A stretch of DNA of 64,000 nt from Sphingobacteriales bacterium (GTDB taxonomy: Bacteria > Bacteroidota > Bacteroidia > Chitinophagales > Chitinophagaceae), in assembly GCA_027484425.1 (NCBI GenBank), contig JAIXSZ010000033.1, positions 62,001 through 126,000 on the forward strand. The letters are read 5' to 3'. Position 1 is the stretch's first letter. The number at the start of each line of letters is the position of its first letter. The position numbers were made by a program, and so were the translations under genes. Of the stretch, positions 1-64,000 are shown in pieces. The notes beneath the pieces are model-generated. The model did no database searches and had not been told where the DNA came from. It was given only the letters and a program-made list of their open reading frames with translations.

Positions 1-539
1 ATACCGGTCTAATAAAGAATGATACGATTCTGCGTAAAAAACTGAACATAGATGAGTGGGTATATGGGCCAGGAATACCTAAAAACTGTCCAAGAGCCGG
101 AAACGAACTTTTTGGCAAAGTAGATGCAGAGCGAAAAAAATTCCTGACTGGTACACAACCAGAGGCCTTGTTGTTCGTTCATTGGAGTGCACATGAATGG
201 TTGCACTTCCTTAGAGGTATGCCAGATACTATTACTATTGCGCAAATGAAACTATTAGATAATGCATTTAAGCTATCTGTGACGGGTAATAGTGAAATAG
301 CAGATATGTGGTATCTGTTGTCAATAAGAACGAACTACACAGCTGCTTATCCTGCTATGGAGAAATTTCTAAGTACTATTGGTCGCAGGAAGTTTCTGGA
401 GCCATTGTATTCAGAAATGATGAGAAAACCAGCTACAGAAGAAATGGCTAAAAGGATTTACAATAAATATAGGCTTAACTATCACCCATTAGCACAAGAA
501 AGTTTGGATAGGATTGTGTTGAAAACTAACTCCATTTAA
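1..539 (+). CDS. M1-family aminopeptidase, C-terminal part (LTA4 hydrolase-like), 5' truncated by window
   Basis: The frame is already open at base 3 and ends with TAA at 537-539, giving 178 residues with no start inside the window. The visible part is all-helical and resembles the C-terminal domain of leukotriene-A4-hydrolase/M1 metallopeptidases: a short linker, then helices containing the WSAHEWLHFL stretch, and a tail with the GRRKFLEPLY motif typical of that domain. The zinc site (HExxH) would lie upstream, outside the window, so catalytic competence cannot be judged. A signal peptide cannot be assessed either. The ATG at 168 is internal and is not the real start. rluF follows 34 bases downstream on the same strand. 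Confidence 0.8.
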   Translation, partial: TGLIKNDTILRKKLNIDEWVYGPGIPKNCPRAGNELFGKVDAERKKFLTGTQPEALLFVHWSAHEWLHFLRGMPDTITIAQMKLLDNAFKLSVTGNSEIADMWYLLSIRTNYTAAYPAMEKFLSTIGRRKFLEPLYSEMMRKPATEEMAKRIYNKYRLNYHPLAQESLDRIVLKTNSI

Positions 540-573
540 TTATTAACTCACTAAATAAGAGGCTTTTTGCAGA

Positions 574-1350
574 ATGGATAATGATGGTATTAGCCTCAAT
601 AAGTATATTAGCTCCTCTGGGTTTTGCTCGCGAAGAGAAGCTGATAAACTTATAGAACAGGCCAGAGTAACTATAAATGGCGAGTTGGTTTTGCCGGGTG
701 CGAAGGTATATGCAGGTGATAAGGTTGATATTGATGGCGAGCCGATTAAATCATCGGTAAAACGACCTATATATATAGCATTTAATAAACCTGTTGGTGT
801 TACAAGCACAACAGACTTGAAAGACAAAACTAATATTATATCTTTTATCAATCACCCCAAACGCATTTTTCCTGTGGGAAGGCTTGATAAAGATTCGGAT
901 GGGTTAATAATTCTTACGAATGATGGTGATATAGTAAACAAAATCCTTAGAGCAGCCAATAATCACGAGAAAGAATATATTGTATCCGTTGACAAAGCAG
1001 TGACACCAGAGTTTGTGCAAAGAATGTCTAACGGATTGCCAATTTTGGGAACTACTACTCGAAAATGTTTTGTTAGACAGGAAGGAAGTAGAAGGTTTAG
1101 GATAGTACTGACACAAGGGCTTAACAGGCAGATAAGAAGAATGTGCGAGCATTTAGATTATAAGGTCGTGACGTTAACCAGAGTGAGGATTATGAATATT
1201 CAACTAGATAATTTGCCAGTAGGTAAGTGGCGCTATTTTACACCTGCCGAAATTGAAAAAATGAATCAATTGGTATCAGAGTCAGTGAAAGAAGATGTAG
1301 CTGCTGGAGATATGAAGAGTAGAAAAATGGTAAGAAGATCAGGAAAGTGA
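574..1350 (+). CDS. rluF: 23S rRNA pseudouridine synthase, RluF/RsuA family
   Basis: The 258-residue protein has an N-terminal S4 RNA-binding domain (about residues 7-55, LNKYISSSGFCSRREADKLI) followed by the RsuA/RluB/E/F-type synthase fold. The catalytic aspartate is D105 in the VGRLDKDSDGL motif, and a GLNRQIRRMCEHL motif lies in the C-terminal half. The family isomerises uridine in 23S rRNA (RluF acts on the U2604 region in E. coli); the exact target here is inferred from similarity. The protein ends with a basic tail (KSRKMVRRSGK). It begins 34 bases after the aminopeptidase gene and may be cotranscribed. Confidence 0.9.
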   Translation: MDNDGISLNKYISSSGFCSRREADKLIEQARVTINGELVLPGAKVYAGDKVDIDGEPIKSSVKRPIYIAFNKPVGVTSTTDLKDKTNIISFINHPKRIFPVGRLDKDSDGLIILTNDGDIVNKILRAANNHEKEYIVSVDKAVTPEFVQRMSNGLPILGTTTRKCFVRQEGSRRFRIVLTQGLNRQIRRMCEHLDYKVVTLTRVRIMNIQLDNLPVGKWRYFTPAEIEKMNQLVSESVKEDVAAGDMKSRKMVRRSGK

Positions 1351-1410
1351 TACAAAGAATATAGTGGATTGTAGAAAGTTTATACAATTTGGGCTAATTT
1401 AGATGGCATC

Positions 1411-1797
1411 ATGAAGTTAACTTACATTATTGCTATTCTGATATTAGCATTTATGAATGGTGTATATCAGTACAGTGTAAAAAAAGATTTCAAACCTTCA
1501 GAATTAGATAAGTATGTTACAGGCATGCGCGGGGCAGATACTGTTTTGCCTGAAGGAACAAATATTTCATTTTCAACTATTGGTGTTCCTGTAGATTTAC
1601 AGACTCGTATTAGGTACATTTTTGCTCCCAGACTGCTGTCATTAAGTAACACTTCACTCTATGATACTTTGTTGACAGTATCCTCTCTTCACAAAAAGGA
1701 TAGCATTCTTGATGCATTTAATGCAGATGGATCCAGAATTATTTGGCAGAACCAGGATACAACACACTTTTATATACTTTCATCTAAACATAAATAG
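1411..1797 (+). CDS. Small hypothetical protein with N-terminal membrane anchor
   Basis: A 128-residue protein that I do not recognise. Residues 1-20 form one hydrophobic segment, probably an uncleaved anchor or signal peptide; the rest is a soluble domain presumably outside the cytoplasmic membrane. Its TAG stop is followed directly by the TTG start of the polytopic membrane protein at 1798, with no bases between them. The two are therefore probably translated together and may act together. No catalytic motif is visible. Confidence 0.6.
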   Translation: MKLTYIIAILILAFMNGVYQYSVKKDFKPSELDKYVTGMRGADTVLPEGTNISFSTIGVPVDLQTRIRYIFAPRLLSLSNTSLYDTLLTVSSLHKKDSILDAFNADGSRIIWQNQDTTHFYILSSKHK

Positions 1798-3039
1798 TTG
1801 CAACGTATTACCTTATATCTTATTGCAAGTGGAATTGCCGCATGTATAGCAAGTATGTTATATTTTCTATCGTTACAGCTAGCTTTTTTGCCTTTTGCTG
1901 TTACTGCTATAGTGATTTTATTCTCTTTTCCTGCATTTTTTTGGTATGCCAGGCAACAAGCTTTGTTGTTTAGAGATGATGAAATCAGAATGATATTGCC
2001 AGTTGTAATTGTGCTATTCATTTTCCTTTCTACTATTACGGGTAAAACTATAGCAATAGCTGAAAGATATGGTGAATGGGATGCTTGGGCTATTTGGAAC
2101 TTGCAAGCTAAGTATCTTGCAGACCCTATACATTGGAAAAAAATGTTACTGAATACCAAAAATGGACACCCTGATTATCCGCTTTTGGTGCCAGGTATTA
2201 TTGCATTCTTTACAAGGTTATTGGGTAATGCTCGTGTCGAAGTTGTATCATTTGCGTTTAGTTTTTGGATAGCTGTTCTCATACCAGTAGTGCTTTTCAT
2301 GCAGACTTTGCGTAAGAGTTTTATTTTAGCAATTGTGTTGTTGTGGTTTTTTGCTACCGATACTTTTTATATTGCCAGAGGGGCTTCTATGTATGCAGAT
2401 ACTACTTTGGCTTTCTTTTTTATGGCAGCACTCATCAGTGTGCGGCAACAAGAAAATAAGTATTTGTGGCATATTGTAGCGGGTGCATGTATAGGTGGCT
2501 GTAGTTGGACCAAAAATGAGGGAGTGGTGTTGTCGCTGATATTTTTAGCGTTTTATGTCAGGCAGTTGTTTATCCAGCGACTCTTGAAGCCCTTTGTGCT
2601 AGGTGCAATTTTCCCAGTGACAGTATTTGTCTTTTTCAAAGTGGTTTATGCCCCTGCCAATGATATGGTGGGAGGACAGAACATACACACACTGCAGCAG
2701 TTGTTAGATACAAGTAGGTATCAACTAATATACCGCTACTTTACAGACAATATTCAGCAGAAGTTCGGTACGCTCAAAATTCTTGTTTTGCTCTATCTGA
2801 GTTATCATTTGCTAAAAAGAAAGATGCCAGATAAGCAGTTCTTTCTTGTTAGTATTTGTCTTGCGACTTATTTTATAATTTACGTGCTTTCGGTGCAAGA
2901 TCTAGAGTGGCATTTATCAACCTCTGCCGATAGGCTTTTGCACCAGCTGATGCCAGCCATGGTGTATGCGTTAGTGTCTGTATACCCTGATCCTAGGCCA
3001 CATATAGCTGCAGACCAACAATGGACTATGCCTGAATAA
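1798..3039 (+). CDS. Polytopic membrane protein, GT-C glycosyltransferase-like
   Basis: A 413-residue integral membrane protein with roughly nine to eleven hydrophobic segments. The first long hydrophilic loop carries acidic residues (ERYGEWDAWAIWN), as seen in GT-C enzymes that use polyprenyl-phosphate sugars (PMT/ArnT-like), and a later loop has SMYADTTLAFFF. A lipid-linked sugar transferase is therefore the best guess, but the donor and acceptor are unknown. The reading frame begins with TTG immediately after the preceding stop; the first in-frame ATG (1855) would remove part of the first membrane segment, so I prefer TTG. A strong terminator hairpin follows at 3055-3085. Confidence 0.6.
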   Translation: MQRITLYLIASGIAACIASMLYFLSLQLAFLPFAVTAIVILFSFPAFFWYARQQALLFRDDEIRMILPVVIVLFIFLSTITGKTIAIAERYGEWDAWAIWNLQAKYLADPIHWKKMLLNTKNGHPDYPLLVPGIIAFFTRLLGNARVEVVSFAFSFWIAVLIPVVLFMQTLRKSFILAIVLLWFFATDTFYIARGASMYADTTLAFFFMAALISVRQQENKYLWHIVAGACIGGCSWTKNEGVVLSLIFLAFYVRQLFIQRLLKPFVLGAIFPVTVFVFFKVVYAPANDMVGGQNIHTLQQLLDTSRYQLIYRYFTDNIQQKFGTLKILVLLYLSYHLLKRKMPDKQFFLVSICLATYFIIYVLSVQDLEWHLSTSADRLLHQLMPAMVYALVSVYPDPRPHIAADQQWTMPE

Positions 3040-3054
3040 GGGAGGCGCCAAAGC

Positions 3055-3085
3055 AAAATAGTTGCTCTAACCGAGCAACTATTTT
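3055..3085. terminator. Bidirectional rho-independent terminator
   Basis: A perfect 13-bp stem (3055-3067 with 3073-3085) around a 5-base loop has A/T runs on both flanks. It sits between the 3' ends of two convergent genes (GT-C-like protein and sucC) and can serve both. Confidence 0.85.
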
Positions 3086-3111
3086 GGAAGGAATACTATT
3101 ATAAGAAAATA

Positions 3112-4332
3112 TTAATTCGCACTTACTGCTTTCTGAACCAAATGAGCAGCTTCACTCAAAAGTATTGCGCTTTGTACTTCAAGGCCAGAGTTTTCTATTA
3201 GTTCTTTAGCTGCTTCAGCATTAGTGCCTTGCAAGCGAACAATAATTGGAATATGTATGTTGCCTAGTTTTTTATAAGCTTCTATTACACCTGCAGCAAC
3301 ACGATCGCAACGAACAATACCACCAAAAATATTGATGAGTATAGCTTTTACGTTAGGATCTTTCATTATAATACGGAATCCTGCCTCTACTGTTTGAGCA
3401 TTTGCAGTACCACCTACATCTAGGAAGTTAGCAGGTTCACCACCAGCTAATTTTATCATATCCATAGTAGCCATTGCCAGTCCCGCACCATTCACCATGC
3501 AACCCACATTGCCGTCAAGTTTTACATAGTTAAGGTTAAACTCGCCAGCTTCTACTTCTGTAGGGTCTTCCTCACTTTTATCGCGCATGTCTGCTAAGTC
3601 TGGGTGACGCATAAGGGCGTTATCATCCAGGTTCATTTTGCAGTCTACTGCCAATATTTTGTCATCTGCACTTTTGAATAATGGATTGATCTCTAACATC
3701 GCACAGTCAAGACCTACATATGCGTCATACAAGTTGGTTACAAACTTAACCATGTTTTTAAAGGCAGTACCACTCAGTCCAAAATTGAAGGCTATTTTGC
3801 GAGCCTGAAAGCCTTGTAGTGGAAAACCTGGCTTCACCCACTCTCTGTATATTTTTTCAGGAGTATCGTGAGCTACAGTTTCGATGTCCATACCGCCTTC
3901 AGTACTGTACATGATAACATTTTGCTTGGTAGCACGATCTAGTAAGATACTGAGGTAGAATTCTTTACGCTCGCTTGGCCCATCATAGTACATATCTTGT
4001 GCTATTAGGATTTTGCTTACTTTTTTACCTGCATCACCAGTTTGAATAGTTACGAGCGTATTTCCTAAAATGTTACGAGCAACTCTTTCTACATCATCTG
4101 CACTTTTTATTACAGATACACCGCTTTGTTCAGGTACTTCTACCATGCGACCCTTTCCGCGTCCTCCAGCATGAATCTGAGCTTTAATTACGGCAAATTT
4201 ATTACCGTGTTCTACAGCTATTTGTTTGTAGGCATTCACCGCATCATCCACATTGGATACGGCTATACCCTCCTGAGTGGGTACGTTGTAGCGTTTCAAC
4301 AGCTCTTTGGCCTGATATTCGTGCAAGTTCAT
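3112..4332 (-). CDS. sucC: Succinyl-CoA ligase (ADP-forming) subunit beta
   Basis: The 406-residue protein starts with the family's signature MNLHEYQAKELL and ends near position 400, the normal length. It has an N-terminal ATP-grasp domain (KAQIHAGGRGKGR, residues about 46-58), a central ATP-grasp region, and a C-terminal CoA-ligase domain with the FGGIVRCD motif. The enzyme makes ATP or GTP from succinyl-CoA in the TCA cycle together with SucD, which is not in this window. The open frame extends 19 codons further upstream to 4389, but that stretch contains a promoter-like -7 box at 4351-4358 and is not conserved in the family, so the start at 4332 is chosen. Confidence 0.95.
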   Translation of the reverse strand: MNLHEYQAKELLKRYNVPTQEGIAVSNVDDAVNAYKQIAVEHGNKFAVIKAQIHAGGRGKGRMVEVPEQSGVSVIKSADDVERVARNILGNTLVTIQTGDAGKKVSKILIAQDMYYDGPSERKEFYLSILLDRATKQNVIMYSTEGGMDIETVAHDTPEKIYREWVKPGFPLQGFQARKIAFNFGLSGTAFKNMVKFVTNLYDAYVGLDCAMLEINPLFKSADDKILAVDCKMNLDDNALMRHPDLADMRDKSEEDPTEVEAGEFNLNYVKLDGNVGCMVNGAGLAMATMDMIKLAGGEPANFLDVGGTANAQTVEAGFRIIMKDPNVKAILINIFGGIVRCDRVAAGVIEAYKKLGNIHIPIIVRLQGTNAEAAKELIENSGLEVQSAILLSEAAHLVQKAVSAN

Positions 4333-4350
4333 GTAAGAATAAAATTTTTG

Positions 4351-4358
4351 CGAAGATA
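4351..4358 (-). promoter_or_regulatory. Probable -7 promoter box of sucC
   Basis: On the minus strand this reads TATCTTCG, one base off the Bacteroidota TAnnTTTG consensus, about 19 bases before the sucC ATG. It would place the transcript start roughly 12 bases before the start codon. Confidence 0.4.
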
Positions 4359-4539
4359 GTTTTTTATTACGAAAAAGGAACTGGCACACCTTTGCGCGAT
4401 CATATAAGTTTCAACAAGTAACATTGTAATAACTTTTCTTTTCCGATCGAGCATTTATAACAAGATTTTTGAAGAAAATGTGGCAATTTTCTTTCCATTT
4501 TACGGTCGTCATTTTAGGTAATTGTTCTAATTTTAATAA

Positions 4540-5469
4540 ATGATTCGAAATAAACGTTCGCTAGTCTATTTCCTTAGTGGGTTGGCAATAGGTGCAGTAA
4601 TGGTGGTAGGCATAGCATCTCGCAAAATTGATCCTGGAACTACGCCAGTAGAAATGTCGACAGAGGGAAGACCTATGTACAAATGGCATGCACCTTCGCT
4701 ACCTTCATCTCTCGATTTTTGCGGAGAGCCCGTACCCTTAGATAAGTGGGAAATTCGTGAAAAATTAGATCGCGAAGTACTAGTAAATACCTACTTACAT
4801 GGTTCTCAGTTGTATATATTGAAACTCTCCGGTAGATATTTTCCTATCATTGAAGAAAGGCTAAAAGCTAATGGTGTACCAGATGATCTAAAGTACGTTT
4901 GTGTAGCCGAAAGTTCGCTTCAACAAAATGCTTGGTCGGGCGTAGGTGCAGCCAGTTTTTGGCAATTTATGAAGGATACTGGACCTAAATATGGTTTAGA
5001 AATTAATGAAGAAGTTGATGAACGTTTCCATGTAGTTAAGGCAACTGATGCCGCATGTAGATATTTTAAGGAAGCCTACAGTAAGTTTGGTAGCTGGACA
5101 GCAGCCGCTGCTTCATACAATTGCGGAATGGGTGGATTTGCCAAACAAGCAGACTTTCAGGAGTCTAACAACTATTATGATCTTATATTCCCTGAGGAGA
5201 CAAATAGGTATGTTTTTCGCATATTGGCTTTCAAACATTTGCTTTCAAATGCCAAACGTTTTGGGATGGTGATTGAAGAGCACGAATCCTATAAACCACT
5301 TAGATATAGAACAGTTACTGTCACTTCCTCTATCCCTAACCTTACAACTTTCGCAAAAGAAAATAACAGCTCCTACAAAATGCTGAAAATATATAACCCT
5401 TGGTTGCGCGGGCACAAGTTAACGGTGAAGCCAGGAAAAACTTATGAAATTCAATTTCCCCAAGATTAG
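4540..5469 (+). CDS. Lytic transglycosylase (SLT/GH23 domain, MltD-like)
   Basis: A 309-residue envelope protein with an N-terminal membrane or signal segment (residues 8-26). The central SLT domain (about 95-245) has the catalytic glutamate E124 in CVAESSLQ, followed by the GAASFWQFM and AAASYNCGMGG motifs that shape the active site. The C-terminal 60 residues (TVTSSIPNLTTFAKENN, then YNPWLRG and ending YEIQFPQD) look like one LysM-type peptidoglycan-binding unit. It cleaves glycan strands to 1,6-anhydro-muropeptides. It is transcribed away from sucC, and a penicillin-acylase-family gene follows after 52 bases. Confidence 0.9.
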   Translation: MIRNKRSLVYFLSGLAIGAVMVVGIASRKIDPGTTPVEMSTEGRPMYKWHAPSLPSSLDFCGEPVPLDKWEIREKLDREVLVNTYLHGSQLYILKLSGRYFPIIEERLKANGVPDDLKYVCVAESSLQQNAWSGVGAASFWQFMKDTGPKYGLEINEEVDERFHVVKATDAACRYFKEAYSKFGSWTAAAASYNCGMGGFAKQADFQESNNYYDLIFPEETNRYVFRILAFKHLLSNAKRFGMVIEEHESYKPLRYRTVTVTSSIPNLTTFAKENNSSYKMLKIYNPWLRGHKLTVKPGKTYEIQFPQD

Positions 5470-5521
5470 TTTTCAAATTAGTTGTTACCATTAAAAATCA
5501 AATCACTAAAAACTAGCGTCT

Positions 5522-7954
5522 ATGAATCAGCAAAAAAATGATAATAGGAGGCTACTGGGTGGTGTCTTTATACTCATTTTGTCTTTTGTATTGGTTTATG
5601 TACTTGATAAACCTATTGGTGAGTTGCCGGCTATCGGACGGCTATTAGATCCTGTTAGCGGTTGCTGGGCAAATGCCGAACCAATGCAGCATAAGCCTAA
5701 TAAGCAATTGAGTTTGACAATAACTGCAACTAATGCAACTATTTGGTGGGATGACAGAATGGTGCCACATATTCATGCTAAGAATGATTATGATGTATAC
5801 TATATACAGGGGTACATACACGCCATGCATAGGTTATGGCAAATGGACATGCAAACAAGGGCTGCAGCCGGCAGGGTAAGCGAAGTAGTAGGTCAGTCGG
5901 CATTTGATTTTGACAGGAAGCAACGTAGAAAAGGGATGGTTTATGCTGCTGAAAATTCATTGCATACTGCACTGCTAAATGGACAAACAAAAACAATGAT
6001 TGATGCTTACACAGCTGGTGTAAATGCATGGATAGGAAATCTTTCTTATTCTGGGTACCCGCTGGAGTACAAACTAATGGGTTTCTCACCAGAACCTTGG
6101 ACGAATTTGAAATGCATATTGTTGTTGAAATACATGGCTGATGATCTTACAGGCAAAACTGATGATATTGCATATTCCTACCTTAGGTCAGTAATACCGG
6201 CAGAAGACTTTGAACTGTTGTACCCAGATAAGATACCTGATGCAACTCCTGTCATACCTACTGAAACAAAGTACCCTCTCGCTTCTCTCAAGCAGCCTGT
6301 TACTCCTCCCGATAGTGTTGTATTTCCAGAATATAAATCTACCGATTTTGGTGAATTACGTGAAGACGGTAAAGGCAGCAACAATTGGGCAATTAGTGGT
6401 AGCAGAACAGCAAGTGGAGCAGCCTTATTGTGCAATGACCCTCACTTGGCTCTTAACTTGCCTTCATTGTGGTATGAGGTACAGTTGCAAACCCCAGATA
6501 TGAATGTTTATGGTACCTCACTACCAGGTGCGCCGGGTGTAGTCATTGGGTTCAATGATAGTATATCATGGGGGCTCACCAATAATTACAGAGATGTAAA
6601 AGACTACTACCAGATAAAAACCGTAGAAGACGATAAAACTAAATACTGGTTTTCAGGCGAAAAAAAGTCTTTTGGAAGTAGGGTAGAGGTTATCAAAACA
6701 AAAGGAAAGCCTACTTTTTTTGATACTGTAAGGTATACAATACATGGACCGGTAATTTATGACGAGAATTTTAATGAAAAAGGTTCACTCCGTGGATTGT
6801 TAGCTATGTGCTGGACCGGCCATCGAGGCAGTAATGAGCAATTGGCTGTGTACAAACTAAACAGAGCCAAAAATTATGAAGAATTTGTAAATGGGATTTT
6901 GCATTTTGAATGTCCAGGTCAGAATATGATATATGCCGATAGGCAAGGAAATATTGCTTTGTGGGGACAAGGGCAGTTTGTAAATAAGTGGAAGGAACAA
7001 GGGCGATTTATTATGAATGGGTGGGATAGTGCAGCACTATGGCAGGAAATGATACCTATGCGGGAGAATCCACATGCATTTAATCCCAAGCAGGGCTATC
7101 TGGCATCGGCTAATCAGTTAGTTACAGATAGCACGTACCCGTATTGGTACAATGGTAATTATACTGAGCTTAGGGCATGGCGTATCAACCAAGTGCTGGA
7201 TACCTTGCATAGTGCAACAATAGACAAAATGTTTGCTTTGCAAAATGATGAATATTCAGTTCTTGCGTCAAAAACATTGCCATTGATGCTTTCTTATTGC
7301 GCTAACATTAGTCATCCGTATTTAGATACTTTAAGAAGTTGGAATTTTATTCTTGGCAAGCATAGCGTTGCCGCTACTATATATCAGTTGTGGTGGCGCA
7401 ATCTTTATTCTGACATATGGAAAGATGAATTTTCTAGGGTTCCAGATTACACTATTCCGCTGCAAGAGCGAACAATGCAACTGATATTGAGTGACACTGC
7501 GCTTAAATATTATGACAATCGCCGTACTGCAAAGGTGGAAGTATTGAGGGATATGGTATTGCGCAGCTATCAAGAAACTTTAGATAGCCTTTTTAAGCAA
7601 CAAAAAACTATCGGTTTGGAGTGGTACAAAGCCAAAAGTACCTCTGTTACTCACCTTACGAAGCTTGCACCTTTCAGTTACAAAGATTTGGCTACAGGTG
7701 GCTGGGGTAATACAGTCAATGCTATGAAACCTAATCATGGTCCGTCTTGGCGCATGGTGGTGCAGATGGGCAAAGAAATAGAGGCATATGGAGTTTATCC
7801 AGGAGGTCAGTCGGGAAATCCGGGTAGTCCGAATTATGTAACTAATTTACAGCATTGGATAGACGGTAGATATTACCGGCTATTGTTTTTGCCCAATACA
7901 CCGACTCAGTTAAGTATGCAAATAGCACACACACAAACAGTGAGTAAGAAATAA
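5522..7954 (+). CDS. Penicillin acylase family protein (Ntn-hydrolase)
   Basis: An 810-residue protein with an N-terminal hydrophobic segment (residues 11-28) for export. The precursor is organised as alpha chain, spacer and beta chain. The GSNNWAISG motif marks the self-cleavage site, with S286 expected to be the new N-terminal nucleophile of the beta chain. It is followed by NDPHLALNLPSLWYEVQL, as in known family members. The family hydrolyses amide bonds (beta-lactam side chains, acyl-homoserine lactones, other N-acyl compounds); the natural substrate here cannot be read from sequence. Length matches the family. A small membrane protein follows 21 bases downstream. Confidence 0.9.
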   Translation: MNQQKNDNRRLLGGVFILILSFVLVYVLDKPIGELPAIGRLLDPVSGCWANAEPMQHKPNKQLSLTITATNATIWWDDRMVPHIHAKNDYDVYYIQGYIHAMHRLWQMDMQTRAAAGRVSEVVGQSAFDFDRKQRRKGMVYAAENSLHTALLNGQTKTMIDAYTAGVNAWIGNLSYSGYPLEYKLMGFSPEPWTNLKCILLLKYMADDLTGKTDDIAYSYLRSVIPAEDFELLYPDKIPDATPVIPTETKYPLASLKQPVTPPDSVVFPEYKSTDFGELREDGKGSNNWAISGSRTASGAALLCNDPHLALNLPSLWYEVQLQTPDMNVYGTSLPGAPGVVIGFNDSISWGLTNNYRDVKDYYQIKTVEDDKTKYWFSGEKKSFGSRVEVIKTKGKPTFFDTVRYTIHGPVIYDENFNEKGSLRGLLAMCWTGHRGSNEQLAVYKLNRAKNYEEFVNGILHFECPGQNMIYADRQGNIALWGQGQFVNKWKEQGRFIMNGWDSAALWQEMIPMRENPHAFNPKQGYLASANQLVTDSTYPYWYNGNYTELRAWRINQVLDTLHSATIDKMFALQNDEYSVLASKTLPLMLSYCANISHPYLDTLRSWNFILGKHSVAATIYQLWWRNLYSDIWKDEFSRVPDYTIPLQERTMQLILSDTALKYYDNRRTAKVEVLRDMVLRSYQETLDSLFKQQKTIGLEWYKAKSTSVTHLTKLAPFSYKDLATGGWGNTVNAMKPNHGPSWRMVVQMGKEIEAYGVYPGGQSGNPGSPNYVTNLQHWIDGRYYRLLFLPNTPTQLSMQIAHTQTVSKK

Positions 7955-7975
7955 CATCTGCCACTACAAATAAGT

Positions 7976-8323
7976 ATGATTATGAAATTCTTTTTATCAG
8001 TAATTGCTACGTCGTTGGTCAGTTATTTGCTAGGGCTAATATTGCCGTGGTGGGCACCAGCAGTGGCTGCTTTTGTTGTTGCCTTAATTTTGCCCACAAA
8101 AGCTGGTTTCTCTTTTCTTTCTGGTTTTGTAGGGGTAGGCCTTTACTGGTTGGTATATGCTCTTATGGTAGATATGCGCAATGAGCATATATTATCAGGC
8201 AGAATGGCTGCACTATTTGGGTTGCCAAGTACCACTCTATTTATTGCAGTAACGGCAATCGTGGGGGCAATGATAGGCGGTTTCTCCGCATGGGGGGCAG
8301 CGCTCTTGAGGCCTGCAAGATGA
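7976..8323 (+). CDS. Small hypothetical membrane protein
   Basis: The 115-residue protein consists almost entirely of four hydrophobic segments (about 4-24, 26-42, 45-64 and 82-108) joined by short loops, and it ends with a basic residue. No named family is recognised and no catalytic residues stand out. It starts 21 bases after the penicillin-acylase gene and is probably its operon partner. ATG at 7976 is followed closely by a second in-frame ATG (7982), so the exact start is uncertain by two codons. Confidence 0.6.
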   Translation: MIMKFFLSVIATSLVSYLLGLILPWWAPAVAAFVVALILPTKAGFSFLSGFVGVGLYWLVYALMVDMRNEHILSGRMAALFGLPSTTLFIAVTAIVGAMIGGFSAWGAALLRPAR

Positions 8324-8351
8324 ATTATACAATCTAAATCTCAAAATAGCA

Positions 8352-8359
8352 TACTTTTG
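8352..8359 (+). promoter_or_regulatory. -7 promoter box of the putative structured RNA
   Basis: TACTTTTG matches the Bacteroidota -7 consensus TAnnTTTG exactly. It lies about 60 bases before a two-hairpin RNA element ending in a terminator. No clear -33 TTTG box was seen at the expected spacing. Confidence 0.45.
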
Positions 8360-8365
8360 TGCTGG

Positions 8366-8456
8366 TGCCAAACCTCGGAGCTGCAAAGAGTAAGCAATTA
8401 CTGGTCTTGCAGTTACAACACAGCCTTTGCGAGAGCAAAGGCTGTGTCATTTTTTC
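8366..8456 (+). ncRNA. Putative ~90-nt structured RNA or metF leader attenuator
   Basis: Between the -7 box at 8352-8359 and the U-run at 8449-8455 the sequence folds into two helical elements. The first is an outer stem CTGCAA (8381-8386) with TTGCAG (8407-8412), enclosing AGTAA/TTACT (8389-8393 with 8398-8402) closed by a GCAA tetraloop. The second is the 13-bp terminator hairpin capped by GAGA. Both loops are GNRA tetraloops. It encodes no protein and lies 80 bases before metF. It could be a free small RNA or a transcription-attenuation leader. It does not match the SAM-I, SAM-II or SAH riboswitch cores as I know them. Confidence 0.4.
8418..8456 (+). terminator. Strong rho-independent terminator upstream of metF
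   Basis: A 13-bp perfect stem (8418-8430 with 8435-8447) with a GAGA tetraloop is followed by CATTTTTTC. It ends either the upstream membrane-protein transcript or the short structured RNA. Confidence 0.85.
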
Positions 8457-8512
8457 TTTAGTTCATTTGTACAATACTTTTTGGTCATCTTCCTAATTCC
8501 GCTATTTAGTTA

Positions 8513-8520
8513 TATTTTTG
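8513..8520 (+). promoter_or_regulatory. Possible -7 box of metF
   Basis: TATTTTTG fits TAnnTTTG and lies 15 bases before the metF ATG, downstream of the terminator. It suggests metF has its own promoter, which would argue against the upstream hairpins being an obligate metF leader. The -33 box is not convincing. Confidence 0.35.
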
Positions 8521-8535
8521 TAACAGATTAGATAT

Positions 8536-9489
8536 ATGAAAGTTACAGAGCTACTGGCTGAAGCCAAAGATACAATAATATCATTTGAAGTATTGCCTCC
8601 TACAAAAGGAAAAAGTATAGAGTCGTTATATGCTCATCTTAATCCATTGATGGAGTTTAATCCGGCTTTTATAAACGTTACTTACCACCGCGCAGAACAG
8701 GTATTCAAAAAAAGAGTAGATGGTACTTTTGAACGTGTTGAGATCCGCAAGCGACCAGGTACTGTGGGTATTTGTGCTGCTTTGATGAATAAGTATAAGG
8801 TAGAGGCAATACCACATCTTATTTGTGGGGGGTTCAGTAAGGAAGAAACTGAAAATGCACTAATAGACCTTGACTTTTTGGGAATTAAAAACGTACTAGC
8901 ACTTAGAGGCGATGCCGCCGCTAACGAGAAATTCTTCAATCCACATCCTAATGGTCATAGATATGCTGAAGACCTTGTGAGGCAAATTGTAACCCTCAAC
9001 AATGGAAAGTATATGGAAGATGACATTATAGATGGTGCCAAGACTGACTTTTGTATAGGTATCGCTGGTTATCCGGAAAAACATTTCGAATCGCCTAATA
9101 TGGACACAGAGATATACTATCTCAAACGCAAATTGGATCTTGGTGCGCACTATGTTACCACACAATTGTTTTACAGAAACGATCACTACTACAATTATGT
9201 AAATCGTTGCTTGGAAAACGGTGTTACTGCACCAGTGATTCCTGGTCTCAAGCCGCTTACCAATCAAAAACAGCTAACTACTATACCCCGAGTGTTTAAC
9301 GTAGAGCTTCCAGTAGAACTCTGCAATGAAATGATGAAGGCAAAAACAGAAGCTGCTTGTGAGCAAGTAGGTACAGAATGGTTATTGCATCAATGTAGGG
9401 ATTTGTTAAAAAATAAGGTGCCTGTTCTACATTTTTATACTTTGGGTAAGCCTATGGTGATTTATAATGTTTTGAAACAGTTGTTCTAA
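8536..9489 (+). CDS. metF: 5,10-methylenetetrahydrofolate reductase
   Basis: The 317-residue protein has the single-domain TIM-barrel of MetF. It starts with the conserved SFEVLPPTKG segment carrying the active-site glutamate (FEVLPP). ALRGD (about residue 120) is the flavin-binding LRGD motif. FCIGIAGYPEKH and TQLFY are also family motifs. It reduces CH2-THF to CH3-THF with FAD and NADH for methionine synthesis. Length is slightly above the bacterial norm (about 290-300) because of an insertion near VTLNNGKYMEDDI. The EVE-domain gene follows after 16 bases, probably in the same transcript. Confidence 0.95.
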   Translation: MKVTELLAEAKDTIISFEVLPPTKGKSIESLYAHLNPLMEFNPAFINVTYHRAEQVFKKRVDGTFERVEIRKRPGTVGICAALMNKYKVEAIPHLICGGFSKEETENALIDLDFLGIKNVLALRGDAAANEKFFNPHPNGHRYAEDLVRQIVTLNNGKYMEDDIIDGAKTDFCIGIAGYPEKHFESPNMDTEIYYLKRKLDLGAHYVTTQLFYRNDHYYNYVNRCLENGVTAPVIPGLKPLTNQKQLTTIPRVFNVELPVELCNEMMKAKTEAACEQVGTEWLLHQCRDLLKNKVPVLHFYTLGKPMVIYNVLKQLF

Positions 9490-9505
9490 TAATTATAATG
9501 TCAAT

Positions 9506-9916
9506 ATGAATTATTGGTTAGTGAAGTCTGAGCCATTTAAGTACAGTTGGGACCAATTCGTAAAAGATAAACTTACATTTTGGGACGGCGTACGTAATTA
9601 TGCTGCCCGCAATAACCTCAGAGCTATGTCAAAAGGTGACAGCGTTTTGTTTTACCATAGCAATGAAGGCTTGTCAATCGTAGGTATTGCTGAAGTTGTG
9701 AAAGAAGCATATCAAGACCCTACCACAGCGGATACAAACTGGGTAGTAGTGGATCTTAAGCCTGTTAAAGCGATCCCATCACCAGTTTCTCTTGCAGCTA
9801 TCAAGGCAGAATCTTCACTTGCAAACATGCAGCTCGTAAAGCTCAGTCGACTATCTGTGGCGGCTGTAACAGAACAAGAATATAATATTATTTTGAAGAT
9901 GGGTGGGTTGTTGTAA
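9506..9916 (+). CDS. EVE domain-containing protein
   Basis: The 136-residue protein is a stand-alone EVE domain. It begins with MNYWLVKSEPFKYSWDQF and has FWDGVRNYAARNNLRAM and GDSVLFYHSNEG, which form the PUA-like fold used to read modified bases in nucleic acid (thymocyte nuclear protein 1 family). Its ligand here is unknown. It is spaced 16 bases after metF, a common loose association with housekeeping genes. No restriction gene is adjacent, so a defence role is not supported by the immediate context. Confidence 0.9.
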   Translation: MNYWLVKSEPFKYSWDQFVKDKLTFWDGVRNYAARNNLRAMSKGDSVLFYHSNEGLSIVGIAEVVKEAYQDPTTADTNWVVVDLKPVKAIPSPVSLAAIKAESSLANMQLVKLSRLSVAAVTEQEYNIILKMGGLL

Positions 9917-10041
9917 TTTGTTAATTAATACTTCGAAATAATATGATTAATAGTATGTTTAATTATTTGTTACACATTTGCTGGTCGTGTTTCGTATAAG
10001 ATTCTTTTCTGCTAGCATCATTAGACATATTTTGCCATTCC

Positions 10042-10812
10042 ATGCTGTTTTCTTTGCGTTCATACAAGTTGATTATATTCCTTCTGTGGCTGATAGGTGC
10101 TTGCTCTCCAGTTGCTGCACAACATAGACGTGGTAAAAAAGTACAATCAAATAAAGAACCAAAATTTATAGAAGATATTTATCTTGATGGTCATGTATTA
10201 ACAAAAGCCACAGTAAATGCAATAGATTCGCGCAAGAAAAATGTTAAGAGTATTCAAAATAAGGTATTAGACACGAATATTACACCCTCCCAAGTTGTTA
10301 TTGCGCCAGTCAGTAAAGACACTATCAACGCAATAGATACCAAAATAAATACTGTTATTGACCTTTCCTCTGGTACATTATTGTACGATAAATATGCTAA
10401 AATTTTAGGTGTTTCGTCTGGTGAATTGTCTAATTTCAACCTTTACAAGTTCGTAGACAAATGGTATGGTACTAATTATCGTTTGGGTGGGTTCAGTGAA
10501 CAAGGTGTTGATTGTTCTGGTTTCACCAAATTACTTTATCAAGAAGTTTATGGTATTGAATTGACAAGAACCTCAGTAGAACAACATAAAAATGCTAACA
10601 GAGAAAAGTCTCATAATAATGCAAAAGAGGGGGATTTGGTTTTTTTCAGGCAGCGCAGCAAAAGAATTAATCATGTAGGCGTTTACTTAGGAAATTCATT
10701 CTTTATACATGCTTCAACATCGCATGGTGTTATGATTAGTAGCCTAACGGAAACTCATTGGAGTAAATCTTTTGCAGGAATTGGCAAAATTGGCAATAAA
10801 TCAGGAGAGTAA
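10042..10812 (+). CDS. NlpC/P60 family cysteine peptidase (cell-wall hydrolase)
   Basis: A 256-residue secreted protein with a signal peptide (residues 1-27, ending in VAAQ) and a low-complexity spacer to about residue 125. The C-terminal NlpC/P60 domain has the nucleophile C158 in VDCSGF, then GDLVFFRQ, the histidine in NHVGVYLG, and a third polar residue in FIHAS. These enzymes cut peptide stems of peptidoglycan, typically between D-Glu and DAP. Its last 12 bases overlap the 3' end of the convergent receiver gene. The preceding 125 bases contain no gene. Confidence 0.92.
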   Translation: MLFSLRSYKLIIFLLWLIGACSPVAAQHRRGKKVQSNKEPKFIEDIYLDGHVLTKATVNAIDSRKKNVKSIQNKVLDTNITPSQVVIAPVSKDTINAIDTKINTVIDLSSGTLLYDKYAKILGVSSGELSNFNLYKFVDKWYGTNYRLGGFSEQGVDCSGFTKLLYQEVYGIELTRTSVEQHKNANREKSHNNAKEGDLVFFRQRSKRINHVGVYLGNSFFIHASTSHGVMISSLTETHWSKSFAGIGKIGNKSGE

Positions 10813-11265
10813 TTTCTGACGTAACAAAAACTCTAGTTGATCATTAGATAAACTTAGTTTATTTGTTATTTCTCTTTCTGTCATTTTTTGTTTGTAAACA
10901 TCATATGCCCTTGTTATAGTTATGTCTAATTCATCTTCATTCCAAGGTTTAGACAGGTAATGAAAAATCTTACCTTTATTTACGGCATCTATCACTGCAC
11001 TCATGTCGGCATATCCTGTAAGGAGAATTCTTATTGGGTCGGGAAACTCATTTAGAATGGACTCTAGAAATTCCACGCCAGTCATCTGAGGCATTCTTTG
11101 GTCTGTAATAATCAAGTTTACTGTGTTATTTCTTAAAATTTTTATTGCTTCTTCACCACTAATAGCAGTAAGTATATTATATTTAATCCGGAAAACAGCT
11201 TTAAATGAAATGAGATTATTCATTTCATCATCAACATACAATATTGATATTTTGTCTTTATTCAT
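10801..11265 (-). CDS. Stand-alone response regulator receiver protein
   Basis: A 154-residue CheY-like receiver with acidic pocket D12/D13, phospho-acceptor D55 (ITDQRMPQ), T83 (LLTGYAD) and K106 (LSKPW), plus a helical C-terminal tail of about 35 residues but no output domain. The DQRMP / LTGY / KPW signature is that of HupR/RpfG-type receivers. It is strongly similar to the receiver part of the hybrid protein at 16704-17810 (for example NNL..FKA.FR and VIDAVN.G.IF.Y). It is transcribed divergently from the Rv1355c-like gene with 91 bases between the starts, so it probably belongs to the same signalling island. Confidence 0.88.
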   Translation of the reverse strand: MNKDKISILYVDDEMNNLISFKAVFRIKYNILTAISGEEAIKILRNNTVNLIITDQRMPQMTGVEFLESILNEFPDPIRILLTGYADMSAVIDAVNKGKIFHYLSKPWNEDELDITITRAYDVYKQKMTEREITNKLSLSNDQLEFLLRQKLLS

Positions 11266-11356
11266 TATGTATGGTTAAAATGGGGTTTTCGGCTATGATA
11301 TATGATATCAAAAGCTGTTACTGTAAAATTAGCAAACTTATTCGTTTAAAAATAAA

Positions 11357-13687
11357 ATGTTCGGTGTGTTAACAAAAATTATTCAAAAAAAAATTTCATA
11401 CAACACTGATACTCAAGGACTACATCGGCCTGTATTTTTCCGTATTTACGACAGTATCGACAATGAAAATCTTACCAAACTGCTAGCGGAAAAAGATGAT
11501 ATTGTTGTATATGATACTATTCAGTCGCAACTGAAGGAGTTAATCAAGACAAAGTTTCCAAAACAAACCCTTACCTCAGAGCAATACGAAGAAAAAATAT
11601 TGGAGCATCTTAATGGTCAGGCAATAGATGAATATGGCGTATGGGTTTATTATCCTTGGAGTAGTAAATTAGTACACATTTTAGATGAAAAAGAATTTAT
11701 AGATTTACGTACTTCCGCAAACCGAAACAAAATTACTACTGCCGAAAGAGATTTGTTGGCTACAAAAAAGGTAGGAGTAATTGGATTATCTGTTGGTCAA
11801 TCAGTATCTCTTACCTTAGCGTTAGAACGTGGTTGTGGTGAGTTGAGAATTGCTGATTTTGACACTTTGGAGTTAAATAATCTAAACCGAATCCGCACTG
11901 GCTTGCACAATTTAGGTCTGCTGAAAGCATATGCAGTAGCCAGAGAAATTGCCGAGATAGATCCTTTTTTTAAGGTTGTATGTTATACTGAAGGCATAAC
12001 CGAAGAAAATATTCATGATTTTTTTACTGTTGGCGGCTTACTTGATATGGTTATCGATGAGTGCGATGGTGTAAATATTAAGATTCTTTGCCGTTTGAAA
12101 GCACGTGAACTTAATGTTCCTGTTTTAATGGAAGCTAGTGATAGGGGTACAGTAGATGTTGAAAGATTTGATCTTGAGCCTGATCGTAAAATCATGCATG
12201 GATGGTTAGAGCACTTACCTATAGATTTCAAAGTACTGAATAATCTAAAAACCAGCGAAGAAAAACTCCCATACATTTTGCCGATTTCAGGTCTCGAAAC
12301 ACTTTCGCCAAGGATGAAAGCATCAATGGTCGAAATACAACAAACTATCACCACATGGCCTCAGCTAGCAACAGCAGTCACGCTTGGTGGAGCAGTCACG
12401 GCTGATGCTTGCAGGCGTATTTTTCTTAATCAGTTTACTGATTCAGGCAGATATTTTATAGATTTAGAAAAGTTAATGCCAGATACACGTCCGAAGGATA
12501 AAAGTCCTGCTTTATTTACCTCATCAGAGCATGAATTATCAACTGAGGAATTGCGAAATATAGTATCGGAGTGCACAATTTTGTTCTCATCACAAAGCAA
12601 TCCACCCAATTTCAATGTTGTTCAAGACTTAGTAAAAGCAGCAATAAAAGCTCCTTCTGCTGGAAACAATCAACCCTGGAACTGGCATTATGAGAATAAT
12701 TTGCTCTTCTTGTTACATGATAGAGTTAGGTCTGTTTCATTTGGCGACTTTCAGCATATTGCCTCTTATGTTGCATTAGGAGCAGCTATCGAAAATTTGG
12801 ATTTAGCTGCATACCACCACAACATTCCTATTTCTGTTCACTATTTTCCCATTACAGATACTCGATGTGCTGCGGTAATTCAATTTGCTACACACCAAAA
12901 AGGCTTTAATTTGTTTGAGCCTACAAAACTATTTGCAGCTATTGATTCCAGAATTACAAATCGGAATTTAGGTCAAAGAAAACCTCTCTCCAATTCGCAG
13001 TCAGATTTACTAACTCAAGCCGTAGCTTCAGTTGATGGTGCAGCTCTTCACCTTAGGCATAATTCTACTGATTTAGAAGAATTAAAAGAAATAATGAGCG
13101 CTGCAGAGCGTTTAAGAATGTTGCATATTGAAGGACATTACGAATTTTATGAAAAAGAAATCAGATGGAATGATGAGCATAGCAGAACAACTGGTGATGG
13201 TATTGATATTGCTACAGTTGATATTTCCCCATCAGATAAGGTTGGGCTAAGGTTAGTTAAAGATCCTGAAGTAGTGAAACTATTAGCAGATTGGCGTGGA
13301 GGTAAAGCTTTAGAAAAAATAGCTATAAAAGCTATTGATAGCGCTTCTGCAATAGGGCTTATCACCATGCCAAAGTTCACATCAACAGATTATTTAATTG
13401 GCGGTAGGGCAGTGGAAAGGTTGTGGTTGACAACTGCGGACATTGATGTTTCGATGCAGCCAATGCTAGCCGCTACTTTACATTTTGCCAGGATAAAATA
13501 TGGTAATGGAGAGGGATTGCCTCATTTTATGAAAGAGGAGTTTTCTCAATTACACCAAAGATTCCTCAAAATTTTTCCTGAGGCTGAAACTAGGGCAGAA
13601 GTATTCTTATTCAGACTAAGTATAGCAGATTTACCGACAGTGAAATCTTACAGGTATCCAATAGAAAAAGTTTTTAAACAATCTTGA
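11357..13687 (+). CDS. ThiF/E1-like + nitroreductase-like fusion (Rv1355c/MoeY family)
   Basis: A 776-residue two-domain protein. Residues about 130-360 form a ThiF/E1-type Rossmann domain (VGVIGLSVGQSVS nucleotide loop, then RIADFDTLELNNLNRIR). Residues about 415-760 form a nitroreductase-like flavin fold (KAAIKAPSAGNNQPWNW). This order matches the Rv1355c family (MoeY in mycobacteria), whose reaction is not established to my knowledge. ThiF domains adenylate carboxylates and nitroreductase folds oxidise or reduce small molecules, so a small-molecule biosynthetic role is inferred. The acyltransferase-like gene follows after 13 bases, and receivers and kinases surround the pair. Confidence 0.85.
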   Translation: MFGVLTKIIQKKISYNTDTQGLHRPVFFRIYDSIDNENLTKLLAEKDDIVVYDTIQSQLKELIKTKFPKQTLTSEQYEEKILEHLNGQAIDEYGVWVYYPWSSKLVHILDEKEFIDLRTSANRNKITTAERDLLATKKVGVIGLSVGQSVSLTLALERGCGELRIADFDTLELNNLNRIRTGLHNLGLLKAYAVAREIAEIDPFFKVVCYTEGITEENIHDFFTVGGLLDMVIDECDGVNIKILCRLKARELNVPVLMEASDRGTVDVERFDLEPDRKIMHGWLEHLPIDFKVLNNLKTSEEKLPYILPISGLETLSPRMKASMVEIQQTITTWPQLATAVTLGGAVTADACRRIFLNQFTDSGRYFIDLEKLMPDTRPKDKSPALFTSSEHELSTEELRNIVSECTILFSSQSNPPNFNVVQDLVKAAIKAPSAGNNQPWNWHYENNLLFLLHDRVRSVSFGDFQHIASYVALGAAIENLDLAAYHHNIPISVHYFPITDTRCAAVIQFATHQKGFNLFEPTKLFAAIDSRITNRNLGQRKPLSNSQSDLLTQAVASVDGAALHLRHNSTDLEELKEIMSAAERLRMLHIEGHYEFYEKEIRWNDEHSRTTGDGIDIATVDISPSDKVGLRLVKDPEVVKLLADWRGGKALEKIAIKAIDSASAIGLITMPKFTSTDYLIGGRAVERLWLTTADIDVSMQPMLAATLHFARIKYGNGEGLPHFMKEEFSQLHQRFLKIFPEAETRAEVFLFRLSIADLPTVKSYRYPIEKVFKQS

Positions 13688-13700
13688 ATACTTAATTAAT

Positions 13701-14393
13701 ATGATTAGGATAAGAGCATTTAGAGCTATTGATGATGTGGATGCCTGCAATTTGTATGCTCTTGAACATATGGAGATACTGAAGATTTTTGGAATCACTA
13801 AAATAACTACCGCCAATAATAGCTGGATAAACAACCCCAATGTATATGTAATACTTGCTGAAAGAATTTCTGACAACTATCCAGTAGGTGGTGCAAGAAT
13901 TCATCTTTATCATCCAAGCTATCCATTACCAATGGATGATGCAATAAAAGAATTCGACCCTAATGTAAAGACTATACTTGCTCATCATGCAGCCAATGGA
14001 GGTACTGGTGAAATATGTGGACTTTGGAATGCAAGGTCTGTAGCAGGATGGGGTATAGGCACTTTATTTCTTGCCCGCGCGGGTGTAGCTATGTGCACCC
14101 AGTTGCCAATGAATTCTATGTTTGTATTATGTGGCGGTCATACCATTGGGATTACACTAGAAAAGGGATTTACAATTGATGAAAGACTAGGAAATAAAGG
14201 AACCTTCTATTATCCCAAAGAAGGGCTTGTTGCTACAGCAGGAGTTATGAATGATATATATGACCTCAAATATGCAAAAGAAGAAGAGAAAAGTATTATC
14301 GAAAGCTTGAGAACAAATCTTGAGCAGACTAGAACGGAGTCTACAGAGAAAATAACATTTGAAATTGAATATCGTTTGAATCTTAATTTATAG
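13701..14393 (+). CDS. GNAT-like acyltransferase (N-acyl amino acid / autoinducer synthase-like)
   Basis: A 230-residue protein that resembles the GNAT/FeeM-type fold. The central segment GEICGLWNARSVAGWGIG and the following helix-strand unit (ARAGVAMC..., FVLCGGHTIGI) look like the acyl-CoA/ACP-binding core, and the first 60 residues contain FRAIDDVDAC and a strand pair. The C terminus (from about 195) is a charged helix. Substrates are unknown. It sits 13 bases after the Rv1355c-like gene, so the two almost certainly share a transcript. Assignment to the acyltransferase superfamily is by fold impression, not by a catalytic motif. Confidence 0.6.
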   Translation: MIRIRAFRAIDDVDACNLYALEHMEILKIFGITKITTANNSWINNPNVYVILAERISDNYPVGGARIHLYHPSYPLPMDDAIKEFDPNVKTILAHHAANGGTGEICGLWNARSVAGWGIGTLFLARAGVAMCTQLPMNSMFVLCGGHTIGITLEKGFTIDERLGNKGTFYYPKEGLVATAGVMNDIYDLKYAKEEEKSIIESLRTNLEQTRTESTEKITFEIEYRLNLNL

Positions 14394-14552
14394 AACAATG
14401 ATTTGCAGCCGTATTTATTTCCTACACTTTATTAGTTTTGCATAATAACATTCCCTTTTTTTATTGTTTTTCTTATTATTTGCATTATCTTCACTTAGTT
14501 TAGTTCTGATGCTTTATTAATTTCATATCTAACCATTGTTATAGGGGATACA

Positions 14553-16697
14553 ATGACTAATTTAAAATGGATATTTATTATTGTATGTATTCTCACTTCT
14601 TTTGCTTTACATGCGAAAGAATACAAGTACAATAACCCTCAAGAACTAAATATTATTGGAAGGCAATTCGAAGTTTTAGAAGATAAGTTTGGAAAAATGA
14701 ACTTTGAAACTGTAGTAGTTTCAAATGACTTTAAATCTTCCGATGTAGATGTTCCTAATTTTGGTATTTCAAAATCTGCATTTTGGCTTAGGTGTACAAT
14801 ACAGAACCAAACACAAGAGCGCGATTTGTTTCTAAATCTACAATATCCATTAATTGATAATGTTCTATTATTTTTAGTTGATTCATCTGGTAATTATTTA
14901 GTTGATACTTCAGGTGAAATGGTGCCGGTATCCAATAGGAAATTCAATAATCACAACTTTATCTTCAAACTCAATATTCGTCCTGGTCAGCAAAAAATAG
15001 TTTATCTGCGTGTATCAAGCGAAGAGCAAATCTTGGTACCGATAGCACTCGGGGGGTATTCAGCTGTTTTCCAAGCAGCAAACAGACAAGATATTCTTAC
15101 TGCCGTTTATTTCGGTATTATTTTTGTAATGATATTCTATAACTTTTTTGTTTATTTAAGTGTTAGAGACAAAAGTTACTTAGTCTATGTAGCATATATT
15201 GTTTTCATAGGTCTTACACAGATAGCACTGCAAGGCTATAGTTACAGGTTTTTTTGGCCGTCTTCTCCCCTTTTTGCCAATCAAACAGTTATTTGGTTTC
15301 CTGCAATTACAGGTATATTGGCAATAGAGTTTTTTAAACGTTTTTTACAGATAGCATCCTATTCTAAGTATTTTATTTGGATTCTTAATGCACTAAACCT
15401 ATTCTACGGGATCAACTGTTTTCTTAGTGTTGCAGGATTTCACCAGTTAAGTCAGCAGCTTATGCAGCCTAATGCGATGTTGGCTTCATTGGTCATTCTT
15501 CTAATTTCTGTTTACGCAATTAAAAAGAAAAACAGGTCAGCTAAATTTTTCCTTTTTGCTTGGGTGGTTTTTCTAGTGGGTATTGTAATTTTTATAATGA
15601 AAGACCTAGGAAAAATTCCTTTTAACAACTTTACTAACTACATTCTTCACATCGGATCTGCAATAGAAGTTGTAGTTCTATCTTTTGCGCTTGCAGATAA
15701 AATTAATATATTCAGAAAAGAAAAAGAACAATCTCAAGCTGAAGCTTTAGCAGCATTAAGAGAAAACGAGCGAATTATAAGAGAGCAAAATGTAATGCTC
15801 GAAAAAATGGTTAATGAAAGAACATTTGAATTGAAATTATCAAATGAAGGCCTTAATAAAGCATTGATAGAACTAAAAGAGGCAGAAACCCAACTTGTTG
15901 AATCTGAAAAAATGGCTTCACTGGGTCAGCTAACCGCAGGTATAGCCCATGAAATAAACAATCCGATAAACTTTGTAACGTCTAATGTTAAGCCCCTAAA
16001 GAGAGACGTCCTGATACTAATAGACACAATTGAAGAGTTAGAGCAAATCATAAAATCAGGTATTCCGCGTGACGAAAAGCAAAAAAGAATAGATGAATAT
16101 AAGCTTGAAATAGATTATGACTACCTTAAAATAGAAATTGACCAGTTATTGACAGGTATTAGTGAGGGGGCAGGTAGAACTGCAGAAATAGTAAAGGGTT
16201 TGAGGATTTTCTCTCGACTTGATGAAGATGATATTAAAAAAGCAGACATAAACGAAGGATTAGAGTCTACGTTAATCATTACCAATAATTTACTTAACAA
16301 CTCGATAAGAATTATTAAAAATTATACTAGCCTGCCACTTATAGAATGCTATCCGGGAAAACTGAATCAGGTTTTTTTAAACATTATATCTAATGGAGTT
16401 TATGCAGTTCGCAAAAAATTTGCCGACAAAGATGGAGGTTGTATTACTATTGCAACAAAAGCCGACGAAGACTATATTTACATTTCTATAGCAGACAATG
16501 GTATAGGTATGGATGAAAACACAAAAAAAAGGCTTTACGAACCATTTTTCACTACCAAAGACGTAGGGGAGGGGACAGGCTTGGGAATGTCTATAGCATA
16601 CAATACGATCATTAAGCATAATGGTCACATAAATATTATTACAGAATTAGGAGTAGGAACAGAATTTATTATTAAATTACCATTGATTCAAAAATAG
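14553..16697 (+). CDS. 7TMR-DISM sensor histidine kinase
   Basis: A 714-residue membrane kinase. A signal peptide (1-21) is followed by an extracellular 7TMR-DISMED2-type beta domain (about 35-175), seven transmembrane helices (about 185-390), a coiled-coil (390-450), and a HisKA/HATPase module with H466 in GIAHEINNP. The N box lies around FLNIISNGVYAV, followed by DNGIGM and GTGLGMSIAYN. DISM domains bind carbohydrates or other small ligands, so this is a plausible sensor for the product of the neighbouring biosynthetic genes (inference). A possible -7 box TAGTTTTG lies at 14433-14440. The receiver-kinase hybrid follows after 6 bases. Confidence 0.92.
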   Translation: MTNLKWIFIIVCILTSFALHAKEYKYNNPQELNIIGRQFEVLEDKFGKMNFETVVVSNDFKSSDVDVPNFGISKSAFWLRCTIQNQTQERDLFLNLQYPLIDNVLLFLVDSSGNYLVDTSGEMVPVSNRKFNNHNFIFKLNIRPGQQKIVYLRVSSEEQILVPIALGGYSAVFQAANRQDILTAVYFGIIFVMIFYNFFVYLSVRDKSYLVYVAYIVFIGLTQIALQGYSYRFFWPSSPLFANQTVIWFPAITGILAIEFFKRFLQIASYSKYFIWILNALNLFYGINCFLSVAGFHQLSQQLMQPNAMLASLVILLISVYAIKKKNRSAKFFLFAWVVFLVGIVIFIMKDLGKIPFNNFTNYILHIGSAIEVVVLSFALADKINIFRKEKEQSQAEALAALRENERIIREQNVMLEKMVNERTFELKLSNEGLNKALIELKEAETQLVESEKMASLGQLTAGIAHEINNPINFVTSNVKPLKRDVLILIDTIEELEQIIKSGIPRDEKQKRIDEYKLEIDYDYLKIEIDQLLTGISEGAGRTAEIVKGLRIFSRLDEDDIKKADINEGLESTLIITNNLLNNSIRIIKNYTSLPLIECYPGKLNQVFLNIISNGVYAVRKKFADKDGGCITIATKADEDYIYISIADNGIGMDENTKKRLYEPFFTTKDVGEGTGLGMSIAYNTIIKHNGHINIITELGVGTEFIIKLPLIQK

Positions 16698-16703
16698 GAT
16701 AAA

Positions 16704-17810
16704 TTGAGTACTGGACGGAAAATACAGGTGTTGTACATTGACGATGAGCAAAACAATCTCAATGGATTTAAAGCCACTTTCAGGTTTGATTATACTATTT
16801 TTATAGCATCGGATACTGCAAAGGCAAGTGAGTACTTAAGAGATTATCCCGAAATAAGTGTAATCTTGTGCGATCAGCGTATGCCAGAAAAAACTGGTGT
16901 GCAGTTCTTTGAAGAAATACGTGTTGATTATCCTAACCCAGTTAGAATGCTTATCACTGGGTATACTGATATTGAGTCAGTAATAGATGCAGTTAATCGC
17001 GGTCATATTTTCAGATACATCAAAAAACCCTGGACTGATAGTGACATAAGATCTGCTATAGAAGAAGCCAATAAGTTTTATCTCACTAATGCTTTACTTG
17101 TTGCAAAAAACAAAGAACTCACTTCGGCTTATGCAGAGTTAGGCAAGTTTGCTTATAGTATCACCCATGATGTTCGTGGTCCACTACTTAGCATTATCGG
17201 TGCACTAGATCTTGCAAAAGGAATGGAAGACTTGACAGAACTAAGAGAGTTGCTCGGTTTAATGTCAGATGCTGTTACCAAGTTAGATGAGTACATAAAA
17301 AACACTCATGAATATTACAAACTAAAACGTGGACAACTACTTTTTTCTGAGATTGACCTAAATGTATTATTATCAGACATCGCTGCTTTGTTCAAAATAG
17401 CTGGTAGAAATAATAATATTCTATTTACTTCTAATGTTATTCAAAATAAACCATTTTACTCGGATGAAATATCGATAAAAATGATCTTGAATAATCTTCT
17501 ATCGAATGCTTTTAATTACCAACGAAAAAATGCTAAAGAAAAAACTGTTAATGTAGTAATGAAAGTAATAGAAAATGACCTTGTTATAACCGTAGAAGAT
17601 AATGGAATTGGGATACATGAGAATCACATAAATAACATATTTGATATGTTTTATAGGGCCACCTCCGAAGAAACTGGATCAGGATTAGGATTATACAATG
17701 TTAAGGATGCGCTTAACAGATTGGAAGGAACAATAGAGGTTCAATCAGAAATAGATAAGGGTACTACATTCACCGTTATAATACCAGGAAAATCACATGG
17801 CGCAGTATAA
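16704..17810 (+). CDS. Response regulator-histidine kinase hybrid (receiver N-terminal)
   Basis: A 368-residue soluble protein: an N-terminal receiver (D13/D14, phospho-acceptor D57 in CDQRMPEKTG, T85, K107/K108) joined by a helix to a HisKA domain with H155 (YSITHDVRGP) and a HATPase domain (NNLLSNAFNY, DNGIGI, GSGLGLYNV). It has no membrane segment, so it probably receives phosphate from the 7TM kinase six bases upstream and passes it to the receiver at 17797. It uses a TTG start; no in-frame ATG occurs before residue 60, inside the receiver. Its receiver is a close paralogue of the one at 10801-11265. Confidence 0.9.
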   Translation: MSTGRKIQVLYIDDEQNNLNGFKATFRFDYTIFIASDTAKASEYLRDYPEISVILCDQRMPEKTGVQFFEEIRVDYPNPVRMLITGYTDIESVIDAVNRGHIFRYIKKPWTDSDIRSAIEEANKFYLTNALLVAKNKELTSAYAELGKFAYSITHDVRGPLLSIIGALDLAKGMEDLTELRELLGLMSDAVTKLDEYIKNTHEYYKLKRGQLLFSEIDLNVLLSDIAALFKIAGRNNNILFTSNVIQNKPFYSDEISIKMILNNLLSNAFNYQRKNAKEKTVNVVMKVIENDLVITVEDNGIGIHENHINNIFDMFYRATSEETGSGLGLYNVKDALNRLEGTIEVQSEIDKGTTFTVIIPGKSHGAV

Positions 17811-18192
17811 CAAATTGAATTTTATTGTTATTGACGATAGCAAATTAGATTGTTTTATCGCTGAAAAAATAATTAAAAACACTGGTAAGTGTGAATCAGT
17901 TATGTCTTTTTTACAAGCAAAAGATGCACTACAATTCATTTCTTCGGCCACGCCAGACGACCTTACTCATACAATTATACTTGTTGATATTCAGATGCCT
18001 GTAATGAATGGTTTCGAATTTGTAGAGGCTTTCGAAAGTTTGCCTGGTAGTGTTGTGAACAACTATACGATTTATGTTATTTCCTCTTCTATTAATGAAA
18101 ATGATTTGCATAAGGTTCATAATTACAAATCTGTAAAACAATTCTTAAATAAACCACTTACCAGTAATAACCTATCCTTATTGCTTTCCTGA
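17797..18192 (+). CDS. Single-domain response regulator
   Basis: A 131-residue CheY-like receiver with D13/D14, phospho-acceptor D64 (LVDIQMPVMNG), SS in the YVISSS strand and the lysine in LNKPL. It has no output domain. Its ATG overlaps the end of the hybrid kinase by 14 bases, indicating translational coupling. It is probably the terminal phosphate acceptor of the three-protein relay. This receiver belongs to a different subfamily from the two DQRMP receivers of the island. Confidence 0.9.
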   Translation: MAQYNKLNFIVIDDSKLDCFIAEKIIKNTGKCESVMSFLQAKDALQFISSATPDDLTHTIILVDIQMPVMNGFEFVEAFESLPGSVVNNYTIYVISSSINENDLHKVHNYKSVKQFLNKPLTSNNLSLLLS

Positions 18193-18298
18193 CCTGATTT
18201 TTTGCCCATTTTATTGTTGTACTTTTGCATCAATACTTTATATTGGTGCATGATGTCTTCTCGCATCTAGCTAAATATAGTTACAAAAATTTAGCAGT

Positions 18299-19180
18299 AT
18301 GGAAATGAAAAATAATACTATAAAAAATAATTTAATACTTACAGAGTGTCCTAGAGATGCTATGCAAGGCTGGGCTAGGCATATTCCGGCTGCTACAAAA
18401 GCTGAATATCTTAATCAATTATTGAAAGTTGGATTTGATGTACTAGATTTCGGCTCTTTTGTGTCAGCTAAAGCAATACCTCAACTTGCCGATACGAAAG
18501 AGGTTTTGAAAATGCTAGATCTTACCAAATCCAAAACTAAGTTGTTGGCCATAATTGCTAATACAAGAGGTGCAGAAGAAGCGGTAGCTTTCGATGAAAT
18601 ATCATACTTGGGTTTTCCCTTTTCAATATCTGAAATTTTTCAGATGCGCAATACAAATAAGACTATCGAACAATCCCTACATCAAGTCGAGGAAATACAA
18701 AGGCTATGTGTTCATAACAATAAGGAACTTGTGGTCTACATTTCAATGGGTTTTGGTAATCCTTATAATGAACCATATTCAGCAGAGATTGCTATAAAAT
18801 GGGTACACAGGTTAGTGCAATTAGGAGTGAAAACTATTGCAATGTCTGATACAATAGGCGTTGCAAAACCTGAAAATATAACTTATATATTTAGTAGTTT
18901 AATTCCTGAGTTCAGTGATATTAATATAGGTGCACACTTTCATTCTGCCCCTTTCTCTTGGCAAGAAAAAGTTGAAGCCGCTTATACAGCTGGTTGCCAT
19001 AGATTCGATAGTGCAATAAATGGAATAGGTGGTTGCCCAATGGCAGAAGATGATTTGGTTGGAAACATTGCTACGGAGAACATAGTTCATTGGAGTAACA
19101 ATCATAACCTACCTATTGGTATTAATATGCCAGAGTTTTGGAAATCAGTAGATATTGCCTCGGGAGTTTTTATAAAATAA
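18299..19180 (+). CDS. Hydroxymethylglutaryl-CoA lyase-like (HMGL/DRE-TIM) enzyme
   Basis: A 293-residue DRE-TIM barrel. The first strand has LTECPRDAMQGW, with the Arg-Asp pair and Gln of HMG-CoA lyase. HFHSAP carries the metal-binding His pair, and GIGGCPMAEDDLVGNIATE carries the catalytic cysteine loop. These are the marks of MvaB, which splits HMG-CoA into acetyl-CoA and acetoacetate in leucine breakdown. No other leucine-degradation genes are nearby. It lies 106 bases after the signalling island, and a -7-like TACTTTTG is at 18220-18227, so it is likely a separate transcript. Confidence 0.85.
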   Translation: MEMKNNTIKNNLILTECPRDAMQGWARHIPAATKAEYLNQLLKVGFDVLDFGSFVSAKAIPQLADTKEVLKMLDLTKSKTKLLAIIANTRGAEEAVAFDEISYLGFPFSISEIFQMRNTNKTIEQSLHQVEEIQRLCVHNNKELVVYISMGFGNPYNEPYSAEIAIKWVHRLVQLGVKTIAMSDTIGVAKPENITYIFSSLIPEFSDINIGAHFHSAPFSWQEKVEAAYTAGCHRFDSAINGIGGCPMAEDDLVGNIATENIVHWSNNHNLPIGINMPEFWKSVDIASGVFIK

Positions 19181-19255
19181 TGCTCAATTTAGTTTTTTTC
19201 ACCCCAAACCTGGCGGTTTGCGCCGGCAATTGGATGTAACATCTTATTTAAATTA

Positions 19256-20284
19256 ATGTTAATGAGGACCGAAATAGAAAATTTGGGTGAATTTGGATTG
19301 ATAGACCATCTTACAAAAAATAATGAAACACGTAATGCTGGTACAATACTCAGCGTGGGTGATGATGCAGCCGTAATAGACCAATTTGGTAGACAATCTG
19401 TTATTACTACAGATATGTTAGTAGAGGGAATACATTTCGATCTTATGTACACCCCACTAAAACATTTAGGGTATAAATCTGTAGTGGTTAATTTATCGGA
19501 CATCTATGCTATGATGGCTACACCCACTCATATCACTATTAGTTTAGCATTGTCAAACAAGGTTTCGGTTGAGGCGCTAGAGGAATTTTATGAGGGTGTG
19601 TATGCGGCTTGTGATAAATTTGGCGTTGACCTTATAGGTGGAGATACTACTAGCACTAAATCTGGCTTTATTATAAGTATCACTGCTATTGGCGAAGTGG
19701 CACCAGATAAATTTGTAACTCGTAGTGGGGCTGGCGAAAAAGATTTGATTTGTGTAACAGGTGATTTGGGAGCTGCTTACTTAGGGCTTCAGATATTAGA
19801 AAGAGAGAAAAAAATATTTTTAGAAAATCCCTCAGTGCAGCCCGATCTTCAGCAGCAATCATATTTAATTGGACGAATTCTGAAGCCTGAGCCAAGAGCA
19901 GATATTATAGATTGGATGAACGAACACGCTGTACTACCTACATCTATGATAGACATTAGTGACGGATTGAGTTCTGAAATTTTACATCTTTGTTCCAAAA
20001 GTGATAAAGGTTGTATAGTCTATGAAGATAAGTTACCATTGCATCCCGATACCAAAAATATTGCAATGCAATTTGGTATTTCTGCTACTACATGCGCGCT
20101 TAGTGGCGGTGAAGATTATGAACTTCTTTTTACTGTAAGACATGAAGATTACGAAAAAGTAGCTAGAAACAGTAATATCAGTATAATAGGCTACATGAAC
20201 AATATTGCGGAAGGAAAGCATTTAATCACCGCTGGTGGTAACAAACACCAACTTACAGCTCAGGGATGGAATGCTTTTGCGTAA
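19256..20284 (+). CDS. thiL: Thiamine-monophosphate kinase
   Basis: A 342-residue PurM/ThiL-fold protein: an N-terminal GEFGLIDHLT, then VGDDAAVID and TTDMLVEGIHFD (Mg-ATP site), NLSDIYAMMATP, and GGDTTSTKSG. The C-terminal half has ISDGLSSEILHLC and ALSGGEDYELLF. These match ThiL, which phosphorylates thiamine-P to thiamine-PP. An ATG at 19262 is an equally possible start two codons in. The gene stands 75 bases after the HMGL gene with no other thiamine gene nearby. Confidence 0.93.
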   Translation: MLMRTEIENLGEFGLIDHLTKNNETRNAGTILSVGDDAAVIDQFGRQSVITTDMLVEGIHFDLMYTPLKHLGYKSVVVNLSDIYAMMATPTHITISLALSNKVSVEALEEFYEGVYAACDKFGVDLIGGDTTSTKSGFIISITAIGEVAPDKFVTRSGAGEKDLICVTGDLGAAYLGLQILEREKKIFLENPSVQPDLQQQSYLIGRILKPEPRADIIDWMNEHAVLPTSMIDISDGLSSEILHLCSKSDKGCIVYEDKLPLHPDTKNIAMQFGISATTCALSGGEDYELLFTVRHEDYEKVARNSNISIIGYMNNIAEGKHLITAGGNKHQLTAQGWNAFA

Positions 20285-20347
20285 AAATCTCTTGCTGTTT
20301 TTTGCTCACTCAATTATATTTTATAACTTAGTCACAAATATATTTTC

Positions 20348-20893
20348 ATGAAATTTTGGAGGCAAATTCTGTTAACTGTTTCACTACTTATAGCTATTAT
20401 TAGCGCCACTGTGTTGACTTCATGTGAGAAAAACTCGTGTGACGGCATAGTTTGTTATAATGGTGGCGCTTGTGGCAATGGCGCATGTACTTGTCCTGCT
20501 GGTTATGAAGATCCACAATGTGGTACAAAGTCTAGAGATAGATATTTAGGTACCTATGGTGGATATACTACTTGTGACAACGGTGCTCCAACTATCGATA
20601 CTGTTGTGATTTATCCAGCCAATAGGGGTGTTTTATCTGTAGATGTTTTTTATCAAAGTATCTCCCCCAAAACACTCCAAGGTTATGTAAACAACAATGA
20701 AAGTACATATTCTATTATTGTAACTAACAACGACAGTTCCAAAGTAGGTTCAATAAATTATCTCAGAGTATTTACTATTACACTTCAGGCAGATAAGACA
20801 CTTAAACTACACTCTTATGAGTCAGAAAACACTGCCTTGTTAGATACATTTGCCTATAAATGTGAATTTTTGGGTACAAAAGTTACTCCATAA
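20348..20893 (+). CDS. Lipoprotein with EGF-like cysteine-rich segment
   Basis: A 181-residue exported lipoprotein with a signal peptide of about 25 residues ending in the lipobox LTSC. Immediately after it comes a compact cysteine-rich unit with the spacing of an EGF-like domain (CDGIVCYNGGACGNGACTC, then CPAGYEDPQC). The remaining 115 residues form a beta-rich domain beginning YLGTYGGYTTC, repeated in Bacteroidota lipoproteins of unknown function. It lies 63 bases after thiL and 83 bases before gldA. Role unknown; surface exposure is inferred. Confidence 0.75.
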   Translation: MKFWRQILLTVSLLIAIISATVLTSCEKNSCDGIVCYNGGACGNGACTCPAGYEDPQCGTKSRDRYLGTYGGYTTCDNGAPTIDTVVIYPANRGVLSVDVFYQSISPKTLQGYVNNNESTYSIIVTNNDSSKVGSINYLRVFTITLQADKTLKLHSYESENTALLDTFAYKCEFLGTKVTP

Positions 20894-20976
20894 AAAATTT
20901 CAGTTTTTTTAATCTCTTTCAGGTATGGTCGTAGCATTCATGTTTACTCTCGTACCTGATTTTTTTTGTTCTTATT

Positions 20977-21888
20977 ATGTCTATTAAAGTTAATACTCTT
21001 ACTAAACTATACGATACTCAAAAAGCCGTAGATGGCATTTCTTTCGAAATAAATAAGGGTGAGATAGCTGGTTTCTTAGGTCCTAATGGTGCTGGTAAAT
21101 CTACTACCATGAAAATGATTACTGGTTATTTACCTCCTACTTCAGGCACAGCATCGGTGTGTGGTTTTGATGTACAGAAGTCTCCGATGGATGTTAGGAG
21201 AAGGGTAGGGTATTTGCCCGAGGCGAATCCTTTGTATTACGAAATGTATGTAAGAGAGTACCTTGAGTTCAGCGCGGGTATACATAAGATAAGTAGCGAT
21301 GTTAAGAAGCGCATAGAAGAAATGATTGAAATGACTGGTCTAGGTAAAGAGGCACATAAAAAAATTGCAGCTTTATCAAAAGGGTATAAACAAAGGGTTG
21401 GGTTAGCCCAAGCAATGTTACACAATCCTGATGTGCTTATTTTAGATGAACCCACTTCGGGCCTTGACCCAAACCAGATTGTAGAAATTCGAGATCTTAT
21501 TAAAAGAATAGGTGCAGATAAAACTGTGTTGCTGTCTACTCACATAATGCAAGAAGTACAAGCGATGTGTAGTAGAGTGATTATAATAAATAATGGTGGG
21601 ATAGTTGCCGATGACTCTATACAACACTTACAGCAAGTAAATACACGTCAGGATGTGCTGGTTATTATGTTTGAGCAAGAAGTGAAAGCTTCATTATTTG
21701 ATATGCTTAAAAACGCACAGCGCTACGATAACATAGAAGGTAATAAATGGAAATTAGCTACAGATGCCCCGGATAACTTAAGAAGAGAAGTTATGCAGTG
21801 GGCGCTTGACAATAATTTGAGTATTAGCAGCATGCAGGCACAAACTGAAACTTTAGAAGATGTTTTTAGAACACTCACTAAAAAGTAA
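20977..21888 (+). CDS. gldA: ABC transporter ATP-binding protein, GldA-like
   Basis: A 303-residue ATPase with Walker A GPNGAGKST, signature LSKGYKQRVGLAQAM, Walker B VLILDEPTSGLDP and H-loop LLSTHIMQEV. A C-terminal extension of about 85 residues ends in LEDVFRTLTKK. The length and the first segment (VNTLTKLYDTQKAVDGISFEI) fit GldA, the ATPase of the gliding-motility ABC transporter GldAFG. The permease genes are not adjacent here, so assignment to GldA rather than a generic drug/lipid ABC ATPase is likely but not certain. Confidence 0.8.
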   Translation: MSIKVNTLTKLYDTQKAVDGISFEINKGEIAGFLGPNGAGKSTTMKMITGYLPPTSGTASVCGFDVQKSPMDVRRRVGYLPEANPLYYEMYVREYLEFSAGIHKISSDVKKRIEEMIEMTGLGKEAHKKIAALSKGYKQRVGLAQAMLHNPDVLILDEPTSGLDPNQIVEIRDLIKRIGADKTVLLSTHIMQEVQAMCSRVIIINNGGIVADDSIQHLQQVNTRQDVLVIMFEQEVKASLFDMLKNAQRYDNIEGNKWKLATDAPDNLRREVMQWALDNNLSISSMQAQTETLEDVFRTLTKK

Positions 21889-21899
21889 CTTGCTCACAA

Positions 21900-22952
21900 T
21901 TATTTCTTTTTTTTTGTTTTTCTTTTTTGTTCAGTTTCTCCTATCAAGAAACCATATGGTTTTAGTGGCTCAATGTTGTCGCATACTATCTTTAGCATTG
22001 CAACCAGTGGGATTGCAAGAAAAATGCCAGGTATTCCCCATACTAGTTCACCGAGAATCAGTGCTACTATAGTAGACAATGGGTTAATCTTTACTTGAGA
22101 GCCCACTATAAGTGGCTCTAATACCCATCCTTGTATAAATTGTACAGTACCATATACTCCAACTATTGCAAATAATACTGCTGGGCTAGAGCCATGTATG
22201 GCAGCAACCAGCAAAGTAATAATGGTGCCAGTAATGTTACCTATAAATGGTATTATTTCTAGCAAACCACATAAAAAAGCAAAGAATAAAGCATTCTTTA
22301 TACCTAGTGCAGAAAAACCTATTCCATACATAAACCACAAACACACTATCATTTTCGACAATCCAAGTAAGTATTGCTGTGATACTTTGGCTACGCTGTT
22401 TACCACAGTACCCATTTCTTCTCTCCTTGATAATGACGAAAGCATTAAAATGAAACGCTTTATGTGTGACCTATAATACAGGAGCAGTACTATATAAATT
22501 AGAATTATCATTAAGTAAGTGAAGATAGTTGTAAAAGAACCTAAAGTTTCTTTTATGATACCCGTTATTATGGGTTGCTGCTCGGTAAGCAATTGGGTCT
22601 GTTTTTCAATGGAGATCCCTAATTCTTTAAGGAGGTAATTCTGAATTGAGCTTATAACAATTGATACTTTCTCTTTCATCAATGCAAAATCATTAACTAT
22701 CTCTGATATTTGCCAGCCTACCAAACTAGTAATGCCAGCTATAACCAACACTAAAAGCACCAAGCAAGTTATAGCGGCTAACAATCGTGGAATTTTTTTC
22801 ATTTCTAGCCATTTACACATTGGCCAGAATAATGTTGCCAAAACTGTACCTATAGATAATGGCATCAAGAAGTCTTTTGCGTAGTAAAGACCAGCAAAAA
22901 GTAGAAAAATGAATAAGAGCTTTTTTAGCAAATCTGATGTTGAGAGATCCAT
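21900..22952 (-). CDS. AI-2E/PerM family membrane transporter
   Basis: A 350-residue polytopic protein. An N-terminal helical pair (FLLFAGLYYAKDFLMPLSIG) and a central coiled segment are followed by helices that include FCGLLEIIPFIGNITGTI and GIPGIFLAIPLVAMLK, typical of the AI-2E transporter/PerM family (TqsA, PerM). The substrate is unknown; some members export AI-2 or act as sodium/proton antiporters. It ends with a very basic tail (KRKTKKKK). It is convergent with gldA, with 11 bases between the stops. Confidence 0.88.
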   Translation of the reverse strand: MDLSTSDLLKKLLFIFLLFAGLYYAKDFLMPLSIGTVLATLFWPMCKWLEMKKIPRLLAAITCLVLLVLVIAGITSLVGWQISEIVNDFALMKEKVSIVISSIQNYLLKELGISIEKQTQLLTEQQPIITGIIKETLGSFTTIFTYLMIILIYIVLLLYYRSHIKRFILMLSSLSRREEMGTVVNSVAKVSQQYLLGLSKMIVCLWFMYGIGFSALGIKNALFFAFLCGLLEIIPFIGNITGTIITLLVAAIHGSSPAVLFAIVGVYGTVQFIQGWVLEPLIVGSQVKINPLSTIVALILGELVWGIPGIFLAIPLVAMLKIVCDNIEPLKPYGFLIGETEQKRKTKKKK

Positions 22953-23035
22953 TTTATACTTGTCTTTTCTGTAATGATATTAAATGTAAGCATTGTGTTT
23001 CATAGCTACTAATGCTATCGTCATCAATAACTATA

Positions 23036-23073
23036 TAAAAAAAGTAGCCACCATTCAACATGGTGGCTACTTT
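23036..23073 (-). terminator. Terminator of rpsA
   Basis: A perfect 13-bp stem (23041-23053 with 23061-23073) with a 7-base loop is followed on the minus strand by a U-run. It lies 28 bases after the rpsA stop, before the permease gene. Confidence 0.88.
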
Positions 23074-23100
23074 CACTATTTGTAGAATTATCAATTACAA

Positions 23101-25137
23101 TTACTCAGCAGCATCATCTTCTGCCTTTTTCATTTTGTCTTTGATAGCTGCCAAAGCACCCAAGTCACCAAGTGTTGGTTTCTCTACTTTGCTTTGTATG
23201 TTTTTCACAGCACTCTTTGTTTTTTCAGATTCAGCAACAGCATCTTTACGAGCTGCTTCTTTTTCTTCGTTTTTAACTTGCTCCCAAACCTTAGCATGAG
23301 AAACCATTATGCGTTTATCATTACGATCGAATTCGATAATAACGAATTGTAGTGTTTCTTCCGCTTCTACATTACTACCGTCTTCTTTACGTAGATGGCG
23401 TATAGGTGCATAAGCTTCCAGACCATACTGCAACTGTACTGTAGCACCTTTATCGTCTTTACGAGTTACACTACCTTCGTGTATAGAGCCTATTGGGAAC
23501 ACTGTTTCAAAAGTATTCCAAGGATCTTCTTCTAGTTGTTTGTGACCAAGAGCCAGTTTGCGGTTTTCTTTATCTATAGAAAGAATAGCGATGTCAATTT
23601 TGTCGCCTGTTTTCACAAACTCACTTGGGTGGTTATAACGCTTTATCCAGCTAAGGTCGCTGATGTGTATCATGCCGCCTATTCCTGTTTCTAGCTCAAC
23701 AAATACACCATAAGGAGTGATGTTTTTAACAACACCAGCATGACGGCTATCTATTGGGAAACGATCTTCTATAGTGTCCCATGGGTCTGCAGTAAGTTGC
23801 TTAATAGATAAGCTCATTTTGCGCTCATCTTTGTCAAGCGTTACTACCACTGCTTCATGTTCTTCGTTTATTTTGAAGAATTCTTTAGCGTTGATAGGTT
23901 GTGATGACCAAGTGATTTCTGAAACGTGTACCAAACCCTCTACGCCAGGCATTATTTCCAGGAATGCACCATAGTCTTCGATGTTTACTACCTTACCTTT
24001 GATATGTGCACCTTCTACTATGTTTTCTGGAAGGTTATCCCATGGATGAGCAGTCAATTGTTTCAGACCGAGGCTAATGCGTTTTTTCTCATCATCAAAG
24101 TCAAGAACAACAACATTAAGTTTCTGGCCATTATGCAGCACTTCGCTCGGATGTGTAACACGACCCCAGCTAATGTCAGTAATGTACAATAAACCGTCAA
24201 CGCCACCCAAATCAATAAATGCACCGAAGTCAGTTACATTCTTAACTGTACCTTCAAGTACCTGTCCTTTTTCAAGCTGACCGATTATCACACTACGTTG
24301 TTGCTCGATGTCGCTTTCTATAAGTGCTTTGTGAGATACTACAGCATTGCGTATGGTTTCGTTGATTTTAACAACTTTAAAATCCATAGTTTTTCCTACA
24401 TACTGATCATAGTCAGTTACAGGCTTCACATCTATCTGCGAACCTGGTAAGAACGTTTCCAGACCATGTACATCTACAATAAGACCACCTTTAGTCTTAG
24501 ATGTAATTGTACCTGTAACCACTTCACCGGTTTTGTAGAAGTCAACAATTTGCTGCCAAGAGCGGGCTGCACGTGCCAGTTTGCGGCTCAGGTGCAAGTG
24601 ACCATTGCGGTCTTCTTTTTGCACCACCATTACTTCTATAATGTCGCCCGTCTTTACATCTGGCATATCACGGAATTCATTCAGAGATACTAAACCATCT
24701 GATTTGAAACCGATATTGATGATAACGTCAGTTTTAGTGAGACCTACTACTGCACCTTGCAATAGTTCTGATTCGGCTATTGACTTGAATGTACTTCCAT
24801 AAAGAGTGTCAAATTTTTGACGATCGTCTTCTTTGTAAGATGCCACATTACGTTTGTCAACACTCCAGTCAAAATCATCATGAGATGTGTCTTCCATCTG
24901 TTGATAATAATGACGTGGTGCACGTACTACTGGAGCTGCTTCTACAACTTCAGCTACAGGTGTTTCTGCAACTTCAGCTACAGGTGTTTCTGCAACTACT
25001 GTTTCCACAACTTCAGCAACTACTGATTCTGTAGCTGGTGTTTCCACAACTTCTGTGGTTGCTACTTCCTGTGTACCTTCAGCAGCACTTTCTACCTGAG
25101 GTACATTTTCTTCTTGATTGATTGTTTGGTCTTCCAA
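23101..25137 (-). CDS. rpsA: 30S ribosomal protein S1
   Basis: S1 carries six OB-fold repeats (for example GTVKNVTDFGAFIDLGGVDG, GKVVNIEDYGAFLEI, GVVKNITPYGVFVEL). Before them lies an acidic Glu/Ala/Val/Thr-rich tail of about 90 residues, and after them a charged Lys/Ala/Glu tail. It binds mRNA on the 30S subunit. The start is unusual. The longest frame begins at ATG 25257, but a near-perfect -7 promoter box lies inside that extension (25217-25224), so that ATG is upstream of transcription. No in-frame ATG exists until well into the protein. I choose TTG at 25137; ATT at 25149 is an alternative. A GGAG-ATG pair just upstream opens a six-codon out-of-frame peptide. Confidence 0.85.
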   Translation of the reverse strand: MEDQTINQEENVPQVESAAEGTQEVATTEVVETPATESVVAEVVETVVAETPVAEVAETPVAEVVEAAPVVRAPRHYYQQMEDTSHDDFDWSVDKRNVASYKEDDRQKFDTLYGSTFKSIAESELLQGAVVGLTKTDVIINIGFKSDGLVSLNEFRDMPDVKTGDIIEVMVVQKEDRNGHLHLSRKLARAARSWQQIVDFYKTGEVVTGTITSKTKGGLIVDVHGLETFLPGSQIDVKPVTDYDQYVGKTMDFKVVKINETIRNAVVSHKALIESDIEQQRSVIIGQLEKGQVLEGTVKNVTDFGAFIDLGGVDGLLYITDISWGRVTHPSEVLHNGQKLNVVVLDFDDEKKRISLGLKQLTAHPWDNLPENIVEGAHIKGKVVNIEDYGAFLEIMPGVEGLVHVSEITWSSQPINAKEFFKINEEHEAVVVTLDKDERKMSLSIKQLTADPWDTIEDRFPIDSRHAGVVKNITPYGVFVELETGIGGMIHISDLSWIKRYNHPSEFVKTGDKIDIAILSIDKENRKLALGHKQLEEDPWNTFETVFPIGSIHEGSVTRKDDKGATVQLQYGLEAYAPIRHLRKEDGSNVEAEETLQFVIIEFDRNDKRIMVSHAKVWEQVKNEEKEAARKDAVAESEKTKSAVKNIQSKVEKPTLGDLGALAAIKDKMKKAEDDAAE
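24947..24994 (-). repeat. Tandem 24-bp repeat in the rpsA N-terminal tail
   Basis: Two identical 24-base units (24947-24970 and 24971-24994) encode two copies of the VAETPVAE octapeptide in the acidic tail of S1. Repeat-number variation here would change tail length without shifting the frame. Confidence 0.85.
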
Positions 25138-25144
25138 TTTACTC

Positions 25145-25178
25145 TCAATTTGTACGGATACACATTTTTTAATGCTCC
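25145..25178 (-). other. rpsA leader: GGAG site plus six-codon upstream reading frame
   Basis: On the minus strand GGAG (25178-25175) is followed after nine bases by ATG (25165-25163), opening a frame MCIRTN that stops with TGA at 25147-25145. The TGA overlaps the in-frame ATT codon (25149-25147) of rpsA. The geometry suggests a leader peptide with termination-reinitiation, or a sequence error; see the findings. Confidence 0.4.
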
Positions 25179-25216
25179 GGAGGTTAATAAATAAATTTAT
25201 CCTTATTAAAGGGCTG

Positions 25217-25224
25217 CAAAGATA
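25217..25224 (-). promoter_or_regulatory. -7 promoter box of rpsA
   Basis: Reads TATCTTTG on the minus strand, an exact match to TAnnTTTG, followed by CAG. It puts the transcript start near 25210 and the untranslated leader at about 60-75 bases. This is the main reason for rejecting the ATG at 25257. Confidence 0.7.
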
Positions 25225-25325
25225 GGCATTAATTACAAAATAAAATTCAGATGACACCTTTTACATCACTAGTTTCAATTTATTTTTGCATTACCACCAC
25301 TTTAGTAGGCATAGCATTTTATCAC

Positions 25326-25333
25326 TACCTTTG
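25326..25333 (+). promoter_or_regulatory. -7 promoter box of the OmpA-like gene
   Basis: TACCTTTG fits TAnnTTTG and lies 45 bases before the ATG at 25379. A weak TTTA -33 match lies 21 bases upstream. A second candidate (TATTTTTG, 25281-25288) is further from the gene. Confidence 0.5.
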
Positions 25334-25378
25334 TTTTTGGTACAATTTTTGCCACATCCATCTAAAATCACACACAAA

Positions 25379-26272
25379 ATGAAAAGAACAATCTTCCGCA
25401 TTTCCGGAGTAGTATTGCTCAGTTTGCTATTTACTTCCTGCATTGTATCGAAAAAGAAATTTGATGCAGAAACTGCAAGAGCTGAAAAAGAAAAAGCAGA
25501 AAAAATTGCTCTTGGCAAAAAATTAGATGAGCAAGTTGATATCAACAAAAAGCTAAATGCTGCAAATGGAGAGCTGAAAAATAATATTTCAGCGCTCAAT
25601 AGCAGAATAGGAAGGCTTAAGGATAGTATCAGTAGTCTTGAAAACAATGTTAGAGAACTCAACAATCGTATAAATGTATTGGGTGATGAGAAAGAAAATA
25701 CTAAACGCCAGCTTAACTCTACTAAAGAGCAAATCGCTTCACAACGTCAACGGTTAGAGCAATTGCAGGCTTTGCTTGATCAACAACAACAAGCAGCTGA
25801 AGCGTTGAGAAGCAAAATAGCTGAAGCACTCAAAGGATTTAATAGCAATGAACTAACTATCAAGATGAAAAACGGTAAAGTGTACATTAGCATGCAAGAA
25901 AGCCTATTGTTTCCGTCTGGCAGTGCTATTGTAAATCCTAAAGGTAAAGATGCATTATCCAAAGTAGCCAGCGTTCTTAATACTGGCTCTGATATCAATA
26001 TCAATATTGAAGGACATACAGATAGCATTCCTATTCGCACTGCGAAGTTTGCTGACAACTGGGAGTTAAGCACTGCACGAGCCACATCCATAGCTCACGT
26101 ACTCATCGACGAATATCAAGTATCCCCAGCAAAACTCGTGGCTAGTGGTCGCAGCGAATATGATCCTATTGCTCCCAACTCAACACCAGAGGGCAGAGGG
26201 CAAAACAGACGTACAGAAATTATTCTTGAGCCTAAGTTAGATGAGTTAATGAAACTAATGGAGAAGAAATAG
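25379..26272 (+). CDS. OmpA-family lipoprotein with coiled-coil
   Basis: A 297-residue outer-membrane lipoprotein. The signal peptide ends with lipobox FTSC (Cys about residue 20), then a long coiled-coil (residues about 30-155, rich in Glu/Lys/Gln). The C-terminal OmpA/MotB peptidoglycan-binding domain follows (about 170-285; INIEGHTDS, LSTARATSIAHVL, GRSEYDP, NRRTEI). The family ties the outer membrane to the wall. The start at 25379 is chosen because the upstream frame (from 25286) overlaps the promoter and lacks a signal peptide of its own. A terminator follows directly. Confidence 0.92.
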   Translation: MKRTIFRISGVVLLSLLFTSCIVSKKKFDAETARAEKEKAEKIALGKKLDEQVDINKKLNAANGELKNNISALNSRIGRLKDSISSLENNVRELNNRINVLGDEKENTKRQLNSTKEQIASQRQRLEQLQALLDQQQQAAEALRSKIAEALKGFNSNELTIKMKNGKVYISMQESLLFPSGSAIVNPKGKDALSKVASVLNTGSDININIEGHTDSIPIRTAKFADNWELSTARATSIAHVLIDEYQVSPAKLVASGRSEYDPIAPNSTPEGRGQNRRTEIILEPKLDELMKLMEKK

Positions 26273-26288
26273 ACTTCTTTTGAAATTT

Positions 26289-26348
26289 AAAAGCAAGGTT
26301 TTTATCGAAATTGCAACTGCACTTTGATTAAAACCTTGCTTTTTTTTG
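26289..26348 (+). terminator. Rho-independent terminator after the OmpA-like gene
   Basis: A stem AAGCAAGGTTTTA (from 26291) with TAAAACCTTGCTT (to 26342), a long loop of about 26 bases, and a T8 run. The rest of 26349-26435 is AT-rich and shows no gene. Confidence 0.75.
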
Positions 26349-26435
26349 TTCACAATTTTAACCTGTATAAATATTTATTAAGTTAAACTATTATAGGTAT
26401 TTAATGACAATAGCGAGTTAATTACTTAATTTTTT

Positions 26436-26870
26436 CTAAAGCACAACTTCAGTTTTCGATTTAAGATTCATTTGCCACTCTTCTAGTCTTGCTCGCTCGT
26501 TTACAGACACAGATAGTATTATTTTCCACTGATTGTTTTTATCTAATTTCAATGTATAGTGGTAGTCACAATTATAAATAGGTTTATGATTTTTATCATA
26601 AAATTTCCAGTTAACCTTAGCCGTCATTATTTTATCTGTCTGTGCTCTTCTCGTCCAAAGTTCGTGCCTCACTTGTGCGATCCCAAACTGTCTGTAAAAG
26701 GCCGTTCCCTGATTAAAAAAACCTTCTAACTTTCCTAAATCATTAAACAATGTTGTGGTATCATCAGATAACATTGTGCAGGGAATGTTATACATGAACG
26801 ATAGGCCCTTAGTGTCATAGTTTTCCAGAGCTCTGGCATAGTTTTCGAAAAAATTATTTAAATTTTGCAT
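26436..26870 (-). CDS. NTF2/SnoaL-like hypothetical protein
   Basis: A 144-residue protein with the alpha-beta cone pattern of NTF2-like proteins: helices at residues 1-20 (FFENYARALENYDTKGLSFMY) and strands at about 80-125 (MTAKVNWKFYDKNHK, YHYTLKLDKNNQWKIILSV). No catalytic residues can be named with confidence, since the fold is used for many roles. It stands alone, divergent from pyrR with 181 bases between them, and has no clear partner. Confidence 0.65.
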   Translation of the reverse strand: MQNLNNFFENYARALENYDTKGLSFMYNIPCTMLSDDTTTLFNDLGKLEGFFNQGTAFYRQFGIAQVRHELWTRRAQTDKIMTAKVNWKFYDKNHKPIYNCDYHYTLKLDKNNQWKIILSVSVNERARLEEWQMNLKSKTEVVL

Positions 26871-27023
26871 CTGGTTTTCGTGAAATTTTTCTAGCTTTTG
26901 TGACCTGTAGATGGTGAAGGAAATGAAACTGTTCAGTGTGCAAAACTACCATTTTACAACATGCCGAAAATAACTTTACAAACATTTTTCCCTTAGTAAT
27001 TCGTAAAATCGACAGGGTATGTT

Positions 27024-27031
27024 TATTTTTG
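27024..27031 (+). promoter_or_regulatory. -7 box of the pyrR-pyrB operon
   Basis: TATTTTTG (fits TAnnTTTG) lies 20 bases before the TTG start of pyrR. With such a short leader there is no room for a PyrR-type attenuator upstream of pyrR. Confidence 0.45.
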
Positions 27032-27051
27032 AAACTTAAACGTTTTTTCTG

Positions 27052-27588
27052 TTGAAAACCCTGCTTAATAATATACAGTTACAGCTTACCCTACAAAGGC
27101 TAGCACATCAGTTGGTTGAGAATCATAATAATTTCAGCAATACTGTAATTATTGGAATTCAACCTCGTGGTATTCTGTTATCGGACAGAATAGTAAAGAT
27201 GGTGAAAACCATTACGTGCAATAATAACATCAGTTACGGAAAACTGGATATTACCTTTTATAGAGATGATGTACACACTACTTCAGATATTCAGCTGCCA
27301 TCCGAAACTGATATATCATTTAATATTGAAGGCAAAAGGGTAATTCTTATTGATGACGTTTTACACACTGGTCGTACCATACGATCTGCTATGGATGCAC
27401 TTATAGATTTTGGAAGACCAGCTGGGGTAGAATTGCTAGTTTTGGTAGATAGGCGTTTTAGTAGAGAGTTGCCCATACACCCCGACTACACAGGTTATAC
27501 TGTAGATACTATACTCACTCAAAAAGTGAAAGTATATTGGCAAGAAAAAGATGGCAAAGATGAGGTAGTATTGATAGACAAAAAGTAA
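27052..27588 (+). CDS. pyrR: Bifunctional pyr operon regulator / uracil phosphoribosyltransferase
   Basis: A 178-residue type I phosphoribosyltransferase with the PRPP loop VILIDDVLHTGRTIRSAMDAL (residues about 100-120) and the PyrR-specific GIQPRG and VDRRFSRELPI motifs. PyrR makes UMP from uracil and, in many bacteria, binds pyr mRNA. A TTG start is used; no in-frame ATG precedes MVKT deep in the fold, and the residues after TTG match the normal N terminus. pyrB follows 70 bases downstream; that spacer (27589-27658) has a modest AT-rich inverted sequence but no convincing PyrR-binding loop. Confidence 0.92.
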   Translation: MKTLLNNIQLQLTLQRLAHQLVENHNNFSNTVIIGIQPRGILLSDRIVKMVKTITCNNNISYGKLDITFYRDDVHTTSDIQLPSETDISFNIEGKRVILIDDVLHTGRTIRSAMDALIDFGRPAGVELLVLVDRRFSRELPIHPDYTGYTVDTILTQKVKVYWQEKDGKDEVVLIDKK

Positions 27589-27658
27589 AGCAATAAATCA
27601 TTTTGTATCTATTGCTGATTTATAATAACATTTTAAAACCGAAAGGATACAAGGCTAT

Positions 27659-28588
27659 ATGCTATCTGTAAAACATCTGTTGGGAATTAGAGAAATAACT
27701 GCTGAAGATATCGCACTCATTTTCAGAACTGCCGATAATTTCAAACAGGTACTTCAACGTCCTATCAAAAAAGTGCCGTCATTACGAGATACTACTGTAG
27801 CAAATGTCTTTTTCGAAAACTCTACACGAACTCGTCTTTCTTTTGAGTTGGCAGAAAAACGATTAGGCGCTGATGTCGTTAATTTTTCAGCATCTAGTTC
27901 TTCAGTATCTAAAGGTGAAACACTCATTGATACCGTCAAAAATATATTGGCAATGAAGGTAGATATGGTGGTAATGAGGCATGCCGCCAGTGGCGCACCG
28001 TGGTTTCTTGCAAATCATATCAATGCCAGCATCATTAATGCAGGCGATGGCACTAATGAGCACCCCACACAGGCATTGTTAGATGCATACTCCATGCGAG
28101 AAAAAATAGGAGACCTAAATGGAAAGCATATTGCAATAATTGGTGACATTATGCACTCCAGAGTTGCCCTCAGCAATATTTACTGCCTTACAAAGTTAGG
28201 TGCCAAGGTTACGGTAGCTGGCCCACCTACGCTCATTCCTAAGCACATTCAATCTATGGGTGTTAGGGTAGAATACAACCTCAAAAAAGCTCTTGAGTGG
28301 TGCGATGTGGCCAATGTCTTACGTATACAACTTGAGCGACAGCACAAGCCGTTGTTTTCTACACTCAGAGAATATGCACTTTATTACGGTGTTAGTCGTT
28401 CAATGCTTGATAGTCTAAACAAAGAAATTTTAATAATGCACCCAGGTCCTATCAATCGTGGCGTTGAGCTTAATTCAGATGTTGCAGATTCTGGACAGTC
28501 CATAATATTAGATCAAGTCGAAAACGGTGTTGCTATCAGGATGGCGGTTGTTTACCTTCTCTCTGGCAAGCGAGATAATATAGAATAG
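27659..28588 (+). CDS. pyrB: Aspartate carbamoyltransferase catalytic subunit
   Basis: A 309-residue enzyme with the carbamoyl-phosphate motif FFENSTRTRLSFE, the MRHAASGAP segment, and the aspartate-domain motif GTNEHPTQALLDAY. It condenses carbamoyl phosphate with aspartate in pyrimidine synthesis. Length is normal for bacterial PyrB. It is preceded by pyrR in the same orientation, as in many Bacteroidota and Firmicutes. No regulatory PyrI gene follows; the next gene (AMP nucleosidase) is convergent, 39 bases away. Confidence 0.96.
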   Translation: MLSVKHLLGIREITAEDIALIFRTADNFKQVLQRPIKKVPSLRDTTVANVFFENSTRTRLSFELAEKRLGADVVNFSASSSSVSKGETLIDTVKNILAMKVDMVVMRHAASGAPWFLANHINASIINAGDGTNEHPTQALLDAYSMREKIGDLNGKHIAIIGDIMHSRVALSNIYCLTKLGAKVTVAGPPTLIPKHIQSMGVRVEYNLKKALEWCDVANVLRIQLERQHKPLFSTLREYALYYGVSRSMLDSLNKEILIMHPGPINRGVELNSDVADSGQSIILDQVENGVAIRMAVVYLLSGKRDNIE

Positions 28589-28627
28589 TATTTAGTTCAT
28601 CAACAATCTAATGTACTTATTCTTTAA

Positions 28628-29398
28628 TCAAAATCTTAGATGTCGCACAGTTTGACCCTGATTTATTAATTGTTTCAGAGAGTCTATACCTATTTGTAAA
28701 TGGGTGGCTACATGTTCCTTAGTTACCACATTATCACTTTCAGCAGTTTTTACACCTTCAGGCGACATAGGTTGATCAGATACTAGCAATAATGCTCCTG
28801 TGGGTATTTTGTTGTAAAATCCAGTAGTAAATATTGTTGCAGTTTCCATATCTATGGCCATTGCTCTTATCTTTCTTAGATATTCTTTAAAGTCATCATC
28901 ATGTTCCCATACCCTTCTGTTGGTAGTATATACAGTACCTGTCCAGTAGTCGCGTGAGTAATCTCTAATTGTAGTTGATATTGCTTTTTGTAGCGCAAAA
29001 GAGGGTAGCGCTGGCACCTCTGGCGGAAAATAATCATTACTAGTGCCATCTCCCCTTATTGCTGCTATTGGTAATATAAGATCCCCAACATTATTTACCT
29101 TTTTTAGTCCCCCACATTTCCCCAAAAATAATACTGCTTTTGGCATTATAGCCGACAATAAATCCATTACGGTAGCAGCTCCAGGACTTCCCATTCCAAA
29201 ATTGAGTATGGTAATGTCTTCAGCTGTCGCACATTGCATTGGTTTGTCCGTTCCATATATTTTGGTATTATGCATTTCAGCAAACTGCTTTATGTAGTTG
29301 CTGAAATTGCAAAGCAGAATATATTTTCCAAATTCCTCAAGTTGTTGTCCTGTATATCTTGGTAGCCAATTGTTTACTATTTCTTGTTTCGTTTTCAT
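28628..29398 (-). CDS. amn: AMP nucleosidase
   Basis: A 256-residue nucleoside phosphorylase-fold protein: GMGSPGAATVMDLL, FLGKCGGL, and MAIDMETATIFTTGF (purine site with the conserved Glu pair), with LLLVSDQPMSPEG near the C terminus. This short form without the N-terminal Amn extension is common in Bacteroidota and is annotated as AMP nucleosidase, which splits AMP to adenine and ribose-5-phosphate. Purine nucleoside phosphorylase activity cannot be excluded. It is convergent with pyrB. Confidence 0.85.
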   Translation of the reverse strand: MKTKQEIVNNWLPRYTGQQLEEFGKYILLCNFSNYIKQFAEMHNTKIYGTDKPMQCATAEDITILNFGMGSPGAATVMDLLSAIMPKAVLFLGKCGGLKKVNNVGDLILPIAAIRGDGTSNDYFPPEVPALPSFALQKAISTTIRDYSRDYWTGTVYTTNRRVWEHDDDFKEYLRKIRAMAIDMETATIFTTGFYNKIPTGALLLVSDQPMSPEGVKTAESDNVVTKEHVATHLQIGIDSLKQLINQGQTVRHLRF

Positions 29399-29517
29399 TT
29401 GCTAAAATTAATTCCTTTTACAACTATTTCATTATCAGTAATTCAAATTTAACCCTTTGTGAACTTTCAGTTTCTTGAAATAATATTTGGTATACGTCAA
29501 ATGAATTATAGATACAA

Positions 29518-29551
29518 AAAATCCTGTACCCAATATAGAGTACAGGATTTT
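29518..29551. terminator. Bidirectional terminator hairpin
   Basis: A 12-bp stem (29518-29529 with 29540-29551) with a 10-base loop has A- and T-rich flanks. It lies 23 bases after the stop of the minus-strand secreted protein gene. The 176-base gap to the AMP nucleosidase gene otherwise shows only AT-rich sequence. Confidence 0.8.
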
Positions 29552-29574
29552 CTTTGTTCATTTAGATTTTCATT

Positions 29575-32500
29575 CTATCTAAGTAGTGTTACATTGCCTT
29601 TATGATTTTCTATTTGTCCATCTTTAAATTCAGCATCTATAACATATACATATACACCCACTGGTTGTTCTGCTCCATTAAATCTACCATCCCAACCTCT
29701 GCCATCCAATGCATTACCTGTGAATATTAATTGTCCCCAGCGATTATAAATATTCATATTAAACTTAGTCATACCCTTACTAAGCAGCTCACGCGGGAAG
29801 AAGAAATCGTTTATACCATCACCATTTGGAGTAAATACGTTAGGTATAGTAATATAACAATCATTGGTCACTATTACCGAATCTGACGACTCACAACCAT
29901 TTACAGTAATTGTTGCAAAATAAGTTCCAGGTGCTACAATTCTTATTTTGTTACCAGTTTCTCCAGTGCTCCATTTCCATGTTGCAGCACTACCAAAAGT
30001 ATTCATATTTCCAGCTTTCAACTCAATAGCTTCTCCACCAGGGCATATTGATGTATCAGCACCTAAATCAAAACTGGCATAAGGAAAAATTGTTATCACT
30101 TTAGACATTTGAGTGTCTTTACAGTATTTGTAGTAAGCACCAACCGTTACAGTATATACACCAGCACCACTAAAAGCATGATAGACAGGATTTACATTTA
30201 TGATGCTATCCATTGGCTCAAAATACCAAGTTACCCCGTCATTTCCTTCTCCAATATTACCAGCAGTGAATGTCATGTATTTACCAGCACATGAAACAGA
30301 GTCTGTAACAGATATTGTAGGTCTTGGGTAATCCCACACTCTCACTGATACTTTTGTTTTGCTACCTGTACATCCTTCTGCCGAGGTTTGTGTAACATAC
30401 CATGTTGTAGTGCCAGATTTTATTGTGGATGGTGTGGGTGCTATCAATGTTCCGGTATCACTCGGATTGCTTGTAAACCATCTCAAATTACTTCCAACTG
30501 CACTCAGTTGAGCAGCAATGTCATACTGACAATAATTGGTATCGGTTAGAATTGGAATTTCTGGTGTTTGGTTTATTGTCACATTTACAGTCGCATACTT
30601 CGTACATCCGTTAAGTGTAATTGCTACTGTATAAGTTCCTGTAGATACTGTTTGCACATGTGCGATATATGGGTTTTGGTCCATTGACGAATAAAAGTTG
30701 GGTCCTGTCCACTGATAGGAAGTTGCACCAGTGGTTGACTCACTGCTTAAAAACAATGTGTCTGCTGAGCATACAGGGGTGTTACTTGCAGCAGATGGCA
30801 CTGGTGCTACTCTTATTTCTACTAATGTTGAAGAGTAATTAAAACAATTACTACGGGTAACAGTTACTGAGTATACACCAGACATCCCTAGTGTAGCGGG
30901 TGTTATTACAGGATTCTGTAGTACTGATGTAAAACCACCTGGGCCTTCCCATAGATAAGTAACTCCAGGTGTAGTGCTATTTGCAAAAAGCATCAAAGGA
31001 TCACCTTCACATACATAGCTGTTACTTGATACGCCACTTAAGTCAGGCGTTGCAGGGTCCGCTAGCACCACTGGACCAATGACATTGTAGGGACATAATG
31101 CACCTACTATCGTGATATTTGTATAGGTACCAGCATTAAGACCTGTTAATATCAACTGACCACTTGAATTGGCTGTTACAGTTCTTGTTTGTGGTAAACC
31201 ATCCACCAAATACGTGATAGTATAAGTTGTATCAGGTAGTATGCCTCCGTTTATTGTTATACTACCGTCATACCCCAAACATGTGGTTGGATTTACAAAT
31301 GAAGCTATGCTAATAATTCTTGGGGCAGGGTTGGCCAATACAGCGATAGCGGTATCGGTGCAACCAAGTGCATCAATAAGAGTTACTGTATATGTGCCAG
31401 CGGGTAATCCAGTTGCAGTCGCAGTGGTTTGTGTAGGTGCAGTATTCCATACGTAGTAATAAGGTGCAGTTCCTGTAAAAGGTGCAGCCGTTGCAGATCC
31501 GTTGCTGTAACCATTGCACGATGGTGTATCTACTATAATATTTGTATTAACCCCAGGTAACACTGTTATATTGAAAACGTGTTCCATTTCACAACCCACA
31601 GCATTAGTTACAGTAACCGTATATGATGTAGTTACAGTCGGCGATGCAACTGGGTTAGCACACCCTGTACAACTCAATCCTGTAGCTGGGGCCCAACTAT
31701 AAGTTAACGGCACTGCAACGTCTGTAGCATTGGGCGATAACATGGTGCTTCTACCACTACAAATGGCCGTGTCATTAGTAGGATTCAGAGCCATATGTGC
31801 AGGAGTTACCGTAGTATATAATGTATCTGTGCATCCAAAACCTGGATACGGTGTAAGAATTACAGCAAGTGTAGTAGGCCCTGGAGGATAGGGTATGGTA
31901 ATCGTTTGTGTAGTACCGTACAACACAGAGAATGTTGAAGAATCATACCATGTATAGCTCGCAAAACCAGGAGGAGCAGAAAGGGTTGGTGGGGTAAGTG
32001 TGTCGCATACAGTACTGGCAATTTGAAACAATCCACAACTCAGATCGATATATGCATATCCGTAATGTCCACCAAGTGAACAATCTGCTGTCGTGAATTC
32101 TATTGCTACTGTAGTTCCTGCCATTCCAGATAAGTCAACAGCTGCTGTGGACCATGGAAGATATCTAATAGATGATGCACCACTTCCTACAGTTATGAAT
32201 CCGGGAATAGCACCTGAAACATAATTATAACTGGCACAAGGCACAGGTGCAAGTGTGGTCGAGTCGTATGCCTGAACAGTGAATCTAGGTTGCTGAGCAG
32301 CCGTATGACTTGGATCTTGCATTACTACTGCATACCTATATACAAGACTGTAGTTGGTTACGCCAATTGGTATACGTACATAATATATTGCTCTTTCAGC
32401 CTGGGCTCCGGTACCATTATTACCTAGTCTAAACGAATGATTACCACCACCTGGTGCCAATACCGGAAAACCTCCAACAGGGTCTGTTGCTGGTCCAGCG

Positions 32501-32730
32501 CAACCCACTAACCCAGTAACAGAAGTCAAGGTATGTCTACAGGCTATTGCAGCCGTAGGTGTTGGTAAAGAAGGTACTCCTGCTGGGCAACATGTACCAG
32601 TGTAAAAATTCCAATTAGACAAATCTCCCAACTCAAAATCTACATTTGGCGGGCATGATAATTGTGCCCTTCCAGATGTACTAATACCCCCCAAAAGAAA
32701 GAATAAAAAGAGTAGTTTTTTTATGTTCAT
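29575..32730 (-). CDS. Large T9SS-secreted Ig/PKD-repeat protein with gliding-type C-terminal domain
   Basis: A 1051-residue secreted protein. The signal peptide (residues 1-22) is followed by a jelly-roll-like N-terminal region and several Ig/PKD-like beta domains (YSWAPATGLSCTGCANP, YLWEGPGGF, YQWTGPNFY are the repeated tryptophan motifs). One SprB-type repeat is present (TCNGYSNGS-like, then AGTYTVTLIDALGCTDT). The C terminus (from VFTPNGDGINDFF) is the CHU_C/type B sorting domain for type IX secretion. It is likely cell-surface or released and adhesive. The start at 32730 is chosen because MNIKKLLFLFF begins the signal peptide; the frame runs 22 codons further upstream without coding character. 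Confidence 0.9.
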   Translation of the reverse strand: MNIKKLLFLFFLLGGISTSGRAQLSCPPNVDFELGDLSNWNFYTGTCCPAGVPSLPTPTAAIACRHTLTSVTGLVGCAGPATDPVGGFPVLAPGGGNHSFRLGNNGTGAQAERAIYYVRIPIGVTNYSLVYRYAVVMQDPSHTAAQQPRFTVQAYDSTTLAPVPCASYNYVSGAIPGFITVGSGASSIRYLPWSTAAVDLSGMAGTTVAIEFTTADCSLGGHYGYAYIDLSCGLFQIASTVCDTLTPPTLSAPPGFASYTWYDSSTFSVLYGTTQTITIPYPPGPTTLAVILTPYPGFGCTDTLYTTVTPAHMALNPTNDTAICSGRSTMLSPNATDVAVPLTYSWAPATGLSCTGCANPVASPTVTTSYTVTVTNAVGCEMEHVFNITVLPGVNTNIIVDTPSCNGYSNGSATAAPFTGTAPYYYVWNTAPTQTTATATGLPAGTYTVTLIDALGCTDTAIAVLANPAPRIISIASFVNPTTCLGYDGSITINGGILPDTTYTITYLVDGLPQTRTVTANSSGQLILTGLNAGTYTNITIVGALCPYNVIGPVVLADPATPDLSGVSSNSYVCEGDPLMLFANSTTPGVTYLWEGPGGFTSVLQNPVITPATLGMSGVYSVTVTRSNCFNYSSTLVEIRVAPVPSAASNTPVCSADTLFLSSESTTGATSYQWTGPNFYSSMDQNPYIAHVQTVSTGTYTVAITLNGCTKYATVNVTINQTPEIPILTDTNYCQYDIAAQLSAVGSNLRWFTSNPSDTGTLIAPTPSTIKSGTTTWYVTQTSAEGCTGSKTKVSVRVWDYPRPTISVTDSVSCAGKYMTFTAGNIGEGNDGVTWYFEPMDSIINVNPVYHAFSGAGVYTVTVGAYYKYCKDTQMSKVITIFPYASFDLGADTSICPGGEAIELKAGNMNTFGSAATWKWSTGETGNKIRIVAPGTYFATITVNGCESSDSVIVTNDCYITIPNVFTPNGDGINDFFFPRELLSKGMTKFNMNIYNRWGQLIFTGNALDGRGWDGRFNGAEQPVGVYVYVIDAEFKDGQIENHKGNVTLLR

Positions 32731-33072
32731 AATTGTGAATTTAAAAATCGTTTCCTTTACGTAAAAACCTTTGAAATACTCAGTTTGCAAACACAAAGTT
32801 ATTTAACAGATTATATTTACTATAGCAATTTATGAAGTTATTTTTGAATTTCATGCACTCACATGATATATTAAAATAAAAATACGAATTCGGTAATTAT
32901 AGGCACCAAATTATTAGCTGATAGTTAAAATTATTTTTAATTAACTCTGTAAATCGTATTTATGGCAACAATATAATTATAATTTGAGTCTAAAACCGTC
33001 CAAAGGATATACTAACAAAAGTATCGATTGATGTACTCTTTATAACTGATAGTATTTTATATATTTTTACAA
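32731..33072. other. 342-base AT-rich spacer without a recognised gene
   Basis: The stretch lies between two minus-strand genes. It is very AT-rich and no frame of useful length was found. A weak TATTTCAA -7-like site occurs on the minus strand before the 29575-32730 gene. An imperfect AT hairpin lies near 32920-32946. I see no clear terminator for the receiver-PAS gene upstream. Confidence 0.5.
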
Positions 33073-34215
33073 CTATAAATGTCTCACCAACACCAGTTTG
33101 GCTGGCTTTCCTTCAAAAAAAATATTCCCGTACATTTCCTCTACTTCTACTACTGTTCCATCTTTTTTTATGTGCTTCCACCTATTATTAGTCGAAAAAC
33201 TAGTGCTATTTTCACCATTTAATTTCTCATATAATTTTTGTTCATTTTCTGGTCCAATGTTTTTTGCATTCATCAATATGAATTCTTCATAACTGTACCC
33301 ATAATATTTGATAGCATAATTATTTACATCCAGAAATCTTAAAGTTTCACTGTCTATTACCCAAGATGCCCAGGGGCTATTTTCAAAAAGGTATTGATTT
33401 TTCTTCTCAGATTCCTTTAATCTTATCCTTGAAAGTACTGTCTCTGTTATGTCGCGTATGTAACCATTCATTTTCAACGGTTCATTGTTTTCATTACGCT
33501 TTATACTTACTTCAGCATATATGGTTTTCTCATTCTTATCAGGAGTAATTATTCTGCATTCATATTGTAAGCTGTTCAGAAACTGTAAAGCATGTTCATT
33601 TATTTTGCGCACATGTTGTTGGTCGTCAGGATGTATCCGTTCCAAAAAAATGCTATATTCTGCCGATACTTCCCCAGCTTCATATCCCAGTATCCTATAC
33701 ATTTCATCCGACCAAGTCATCTTTTGAGTTACGTAATCTATTTGCCAACTACCAAAGGATGCCAATTTTTCGGCTTCCTTCATGATAGACTCTCTAGCTA
33801 TCAGCTCTTCCAAATATTTATTCTTTTCTAATTGAGAATAATGTCTTTCCATTACGCTTGTTACTGCTATCGGCAATCTCTGGAGTCTATCTTTGAGTAT
33901 ATAATCCCATGCTCCTTCTTTCATTGCACCTACTGCGAAGTCTTCCGAAACAGTTCCTGTAACCAAAATGAACGGAATGTGTATCTTATTTTCATTCATA
34001 TACTTCAATGCTTCCATTGCGGTAAATTGTGGTAATGAATGATCTGCAATTATAAGGTCATATTTTTTGTTATTTATGTGCTTAATGAAGCTGTCTTTTG
34101 TTTCGATAACAGTAATATCAAAATTTAATTTCGCCCGTTCAAGTATTTTTTTAGCCAGATAGGCATCCATTGTTTCATCTTCGAGATGAAGAATATTGAT
34201 TTTTTTGTTTTGCAT
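33073..34215 (-). CDS. Response regulator with two PAS domains, no output domain
   Basis: A 380-residue protein: N-terminal receiver (E12/D13, phospho-acceptor D58 in IIADHSLPQ, TGT, then KEGAWDYILKDR), PAS domain 1 (about 150-265, with PAC YIRDITE), and PAS domain 2 (about 275-378). The frame stops directly after the last PAS strand (AKLVLVRHL), where related proteins normally continue into a kinase or other output. The 100 bases after the stop contain no kinase sequence in any frame. It follows the Rcp1-like receiver gene by 97 bases and is probably in the same operon. Confidence 0.82.
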   Translation of the reverse strand: MQNKKINILHLEDETMDAYLAKKILERAKLNFDITVIETKDSFIKHINNKKYDLIIADHSLPQFTAMEALKYMNENKIHIPFILVTGTVSEDFAVGAMKEGAWDYILKDRLQRLPIAVTSVMERHYSQLEKNKYLEELIARESIMKEAEKLASFGSWQIDYVTQKMTWSDEMYRILGYEAGEVSAEYSIFLERIHPDDQQHVRKINEHALQFLNSLQYECRIITPDKNEKTIYAEVSIKRNENNEPLKMNGYIRDITETVLSRIRLKESEKKNQYLFENSPWASWVIDSETLRFLDVNNYAIKYYGYSYEEFILMNAKNIGPENEQKLYEKLNGENSTSFSTNNRWKHIKKDGTVVEVEEMYGNIFFEGKPAKLVLVRHL

Positions 34216-34312
34216 ATGCTGTAGTGATTTAGAGTAGGTGAGTTGTTTTAATTTCTAATTGTATCAGTATTTAATTCTGCTGTGCGTAGTTCATGCAATA
34301 ATTTGTTTTCAA

Positions 34313-34765
34313 TCAATACTTGTGGTTTATCGGAGGCCATTGGTTGAGCAACAACCAATATATTTTTAGTTCAGCAATTGCCTTGGAAAATGATTCAAAA
34401 TTTACAGGTTTTACTATATAGCTATTGACTCCTAATCTGTAACTCTCTATCATGTCTTTCTCCTCCTTTGATGAGGTTAGCACTACTACAGGGGTCATGC
34501 ATGTGTCTTTATTTGATTTTACTTGTTTCAAAATTTCTAATCCATCAACTTTAGGTAAGTTCAAGTCCAAAAGAATCAACCTATTTACATTTGATTTAGA
34601 CACTTCTTTATATTTGCCCTTTCCCATAATGTAATCCAACGCATCAGCGCCGTCGTCAATATGCACTATGTTGTTTGCAATATTATTTTTCTTTAGACTT
34701 CTTATTGCCAGTTCTGCTTCATGTGGATTGTCTTCTATGAGTAGTATTTCAATATTGTTGTTCAT
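34313..34765 (-). CDS. Rcp1-like response regulator
   Basis: A 150-residue single receiver with E11/D12, phospho-acceptor D67 (LLDLNLPKVDG), T97 and K119 (YIVKP). The C terminus YWLLLNQWPP is the hallmark of regulators paired with phytochrome-like and hybrid kinases (Rcp1 family). Its ATG at 34765 overlaps the 3' end of the kinase gene (34749) by 17 bases. The upstream in-frame extension to 34843 lies inside the kinase gene and is not part of the family. Confidence 0.9.
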   Translation of the reverse strand: MNNNIEILLIEDNPHEAELAIRSLKKNNIANNIVHIDDGADALDYIMGKGKYKEVSKSNVNRLILLDLNLPKVDGLEILKQVKSNKDTCMTPVVVLTSSKEEKDMIESYRLGVNSYIVKPVNFESFSKAIAELKIYWLLLNQWPPINHKY

Positions 34766-36368
34766 TTTGAATAGATTTAGGTATACTGAAATAGAATGTT
34801 GCCCCTTCATTTTCTGCTCCTTCTGCCCACACTCTCCCTCCATGTTTTGTTACTATCCTTTGCACAAGTGCTAGCCCTACCCCTGTGCCATCAAAGTCTG
34901 CCTTATTATGCAATCGTTGAAACACTCCAAACAATTTATGAATATATTTCATGTCAAATCCAACCCCATTATCCTTTACTGAGTATATAACTTCAGTAGC
35001 ATTTTCATTGGAGTTAATTGTAATGTGAGGGTTGTCTTTCTTAGATGAGTATTTTATCGCATTTGATATCAAATTACTCCACACATGTCGAATTAATACT
35101 CCATCACAATTTACTGCTATCAATTCATTTGTTTCAAATGTTACAGACCTTGTTTGCAGAGATATCTGCTCTTTAATTGTGCTAATCACTATTGCATTCA
35201 TGTCTGCATATTGTACGGTCAGCTCCTTTCTACCCATACGTGCCAAATTCAATAGCGAATCTATAAGTTTACCCATGTGTCTGGTATTGTACATTATTAT
35301 GTCCAATAGTCTTATCCCTTCCACATTTAGTTCTTTTTTATAATCCGCATGCAACATGTCTGCATATCCATTTATTATTCTTAGAGGAGCTCTTAGATCG
35401 TGCGACACTGAATATGAAAATCCTTCTAATTCTTTATTAGCTGCCTCTAGCTGAATCGTGCGCTCAATTATTTTTCTTTCCAAATTCTCATTTAATTGTC
35501 GCACTTCTAACTCAGCAGTCCTTATTTTCGTTATGTCTCTAAAGTTAAATACTAGTGCATGCACTGCGGTATTTTCTAGCAAATTGCACACCGTGCCTTC
35601 TATATTAATGTAGCCTCTTTGCTTGTGATATAGTCTTATTTCCGCTCGTTGTGGTTTACGTGGTGTTTTTATTGCTTTGGCTATTGTATCTTTAAGTATA
35701 TCAATATCATCTGGATGTACTAGTGTGGACCAATGCGCTTCTTTGCTTTCTTCTTCAGTTCTACCGCTAAGTTCAAAAGCCGATTTGTTTGAATATATGC
35801 CCTCCAGGTTTCCATTCATCAATGATATTGCATCTGCACTATTCTCAATAATGGACTTGAATTTAAACTCAGTTAATCTTATCTCTTGTGTTTTTTCTTC
35901 AATTATTTGCTCTAATTCCTCATTCATTCTCCTTACCGCCTCTTCTGCATTTTTCCTTCTTTGTATCTCTGCTTCTAGCTCTGGGATGGTTTTTGTGGCA
36001 AATGCAGATGGTAGAAATTTTATAAGAGCAACCACAGTCACCCAACTGATTATTGCAGTCACAAACTTCGCTAAAGAATTCAATCTGTAAACTGGTATCC
36101 AGAACATCATTGCATCAATAAAATGGGTGATGCCACATGCTAATATGAACGCCGCAAAAAGATAGTAGAGTTTTACGTAATAGGCGTTATTCTTCCTTAC
36201 AACATATCTTAGAATTATAAACGGAATTGCAAAATAGGCTGCCCATATCATTATGTCACTAACAATGTAAAGCCATCCTTCAAACTCACTCCATTTACCA
36301 CAATGCCATCTTGCCGGCCAGTCAGAAGTAGAAAATAGTTTTCTGAAATATTCAAAAACCTGATTCAT
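34749..36368 (-). CDS. Ethylene-receptor-like (ETR1-type) sensor histidine kinase
   Basis: A 539-residue kinase. Three membrane helices (about 36-55, 65-88 and 98-121) align without gaps through the first two helices to the Arabidopsis ETR1 ethylene-binding domain. D38, Y45, I48, P49, I75, C78 and H82 match ETR1 D25, Y32, I35, P36, I62, C65 and H69; C and H are the copper ligands. K101 also fits the lysine of the third helix. Then come a coiled-coil, a PAS domain (165-285), HisKA with H323 (YSVSHDLRAPLR) and HATPase (NLISNAIKY, DNGVGF, GTGVGLALV). It starts an operon with the Rcp1-like receiver. Confidence 0.88.
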   Translation of the reverse strand: MNQVFEYFRKLFSTSDWPARWHCGKWSEFEGWLYIVSDIMIWAAYFAIPFIILRYVVRKNNAYYVKLYYLFAAFILACGITHFIDAMMFWIPVYRLNSLAKFVTAIISWVTVVALIKFLPSAFATKTIPELEAEIQRRKNAEEAVRRMNEELEQIIEEKTQEIRLTEFKFKSIIENSADAISLMNGNLEGIYSNKSAFELSGRTEEESKEAHWSTLVHPDDIDILKDTIAKAIKTPRKPQRAEIRLYHKQRGYINIEGTVCNLLENTAVHALVFNFRDITKIRTAELEVRQLNENLERKIIERTIQLEAANKELEGFSYSVSHDLRAPLRIINGYADMLHADYKKELNVEGIRLLDIIMYNTRHMGKLIDSLLNLARMGRKELTVQYADMNAIVISTIKEQISLQTRSVTFETNELIAVNCDGVLIRHVWSNLISNAIKYSSKKDNPHITINSNENATEVIYSVKDNGVGFDMKYIHKLFGVFQRLHNKADFDGTGVGLALVQRIVTKHGGRVWAEGAENEGATFYFSIPKSIQNEQQY

Positions 36369-36474
36369 GGATATATTAAAGTTAAAAACTTTGAACAGAC
36401 TGATTTCGAAGAATTATATCTTTGCATTCCTACAATAATCCAGCGTATTATTTTCAATAAATCAGTAATGTAAT

Positions 36475-36494
36475 GATACAAAAGTATTTGTATC
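36475..36494 (-). promoter_or_regulatory. Perfect inverted repeat over the kinase promoter
   Basis: GATACAAA (36475-36482) and TTTGTATC (36487-36494) are perfect inverted copies around AGTA. On the minus strand the centre includes a -7 box TACTTTTG (36479-36486), about 110 bases before the kinase ATG. This is a plausible operator for an unidentified regulator. The rest of the 244-base gap to chrA is AT-rich. Confidence 0.45.
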
Positions 36495-36612
36495 GTAATA
36501 CTCTATTTTAGCATAATATATTTCGTTAATCATAGTGCCCTATTGATTACAGCGTTATATAATATTCGACTTGATATAGCAACTTTAGAAAATTACTTTC
36601 GTTGTGATAATC

Positions 36613-37848
36613 TCAATGCAAACTCCAGCCCAGTAGCAGCCAACCCAAAACAATCAACGGAGATGGTATTTTAGAATAATATAACAGGCAAAATGTTATC
36701 ACTACTACTATCAAATTTGTCCATTCAAACGATAAAACTTCGTCAAATGCAATAGATCTAAACAAAAATATCCCAGACGCCCATATTATACCTACAATTG
36801 CGGCATTTATTCCTTCTAATGCTCTAAAGATTATAACGTGATGTTTTAGATTCTCATAAATGGGAAATAGGAAGAATAACATAAGTGTACTTGGTAAAAA
36901 GACTGCTATTGTGGCAACTATGGCCCCAGTGGCTTGCCACATTCCACCATACTGGCTCATGGCCATCCCCCCTACAAAAGAACATATCGAAAAAACGGGA
37001 CCAGGCATTGCTTGTACTAATCCATATCCTGTAAGAAGTTGGCCTGATGTAAGTAATCTGCTATTACTTCTACTCACAAACTGATAATACATCATAGGTA
37101 GTAATGCCTGACCTCCACCAAATACGATAGCTCCAAAGCGATAAAAATTTTCAAAAAGATTAAATATTCTACCGTGTTGCCAATTGTCAGTTCTGGCAAG
37201 TTCGCTCACTACACCAGCGGCAACAAATATTAACCCAAATGCCCACAAATGCACCCATTTAATACGCTTAGGTTTATGTCTTGTATCAGGTATTCTGTTA
37301 TTACTAAAGTTACTTACAATACCAGAAATCACCAGAATAATAGGAAAAACCCAAGGTGAGTTAATAAATAATGTAGCCACCAAACTACCTATCATAATGG
37401 CTGCAGTTGCAATAAATTTTATGCTTGTTTGCATCATCTTGGCTGCTGCAAAAAACACAAACCCAACAGACATTGGCTGGATATAACTAAATAAATGCAA
37501 AGGGAGATATTGTGTTGCTTGTCCTGCCCCAATGTGATAATGATATATGATAAAGGAAAATATACCCATAATCATTGAAGCAGGAAATATCCAAATCAAC
37601 AGCGTTATTAATGCTAATGAAATCCCTCCTCGCTTCAAAGCTATCAGCATTACTGTTTGGGTAGAAGATGGCCCAGGCAGCATTTGGCAAAACGAATTAT
37701 ACTCAAGTAGTTCTTCTTCGGTTATGTCCTTACGTTTTTGCACAAAGGTTTTCACCATCATACCCATATGGCCTTGCGGTCCACCAAAGGCGGTGAATGA
37801 GTAAACAAATACTGCTTTAAGAAAGGGTATGTGCCGCAGTAGCATCAT
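36613..37848 (-). CDS. chrA: Chromate transporter (long, two-domain CHR family)
   Basis: A 411-residue membrane protein made of two homologous halves. Half one starts FLKAVFVYSFTAFGGPQGHMGMM and has EYNSFCQMLPGPSSTQT. Half two repeats with FYRFGAIVFGGGQALLPMM and GYGLVQAMPGPVFSI. The duplicated FGG.Q and .PGP motifs define the long-chain CHR family, which exports chromate by proton antiport. It is isolated from other metal genes; the neighbouring TetR-efflux operon is divergent. Confidence 0.93.
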   Translation of the reverse strand: MMLLRHIPFLKAVFVYSFTAFGGPQGHMGMMVKTFVQKRKDITEEELLEYNSFCQMLPGPSSTQTVMLIALKRGGISLALITLLIWIFPASMIMGIFSFIIYHYHIGAGQATQYLPLHLFSYIQPMSVGFVFFAAAKMMQTSIKFIATAAIMIGSLVATLFINSPWVFPIILVISGIVSNFSNNRIPDTRHKPKRIKWVHLWAFGLIFVAAGVVSELARTDNWQHGRIFNLFENFYRFGAIVFGGGQALLPMMYYQFVSRSNSRLLTSGQLLTGYGLVQAMPGPVFSICSFVGGMAMSQYGGMWQATGAIVATIAVFLPSTLMLFFLFPIYENLKHHVIIFRALEGINAAIVGIIWASGIFLFRSIAFDEVLSFEWTNLIVVVITFCLLYYSKIPSPLIVLGWLLLGWSLH

Positions 37849-38039
37849 CCAATTGCTATTTTATTATTCAAGGTACTAAATTATCTAGCTTAAACTAATT
37901 TTTCTTATTTTCTTTTTTAATATACATGAGCTTTGTTAATCTCTGCCTAGTAAATTCACTTAATCATTATATGTTTTAAATGCTTCTTGCTCCTTTTTTT
38001 GTCCATGCCCAATCTGTATATTTCATTGTTAAATATCAA

Positions 38040-38078
38040 TCAAACGTTTGTTTAAATTCAAACGTTTGTTTAATTTCG
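38040..38078 (+). promoter_or_regulatory. Duplicated TetR operator over the efflux operon promoter
   Basis: The palindrome CAAACGTTTG occurs at 38041-38050 and again at 38059-38068, inside an 18-base direct repeat with a TTTAA spacer. The 3' half of the first copy supplies a TTTG -33 element (38047-38050). TAATTTCG (38071-38078) is a -7 box 20 bases downstream, one base off consensus. A repressor bound here would cover the promoter. The neighbouring tetR gene starts 19 bases later. Confidence 0.7.
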
Positions 38079-38096
38079 CAAAAAATATTCCTGAGA

Positions 38097-38726
38097 ATGG
38101 AGTTCAATGAAAAAAAGCAGTCTATTATAGCCATTGCTGAAAAACTATTCTCTGTCAATGGTTTTGACGGAACCTCAGTAAGGGATATTGCAAATGAAGC
38201 AGGTGTTAATGTTGCAATGATCTCTTATTACTTTGGCTCTAAAGAAAAACTTATGGAAGCGGTTTTCGAACAGAAAACCAATGTTATGAGACTTAAAGTT
38301 GAAAATTTAATACAAAACTCAGAATTATCAAGCCTTCAAAAAATATACTCGCTCATTGATGATTATGTTAACAAGTTTATGAATCAGCAGCAGTTTCAAA
38401 AGATAATGTTGCTCGAACAACTTGTTGACAAAAACGGAGTTGTACCTCAACTAATTTATGAACTGAAAAAGAGAAATATTGTCTCTATTGAAAAACTAAT
38501 CCACAAGGGACAAAGTAATGGAGAGTTTATTACAGAAATTGATATCCCTTTAATGATGAATACAATGGTGGGTACTGTTAGTCATATGATTATTTCTAAA
38601 CGTTTCTATAAAGATGTTAATAATTTAGAACATCTAAGCGAATCAGAGTTTAAAGAATACATAATTAATAAACTAAGTAATCACCTGAAAAAACTTTTTA
38701 AAGTAATTCTTACCAATGAAGCATAA
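38097..38726 (+). CDS. TetR/AcrR family transcriptional regulator
   Basis: A 209-residue repressor. The N-terminal helix-turn-helix (residues about 8-55; IIAIAEKLFSVNGFDGTSVRDIANEAGV, SYYFGSKEKLMEAVF) has the standard TetR order. The C-terminal half is a helical ligand and dimer domain. ATG 38097 is chosen because the upstream frame runs through the operators and -7 box. It is probably autoregulated through the CAAACGTTTG repeats. The next gene (TolC-like) overlaps by 11 bases, so regulator and pump form one operon. Confidence 0.92.
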   Translation: MEFNEKKQSIIAIAEKLFSVNGFDGTSVRDIANEAGVNVAMISYYFGSKEKLMEAVFEQKTNVMRLKVENLIQNSELSSLQKIYSLIDDYVNKFMNQQQFQKIMLLEQLVDKNGVVPQLIYELKKRNIVSIEKLIHKGQSNGEFITEIDIPLMMNTMVGTVSHMIISKRFYKDVNNLEHLSESEFKEYIINKLSNHLKKLFKVILTNEA

Positions 38727-40056
38727 TTTTTTAACACTCGTTGTGGCTATTGTTTGTTCCACATTCACTTGTTTACCTCAAGTGTGGGCACAAGATGTCC
38801 GACCACTGCTTTTGTCTGAAGCAATTAATATGAGTCTGCAAAACAGCGGAAAACTAAAAATTGCTAATGCTAAAGTTGAGGAAGCATTGGCTGTGCTTCG
38901 CGAATCTCAAAACAATCGATTACCAGATTTAAAAGCTTCTGCATCTTATCTGAGGCTAAATGCCCCTGATGTTACTTTGAAAATGAACGCTTCAGGTTCA
39001 CAAACAGGTGAGGATAATACTCGCAGCAGTATACCCCAAGTCGATCAAGCAGCCTATGCGCTGATCAATGCTTCTATGCCTTTATTCGCTGGTTTCAGAA
39101 TCAAATACGGTATAGAATCTGCTAAATATTTAGAACTGGCAGCTAGGCTTGATGCCGAAAAAGATAAAGAAGAAGTTATTCAAAACGTAATTAGTGCATA
39201 CAGTAATCTATACAAAGCACATAAGTCAGTTGCTTTAGTGAAAGAGAATCTAGATAGAGAACAACAAAGGGTAGCAGACTTCTCTAATTTGGAGAAGAAT
39301 GGAGTTATGGCCAGAAATGACCTATTGAAAGCACAATTGCAAAAATCCAATATTGAACTGGCATTACTAGATGCACAAAATAATTTGAATATCACCAATG
39401 TAAACATGAATCTCATGTTGGGTTTACCTGTATCTAGTCTATTAGTTCCAGATAGTACTGCATTTGAAGTTGCACCATTGCCCGGCACCATTAATGATTG
39501 GATAGATAAAGCTCTTGCCAATCGCAAAGATCGAGCTGCTCTAGCATTGCGTATCCAGGCAGCTAATACTGCAATAAAGGCAAATAAAGGTGCTTATTAT
39601 CCTTCTCTGGCTTTTACAGGTGGCTATGTAGCTGCCAACGTTCCCAATTTGCTCATATTATCTAATGCTCTTAACGCTGGTATAGGCTTGCAATACGACC
39701 TTGCCTCACTATATAAAACAAGCGCAAAAGTTGATGCCGCAAAAGCTCGTCTCCATCAAGTTCAAGCAGCTGATGGTATACTTGCAGACCAAGTAAAACT
39801 TGAGATTTTCAACGCATATCAAAACTATATCGTTAGCGTAAGAAAGATTAGTGTTTACAAAGAATCAGTAGAACAAGCCAATGAGAATTACCGTATCACA
39901 AAGAATAAGTTCGACAATAGCTTAGTTACAACAACCGAACTACTAGATGCCGATGTGGCTCAATTACAGGCTCAACTAAATTACGCTTTTTCTAAAACGG
40001 ATGCTGCAGTTGCCTACAAAAAGCTAGAACAAACAGCAGGCACACTAAAACAATAA
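38716..40056 (+). CDS. TolC family outer-membrane efflux protein
   Basis: A 446-residue exported protein with a signal peptide (1-25, ending VWAQ). Two OEP repeats follow, with the helical segments INMSLQNSGKLKIANAKVEEAL, NVISAYSNLYKAHKSV and EIFNAYQNYIVSVRKI. It forms the trimeric outer-membrane duct of the pump. It overlaps the tetR stop by 11 bases, and the HlyD-like gene follows after 26. Confidence 0.92.
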   Translation: MKHNFLTLVVAIVCSTFTCLPQVWAQDVRPLLLSEAINMSLQNSGKLKIANAKVEEALAVLRESQNNRLPDLKASASYLRLNAPDVTLKMNASGSQTGEDNTRSSIPQVDQAAYALINASMPLFAGFRIKYGIESAKYLELAARLDAEKDKEEVIQNVISAYSNLYKAHKSVALVKENLDREQQRVADFSNLEKNGVMARNDLLKAQLQKSNIELALLDAQNNLNITNVNMNLMLGLPVSSLLVPDSTAFEVAPLPGTINDWIDKALANRKDRAALALRIQAANTAIKANKGAYYPSLAFTGGYVAANVPNLLILSNALNAGIGLQYDLASLYKTSAKVDAAKARLHQVQAADGILADQVKLEIFNAYQNYIVSVRKISVYKESVEQANENYRITKNKFDNSLVTTTELLDADVAQLQAQLNYAFSKTDAAVAYKKLEQTAGTLKQ

Positions 40057-40082
40057 TTAACACACAGAAAATCATAAATATT

Positions 40083-41183
40083 ATGAGCAATCAACAAAAT
40101 ATTCAAGAGCAATCACCCAAAAAGACAAACAAAAAATTCATGCTGGTTTTGGTGCTATTGGTGGGCGTGGGTGGTGCATTTGGAATAACTAAGTATATAC
40201 ATGCACAGCATCACGAAGAGACAGAAGATGCACAAATAGAGGCAAACATAAGCCCAGTAATTCCAAGAGTATCTGGTTATATCACTGAGGTAAGAGTAGA
40301 AGATAATCAAAAAGTGAAAAAAGGTGACACACTTGTTATACTTGACAACCGGAGCGAGTTAATACAGGTAGAGCAAGCTAAGGCTGCTCTTGCAGCAGTA
40401 GAGCAAAACCTTTCTGTTGCCAATGCCAGTACAGCTGCTTCCAGAGCCAGCGTATATTCTTATGAGGCAAATGTAGCTACTGCTGATGCTCAAATAGAGG
40501 CTGCGAAAATCACACTTAAGCGAGCAACTCAGGATTATGACCGTTACGCCAATCTTATTAAAGATCATTCTATCACTTTACAGCAATTCGAACAAGCTGA
40601 AGCTGCAAAAATGATAGCGGAAAGGCAATTACAGGTGCTTACAGATCAGAAAAATGCAACTGTCCGTCAGGTGAAGGCTATCTCATCGCAGAGTGTTGCT
40701 ACAGCGCAACAGGTTGGGGTTGTAAATGCCAACATTATGCAACGAAGGGCAGATCTTTCTAATGCGGAACTGAACCTATCTTATACAATTATTACCGCGC
40801 CTCAAGATGGTAAAGTATCAAAGATTAATGTGCACGTTGGTCAACTACTGCAGGCTGGTCAAATGTTGTTCAGTGTAGTTATGGATACGAACCCGTGGGT
40901 TGTTGCTAACTTCAAAGAAACACAACTTACCAAAATGCACATCGGTCAGTCTGTTTCTATCAAGGTAGATGCATTTCCAAATATGGAATTCCAAGGAAAG
41001 GTAGCTTCCTTTTCACCTGCTACAGGTTCACGTTTTGCGCTCCTTCCTCCCGATAATGCCTCTGGTAACTTTGTCAAGGTAGTGCAAAGATTACCAGTAA
41101 AAATAGAGTTTACAGGCAATAACCCTGCTACTCGTGAATTGAGACCAGGTATGAATGTAGGTGTTGATGTGCATGTAGAATAA
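40083..41183 (+). CDS. HlyD/EmrA-type membrane fusion protein
   Basis: A 366-residue periplasmic adaptor with one N-terminal membrane helix (FMLVLVLLVGVGGAFGI). A biotinyl-lipoyl segment (VIPRVSGYITEVRVEDNQKVKKGD) is split by a long coiled-coil hairpin (residues about 95-205), followed by IITAPQDGKVSKINVHVGQLL and a C-terminal beta domain. This is the EmrA/HlyD_3 arrangement. It links the DHA2 pump encoded next (29 bases downstream) to the TolC-like duct. Confidence 0.92.
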   Translation: MSNQQNIQEQSPKKTNKKFMLVLVLLVGVGGAFGITKYIHAQHHEETEDAQIEANISPVIPRVSGYITEVRVEDNQKVKKGDTLVILDNRSELIQVEQAKAALAAVEQNLSVANASTAASRASVYSYEANVATADAQIEAAKITLKRATQDYDRYANLIKDHSITLQQFEQAEAAKMIAERQLQVLTDQKNATVRQVKAISSQSVATAQQVGVVNANIMQRRADLSNAELNLSYTIITAPQDGKVSKINVHVGQLLQAGQMLFSVVMDTNPWVVANFKETQLTKMHIGQSVSIKVDAFPNMEFQGKVASFSPATGSRFALLPPDNASGNFVKVVQRLPVKIEFTGNNPATRELRPGMNVGVDVHVE

Positions 41184-41212
41184 TACCAAAAGATAACAAG
41201 AATAATCAATTA

Positions 41213-42790
41213 ATGGAGCAGGAATCACTGGTTGAGTACGGACCACGACGAGTAATAATTACCATCACCGCTATTTTTTGTGCACTACTCGAGATTGTAG
41301 ACACAACGATTGTCAATGTAGCCCTCAACGAAATGAAGGGTAATCTTGGCGCCACGCTTACCGAAATAGCCTGGGTTATTACCGCCTATGCCATAGGCAA
41401 TGTTATTATCGTTCCTATGACATCTTGGTTAGCTGCCCAGTTCGGTCGGCGCAACTATTTTGCTGCTTCTATCATCATTTTCACCGTCTCTTCGTTTCTC
41501 TGTGGCAATGCAAATGGCATTTGGGAGCTGGTATTCTTCCGTTTCATTCAGGGCCTAGGTGGTGGTGCTTTATTGGTTACATCACAAACTATCATAACCG
41601 AAAGTTATCCTCCCGAAAAACGAAGTATGGCGCAGGCAATTTATGGCTTGGGCGTTATCATCGGTCCTACTTTAGGACCACCATTGGGCGGCTACATTGT
41701 AGACCATTACTCTTGGCCTTATATCTTTTACATCAATATTCCCATAGGCATTATTGCAGCTATCCTTACTATCCAATATGTACGCAGCCCGAAGTACGCT
41801 GAGAAAAAAGCTGCCAAAGATGTAGACTGGGCAGGTATAGGTCTTCTGGCACTTTCTGTAGGCTCGCTTCAGTATGTTTTGGAGCGTGGTCAAGAAGACG
41901 ACTGGTTCAATAGCAACATTATTACTATGCTCACAGTTACTGCTGTTTTTGCATTCTTCTTTTTCATTTGGCGCGAGCTCACAGCACGAAATCCTATAGT
42001 TGAACTTCGAGTATTAAAGAATGGCAACCTTCGTGTAGGTACTATTTTGTCATTCATTCTCGGATTTGGATTATATGGGTCTACTTTCATCATTCCACTT
42101 TACACTCAGTCTATCCTTGGCTGGACCTCTCAGCAGTCAGGGGCGCTTATGATACCCGCAGCCCTAACTACAGCCTTTATGATGCCTCTTATTGGCAAAA
42201 TGTTGCAAAAGGGTGCCAAACAGCAGTATCTAGTAGCCGTTGGTATGCTGATATTTTTTATATACAGCTTTTGGGGTTATAAAATTCTCACGCCCGATAC
42301 CGGTGAATCTGCTTTCTTCTGGATGCTTATTGCACGTGGTGTAGGCATGGGTATGTTGTTCATCCCTATCACTGCATTATCACTATCTACACTAACTGGT
42401 CAGCAAATAGGGCAGGGTGCCTCATTTACAGGCATGATGCGCCAGTTGGGTGGCTCATTCGGCATTGCGCTTATCACCACCTATATGGCTCGTCAAAACG
42501 TAGTACATCGCAGCGCATTAGTGTCGCATTTGGCTATTGATGATCCCGCTGTGCAACAACGAGTTATCGGTTTACAGCGCAATTTTATGGCTAAAGGTTA
42601 TTCGCCCGATAAAGCCCTGAGTAGTGCACATCAGTCGCTCGACTATATGGTAATGAAGCAGGCTGCTGTGCTCTCCTATATGGATGTCTTTATGTTTATT
42701 GGTTTGATGTTTTTATTCTGCATTCCCTTCGTTCTGCTGGTAAAACAACAAAAAGCTAAACCCATAGACATGTCAGAGGCTATGCACTAA
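41213..42790 (+). CDS. DHA2 family (EmrB/QacA) multidrug MFS transporter
   Basis: A 525-residue permease with about 14 membrane helices. It has the drug:H+ antiporter motif D1-like LEIVDTTIVNVAL in helix 1, motif A (AAQFGRRN) after helix 2, and motif C (GPTLGPPLGGYIV) in helix 5. Together with the HlyD and TolC partners it makes a three-part export pump. Specific substrates cannot be read. It closes the tetR operon; the next gene is 86 bases away. Confidence 0.94.
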   Translation: MEQESLVEYGPRRVIITITAIFCALLEIVDTTIVNVALNEMKGNLGATLTEIAWVITAYAIGNVIIVPMTSWLAAQFGRRNYFAASIIIFTVSSFLCGNANGIWELVFFRFIQGLGGGALLVTSQTIITESYPPEKRSMAQAIYGLGVIIGPTLGPPLGGYIVDHYSWPYIFYINIPIGIIAAILTIQYVRSPKYAEKKAAKDVDWAGIGLLALSVGSLQYVLERGQEDDWFNSNIITMLTVTAVFAFFFFIWRELTARNPIVELRVLKNGNLRVGTILSFILGFGLYGSTFIIPLYTQSILGWTSQQSGALMIPAALTTAFMMPLIGKMLQKGAKQQYLVAVGMLIFFIYSFWGYKILTPDTGESAFFWMLIARGVGMGMLFIPITALSLSTLTGQQIGQGASFTGMMRQLGGSFGIALITTYMARQNVVHRSALVSHLAIDDPAVQQRVIGLQRNFMAKGYSPDKALSSAHQSLDYMVMKQAAVLSYMDVFMFIGLMFLFCIPFVLLVKQQKAKPIDMSEAMH

Positions 42791-42876
42791 GCCATGCTTT
42801 TGATGTCTGGTTATTTTCGGTTAATTTGCAGTACTGTTATGTGCAGTGGATGTGTGTAACATAAAGCGCTTTTTTT

Positions 42877-44154
42877 ATGAAAATCAGATTATTTCTCTGC
42901 CTGTCGTTGTTATTATTGCTTACAAACATTGCAGGTGCACAGTCTCGTGCCGATGTAGATATGGCTGTCAATAAGTTTCAGACTTTGTACAACAACAAAA
43001 AGTATGAGGATGTATTCAATATGTTCGCGCCACGCATCCAGTCATTGCTACCGCTCCCCAAAACACAGGAAATGATGGAAAAGCTCATCCAGCAGATGGG
43101 CGAAATGAAATCTTACACTTTCACCAAACAAGATCAGCAAGCTAACTTCTATAAAGCCACTTTTGCAAACGCTTCCCTTACTATTGTTGTTGGGTTGGAT
43201 AAAGACAACAAACTCGAGGTGTTTAGGTTTTTGCCACTACAAGAAGATCTGAGTAGCGCGCCAGATAACTCAAATTTTATTTATAAATCATCAACTGGTA
43301 GTATCAAAGGTACTATCCAGACTCCCGATAGTAAAAAGCCGGTTCCCATAGTACTCATTATTGCTGGCTCAGGTCCTACAGATCGCAATGGCAATCAGTC
43401 AAAAACGGTCAACAGCAATGCCTACAAAATGATTGCCGACTCATTATTAAAAGCAGGTATAGCCTCCCTTTGTTACGATAAACGTGGCGTGGCGGCTAGT
43501 GCTTCTGCACTCAAAGATGAATCAAAACTTAAGTTTGAAGACATGGTCAATGATGCTGTTGGTATCGTAAGAATGTTGAAGAACGATAATCGTTTTTCGT
43601 CAATTTACATTCTTGGTCACAGCGAAGGTTCTCTTATCGGTATGCTGGCTGCTGCCAAAGAACCCGTAGCTGGTTATATTTCTGTGTCTGGAATTGCTGA
43701 GCGCGCAGACAAAATCATTGTAAGGCAAATAGCCGCACAGTCAGAAGAACTTTCTCTTAAAGCTGCTTTTATGCTAGATAGTCTTCAGAATGGTCATGAA
43801 CTAAAAAATGTAGATGAAACACTTGCACCTTTGTTTCGTTCTTCCATTCAGCCATATATAGCTTCTTGGATAAAGTACGACCCCCAGGATGAAATTAAAA
43901 AACTAGCTGTCCCAGTATTGATTTTACAGGGCACTACTGACATTCAGGTTGCTGCAGAAGAGGCTGATAAACTAAAAGCCGCTTACCCCAAAGCCACTCT
44001 CAAAGTAATAGAGGGCATGAATCATGCACTAAAAAATTCCCCTGCCGACAGAACTAAAAATTTGGCTACCTACACCGACCCTAAACTACCCCTCAGCAAC
44101 GGTTTTATGCCTTCCTTGATAAGTTTTGTCAATAAAAACACTGGTAAAAAGTAG
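42877..44154 (+). CDS. Exported alpha/beta hydrolase with N-terminal DUF3887-like domain
   Basis: A 425-residue protein with a signal peptide (1-21, ending AGAQ). An NTF2-like DUF3887-type domain (about 25-120) is followed by an alpha/beta hydrolase fold (about 145-420): oxyanion loop GSGPTDRNG, nucleophile in GHSEG, acid in QGTTDIQV and histidine in GMNHALK. This pairing is common in Bacteroidota serine esterases or peptidases. The substrate is unknown. It is convergent with the GlmU-like gene, 16 bases apart. Confidence 0.9.
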   Translation: MKIRLFLCLSLLLLLTNIAGAQSRADVDMAVNKFQTLYNNKKYEDVFNMFAPRIQSLLPLPKTQEMMEKLIQQMGEMKSYTFTKQDQQANFYKATFANASLTIVVGLDKDNKLEVFRFLPLQEDLSSAPDNSNFIYKSSTGSIKGTIQTPDSKKPVPIVLIIAGSGPTDRNGNQSKTVNSNAYKMIADSLLKAGIASLCYDKRGVAASASALKDESKLKFEDMVNDAVGIVRMLKNDNRFSSIYILGHSEGSLIGMLAAAKEPVAGYISVSGIAERADKIIVRQIAAQSEELSLKAAFMLDSLQNGHELKNVDETLAPLFRSSIQPYIASWIKYDPQDEIKKLAVPVLILQGTTDIQVAAEEADKLKAAYPKATLKVIEGMNHALKNSPADRTKNLATYTDPKLPLSNGFMPSLISFVNKNTGKK

Positions 44155-44170
44155 TATAATTTAGGCGGAA

Positions 44171-45358
44171 CTATTGTTTTGTAGAATTGTCAAATAGATG
44201 CTGGTACAGTGCTAGTTCAGCAGTACTCAGTTGCTTGTTTCTGCGTCCCATCATCCTGTTCGCAGTTTCCATTGCCTTATCAAATCGATAGGTAATAAAC
44301 CCATCACTACCTCCCCAAGAAAAAGAAGGGATATACTTATCCGGAAACCCGCCACCATAGATATTGCAAGAAACACCTACTACTGTACCTGTGTTAAACA
44401 TGGTATTGATACCACATTTAGAATGGTCACCCATCAGTAGTCCACAAAAGGTTAATCCGGTATTGACTTCTTTCTGACTCGCTTCATGCCATACCTTCAC
44501 TACATCATAATTGTTTTTCAAATTAGAGCAGTTAGTGTCTGCGCCTAGGTTACACCATTCGCCTATCACTGCATTACCCAAGTATCCATCATGCGATTTG
44601 TTACTATTGGCAAAGAATACAGCATTATTTATCTCTCCTCCCACCTTGCATCCAGGCCCTATAGTGGTTGCTCCGTATATTTTGGCTCCCATTTTTATTA
44701 CAGCATGCTCGCACACCGCTAAAGGCCCTCTCAGCAAGCTGCCCTCTAGTATTTCGGCATCTTTACCCACATATACGTATCCTGTTTTGGCATTGATTAT
44801 AGTGCCCGCATTTATAACCGCGCCCTCTTCTATAAACAGATTTTCCTTGCCATTTACAATTACGCCATCGGGTATGGCTGCGCTGATTTTGTCTTGTGTT
44901 AGTAACGGCCAGTCATTTTTTATCGCTGTTTCGTTGAGCGAAAAAATATCCCAGATATTACTCAGTTGCACTATTTTTTTATCATATTCTTTTATATTCA
45001 GTTGGCCAATAGCCACGTTCAGTGCATGCACATCACCATCAAAGTTGCTTATTCGGGCCGCTATTATAGTGCCATCTTTAGTCAGTGCTTCATTTACACC
45101 TAGTGTGGCTATTAGTCGGGTTATTTGATTACTACCCATCACCGCACCGTTAATGTATATAGTTTCTGTTGCAGTGTTGCTTTGTTCATAGCATGCCTGC
45201 ATATATCCTTGTGTTAGCGTGCCAGTTGTAGTTCCTAATAGGTGTTCCCATCGCTCACGCATAGTTAGTATGCCACAACGTATATCAGCTATAGGTCTTG
45301 TATGTGCAAAGGGCAATAAGTTTTCTCTCACTACACTGTCAAAAAGTATATAGTTCAT
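44171..45358 (-). CDS. GlmU-like sugar-phosphate nucleotidylyl/acetyltransferase (Bacteroidota type)
   Basis: A 395-residue protein beginning MNYILFDSVVRENLLPFAHTRP. It has a degenerate nucleotidylyltransferase-like N half (to about 190), then a left-handed beta-helix with hexapeptide repeats (about 200-330, e.g. VIKMGAKIYGATTIGPGCKV, CNLGADTNCSNL). This arrangement matches the alternative GlmU of Bacteroidota (putative UDP-GlcNAc pyrophosphorylase/acetyltransferase). The usual LAAGxGTRM pyrophosphorylase loop is not obvious, so full activity is uncertain. A -7 box lies at 45394-45401. Confidence 0.8.
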   Translation of the reverse strand: MNYILFDSVVRENLLPFAHTRPIADIRCGILTMRERWEHLLGTTTGTLTQGYMQACYEQSNTATETIYINGAVMGSNQITRLIATLGVNEALTKDGTIIAARISNFDGDVHALNVAIGQLNIKEYDKKIVQLSNIWDIFSLNETAIKNDWPLLTQDKISAAIPDGVIVNGKENLFIEEGAVINAGTIINAKTGYVYVGKDAEILEGSLLRGPLAVCEHAVIKMGAKIYGATTIGPGCKVGGEINNAVFFANSNKSHDGYLGNAVIGEWCNLGADTNCSNLKNNYDVVKVWHEASQKEVNTGLTFCGLLMGDHSKCGINTMFNTGTVVGVSCNIYGGGFPDKYIPSFSWGGSDGFITYRFDKAMETANRMMGRRNKQLSTAELALYQHLFDNSTKQ

Positions 45359-45393
45359 TTTGATGATGTTCGTTTATATGTTGCAGTTAGTCC

Positions 45394-45401
45394 CAAAAGT
45401 A
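45394..45401 (-). promoter_or_regulatory. -7 box of the GlmU-like gene
   Basis: Reads TACTTTTG on the minus strand (exact TAnnTTTG), 36 bases before the ATG at 45358. Confidence 0.5.
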
Positions 45402-45477
45402 ATGACAATCATGCATATTCAGTAGGGCCATTCGTTTGTGTGTCGTTTTTGGGAGTTCATCTGCTCGTATCCAGACC

Positions 45478-45507
45478 AAAAAAAAGAGGCTGCAATATGC
45501 AACCTCT
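45478..45507 (-). terminator. Terminator after rpmE2
   Basis: On the minus strand a 10-bp stem (one G-U pair) with a tiny loop is followed by a long U-run. It ends the L31 transcript 27 bases after the stop codon. Confidence 0.8.
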
Positions 45508-45533
45508 CATGTTCTTTGTTATAATGCAAGCAA

Positions 45534-45785
45534 TTATGCTTTTTTCTCGTAACGCTTTTTGAACTTTTCGATACGACCTGCTGTATCCACAAACATTGAC
45601 TTACCAGTGTAGAAAGGGTGAGATGTGTTAGAAATCTCCACTTTTATTACAGGGTACTCGTTGCCATCTTCCCAAATAATTGTTTCCTTAGATGGAGCGG
45701 CCGAGCGAGTCAGGAATGTACTTTCGTTTGATGTGTCTTTGAATACTACAAGACGGTACGCTTCTGGATGAAGTCCTTTTTTCAT
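45534..45785 (-). CDS. rpmE2: 50S ribosomal protein L31, type B
   Basis: An 83-residue protein starting [17 protein letters not shown] and containing [21 protein letters not shown], which is L31. The type B form lacks the CxxC zinc ribbon of type A, as here (no cysteine at all). It binds the 50S-30S bridge. In some bacteria type B is induced by zinc shortage; no Zur-like site was found in its short leader, but a small hairpin (about ACATGG/CCATGT) sits between its -7 box and ATG. Confidence 0.95.
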
Positions 45786-45835
45786 TTTGCTATGAATTTT
45801 AAGACATGGATTTTGCCATGTGTGAATTAAAGGTG

Positions 45836-45843
45836 CAAAAGTA
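45836..45843 (-). promoter_or_regulatory. -7 box of rpmE2
   Basis: TACTTTTG on the minus strand (exact TAnnTTTG), about 50 bases before the ATG; the leader contains a 6-bp hairpin near 45813-45830. Confidence 0.5.
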
Positions 45844-45884
45844 ATGCTTTTTTACCACATTCCATTTCTTACCTACAAAAAATA

Positions 45885-46412
45885 TTATTGCGTCACATAC
45901 TTGTCCAGTTCGGCCTTCGCTTCTTCCGATCTGTTATACATTCCCAATATTTTACCATCTGGTCCTACCAGAAACGCCTGTGGTATATACTGCACACCAT
46001 ACAGTGCTGCACTTTTCGAGTTCCAGCCACCCAAATCACTCATATGGTTCTCCCATGTCAGGTTATCCTTGGCTATAGCTGCTACCCATGCATCTTTCTT
46101 TTGGTCTAGTGACACATTCAGTACAGTAAATCCCTTTTTTGCACCCTTAAATTTTTTGTTTGAATATTCCTTGTGCATAGCCACCAGACCTGGGTTAGAC
46201 ATACGACATGGACCACACCATGATGCCCAAAAATCGATAAGCACATACCTGCCTTTGTTGATCTCAGATAGTTTCAGTGTTTTACCTTCTGGGTTTGGAA
46301 ACGCCAGTTCAGGCGCTTTTTGTCCCACTTTTACTGTAGTATTGTCATACTGTGCATTCGCCGAAAACACCAGTCCGGCTGCTACGACCAGTGTAGTTAT
46401 TATTTTCTTCAT
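45885..46412 (-). CDS. TlpA-like exported thioredoxin (AhpC/TSA-Redoxin fold)
   Basis: A 175-residue protein with a signal peptide (1-20, ending ANAQ) and a single thioredoxin-like domain. The redox motif is WASWCGPC (Cys about 75 and 78), and the cis-proline loop is VQYIPQAFLVG. It is a reducing or disulfide-handling protein of the periplasm or outer membrane. It lies upstream of and on the same strand as rpmE2, 99 bases apart, each probably with its own promoter. Confidence 0.92.
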   Translation of the reverse strand: MKKIITTLVVAAGLVFSANAQYDNTTVKVGQKAPELAFPNPEGKTLKLSEINKGRYVLIDFWASWCGPCRMSNPGLVAMHKEYSNKKFKGAKKGFTVLNVSLDQKKDAWVAAIAKDNLTWENHMSDLGGWNSKSAALYGVQYIPQAFLVGPDGKILGMYNRSEEAKAELDKYVTQ

Positions 46413-46630
46413 CTCTTTTGTTGGTTAAATTTTGTGTTGTAAATATAGAGCAACTAACCCAAATTACGTGCCGCATTTGTATCGCCTGTTTATACTCACT
46501 TGCTTTTTTGTTGTTTGTAACAGTTATTTAACAATATGTATACTAGGTCTTTTCTCAATTGTTACCTCCAAATTTGTTATCCATCCTTATCATTCTTTTA
46601 TTTATTTTGTGAGCTCATTTACCATTAGTT
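46413..46630. other. 218-base divergent intergenic region
   Basis: It lies between the TlpA-like gene (minus) and the hypothetical gene at 46631 (plus). It is AT-rich; near 46600 TTATTTATTTTGTG resembles a -7 region for the plus gene but is not exact. No operator repeat was recognised. Confidence 0.4.
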
Positions 46631-47176
46631 ATGGACACAAATTTAGCAATAGGCTCTCGCGTAGATCATGCACACTTTGGCAAAGGCGTAATAGTAGATA
46701 CAGCTTTGGAATTTTATATCATTTGGTTCAAATCGCAGCAGGGTACCAAAAGTATAAGCAAAGACTACCCAGACCTCAAAACCATTGCAGCTGCCGAAGG
46801 GCAAGCTACATCCGATACTATTACCATTGCCGATATCGAACAAGCACTTCATAATATTCTCGATCAGCGATTACACGACACCCAAATGGTACCGATAGGT
46901 CCTCGCTGGCGCAGAGGCAATATGATTCTCAAACCAGGTGACCCAACATTGCAATCCAAAGAAATTCCAATCGAGACCTTCTTTCACAAGATAGTAATGG
47001 TGCGCGATCGCTTACGCGTGATGGAACAGAAAATAAATGCCCATAAAGTACTGGAAGATGATGAAAAGGTTGAGCTACAGCAGTACATAACCGCTGTGTA
47101 TGGTTCCCTTACCACTTTCAATGTTTTGTTTAAGGAAACACACCATCAATTCAAGGGTATGTCAGGCAAAGACTAG
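46631..47176 (+). CDS. Hypothetical protein with an SH3/Tudor-like N-terminal motif
   Basis: A 181-residue soluble protein of unknown function. The start (IGSRVDHAHFGKGVIVD, FYIIWF) resembles the small beta-barrel found at the C terminus of PcrA/UvrD helicases and in CarD/Tudor-like domains, so nucleic-acid or RNA polymerase contact is possible. The rest is helical, with a Lys/Glu-rich helix pair near 130-165. No catalytic motif. It precedes the M28 peptidase by 80 bases on the same strand, but the two look unrelated. Confidence 0.6.
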   Translation: MDTNLAIGSRVDHAHFGKGVIVDTALEFYIIWFKSQQGTKSISKDYPDLKTIAAAEGQATSDTITIADIEQALHNILDQRLHDTQMVPIGPRWRRGNMILKPGDPTLQSKEIPIETFFHKIVMVRDRLRVMEQKINAHKVLEDDEKVELQQYITAVYGSLTTFNVLFKETHHQFKGMSGKD

Positions 47177-47256
47177 CAGATGGTCCTTTGATAGTTGCAA
47201 TCTTTATTTATGCTCATCTGCTATGTTGCAGAGGCCATTTTTACTTTATTTATTTC

Positions 47257-48621
47257 ATGAAATTATCGCTTTTTACTGCAGCTATTTTCCTTACATTTTC
47301 TGCTGCTCATGCTCAAGATTCACTGATGTTTCGCCGCATTTCTGATGAGGTCATGCTTCGTAGTACTTGCTACAACAATCTACGAGTTCTCTGCAAAACA
47401 GTGGGGCACAGACTCAGCGGCACTCCTGCAGCTGCCAAGGCAGTGCAGTGGGGCGAAAAAGCAATGAAAGAAGCTGGTGCTGATAATGTATGGCTACAAC
47501 CAGTCGATGTGCCTTATTGGTATCGTGGTAAGGAATCGCTAGAGCTCAATATGGGTAAAGAGTTCAAATCAGTACCTGTTCTCTCGCTAGGCAATAGTCA
47601 GGGTACTGATGGTAAACCACTAGAGGCGCCTATTGTAATGGTCTACAACTTCGATGAGTATAGAGCTTTGCCTGAAAAAGAGCTTAAAGGAAAAATCGTA
47701 TTTTTCAATTACAGATTCCGTCAAGATTTTATCAATTCATTCGAAGGTTATGGTGATGCAGTGATGTACCGTTGGAACAGCCCCAATGTTGCCGCTCGTC
47801 GAGGTGCTGCCGGTGTTATAATAAGGTCTATGTCTACCGGACAAGACGATTACCCCCACACAGGTAGTATGCATTACGACGACTCTGTAGTGAAACTACC
47901 CGAAATGGCTATTGGTAATCAAACGGCCGACGCCCTTGAACAAGCTTGTCTTAAAGGTACGGTAAGAGCTCGCATGACCTCTGAGTGTCACATGATGCCA
48001 CAAATGGTTCGCTCTTATAATGTTATTGGAGAAATAAAAGGTACCGAAAAACCAGAACGAATCATCACTGTAGGTGGTCACCTCGACTCCTGGGACGTGG
48101 GAGAAGGTGCGCATGACGATGGTGCTGGTTGCGTGCAGTCGATAGAGGTAATTCGCACATTTAAGGCATTGGGCTACAAACCTCGCTACACCATTCGTGC
48201 GGTATTATTTATGAACGAAGAAAATGGCAACAAAGGTGGTCATGCTTATGCTGATTCTGCTATAGCTCGTCACGAGCAACATGTATTGGCTATGGAGAGC
48301 GATGCAGGTGGTTTTTCACCACGTGGCATTGGACTTGAAATGACCGAAGAGCAAAAGCAATACATTCGCACATTTGCGCCACTTTTCATGCCTTATAATG
48401 TTTATGACTTCTCTAAAGAAGAGGGTGGGGTAGATATTTCACCTATTCACAACAAACTAAAAGTTCCTGCTGCAGGTCTTTTGCCCGACTCTCAGCGCTA
48501 CTTCGACTACCACCACACTGCAGCCGACAATTTCGAAGCTGTTAATCATCGTGAGCTCAAACTAGGTGCAGTCACGATGGCTCAGTTCATCTACCTCATT
48601 TGTGAGCATGGGTTGAAGTGA
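47257..48621 (+). CDS. M28 family zinc aminopeptidase/carboxypeptidase (exported)
   Basis: A 454-residue protein with a signal peptide (MKLSLFTAAIFLTFSAAHAQ). A PA-like insert (about 100-225) is followed by an M28 catalytic domain with the metal ligands in GGHLDSWD, HDDGAG (bridging Asp), NEENG (catalytic and ligand Glu), MESDAGG and YHHTAAD. It is a co-catalytic di-zinc exopeptidase of the periplasm or surface. The start at 47257 is chosen for the signal peptide; the frame is open 23 codons further up from a TTG, with no signal there. Confidence 0.93.
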   Translation: MKLSLFTAAIFLTFSAAHAQDSLMFRRISDEVMLRSTCYNNLRVLCKTVGHRLSGTPAAAKAVQWGEKAMKEAGADNVWLQPVDVPYWYRGKESLELNMGKEFKSVPVLSLGNSQGTDGKPLEAPIVMVYNFDEYRALPEKELKGKIVFFNYRFRQDFINSFEGYGDAVMYRWNSPNVAARRGAAGVIIRSMSTGQDDYPHTGSMHYDDSVVKLPEMAIGNQTADALEQACLKGTVRARMTSECHMMPQMVRSYNVIGEIKGTEKPERIITVGGHLDSWDVGEGAHDDGAGCVQSIEVIRTFKALGYKPRYTIRAVLFMNEENGNKGGHAYADSAIARHEQHVLAMESDAGGFSPRGIGLEMTEEQKQYIRTFAPLFMPYNVYDFSKEEGGVDISPIHNKLKVPAAGLLPDSQRYFDYHHTAADNFEAVNHRELKLGAVTMAQFIYLICEHGLK

Positions 48622-48760
48622 TAGGGTGGGCGTTACATATGTGTGGTGTATGTTTATTGCTTTCTATTTATTGTTGTTAAAGTATATATAATACACACTG
48701 TGTCGATTGGCAATTCTAGTATATTAGCATAGTAAATCAATTTATTAGCTAGTATCGACT

Positions 48761-49405
48761 ATGAATAACTACAAACCTACCCAACAGCAGATATGTTCAG
48801 TACTGTGTTTATTGCTGTTACTGTTTCTGCACAGTTGTCATACTTTTATTACTGCCAATGGTAGCAAGCATAGGCAACTTTTTCCATCCAAGGTTAAAGA
48901 TGCTACCCTAACTACTGATACAAACAAATATCATCTGCAACGTTTTAGCTATGCCAATTATGAAAACAAGAATGGCTTTGTTGGTTCGAAAAAACTTGTG
49001 GAAGTAATAACTCGCTCAGATATTGATGATTTGAAAACTCGTAATAGCAAGTATTACCTTGTTTTCTGGAATCCTCAATGCCCGAAATCTTCTTCTGTCA
49101 TTCGTAGGTGTGACAGTTTGCTGAGAACTGGCGAGAGTATAATCTTAGTATCGCTCAGAAACGATTGTGAACTTATAAATAGAAGGCTAAAAAGTAGCCT
49201 AATCAACTCTTACCCTTATTACACGATTGGTAGTTCATTTGACAGCAAAGTGATGTTAAGAAGACAGATTAGTTTCATAAAAGATTGCTGTCCTGATTGT
49301 TACAAATCTTATCGTGATGATGTTGCTGTAGCCGACTATTTATTGATTGAAAACGGAAACATCCAATCAATACTATACAATGATGAAGACAATATGCTGA
49401 ATTGA
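48761..49405 (+). CDS. Hypothetical lipoprotein with thioredoxin-like core
   Basis: A 214-residue exported lipoprotein (N-terminal hydrophobic segment, lipobox LHSC near residue 26). Residues about 95-160 (YYLVFWNPQCPKSSSVI, SIILVSLRNDC) look like the first strand, helix and second strand of a thioredoxin fold, with a single Cys where CxxC is usual. A second Cys-rich patch (DCCPDC) lies near 185. Function unknown. It stands alone, 139 bases after the M28 gene. Confidence 0.6.
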   Translation: MNNYKPTQQQICSVLCLLLLLFLHSCHTFITANGSKHRQLFPSKVKDATLTTDTNKYHLQRFSYANYENKNGFVGSKKLVEVITRSDIDDLKTRNSKYYLVFWNPQCPKSSSVIRRCDSLLRTGESIILVSLRNDCELINRRLKSSLINSYPYYTIGSSFDSKVMLRRQISFIKDCCPDCYKSYRDDVAVADYLLIENGNIQSILYNDEDNMLN

Positions 49406-49474
49406 TGATGAACACTTTGTTCTAGTTATAGTTACTATTTTCTAACTGCAGTAACTTCATCTCAAAACTGGTTA

Positions 49475-49864
49475 TTACCTTTCAGCCACCTTCCCTAAAT
49501 CATTAAATACGGTATCTGCCGAGTAAATCAATCCCCACGTAGCCATTGCTTGTAGCACTGGTTTTAGTGCCATACCCGCTTCAGTCAGGCTGTAGGTCAC
49601 ATGCGGGGGCACCACTGGTTTCACATCCCGCAGCAATAGTTTATCTGTTTCTAGTTCCTTCAGTTGCTGTATCAGCATCTTTTCTGTGATGCTAGGCATG
49701 GCCCTTTTCAGCTCCCCATATCGCAAAGCTTTGTTACTCAGATGGTACAATATCAGTGCTTTCCATCTGCCTCCTATTCTCTCTAGCGTATAGGTCACTG
49801 GGCACTTGTCCATCAGCATTTGTTTATTCTGCAGGTTAGTCGAGCTTTCTTTTGCTATATACAT
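49475..49864 (-). CDS. HxlR-type transcriptional regulator
   Basis: A 129-residue winged-helix protein. DKCPVTYTLERIGGRWKALILYHL and YGELKRAMPSITEKMLIQQLKEL form the DNA-binding fold of the HxlR/MarR-like family, and YSLTEAGMALKPVL forms the wing and dimer helix. These often sense quinones or electrophiles through a Cys (here C in MDKCPV). ATG 49864 is chosen; the frame extends to 49927 but that would cover the promoter and repeats at 49865-49921. It is divergent from the NmrA-like gene. Confidence 0.9.
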   Translation of the reverse strand: MYIAKESSTNLQNKQMLMDKCPVTYTLERIGGRWKALILYHLSNKALRYGELKRAMPSITEKMLIQQLKELETDKLLLRDVKPVVPPHVTYSLTEAGMALKPVLQAMATWGLIYSADTVFNDLGKVAER

Positions 49865-49921
49865 TGTAGTACATACTTTTTGGTTAGTACTTGTCAAAAA
49901 GTTAGTACAAAGATACCTTTG
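49865..49921. promoter_or_regulatory. Divergent HxlR/NmrA promoter with three 18-bp-spaced operator repeats
   Basis: GTTAGTAC occurs at 49883-49890 and 49901-49908, and TGTAGTAC (two changes) at 49865-49872, all exactly 18 bases apart. At 49908-49921 the sequence CAAAGATACCTTTG is a near-palindrome that supplies a -7 box on each strand (TATCTTTG minus, TACCTTTG plus). The two promoters therefore start back to back, and the regulator could repress both from the repeats. Confidence 0.65.
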
Positions 49922-49944
49922 TGTCACAAAAAAACAATAGCAAA

Positions 49945-50832
49945 ATGAAATATGTAGTTACAGGCTCTTTGGGCCACATCAGCAAACCATTAGTACAGCA
50001 ATTAGTGAGTGCTGGACATTCTGTCACAGTTATCAGCAGTAATGCCGATAGGGCGCACGACATTACCGCTTTAGGTGCTACTCCCGCCATAGGTTCGGTT
50101 ACAGATGTTACATTCCTTACAGCCACCTTTACTGGTGCCGATGTAGTGTATACCATGGTTCCACCCACATGGACGGCATCAGATTGGAAAGCACACATAC
50201 ATAATGTTGGTAAAAATTATGCTGTTGCTATCAAGGCCAGCGGTGTTAACAAGGTGGTTAACCTCAGTAGCATAGGTGCACATATGCCCTCCGGTTGTGG
50301 TCCTGTCAGTGGCCTCTATTGGGTGGAGGCAGAGCTCAATGCACTAGATGGGGTAGATGTTGTTCATCTCAGGCCTGGTTTCTTTTATATCAATTTCCTC
50401 AGTCAGTTGGGGCTTATCCGTCACATGGGCATCATGGGTGGCAATTACGGCGTAGATACCACAATGGTGTTGGTTCATACTTCCGACATTGCAGATGTAG
50501 CAGCAGGTTTTATGCTAAATCCTCAGTTCTCTGGCAAATCTATTCAGTACATCTCTAGCGATGAGTGCACTACTTCCTATGTAGCTGCTACTATAGGTGC
50601 TGCTATCGGCAAACCCGAATTACCATGGGTCAACTTCTCTAACGAAGAGTCGCTGAATGGTATGTTACAGGCAGGACTTTCAAACGAAGTCGCTTCAAAC
50701 TACTCAGAAATGGGTGCTGCAATGGCAAGTGGCGAGATGTCGGCTGATTACATACAACATACACCTGCAAGAGGTAAAATTTCTTTTAGTGATTTTGCAA
50801 AAGAATATGCTGCCATTTATGCTGCTCAGTAG
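49945..50832 (+). CDS. NmrA-like NAD(P)-binding oxidoreductase (quinone oxidoreductase-type)
   Basis: A 295-residue Rossmann protein. It has VTGSLGHISKPLVQQL (dinucleotide loop), ADVVYTMVPP, VVNLSSIGAHMPSG and HLRPGFFYINFL, as in the NmrA/QOR2-like atypical SDR family (redox sensing, quinone or NADPH handling). The start at 49945 is chosen over the GTG at 49921 because the -7 box TACCTTTG ends at 49921. It pairs with the divergent HxlR regulator, a frequent arrangement for electrophile stress. Confidence 0.88.
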   Translation: MKYVVTGSLGHISKPLVQQLVSAGHSVTVISSNADRAHDITALGATPAIGSVTDVTFLTATFTGADVVYTMVPPTWTASDWKAHIHNVGKNYAVAIKASGVNKVVNLSSIGAHMPSGCGPVSGLYWVEAELNALDGVDVVHLRPGFFYINFLSQLGLIRHMGIMGGNYGVDTTMVLVHTSDIADVAAGFMLNPQFSGKSIQYISSDECTTSYVAATIGAAIGKPELPWVNFSNEESLNGMLQAGLSNEVASNYSEMGAAMASGEMSADYIQHTPARGKISFSDFAKEYAAIYAAQ

Positions 50833-50968
50833 GGATTTATTTTATCCACACTAAGACAGAGTTTTGTTAGGTAAAGCTCCTGATTTTTGTAATTCACAGG
50901 TCTGTGATGAATCCATTTCCATCACATACCTTCTTACCCTTTATCTAAAAATAAATATCCCTGAGAAG

Positions 50969-50999
50969 TTGTAAAATCAAGCTTTGCCACTTACTTTTG
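50969..50999 (+). promoter_or_regulatory. Promoter of tRNA-Gly
   Basis: TTG (50969-50971) and -7 box TACTTTTG (50992-50999) are separated by 20 bases, an almost ideal Bacteroidota promoter, 24 bases before the tRNA. Confidence 0.75.
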
Positions 51000-51022
51000 C
51001 ACTCCCGAAAACATCGGTACAA

Positions 51023-51095
51023 GCGGAAGTAGCTCAGTTGGTAGAGCACAACCTTGCCAAGGTTGGGGTCGCGGGTTCGAGTCTCGTCTTCCGCT
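51023..51095 (+). tRNA. tRNA-Gly (GCC)
   Basis: A full cloverleaf: acceptor GCGGAAG with CTTCCGC, D arm with AGCTCAGTTGGTAGAGC, anticodon stem around CCTTGCCAAGG (anticodon GCC), and T arm GCGGGTTCGAGTCTCGT. The discriminator T at 51095 is followed by encoded CCA (51096-51098). A terminator hairpin follows six bases later. Confidence 0.97.
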
Positions 51096-51103
51096 CCAAA
51101 TGT

Positions 51104-51142
51104 AAAATCCATTCATTGATAAAATGAATGGATTTTGTTTTT
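51104..51142 (+). terminator. Terminator after tRNA-Gly
   Basis: A perfect 14-bp stem (51104-51117 with 51123-51136) with a 5-base loop, followed by GTTTTTTT. The rest of 51143-51240 shows no gene. Confidence 0.9.
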
Positions 51143-51240
51143 TAGTCCTTAACTAAAAACTACTACTATTAGTATCATTAACTCATTTATCATTTATCGG
51201 CTATCTTTAGGCTACTTCAATCTTTAAATTATTACACTGT

Positions 51241-52281
51241 ATGCACACAAAAGTCAGGTCAACTCTTTTAATGGTTAGTTGTATAATGCTTGTGGCGTGC
51301 AATAACTCTGAGGCTGCCCGCAAAAAACAAACCGCTGTTGTTGCTAAAAAATCTGCTACTACCACTGCTGCAACAGATACAGTTAAACCACCACCTGCAC
51401 TCGATACCGTACTTTTCAATCGGCTCACTATGCACATGGTGCACGACTCTGCTTCCACCAAGTGGCCAGTCAAAACTGAGTATCCTTTGCCCGGTGCTAT
51501 TTTGCCTTTTCATAGGGTGATAGCTTATTATGGCAATTATTATTCTACTCGTATGGGTATTCTAGGCGAACTTGCCCCCGACACCATGCTCCAAAAACTG
51601 ATGGGCGAGGTCAAAAAATGGCAGGCTGCCGATACCTCCGTCAAGGCTATTCCTGCCTTGCACTACATAGTTACTACAGCTCAGGGCAGCCCTGGTAAAG
51701 GTAACACTTACCGTATGCGTATGCCGTTTACCGAAATTGATAAAACCCTGCAGTTGGCATTAAAAATCAATGCTTTAGTCTTTCTCGATATTCAAGTGGG
51801 TTGGAGCACTTTGCAAAAAGAAATACCAGAGTTGGAGAAATACCTCAGCATGCCCAATGTACACTTAGCTATAGATCCTGAGTTCTCTATGAAAACAGGT
51901 CGAGTACCAGGTAGTGTCATAGGTACTTTCGATGCCGAGGATATCAATTATACCACACAATACCTCACTGAACTAGTACAGCGTTACAATCTACCCCCCA
52001 AAATGCTTGTTATTCACCGTTTTACAAAGGGTATGGTGACTAACTACAAACAGATCAAACTGCACCCCGAAGTACAAATAGTAATGGATATGGACGGCTG
52101 GGGTTTTCCTGCCAAAAAAGTGAATTCCTACAAATTGGCTGTTAGTAGCGAGCCTGTGCAGTATACTGGCTTCAAACTATTCTATAAGAACGATATCAAA
52201 ACACCACCATGGAAAACAATAATGGAGCCCAAAGATGTGCTCAAGTTGTACCCCAAACCCATGTATATCCAGTACCAATAA
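51241..52281 (+). CDS. Hypothetical lipoprotein with TIM-barrel-like core
   Basis: A 346-residue protein with a signal peptide and lipobox LVAC (Cys about 20), and a Lys/Thr-rich linker to about 50. A globular domain follows whose alternating strands and helices (VIAYYGNYYSTRMGILG, ALVFLDIQVGWSTL, VHLAIDPEFSMKT, MLVIHRFT, IVMDMDGWG) suggest a (beta/alpha)8 hydrolase-like barrel, with acidic strand ends D/E in LAIDPEF and MDMDG. No named family is recognised. It lies 15 bases before the amidohydrolase, so the two may share a transcript. Confidence 0.6.
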   Translation: MHTKVRSTLLMVSCIMLVACNNSEAARKKQTAVVAKKSATTTAATDTVKPPPALDTVLFNRLTMHMVHDSASTKWPVKTEYPLPGAILPFHRVIAYYGNYYSTRMGILGELAPDTMLQKLMGEVKKWQAADTSVKAIPALHYIVTTAQGSPGKGNTYRMRMPFTEIDKTLQLALKINALVFLDIQVGWSTLQKEIPELEKYLSMPNVHLAIDPEFSMKTGRVPGSVIGTFDAEDINYTTQYLTELVQRYNLPPKMLVIHRFTKGMVTNYKQIKLHPEVQIVMDMDGWGFPAKKVNSYKLAVSSEPVQYTGFKLFYKNDIKTPPWKTIMEPKDVLKLYPKPMYIQYQ

Positions 52282-52296
52282 AACCAATTCAGCTTT

Positions 52297-54000
52297 ATGA
52301 TTTCAGCTTATTTTGCTAGGTATAGTTACATCTTATATTTTTCCTGTTTTTTCCTGCTCTCCTGTCATGCCCCACAGCGGGTAGATATGATGGTCATAAA
52401 TGGCAAAATTTATACGGTAGATAGTGCTTTTCGTACCGTTGAAGCTATGGCAGTTAAAAACGGGATTATTATTGCCACTGGCAGTACTTTAGACATACAA
52501 ACCCAATACAAAGCTGATAGTACCGTCGATGCCAAAGGTAAAGTAGTATATCCGGGTTTTATCGACGCTCATGCCCATTTTGTGGGTTATGGAAGGTCAC
52601 TTTTCGAGGTCAATTTATTCGATTGCAATGATTGGGATGAGGCGGTGGCTCGTGTTGCAGAATTTGCCAAGAATCATCCTAACGAAAAATGGATTAGGGG
52701 TAGAGGATGGGATCAAAATAAATTTCCCAATGCTGCTTACCCCGACAATAAGACCTTAAACGTATTATTCCCTACCACCCCAGTGTTACTGCAGCGGGTA
52801 GATGGTCATGCTGCCATTGCCAATGCCACTGCGCTTGATATGGCAGGTGTTGCAGCTTCTACCAAACTTATAGGCGGTGAGGTGGTTCTTGCTGCTGGCA
52901 AGCCTACCGGTTTACTTATCGACAATGCTGTAGATTTGGTTAGTTCCATCATACCTCAGGCTCAGTTACCCGATTACGAAAAATGGCTCACAGCAGCTCA
53001 AAAAAACTGTTTTGCACAAGGGCTTACTTCGATCACAGATTGCGGCTTGCCTTATTACGATGTAGCTATGGTAGATAACCTACAGCAAAACGGTAAATTG
53101 CAAATGCGCCTGTATGTGATGCTAAGCGATGATGCAACCACTTACAAACAATATATGCGTGTGCGTGCAGCAGCACTTGCGTGCAATAATCCTACGGTTG
53201 CTAAACGATATGTAGGCAATGGTCCATACAAAACAGATAAGCTCTATGTAAAGGGTATCAAAGCCTATGCAGATGGTGCGCTAGGTAGCCGTGGTGCATG
53301 TTTGCTACAGCATTATTCAGATAAGCCAGGCTGGGGTGGGTTTCTCCTCAGTAGCCCCCAGCATTACGATTCGCTTGCTCAGCAACTTATAAATACCGAT
53401 TTTCAGTTGTGCACCCACGCAATTGGCGATAGTGGCAATCGTATGGTGCTAAATGTGTATAAAAAATACCTCAATGGCACTAACGATAAACGCTGGCGTA
53501 TAGAGCATGCACAGGTTGTAAACCCTGCCGATTTTAATGCTTTTGGCGAATCATCTATCATACCCTCCGTACAGCCTACTCATGCCACCAGTGATATGCA
53601 TTGGGCAATCCATAGGTTGGGTGATGAGCGAATCAAAGGTGCTTATGCCTATAAGCAACTATTAGCACAAAATGGTTGGCTACCATTGGGTACAGACTTT
53701 CCAGTCGAAGATATCTCACCCTTCAAGACTTTTTATGCTGCTGTTGCGCGCACCAACGCAAACGGATATCCAAAAGGCGGTTTTCAACGCGAGAACGCTC
53801 TAACTAGGCGCGAGACACTTCAAGGTATGACGATCTGGGCTGCTCGTGCTGGCTTTATGGAACAAGAGATAGGCAGTATAGAAGTTGGTAAAAAGGCAGA
53901 TTTTGTCATGCTCGACAAAGACCTGATGATGGTCCCCAGCAATGAAATACTGGGTGTTAAAGTGTTAAGTACCTGGGTAGGTGGGAGGAAGGTGAATTGA
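52297..54000 (+). CDS. Exported amidohydrolase (YtcJ-like, Amidohydro_3)
   Basis: A 567-residue lipoprotein-type enzyme (lipobox LLSC near 23). The amidohydrolase composite fold starts VINGKIYTVDSAF. Metal-ligand motif GFIDAHAHF is followed later by THAIGDSGNR, RIEHAQVV and GTDFPVEDISPF (the final Asp). This is the YtcJ/Amidohydro_3 group, active on N-acyl or cyclic amides; the substrate is unknown. It follows the hypothetical lipoprotein by 15 bases. Confidence 0.9.
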   Translation: MISAYFARYSYILYFSCFFLLSCHAPQRVDMMVINGKIYTVDSAFRTVEAMAVKNGIIIATGSTLDIQTQYKADSTVDAKGKVVYPGFIDAHAHFVGYGRSLFEVNLFDCNDWDEAVARVAEFAKNHPNEKWIRGRGWDQNKFPNAAYPDNKTLNVLFPTTPVLLQRVDGHAAIANATALDMAGVAASTKLIGGEVVLAAGKPTGLLIDNAVDLVSSIIPQAQLPDYEKWLTAAQKNCFAQGLTSITDCGLPYYDVAMVDNLQQNGKLQMRLYVMLSDDATTYKQYMRVRAAALACNNPTVAKRYVGNGPYKTDKLYVKGIKAYADGALGSRGACLLQHYSDKPGWGGFLLSSPQHYDSLAQQLINTDFQLCTHAIGDSGNRMVLNVYKKYLNGTNDKRWRIEHAQVVNPADFNAFGESSIIPSVQPTHATSDMHWAIHRLGDERIKGAYAYKQLLAQNGWLPLGTDFPVEDISPFKTFYAAVARTNANGYPKGGFQRENALTRRETLQGMTIWAARAGFMEQEIGSIEVGKKADFVMLDKDLMMVPSNEILGVKVLSTWVGGRKVN

Positions 54001-54120
54001 TCGTTCTTTTAAAGCTTACTAGCCAGTATAAAGTCTGGTCGAGTAGGCAGACTGTGAATGTTTCCATGTCTATTTTTCCTTATTGTATCGTAGCTTTGTA
54101 GTAGGCAGAATTTTTTAAAA

Positions 54121-54351
54121 ATGAAACTTTCAACTCCGCAGTTTATTACTGATAACGCCGGCAGAAAACTATCGGTTGTGTTACCCTATGCAGAATACCA
54201 ACAGATAGTAGCCGAGCTTGAAGAAAAAACAATTCAAGGACAGCAAAAAAAAACTAAAATTAAAGTTTCCGCTTTGAGGGGAAAAATGTCCTCGTTGACA
54301 AATGAACAAATCGATCAACAATTTAAAGAAATCCGCAACGAATGGCAATAA
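54121..54351 (+). CDS. VapB/Phd-like antitoxin
   Basis: A 76-residue protein. Its N-terminal half (QFITDNAGRKLSVVLPYAEYQQIVAELEE) is typical of Phd/YefM- or RelB-like antitoxin DNA-binding domains, and the C-terminal half is a basic-acidic helix that would cover the toxin. The next frame, a PIN-domain toxin, starts at ATG 54342 within its last codons, the overlap usual for vapBC. A possible -7 box TAGCTTTG lies at 54091-54098. Family assignment is by context and pattern. Confidence 0.65.
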   Translation: MKLSTPQFITDNAGRKLSVVLPYAEYQQIVAELEEKTIQGQQKKTKIKVSALRGKMSSLTNEQIDQQFKEIRNEWQ

Positions 54352-54746
54352 GGTATTTGATCGATTCCAGCGCAGCTATTAAGTACCTTAACAACACACT
54401 TCCAGCTTCCTCGCTTTTGTTTCTGGATGCCGAACTAGACAAAGAAGTAAATTTGTCTATAGTTACTAAAGTTGAGATATTGGCATAGGAATCGGTTGAT
54501 CCAGCTAATCTTGTAATAGCGCAACAATTTGCAGATTGCGCAGTTGTTTTTCCTGTAGATGAAAGGATTGGAGAAATTGCTATACTAATCCGAAAAGCAA
54601 CTAAAGTGAAACTACCTGATGTGCTTATAGCGGCTACTGCAATTGCTTATAACTTTACGCTTATTGCAGACAATGATAAGGATTTTAATAAAATTGTGTC
54701 TTTGGATGTAGGATTAAAATATATTAATCCATTCAAAATTGCCTGA
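54342..54746 (+). pseudogene. VapC-like PIN-domain toxin interrupted by an in-frame TAG
   Basis: From ATG 54342 the frame reads MAIRYLIDSSAAIKYL and ends with TGA at 54744-54746, 134 codons plus stop. It is broken only by TAG at 54486-54488 (codon 49), directly after KVEILA. All four PIN acidic positions are present: D in LIDSS, E in VEILA, D in LPDVLIAATA and D in ADNDKDF. In VapC proteins the codon after the second motif is often Trp or Gly, so a TGG-to-TAG change is plausible. The downstream frame shows no further decay, so the stop is recent or an error. It overlaps the antitoxin gene by 10 bases. Confidence 0.8.
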
Positions 54747-54809
54747 TTTCTTTTTTGCACTAATAGGCATAACAGTTTGTAGGCACTTACAGAAGACTAT
54801 GTTCATTTA

Positions 54810-54855
54810 AAAACCGCTGCAAAAAGGCACATCACCTTCATGCAACGGTTTTATT
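54810..54855 (-). terminator. Terminator after the YHYH-domain gene
   Basis: A 12-bp stem (54810-54821 with 54841-54852, one G-U pair) with an extended loop that folds further (AAGG/CCTT). On the minus strand it ends in a U-run. Confidence 0.7.
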
Positions 54856-54866
54856 ATTTTACACTA

Positions 54867-56225
54867 TTACTTAGCTATCGTTATCTTCTTAGTTACTGCT
54901 TCTTTATTGTTGAAAATCCTCACCAGATACTCACCATTATACAGTGTGCGTGCATCTATGTAGGCTATAGTGCTGCCTTGGTATATTTTAGTACTGTGTA
55001 TCAGGCGGCCTGTCATATCATACAGTACTACATTCAGGTCTTCTGTAGTTATCAATCCTGCTTGTATAGCTATGATATCATTGGCAGGGTTAGGATATAC
55101 TGTCGCTTCAAGATTGCCATTGCTCATTGTAGTTACGCCTGTAGTAGGGGAGTAAGGAGTAACGGTCTCTGTTATGGAAGTTACTTTCACAGCTGTTTTA
55201 GTACCATAAAACGTAGGCCCTACTGCATAAGGATAGGCCGAATTCCACTGTGCATCTACCGTACAGAAGTAAGCATATATACCTGATGGATACTCAGGTG
55301 TTACACAGAAACGACCATTATGACTGTCAAGATAGTCGGGCTGGGCGGTAGTGGGTGCTGTATACTGATAGTCTTCTCTGAAGTAGCCCAACGGATAAGT
55401 AGCACTCACAGCTGGACCTGCGGTTACAGAACTGCCATCTGCATACGTTGTGCGGGTGGTTATAGACCTGTAGGAGTAGCTACTTTTTATTCTGGTAATG
55501 CCACCTGTCCCATCAGCATTTTTGTAGCCATACGCACCATATATTGGGAAGCCATCATAAGCAAATCCTATAAGTGGGGAGTGCACAGTGCTGTCTATGA
55601 CATACAATCCATCGGCATCATACAGATTACAGATCGTAGATATCACCGTCCTGTCCAGTTTAAAAGCACTTGGGTTTTGATGGTGGTGATAGTTGCCCAT
55701 TGCTGGGTGCCCTTTTGAGCAGTCAAATCCGCCTTTTTCTGCCACAACAGCGTCTCTGTTCCATACATTGTCTCCCATACCGCCCATAGGTCCACCAGCC
55801 AGTGCGTTAGTGCTGTTTTTCCATGATACACCATCTCTGTAGTCAAACAATGCCACTCCATTGATAAACAAACCTATGTTTCCCCCATTAGTTGGTGTTG
55901 GAGTACCTGTATTTGCTACAGGATTCAGAGATACCTTGAATATCGCATTCTGGCTAGTGGCCAAAGATGGATTGCCATCCAGAAAAGGACCAGTAATGTA
56001 GCCAGGTATACCCTTCGTGCGTATATACACCCAGTTGCTAGAGTATAGCACTGTTTGCACATTAGCTGAATCAGGGTCGGTAAATGGTGTAGAGTTGCCA
56101 CTTACATAGTGCCTGCCCGTAAGTCCTGTAGTGTTTCTTAGCCACTTAGTTATGGCCGGATTCGTTTGTGCCACCAAGGTATTACTGGTTACCAATAGTG
56201 CAGCGGCTATTATTGTTTTTCTCAT
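54867..56225 (-). CDS. Secreted YHYH-domain protein with T9SS type A sorting domain
   Basis: A 452-residue protein with a signal peptide (1-19, ending LVAQ). The YHYH domain (about 130-280) has a His-rich segment GNYHHHQNP and the GFAYDGFPIYGAYG motif. The C-terminal 70 residues (YPNPANDIIAIQAG, TGRLIHSTKIYQG, GEYLVRI) are a Por/type A sorting tail for type IX secretion. It lies 48 bases downstream of the dihaem peroxidase gene on the same strand and looks like the last gene of that operon. The His-rich region suggests metal binding, but this is inference. Confidence 0.88.
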   Translation of the reverse strand: MRKTIIAAALLVTSNTLVAQTNPAITKWLRNTTGLTGRHYVSGNSTPFTDPDSANVQTVLYSSNWVYIRTKGIPGYITGPFLDGNPSLATSQNAIFKVSLNPVANTGTPTPTNGGNIGLFINGVALFDYRDGVSWKNSTNALAGGPMGGMGDNVWNRDAVVAEKGGFDCSKGHPAMGNYHHHQNPSAFKLDRTVISTICNLYDADGLYVIDSTVHSPLIGFAYDGFPIYGAYGYKNADGTGGITRIKSSYSYRSITTRTTYADGSSVTAGPAVSATYPLGYFREDYQYTAPTTAQPDYLDSHNGRFCVTPEYPSGIYAYFCTVDAQWNSAYPYAVGPTFYGTKTAVKVTSITETVTPYSPTTGVTTMSNGNLEATVYPNPANDIIAIQAGLITTEDLNVVLYDMTGRLIHSTKIYQGSTIAYIDARTLYNGEYLVRIFNNKEAVTKKITIAK

Positions 56226-56273
56226 TTTCTCGTTTTTTGTAGGTGCTTCAATATTTTAGACGACCATTTTTCA

Positions 56274-57314
56274 TCACTCCTTCGGTGCAGACATAAATAT
56301 TTCTTTAGGAAATGAGTATGCCCTGTTGAATAAAAATTCTTTGTCTGTAAGCGTCAACATAAATGCTACCAAATCCACCTTTTCATCAGCTGTTAGCAAT
56401 ATCGGTTTATCCAATAACGGCGATAATGTTGCGCTATGCTGTATACCGGTAGTGTAATGATTGATAACTTGTTGCAAAGTCGCAAATCTACCGTCATGCA
56501 TATACGGATACGAAAACTCTATATTCCGCAGACTAGGTACTTTAAAGCACAATGAATCTTTTGGATTGTGGGTAATCTTTATTCTGCCAAAATCATTGAG
56601 TGTGGTGTCTACAGATAGGCCATTATTCCTAAAATCATTGGTGGTAAATAAAGGCTCTTTGTGACATGATGCACAATGAGCCCGAAACAGTCGATACCCA
56701 TTAGCTTCCTGTGACGTAAAAGCTATGCCCTTTTCGTTACGCATCACTTGGTCGTATTTGGCATTTGAACTCACTATCGTCAGCATAAACTGAGAAATAG
56801 CTTTCAGGAAATGCTCACCAGTTACAGCACTATCTTTAAACGCTCTATAAAACAGGCTAGGGTAGATACTCGACCTGCGTAGTCTAAGTAGTACAGAATC
56901 TATACTACTACCCATTTCGTCAGGGTGGCTTATGGGTGCCAGTGGTTGCATATCAAGGTGATTGATAGCTCCATCCCACATAAACAGTTTGCCCCAAGCC
57001 ATATTAGTTAGTGCAGGCGCATTCCGAGTTCCTATCTTTCCATTTATTCCATGACTAAGCGTATGATCTACATGTGTAAATGCTGTATATTGTAGGTGGC
57101 AGCTAGTGCATGATATGGTACTGTCGGCGGATAAAACTGGGTCGTAAAATAAGGCTCTACCCAGCAATATTTTATCTTTGTTGAGTCGGTTTTTGTTAAA
57201 GTCGTATACAGGGTTTGGCCAGTTCTTTGGTATTCTAAATTTGGTTTCATCGTCACCTTTTAGTGCCACTATAACTATCCATACCCCAAAAACTAACAAT
57301 AAATACTTCTTCAT
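56274..57314 (-). CDS. Dihaem cytochrome c peroxidase, MbnH type
   Basis: A 346-residue protein with an N-terminal membrane or signal segment (3-19) and two c-type haem sites, CTSCH (C69, C72, H73) and CASCH (C214, C217, H218). It belongs to the MauG/CcpA peroxidase family. It lies directly downstream of an MbnP gene, overlapping it by four bases. In known MbnPH pairs the MbnH partner oxidises a tryptophan of MbnP to kynurenine so that copper can bind. The same role is inferred here from order and family. Confidence 0.9.
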   Translation of the reverse strand: MKKYLLLVFGVWIVIVALKGDDETKFRIPKNWPNPVYDFNKNRLNKDKILLGRALFYDPVLSADSTISCTSCHLQYTAFTHVDHTLSHGINGKIGTRNAPALTNMAWGKLFMWDGAINHLDMQPLAPISHPDEMGSSIDSVLLRLRRSSIYPSLFYRAFKDSAVTGEHFLKAISQFMLTIVSSNAKYDQVMRNEKGIAFTSQEANGYRLFRAHCASCHKEPLFTTNDFRNNGLSVDTTLNDFGRIKITHNPKDSLCFKVPSLRNIEFSYPYMHDGRFATLQQVINHYTTGIQHSATLSPLLDKPILLTADEKVDLVAFMLTLTDKEFLFNRAYSFPKEIFMSAPKE

Positions 57315-58000
57315 TTTTGGATACTAAATATTGACGCAGCTAATCTAGATAATTTCAAAGCATCGTCACCCGGTATCATGACATTATTCTGATTTACAAG
57401 GTCTATCTGCTTTACGAATGTTGCAATATCTGCTTTTATTGTAATACTGTCAGTTCGCTCCAAATTCAGTACTATTTTCTGTATACTTCCAAACGGATAA
57501 CCGTACCCACCTAGGTGAAAATGGAATTCATTGTTGCGTGTTTTACAAACGTTACTTTTTCCTTCCAGTTTATAATTTATGTAGCCACTTTGCCATGTCC
57601 AGTACATTCCTTTTGTGGGGTCTAGGTCGCCACCCATAGCACCCGATACATTGGTTACACTATCAATCCCTAAGTTGAAACTGACTTTATCGTATAACAC
57701 ATCTTTGGGTAAACTCAGAAAAATTGTAGTGCTTTTGGGTATTCTGGCATCTATAAGATGCACACTATTTGGCTCAGCATAAACTTCATGTCCATTATGC
57801 AGCAATGCCAGGCCCGATATGTAATATTTTAGGTTAGTGATAGAGACGCTATCTGTGTCTTGATTATGATAAATACTTTTCTCTAGTTCTATTGGTTGAT
57901 AATTCCACGTATTCCTAAATTGAATGGGTACTACATACTGCGCACAGGTATCACCAGCGCAAATAAATGATAAAAAAGTCACAGTGAGTAGCCTGTACAC
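57311..58000 (-). CDS. MbnP-like periplasmic copper-binding protein
   Basis: A 229-residue exported protein (signal peptide about 1-20, ending TCAQ) of the MbnP family. It has TNLKYYISGLALL, then GMYWTWQSGYINYKLEG (W134 and W136 are candidate kynurenine sites) and NNEFHFHLGGYG (H160 and H162 as candidate copper ligands). MbnP proteins bind copper after MbnH converts a Trp to kynurenine. The gene order MbnP then MbnH, with a four-base overlap, supports the pair. Copper binding is inferred, not shown. Confidence 0.85.
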   Translation of the reverse strand: MYRLLTVTFLSFICAGDTCAQYVVPIQFRNTWNYQPIELEKSIYHNQDTDSVSITNLKYYISGLALLHNGHEVYAEPNSVHLIDARIPKSTTIFLSLPKDVLYDKVSFNLGIDSVTNVSGAMGGDLDPTKGMYWTWQSGYINYKLEGKSNVCKTRNNEFHFHLGGYGYPFGSIQKIVLNLERTDSITIKADIATFVKQIDLVNQNNVMIPGDDALKLSRLAASIFSIQK

Positions 58001-58003
58001 TGG

Positions 58004-58477
58004 TTATGGGCGTTTAGGACGATGAGGTGCAAACAGTTCGGCTATTTCTTGAGTCAATAATTCATAGTATTGCTTTTGTTCACCGTTGCATAGTCTTTTT
58101 ATATCCTCAAAATGTTTGTAGTGTATCAGTTCTATGTTTCTTTGTGCTGCAGCTATATCTTCAAAACACTTATTTTTCAACATACTATCGGTACTATTTT
58201 CAGCAAGGGTAGTGTACAGCCTGTTCTTAGACATCATAAGTATTCTCTGTGCCTTATCTATTTCAGATCTGTGCCATTTTATCAATTCATCATATTGTGT
58301 TATTTGCGCTTCGGTGAAGTGTAGTTTTTCAATAACAATATTTCTAGGGCCAGGTTGTCTATTCTTATCGTTGTTACTAGGTCTATCTGTTTTGTTATAA
58401 ACTACATAGCCTACAAGCATCAAATTTGATATCAGAAGTCCAATGGCCAGTAAAGAAAGGAATTTTATCTTGTTCAT
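58004..58477 (-). CDS. Spy/CpxP-like periplasmic protein
   Basis: A 157-residue protein: one N-terminal membrane segment (residues 7-27), then a helical periplasmic domain with LHFTEAQITQYDELIKWH, the pattern of the Spy/CpxP/heavy-metal-sensor (LTxxQ-like) family. Such proteins act as envelope chaperones or sense metals. It lies three bases before mbnP and five bases after the short membrane protein, so it is an operon member under the ECF sigma factor. Confidence 0.75.
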   Translation of the reverse strand: MNKIKFLSLLAIGLLISNLMLVGYVVYNKTDRPSNNDKNRQPGPRNIVIEKLHFTEAQITQYDELIKWHRSEIDKAQRILMMSKNRLYTTLAENSTDSMLKNKCFEDIAAAQRNIELIHYKHFEDIKRLCNGEQKQYYELLTQEIAELFAPHRPKRP

Positions 58478-58482
58478 CTTGA

Positions 58483-58758
58483 TTATTGATATAATGTATT
58501 GTCTGGAGCCAAATTCATTGATCTTACAAGGTTAGTTGTTTGCTGGTTCTGCTCATTACTTTTACTCATCACTACCACATTCACTATTAATACCAGCATC
58601 AGTGACACACTTCCAGCAAATACCCAACCCAACCCTATCTTTATTTCAGGGTTAGTTTTTATTTTTTCCCTAATGCGTGTCAGCAAAAAAGGTGGGGCAT
58701 CTACTTTCTGGATAGTGCTCAGTAAAGAAGAAAAATCAGTATCCACTTCGTGTTTCAT
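58483..58758 (-). CDS. Short single-TM protein, anti-sigma-like
   Basis: A 91-residue protein: a cytoplasmic N terminus of about 40 residues (FSSLLSTIQKVDAPPFLLTRIREKI), one membrane helix (about 44-66) and a short periplasmic tail. Position directly after an ECF sigma gene (35 bases) and the topology suggest an anti-sigma factor, although no zinc motif or ASD signature is obvious. Confidence 0.6.
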   Translation of the reverse strand: MKHEVDTDFSSLLSTIQKVDAPPFLLTRIREKIKTNPEIKIGLGWVFAGSVSLMLVLIVNVVVMSKSNEQNQQTTNLVRSMNLAPDNTLYQ

Positions 58759-58793
58759 AATTCTTTGTGTATTTATAGACGATAAAATTTCTG

Positions 58794-59321
58794 TTATCCT
58801 TCGGTATCTTTTAGTTTTTTTGCCAAATTCGTTTTTGCTCTTTGTATCAGCGATTCCACGGCCTTTACTGATATATCCATTATATTGGCTATTTCTACTT
58901 GCGACATCTGTTCAGTTTTGCTAAGCAGTAATGCCGTCTTCTGGTTGTCTGGTAGTTCGTTTATGCATTTAAATATCCTTTGCATCGCATTCTTTTGCTC
59001 TAGTTGAACCCCCGGATGATTGAAGTGCCCCAACTCATCTTGTTTTTTGTCTCCTATACCCAACAGATCAGTTATGATACCAAACCGCTTTTTCCTGTTT
59101 TTTGCTTTTATATGATCCAGAGATTTGTTTATGGTTATCCTGTATATCCATGTAGTTATACTCGACTTTTCCTGAAACTTATGTCGGGATTGGTACACAG
59201 ATACAAATACATCCTGAGTTATCTCTTCGGCATCCTCATAGTTCTGCAAATAGTTGAGCGATAGGTTAAAGACCATGTCCTTATGCCCATCATATATTTC
59301 TTCAAAGCTTAATGTGATCAA
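58794..59321 (-). CDS. ECF-type RNA polymerase sigma factor
   Basis: A 175-residue sigma factor. Region 2 (about 8-75) has YLQNYEDAEEITQDVFVSVY, the region 2.4-like DAEEITQDVF; region 4 (about 120-170) has LPDNQKTALLLSKTEQMSQVEIANIM and SVKAVESLIQRAK. It is first in a minus-strand run (anti-sigma-like protein, Spy/CpxP-like, MbnP, MbnH, YHYH protein), which it probably activates. Confidence 0.93.
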   Translation of the reverse strand: MITLSFEEIYDGHKDMVFNLSLNYLQNYEDAEEITQDVFVSVYQSRHKFQEKSSITTWIYRITINKSLDHIKAKNRKKRFGIITDLLGIGDKKQDELGHFNHPGVQLEQKNAMQRIFKCINELPDNQKTALLLSKTEQMSQVEIANIMDISVKAVESLIQRAKTNLAKKLKDTEG

Positions 59322-59385
59322 CTATTGAATGTAAACTGCTGATTATCAGGAATATACCTTGAATTATTTTTACTATTAATTCACT

Positions 59386-59760
59386 CTAGCTACATGACAA
59401 CAATGGATTTTCATAATTGTCAGATTGATCTTCATGTGGCGGTGCATCTATGCATTTAAAGTCTTTTTCTACCAGCAACAACAATGTTCTACCATTCTTG
59501 AGCTGCTTGGTGTGCGTGTGGCTCACTGTATTATTGTCAGGCCATGCTTGAGCTACAGTAGCCGGCAATAGCACAGTCATAGTGTTATTATTCATTACAG
59601 CGTCTAGCGTTTCAATGCTGGAATCTGTCTGTAACCTATATCCAAAACTACCGTCTTCAAATTCTGTTTTCTCCTCTATTATTCCAGTTGTAGCCAGTGT
59701 ATCTACCTCACTTTTCGTTAGCCTCAGCCTTACCGAATTTCCCTTTATGCGAATCTTCAT
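59386..59760 (-). CDS. DUF7009-like hypothetical protein
   Basis: A 124-residue protein starting MKIRIKGNSVRLRLTKSEV, with a beta-rich body and a conserved-looking tail (FKCIDAPPHEDQSDNYENP, then a terminal Cys). This pattern fits DUF7009, a small family often beside fdhD or molybdenum-cofactor genes, which matches here because fdhD lies directly upstream. Start 59760 is chosen; the frame runs seven codons further up. Function unknown. Confidence 0.65.
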   Translation of the reverse strand: MKIRIKGNSVRLRLTKSEVDTLATTGIIEEKTEFEDGSFGYRLQTDSSIETLDAVMNNNTMTVLLPATVAQAWPDNNTVSHTHTKQLKNGRTLLLLVEKDFKCIDAPPHEDQSDNYENPLLSCS

Positions 59761-59820
59761 AGCAGTTATTACTTTTTGCAAATTTACAATACAAGTTACA
59801 GTATAATAACTACTGTTTTA

Positions 59821-60663
59821 TTACTCCATTTTTAGGTTTATCCTTTCTGCTCCCGCATATACATTGAATTGCTCATTTCGTAGAAATCCAATCAAAGTCA
59901 TCCCCCATTCGTTTGCCATCTCCACTGCTAGGCTCGACGGAGCACCGACTGCTGCAATAATCTTTATACCAGCCATAGCTGCTTTTTGCACCAGTTCAAA
60001 ACTTATACGTCCACTAAGCATTAGTATGTGATTATTCAGTGGCAGCATATCTGCAATTAAGCCAGCACCTATCAGTTTGTCTAATGCATTATGCCTTCCA
60101 GCATCTTCTTTAGCCATTATCAAATTACCACTCAAGTCAAAAATCCCACATCCATGCAGGCCTCCTGTTAGCGAAAAAACCTCCTGGTGATTACGTAGTT
60201 TTTCCGACAAACCATACAATGTCTCGCAAGATATTACAATATTATCCTTCGTATCTACAATAGGGCACGACACCCTGACCGATTCTATAGATGCTTTGCC
60301 ACAAACTCCGCAGCTAGATGTAGTGTAGAAATTTCGCTCTAACCGCGCTACATCAGGTATTACAGTTTCCGCTAGCGTCACCATCACCACATTATTGTTT
60401 TTGATGTCAGTGTGTTCCAGTGCTTTTACGTCAGATAGACCAGATATTATGTTCTCAGTATACAAAAAACCAATTGTCAATTCGGCATCATTTCCAGGTG
60501 TACGCATAGTTACAGATATACTTTTCCGTTCCATGCCAGCGCGTGTGGCATATTGCAGCCTTATTTCCAGTGGTTCTTCGGTTGTTATGGTATCATCAGT
60601 TCGCTGTGCTTTACTTCCTTTTACCCTTATTATATTGAAAGTAGTGGCCTGTTGCATGTTCAA
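59821..60663 (-). CDS. fdhD: Formate dehydrogenase accessory sulfurtransferase
   Basis: A 280-residue protein with the FdhD signature CGVCGKASIE near 118, the paired cysteines that accept sulfur from IscS, then SLTGGLHGCGIF, KEDAGRHNALDKLIG and SGRISFELVQKAA. FdhD sulfurates the molybdenum cofactor for formate dehydrogenases. No formate dehydrogenase gene is in the window. It is followed by the DUF7009-like gene and preceded by a divergent Nudix gene. Confidence 0.95.
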   Translation of the reverse strand: MNMQQATTFNIIRVKGSKAQRTDDTITTEEPLEIRLQYATRAGMERKSISVTMRTPGNDAELTIGFLYTENIISGLSDVKALEHTDIKNNNVVMVTLAETVIPDVARLERNFYTTSSCGVCGKASIESVRVSCPIVDTKDNIVISCETLYGLSEKLRNHQEVFSLTGGLHGCGIFDLSGNLIMAKEDAGRHNALDKLIGAGLIADMLPLNNHILMLSGRISFELVQKAAMAGIKIIAAVGAPSSLAVEMANEWGMTLIGFLRNEQFNVYAGAERINLKME

Positions 60664-60740
60664 ATTTACACGATATATCTCTATTTTTTCTTCAAGGTAA
60701 ATCTATATCTATTCAGTTTGATTCTTGTATGCTTCATCAT

Positions 60741-60748
60741 TACTTTTG
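60741..60748 (+). promoter_or_regulatory. -7 box of the Nudix gene
   Basis: TACTTTTG (exact TAnnTTTG), 19 bases before the ATG at 60768. Its position shows that the longer frame from 60729 is not the real start. Confidence 0.55.
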
Positions 60749-60767
60749 TCGCAAATCCATTATTCCC

Positions 60768-61343
60768 ATGTTGAGTAAAGAGAGCTTGCTGGTGCTAGTA
60801 AAAGAATATGTTGCAATGTTCCCCAATGATGAACCAGAAACCATTGCTTTTAGCGAGTATCTATTCCGCAATACAGATGAAAGTTTGTACAACCGTAAAA
60901 ACTTTGATGGTCACATCACCACCAGTGCTTTTATTATTGACCTCAATACGCACGAAATGTTATTGCTTCGCCATAAGTCGCTCAACAGATGGTTACAGCC
61001 TGGTGGACATACCGAAGGCGATGTTTCGTTGCAGGCTTCAGCCCTCAGAGAGGCTGTTGAAGAAACTGGCATTCCTGCAGACCAATTAACGCTTCGTTCT
61101 ATAAATGCTAATCAAGATGTTCCTTTCGACATAGATTCTCATTACATACCAGCCAATCCTCGCAAGGGCGAAGATGGGCATTACCACCACGATATCAGGT
61201 ATTTATTCGAGTACATAGGCAATCGCAATAATAATTTTAATACTGACGAAGCTACAGGTATGCAATGGGTCAAATTTGATAATCTAAAAACCGATGAAAC
61301 ATTTAGTAGCGTCGTAGCCAAAATTGCCGCTACTATTTTGTAA
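60768..61343 (+). CDS. Nudix hydrolase
   Basis: A 191-residue protein with the Nudix box at about residues 80-102 (GGHTEGDVSLQASALREAVE, then ETGI), which fits G-x5-E-x7-REUxEExGU. Members cleave nucleoside diphosphates linked to another group; the substrate here is unknown. The N-terminal 50 residues precede the core and are helical. The start at 60768 is chosen because of the -7 box at 60741-60748. Confidence 0.9.
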   Translation: MLSKESLLVLVKEYVAMFPNDEPETIAFSEYLFRNTDESLYNRKNFDGHITTSAFIIDLNTHEMLLLRHKSLNRWLQPGGHTEGDVSLQASALREAVEETGIPADQLTLRSINANQDVPFDIDSHYIPANPRKGEDGHYHHDIRYLFEYIGNRNNNFNTDEATGMQWVKFDNLKTDETFSSVVAKIAATIL

Positions 61344-61398
61344 TTCCATTAGTTGGTCTACTTTAAGAGTAGCTATTTACCATAACTATCTGATTTTA

Positions 61399-62130
61399 AT
61401 GAAGTTACTATCTACTATTGTCCTTTTTTTTGTCAGTTATGTTAGTGTATACGCGCAATACAACGACTCAGTAAATTATTACACAGGTCTCGTATCAAAT
61501 GGAACCATCAACAAGACCGCAACTAGTAGAGCATATGTACTCACCAACGTAGTAAAGTTTGGTATTCGTAAGAAAAATTTTGCGTTTAATGCAAATAATA
61601 GTTGGTTGTACGGAGAGCAACAACGAAAACTGACAAACAATGATTTTAATTCTTTAATTGATTTTAGTGTGTATCGCACCCAATCCAGATTCTACTATTG
61701 GGGTTTAGGAAATTACACCACCAATTTTTCCCTCAAAATAAATAATCAATACCAAGTAGGTTTCGGAGCTGCCTTTAATATTCTCGATAAGAAAAATGCC
61801 TACCTCAATGTGAGTAATGGGATACTTTACGAGTACAGTAGCCTTAAGGTAAACGACTCTATCAATGACACCTACAATACTTACCGCAATTCGTTCAGAC
61901 TATCGTTAAGGCTAACCTTTCACGAGTTGCTATCGCTCAATGCCACAGGGTTTTACCAGCAGTCTTTCAACACTGCAGACGATTACATCCTTAAGTCTTC
62001 AACTGGTATGAATATTAAACTAGTCAAGTGGCTGTCGTTGACAACAACCTTCACGTATAACAGGGTCAATCGTACAAACAGAGAGAATCTGCTATTTAAT
62101 TATGGTTTGTCTGTCGACAAATATTTCTAA
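61399..62130 (+). CDS. DUF481-like outer-membrane beta-barrel protein
   Basis: A 243-residue protein with a signal peptide (1-20, ending VYAQ), then about ten amphipathic strands of the kind found in DUF481-type small barrels (FNANNSWLYGEQQRKL, SLKINNQYQVGFGAAFNI, NATGFYQQSFNT), ending in YFxx with a terminal aromatic (DKYF). It is probably inserted in the outer membrane. The start at 61399 is chosen for the signal peptide; an upstream frame from 61324 overlaps the Nudix gene and lacks one. Confidence 0.8.
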   Translation: MKLLSTIVLFFVSYVSVYAQYNDSVNYYTGLVSNGTINKTATSRAYVLTNVVKFGIRKKNFAFNANNSWLYGEQQRKLTNNDFNSLIDFSVYRTQSRFYYWGLGNYTTNFSLKINNQYQVGFGAAFNILDKKNAYLNVSNGILYEYSSLKVNDSINDTYNTYRNSFRLSLRLTFHELLSLNATGFYQQSFNTADDYILKSSTGMNIKLVKWLSLTTTFTYNRVNRTNRENLLFNYGLSVDKYF

Positions 62131-62136
62131 AACCAA

Positions 62137-62892
62137 TTACTTGCTGGCTGTATAAAGCGTTGTTACACCAAAGGTCAGTGGTCGTGCCATAGAATTTTTG
62201 AAACCACAATTATTAAGAATCTTACAAAAACGCTCACCATCCGGAAACACATTTACAGACTCTGGCAAGTAGGTATATGCCGTGCTATGTTTAGAAAACA
62301 GCTTACCTATCAATGGTAGAATATATCTGAAGTAAAAGCTGTACAATTGTTTTATTGGGAAGGCTGTTGGCTGCGAAAACTCTAATATAACTAGTTTTCC
62401 ACCATTACGCATCACTCTATTCATTTCTTTGAGTCCAGTTTCCAGGTTCTCAAAATTACGTACACCATAGGCGCACATTACAGCATCGTAAGAGCCACTT
62501 GCAAAGGGTAGCTGCTCACTATCACCCAGTTGCATGGTTATTACATTACTCAGGTTTTGTTTTTTTATTTTTTTACGCCCCTCTTCCAGCATCATATCTG
62601 CTATATCCACACCCGTTATCTTGGCGTTTTTCACATTGGCCGATGCCGCTATTGCCAGATCTCCCGTTCCAGTAGCTACATCCAGTATTAAACTCGGATT
62701 AATGCTAGAAACTTCCTTTATTGCTTTTTTTCTCCATATTTTATCAATACCCAATGATAAAAAATGGTTTAAAAAATCATAGCGTGCTGCTATGTTGTTA
62801 AACATCGTGGCTACCTGCTCTTTTTTTCCTAGTTCCGATCCCGCGTCCGGTACTACTTTCGATGCCGGGTTGTTGTCTGTTCCTACTTGCAT
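62137..62892 (-). CDS. ubiE: Demethylmenaquinone methyltransferase
   Basis: A 251-residue SAM-dependent methyltransferase. Motif I is LDVATGTGDLAIAA, and QLGDSEQLPFASGSYDAVMCAYGVRNFENLETGL and NRVMRNGGKLVILEFSQP are UbiE/MenG signatures. In Bacteroidota, which make menaquinone, it methylates demethylmenaquinone as the last step. It is convergent with the DUF481-like gene, six bases apart. Confidence 0.95.
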   Translation of the reverse strand: MQVGTDNNPASKVVPDAGSELGKKEQVATMFNNIAARYDFLNHFLSLGIDKIWRKKAIKEVSSINPSLILDVATGTGDLAIAASANVKNAKITGVDIADMMLEEGRKKIKKQNLSNVITMQLGDSEQLPFASGSYDAVMCAYGVRNFENLETGLKEMNRVMRNGGKLVILEFSQPTAFPIKQLYSFYFRYILPLIGKLFSKHSTAYTYLPESVNVFPDGERFCKILNNCGFKNSMARPLTFGVTTLYTASK

Positions 62893-63102
62893 TACAGCAA
62901 ATGTACGAATTGATGGAAATATGCTTGCAATAAGCTCTTCAGTTAGTAATCAGTATTTGTTATACTGTCATACTCATCGCCACACAGGTAAGATATTTTT
63001 TATTAATATCAAAATCAGTGAAGAAAGACGTATCTAGGAATTAATATCTTAATTTTGCTCTAGCATATATTATATCCTTTTTATCACCCAAACCAGAACT
63101 AC
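62893..63102. other. 210-base divergent intergenic region before the secreted protein
   Basis: It lies between ubiE (minus) and the secreted protein (plus). It is AT-rich, with the -7-like TAATTTTG at 63050-63057 on the plus strand and no clear -33 box. No repeats were recognised. Confidence 0.4.
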
Positions 63103-64000
63103 ATGAAGCGAATTTACTTGTCATTTTTATTTTGTCTTTCAGCACTTTTAAGCCAAGCTCAATCTGCAACTGGTTACAAGTTTCTTGCCACGACTGGCAC
63201 CGCCACAGATATCTCTGGTGTTTCCGGTGTAAATACATCTGTCGATCTTAGTGTGGATGAGGCAGTGTTAACCAACATACCCATCGGATTTACTTTTAAT
63301 TATTGTGGTACTAACTATACCACATTATCAGCAAATACCAATGGATGGTTGTCTTTGGCAAATTCTGCACTTGATATCAATCCAGCACAAAATAATTCTG
63401 ATGGGAGTCTGTTTGCCATCGAGAACGGTCAAGGTTTATTGATGCCCTATTGGGACGATTTAGTAGGTTTCGGTGCTAGTGTTTATTATCAGGTTTCTGG
63501 TACCGCTCCTTTCAGAGTATTCACTTTTCAGTATGGCGATCCTACTACTGGTTGGGAAGCATTCGGTAGTTTAGGTACTGCTTTTTTCCAAGTAAAACTG
63601 TATGAAACTTACAATGCCATTCAGTTTGTGTATGGTGCTGAAACTAACCCTTTTAATGCAAATACTGCTACAATAGGCATAGCCAATAGCATTACTGATT
63701 TCCAAACGGCTGATGCTATTTTTCCTTCAGTCACTACCACTTCTACTTTTACCGATGTACTCAATGGCTTTCCTGCTGCCAACACTGTTCTTACATTTAT
63801 GCCATCAGCAGTAGTCTCAGCAGCTCCAGTAGCATTGTCTTTTTCTACTGGTGCAGGTACCAATTCCGATTCTCAGATGGTGAGAATTTTTGCATATAAT
63901 CTCTTGCCCTCCGAGTCTGTTGCTGTTAATGTCAATACCAATTTTCAGATTTATGATGGTAGCAGTTGGGTATCATCACTCACTTTCGCCTCTCGGGTGG
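63103..64000 (+). CDS. Secreted hypothetical protein, 3' end beyond window
   Basis: The frame runs from ATG 63103 to the window edge (299 codons visible) without a stop. It has a signal peptide (MKRIYLSFLFCLSALLSQAQ) and a beta-rich domain with IPIGFTFNYCGTNYTTLSANTNGWL and LLMPYWDDLV, a pattern common in Bacteroidota surface proteins. A type IX sorting tail would be expected beyond the window. A -7-like TAATTTTG lies at 63050-63057. Function unknown. Confidence 0.75.
   Translation, partial: MKRIYLSFLFCLSALLSQAQSATGYKFLATTGTATDISGVSGVNTSVDLSVDEAVLTNIPIGFTFNYCGTNYTTLSANTNGWLSLANSALDINPAQNNSDGSLFAIENGQGLLMPYWDDLVGFGASVYYQVSGTAPFRVFTFQYGDPTTGWEAFGSLGTAFFQVKLYETYNAIQFVYGAETNPFNANTATIGIANSITDFQTADAIFPSVTTTSTFTDVLNGFPAANTVLTFMPSAVVSAAPVALSFSTGAGTNSDSQMVRIFAYNLLPSESVAVNVNTNFQIYDGSSWVSSLTFASRV

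Follow-up and report, generated by a model that had tools for sequence, protein, structure and literature searches.

Do the genes between an outward-facing receiver gene and a two-component phosphorelay make an acylated molecule, and does the 7TM kinase encoded beside them sense it? A first-pass annotation of the window (the whole stretch of DNA analysed, 64,000 nucleotides) suggested as much from the letters alone. The suggestion is supported overall, with product, binding and regulation remaining inferred. The six-gene block is likely to be an oxazolone-type autoinducer system, a cassette of signal synthase and receptor belonging to a modular family; its molecule, export, binding and output are inferred.

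Genes and predicted functions of the block

The coordinates, strands and spacings first given for all six genes held to the base (Table 1). The ThiF-nitroreductase and acyltransferase genes lie 13 bases apart, the 7TM kinase and receiver-kinase genes 6 bases apart, and the receiver-kinase gene overlaps that of the last receiver by 14 bases. No terminator-like site was found in the gap between acyltransferase and kinase. At 159 bases, this gap is long against a median of 9 bases at 116 junctions, which counts against the proposed pairing of synthase and receptor.

Table 1. Features of the six-gene block, numbered from the first base of the window
Feature	Position	Strand	Evidence or remark
Single-receiver response regulator, divergent, 154 aa	10801-11265	-	PF00072, 72 bits
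Intergenic stretch separating divergent transcription units	11266-11356	.	Conserved in nearest relative L003
ThiF-nitroreductase: TrzS-like (Rv1355c family) ThiF cyclase and Acg-like flavin-dependent oxidase, 776 aa	11357-13687	+	NF005901, 792 bits; predicted oxazolone-forming enzyme
GNAT acyltransferase (AT), N-acyl amino acid synthase-like, 230 aa, in TrzA/OxzA position	13701-14393	+	Predicted fold
Acyltransferase-kinase gap, 159 bases	14394-14552	.	35-base run near 3' end identical in L003
7TM membrane sensor histidine kinase: DISMED2 periplasmic domain, 7TM and HisKA/HATPase, 714 aa	14553-16697	+	Predicted receptor
Soluble receiver-histidine kinase hybrid, 368 aa, TTG start	16704-17810	+	PF00072, PF00512 and PF02518 above cut-off; phosphorelay
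Single receiver domain protein, 131 aa	17797-18192	+	PF00072, 44 bits

In a profile search of the 776-aa protein, the ThiF domain scores above the Pfam cut-off and the nitroreductase part below it (17.9 vs 23.5 bits). The NCBIfam model NF005901 ("Rv1355c family") matches over its full length, spanning the nitroreductase part (residues 17-774; 792.4 bits against a cut-off of 476). Residues R178, K190 and D237 are each fully conserved (1.00) among 100 homologues. The choice of ThiF adenylation residues rests on E1 enzymes; D237 we take to be the counterpart of TrzS D217, inferred without an alignment. The best PDB match of the predicted model is Acg (2ymv; Foldseek rank 1, E 5.4e-13), followed by AclA, TcdA and ThiF. 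The profile match, the adenylation residues and the Acg-like FDO fold place this protein, over its full length, in the Rv1355c family (renamed TrzS); of the initial description "Rv1355c/MoeY-like two-domain protein", the Rv1355c part is thus upheld by the full-length match. Rv1355c (TrzS) cyclises and then desaturates N-acyl-Trp to an oxazolone (PMC12856293); oxazolones are hydrolysed by acid, according to the same paper. That the window's protein is also an oxazolone-forming enzyme is inferred from the family, as are its activity and substrate; there are no product data. The statement that the genes could not be named from known pathways failed: the enzymes fit acyl-oxazolone biosynthesis (TrzAS, TyzACB, OxzAB).

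The 230-aa protein has no Pfam match at E<=1, only a chance-level NCBIfam match (13 bits) and nothing significant in a PDB profile search (best E 0.076). Its AlphaFold2 model (pLDDT 92) is matched in the PDB by BjaI (5w8g, E 1e-7) and FeeM (2g0b, E 2.4e-7), which together occupy Foldseek ranks 1-8; BjaI and FeeM folds have also been reported for TyzA (PMC10404671). The label "GNAT/FeeM-like acyltransferase" therefore fails by sequence profile (Pfam, NCBIfam, PDB) and holds by predicted fold. Failure in a profile search had been named in advance as a refutation, and by its letter that test is half met: the profile fails, the fold passes. We infer from predicted fold and position, without sequence-profile support, that the protein is an N-acyl amino acid synthase-like acyltransferase. 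When the window's genome was searched for a further acyltransferase of this kind, the one at this locus was the only one.

The 7TM kinase matches PF07695 (7TMR-DISM_7TM, 168 bits), PF07696 (DISMED2, 118 bits) and HATPase (76 bits) above cut-off, and its gene is the sole 7TMR-DISM_7TM match across the genome. Its HisKA domain is sub-threshold (22.4 vs 26.9 bits); with that reservation, the original domain calls for 7TM DISM kinase, receiver-kinase hybrid, receiver and divergent receiver all held. No DNA-binding domain was found by Pfam or NCBIfam in the cassette proteins, including the receiver-kinase and the divergent receiver.

Conservation, module exchange and co-variation

The cassette was found again in dozens of genomes. 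Because it recurs in this way, and because the window's genome has a single 7TMR-DISM_7TM gene and a single acyltransferase, the block is real and beyond chance. Among 294 genomes of the window's family, 89 carry the acyltransferase and 95 carry the 7TM kinase: 88 have both, 1 the acyltransferase only, 7 the kinase only and 198 neither. In the lone acyltransferase-only genome (G251), the sequence breaks off inside the P0003-type sensor, that is, the kinase gene. In a sample of the phylum the acyltransferase occurs in 13 of 395 genomes, and the kinase adjoins it in 13/13 (one being the window itself).

The acyltransferase-ThiF pair adjoins the kinase in 31 of 37 loci from genome contigs (29 by strict label, plus 2 where only part of the kinase is present before the contig ends). 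Overlap filtering hid some of the acyltransferases, which are shown at 28 of the 37 loci and found by BLAST at 36. Within the window's family the pair adjoins the kinase in 51/56 loci, the other 5 lying on contigs of less than 7 kb. The other refutation named in advance, that the pair would not be conserved next to kinases elsewhere, was tested and does not hold (31/37 and 51/56 loci). Two observations count against coupling: the enzymes are present but the kinase absent at all 5 Nannocystis loci, and a same-genus genome carries an extra, orphan receptor without a synthase (L125). An acyltransferase-like reading of the Nannocystis 223/226-aa frames and of a 366-aa protein at L021 was rejected, as neither matches the AT profile. 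The coupling of acyl-oxazolone-type enzymes to a candidate receptor gene is newly seen here; it rests on comparative evidence, without binding data.

The enzyme adjoining the acyltransferase and kinase varies among relatives: ThiF-oxidase, ThiF alone, FAD oxidase, soluble methyltransferase, ICMT-type methyltransferase or none. On the receptor tree, five tailoring classes replace one another at least 12 times; contig-edge rows (L121, L123, L128, L179) were left out of these counts, three duplicate receptors were dropped from the cassette rows, and L096 was assigned to TrzS by hand owing to its length of 693 aa. ThiF occurs without the oxidase in 27 of 117 receptor-linked cassettes, and no tailoring enzyme is present in 9 that have enough flank. 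Culturable carriers include Chitinophaga rupis DSM 21039 (L031, ThiF only) and Pedobacter insulae DSM 18684 (L011, ThiF-FDO). A broken ICMT hidden between synthase and kinase in these 9 was considered and rejected: in 7 the gap is 139 bases or less (some genes overlap), and the remaining gaps of 203 and 647 bases contain no ICMT-like frame by eye. The acyltransferase stays with the receptor even where the tailoring enzyme has changed or is absent.

In a comparison of 103 cassettes, variation in the sensor half of the kinase goes with that in the acyltransferase and ThiF, and variation in the kinase half with that in the receiver genes to either side (the contig-edge rows and the orphan L125 were excluded from sensor comparisons). 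Partial r of the 7TM is 0.346 with the acyltransferase and 0.394 with ThiF, against 0.009 and 0.010 for the controls R5 and RR6. RR6, the divergent receiver, has a partial correlation of 0.82 with HK; among relatives its divergence tracks the kinase half, not the adjoining synthase. Physical linkage as the sole cause of synthase-sensor co-variation is rejected, since RR6 lies on the synthase side yet tracks the kinase half. Unequal rate as the sole cause is likewise rejected: the mean identity of R5 is close to that of the acyltransferase (42.6 vs 43.3).

Rank-based partial correlations are weaker (7TM vs acyltransferase 0.133, vs ThiF 0.275), and the receiver-kinase retains a small linear link to the acyltransferase (0.18). 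Two pairs run contrary: L006/L007, both with TrzS (acyltransferase 80%, 7TM 43%), and L066/L069 (62% and 40%). In L119/L120 vs L082, where the acyltransferases are 85-87% identical and the sensors different, the sensor tracks the tailoring enzyme instead. An exploratory class-label test, comprising two tests with 400 simulated labelings, gave a signal for the 7TM (1.75% as high) and a contrary outcome for DISMED2, with no signal (72% as high). Within one genus code, L104/L107 vs L109/L112 diverge in synthase and sensor while the kinase half is conserved. Single pairs depart, but the co-variation is the pattern expected for a ligand and its receptor. It favours, without binding data, the earlier idea that the 7TM kinase detects the product; diffusion and binding remain unproven.

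Proposed mechanism and alternative explanations

The genes, their predicted folds, their conservation, the exchange of modules and the co-variation of synthase and sensor are shown; the steps that follow are inferred. The acyltransferase would join an acyl group, from a CoA or ACP donor, to an amino acid (fold, position). The ThiF domain, with ATP, would activate the carboxylate and close an oxazolone (azlactone) ring, which the flavin oxidase domain would desaturate (TrzS family; biochemistry in mycobacteria). The DISMED2-7TM part of the kinase may then bind the product or a near relative, a step with comparative support. Phosphate would pass via the receiver-kinase and single receivers (architecture) to a regulator presumably encoded elsewhere, since none of the cassette's proteins showed a DNA-binding domain. 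The system would operate much as Phc quorum sensing does, using a synthase of LuxI/FeeM fold together with a head-group enzyme that can be exchanged. The initial term "diffusible" is doubtful, because mycobacterial and rhodococcal tryptazolones are enriched in cell pellets, the acyl-amino acid intermediate being found outside (PMC12856293).

The alternative that survives best, and remains possible, is that the enzymes make a signal other than an oxazolone. This could be a lipid amino acid that is cyclised or adenylated, or an N-acyl compound that undergoes desaturation alone. In its favour, neither the accepting amino acid nor the acyl donor has been identified, and some cassettes have ThiF but no oxidase (27/117) or no tailoring enzyme (9); the full-length match to the TrzS family and the conservation of the adenylation residues are against it. 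It is unlikely that the kinases respond to some other cue, such as stress to the envelope or oxidative stress, by turning on production of an oxazolone lipid or antibiotic that is output rather than ligand. In other phyla, oxazolones have been connected with stress (PMC12856293 and PMC10404671, in their discussions), and kinases commonly adjoin biosynthetic genes. Under this explanation no particular association of synthase with sensor is expected, yet in the overall comparison the sensor half tracks the acyltransferase and ThiF rather than the phosphorelay genes; moreover, the receptor keeps its acyltransferase despite a changed or absent tailoring enzyme, and searches of the cassette for a DNA-binding regulator found none. 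Least probable is feedback or self-protection, with a kinase that responds to the product so as to curb its toxicity or tune the envelope and plays no part between cells: the pellet enrichment of tryptazolones and the antimicrobial activity ascribed to related Stieleria N-acyl tyrosine derivatives (both PMC12856293) speak for it, but no constant transporter or resistance gene is evident as a length pattern flanking the cassettes (most flanking genes are unannotated), and the L104/L107 vs L109/L112 divergence with a conserved kinase half fits signalling better.

The oxazolone-type autoinducer reading admits a bolder form, towards which the balance tips slightly. The cassettes would constitute a large unnamed Bacteroidota autoinducer family in which a FeeM/LuxI-fold acyltransferase supplies an N-acyl amino acid whose head group is completed by an interchangeable enzyme (ThiF or ThiF-oxidase giving an oxazolone, an FAD enzyme oxidation, a soluble or ICMT-type methyltransferase methylation). 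A dedicated 7TM-DISM kinase would read the product, and synthesis genes and sensor would diversify together like pherotypes. The physiological role of oxazolones is a major unresolved question according to the TrzAS authors, who also point to a resemblance to signals between cells (PMC12856293, Discussion). With a likely maker and a likely receptor side by side and changed together, this question is open to direct experiment. If the proposal is true, it would provide the first receptor and role for bacterial acyl-oxazolones and a LuxI-fold-based signalling family in Bacteroidota (synthase in 89/294 genomes of the window's family and 13/395 of the phylum sample), in which chemical dialects arise by exchange of one enzyme.

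Comparison with known systems

TrzAS (Rv1356c-Rv1355c), the N-acyl tryptazolone pathway of mycobacteria and Rhodococcus, has the same NCBIfam ThiF-FDO fusion and an adjoining acyltransferase gene, which lies upstream in TrzAS (PMC12856293) and downstream in the window. The tyrazolone and phenazolone systems TyzACB and OxzAB likewise combine an acyltransferase (TyzA, FeeM/BjaI fold) with a ThiF cyclase and an NTR-fold oxidase; TyzB and TyzC are separate proteins, whereas OxzB is a fusion. The window's cassette has kinases, whereas none is mentioned in the main text of PMC12856293 for TrzAS or of PMC10404671 for TyzACB. The acyltransferase shares its predicted fold with LuxI/FeeM-type acyl transferases but lacks a sequence-profile match, and no S-adenosylmethionine lactone chemistry is implied for it.

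In Phc quorum sensing of Ralstonia pseudosolanacearum, phcB-phcS-phcR-phcQ encode a synthase, a sensor kinase, a receiver+kinase and a receiver (PMC8578825). The window matches this order of synthase, membrane sensor kinase, receiver+histidine kinase and lone receiver without a DNA-binding site (PMC8578825); kinase sequences were not compared. A plasmid search with the receiver-kinase for Phc-like operons returned 1696 records, all below 60% identity, and was uninformative. PhcB, a methyltransferase, makes the Phc signal, a hydroxy-fatty acid methyl ester; the window instead has TrzS and an acyltransferase. Soluble methyltransferases occur in relatives, beside an acyltransferase. In common with 7TMR-DISM receptors of the LadS and RetS type, the window's kinase has DISMED2 and 7TM domains, both above cut-off; it differs from these receptors in its nearly one-to-one association with a biosynthetic gene.

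The predicted synthesis enzymes and their gene block

The coordinates and spacings that the first-pass annotation had assigned to the six genes were upheld; for the present analysis, genes were annotated by mechanical ORF calling and BLAST labelling. Pfam and NCBIfam scans of the block revealed no DNA-binding domain. The closest relative returned, a Flavipsychrobacter stenotrophus MAG (L003), has a homologue of the ThiF-nitroreductase protein P0001 with 88% identity (the search may omit nearer records). A search of the whole 4.58-Mb genome showed one 7TMR-DISM_7TM gene. The gap between the acyltransferase and kinase genes (14394-14552) contains a 35-base run near its 3' end that is identical in L003 and is possibly a separate promoter of the kinase genes.

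Positions and domain content of the six genes in the window
Gene	Position	Strand	Content	Source
P0006	10801-11265	-	lone receiver	Pfam/NCBIfam
P0001	11357-13687		ThiF + nitroreductase-fold part	Pfam/NCBIfam
P0002	13701-14393		none	Pfam/NCBIfam
P0003	14553-16697		DISMED2 + 7TMR-DISM_7TM + HisKA (below cut-off) + HATPase	Pfam/NCBIfam
P0004	16704-17810		receiver + histidine kinase	Pfam/NCBIfam
P0005	17797-18192		lone receiver	Pfam/NCBIfam

P0001 matches the NCBIfam model of the Rv1355c family (NF005901) over nearly its full length, with 792 bits against a cut-off of 476. Rv1355c is TrzS (PMC12856293): tryptophan is acylated by TrzA, and TrzS performs ATP-driven ring closure, then O2-dependent desaturation, to yield an N-acyl tryptazolone (PMC12856293). 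Related pathways include TyzACB (PMC10404671) and the N-acyl tyrosine clusters (PMC12479983). P0001 residues R178, K190, and D237, which we take to be the ATP-handling Arg, Lys, and Asp of E1 enzymes, each have a conservation of 1.00 in 100 homologues. This set includes 30 proteins with a ThiF-only label, of which two, from L096 (693 aa) and L027 (858 aa), possibly contain more than a ThiF domain. The best PDB match of the P0001 AlphaFold2 model (pLDDT 89.5, 44-row alignment) is Acg of M. smegmatis (2ymv, E 5e-13), also the closest flavin-dependent oxidase named in the TrzS paper (PMC12856293); further matches are AclA of Tenacibaculum discolor (9egb), TcdA, and ThiF. For the ThiF part of the model, AclA (from Bacteroidota and solved with substrate) outscores TcdA and ThiF.

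P0002 had been called an acyltransferase (AT) in the first-pass annotation. Sequence-profile searches gave no match in support of this call, and the predicted fold supported it: BjaI and FeeM occupy PDB ranks 1-8 for the AlphaFold2 model (pLDDT 92, 36-row alignment). Because these are also the structural neighbours reported for TyzA (PMC10404671), P0002 is inferred, by position and fold, to stand to P0001 as TrzA stands to TrzS; neither the acyl donor nor the acceptor of P0002 is known.

Association of the predicted synthase genes with a putative receptor kinase

Conservation of the enzyme pair next to kinases, which the first-pass annotation had asked to be checked, held in most loci. A scan of genome contigs gave 37 loci. 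BLAST identified an AT in 36, all but L021 (the five Nannocystis loci match at only ~27% identity), and a 7TM kinase is present by label in 29, with L013 and L030 adding a kinase fragment at a contig end; the remaining six are the Nannocystis loci and L021. By label, the small receivers are less constant than the kinase: the P0005 type (R5) occurs in 23/37 and the P0006 type (RR6) in 26/37. Strong matches to the Rv1355c-family model, whether whole, ThiF-only, or fragment, occur in 57 of 294 genomes sampled from the window's family (its own included); 40 are whole matches over the cut-off. Loci of the 56 other genomes have the kinase in 51 cases, R5 in 35, and RR6 in 45; the five lacking a kinase (L056, L063, L079, L088, and L114) are contigs of 3.1-6.9 kb. 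Neither partner is found in any of four control loci (L115-L118) with weak ThiF matches of other kinds.

Independent searches of the 294 genomes found the kinase in 95 (E<=1e-60), the AT profile in 89, and both in 88. The sole AT-only genome (G251) encodes an AT, a methyltransferase, and then a P0003-type sensor truncated by the contig end. Seven genomes are kinase-only: two (G271 and G274) involve contig ends, and five (G059, G205, G282, G290, and G292) have kinase matches that are weak or confined to the kinase part, with no AT in their loci. In a phylum sample, an AT was found in 13/395 genomes and the kinase adjoins it in all 13, counting the window as the thirteenth; three of the other 12 are loci already in the comparison.

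Some loci are arranged differently. On a contig labelled Patescibacteria (L021:9926-14001), the gene immediately after a TrzS homologue encodes a kinase with a different 7TM domain, HisKA_7TM (PF16927), and no AT is recognisable; a second receptor kind may have been recruited. In Nannocystis (L022-L025, L027), two TrzS/ThiF paralogues flank a single AT and no receptor-type kinase lies nearby. L091 has tandem AT genes within one cassette, possibly for two acyl signals. In G266, a second receptor-type kinase (L125:7523-9679, 46% to P0003) has no adjoining synthase and could be a listener; G266, of the same genus, also has a full cassette.

Tailoring enzyme exchange and sensor co-variation

Where a genome has a receptor locus and no TrzS (L119-L152), the AT and kinase are accompanied by other enzymes or none. 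Judged by genome or genus code, L123, L125, L128, and L121 are exceptions in this set: they represent additional contigs, or an additional copy, from genomes that do have TrzS or ThiF. Pfam analysis of nine representatives identified a FAD_binding_4 oxidase, a class I SAM methyltransferase, and an ICMT/PEMT methyltransferase; other non-TrzS loci were classed by BLAST to these nine. By label, the 117 distinct receptors comprise TrzS (55), ThiF without oxidase (27), none (12), ICMT-type methyltransferase (11), soluble methyltransferase (MT, 7), FAD oxidase (3), and orphan (2). The receptor tree requires 22 label changes against a shuffled mean of 56.3, a count as low being seen in 0/200 shuffles. 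Leaving out four contig-edge rows lowers the count to 18, and counting only the five enzyme classes lowers it to 12; the same counts on the AT tree are 21 and 15 (both trees are of a quick kind). FAD oxidases 52% identical are found in two separate receptor clades.

Six of the seven MT cassettes (L124, L126, L127, L129, L132, and L134; the exception is L122) lack the receiver-kinase; in these six, the sensor kinase gene is immediately followed by a same-strand gene for an RR6-type receiver, which suggests RR6 as the minimal partner.

Pairwise identities were compared across 103 cassettes for the AT, ThiF part, receiver-kinase, RR6, R5, and three segments of P0003-type kinases (DISMED2 and 7TM, the sensor parts, and the kinase part). 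After controlling for the kinase part and the receiver-kinase with cubic terms, the partial r of 7TM is 0.346 with AT (4465 pairs; as high in 0/300 row permutations) and 0.394 with ThiF (2485 pairs), and there is no partial correlation with R5 (0.009, 1485 pairs) or RR6 (0.010, 3403 pairs). DISMED2 behaves alike (AT 0.254, ThiF 0.357, R5 -0.06, RR6 0.031). The kinase part tracks R5 (0.812) and the receiver-kinase (0.832) with 7TM and AT held constant, and shows no link to AT (0.031) with the receiver-kinase and 7TM held constant. Rank-based partials are lower (7TM-AT 0.133, 7TM-ThiF 0.275, 7TM-R5 -0.008), and in a linear version the receiver-kinase retains 0.18 with AT. In 74 loci with RR6 on the synthase side, 7TM-AT is 0.471, RR6-AT 0.031, and RR6-receiver-kinase 0.815; since this RR6 tracks the receiver-kinase and not the AT, neighbourhood alone is insufficient to explain the 7TM-AT link. 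Identity pairs are non-independent, and the argument rests on these internal controls rather than on permutations. In a cruder enzyme-class test, values as high as observed arose in 1.75% (7TM) and 72% (DISMED2) of 400 simulated labelings.

Single pairs point both ways. Between L104/L107 and L109/L112 (one genus code), ATs are 31-33% and 7TM parts 38-42% identical, versus 83-87% for kinase parts and 83-91% for receiver-kinases. Between L119/L120 (FAD oxidase) and L082 (TrzS), also of one genus code, AT (85-87%) and RR6 (87-89%) are close and DISMED2 (28-31%) and 7TM (51-53%) are not; here the sensor tracks the tailoring enzyme, not the AT. The counter-examples are TrzS pairs: L082 and L070 (DISMED2 28%, 7TM 43%, AT 59%), and L006 and L007, with ATs 80% identical yet 7TM parts only 43%.

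Proposed signalling and known systems

We lean towards a cassette of signal synthase and receptor as the best explanation, with confidence slightly lowered because single pairs go against the co-variation. The window's enzymes are predicted to make an acyl-amino acid and convert it to an unsaturated oxazolone (no chemistry was done), which would be sensed by the 7TM-DISMED2 part of P0003; phosphate would then flow via the receiver-kinase and the receivers to a regulator encoded elsewhere. Two alternatives remain possible: that the kinase senses another cue and regulates production, or that the system is one of pure self-sensing.

The open-licence PMC literature searched (titles and abstract starts) yielded no report linking oxazolone/ThiF enzymes to a histidine kinase, and none of 7TMR-DISM with quorum sensing in Bacteroidetes was found in the open-licence PMC literature searched. 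The words "kinase" and "two-component" are absent from the main text of the biosynthesis papers (PMC12856293, PMC10404671, PMC12479983). On the grounds of structural similarity and of c-di-GMP genes nearby, the TrzAS authors consider a role in signalling possible (PMC12856293). The favoured synthase-receptor reading has a parallel in the Phc quorum-sensing operon, which shares the order of sensor kinase, receiver plus kinase, and lone receiver after the synthase, and whose listed genes likewise do not include the output regulator, PhcA (PMC8578825).
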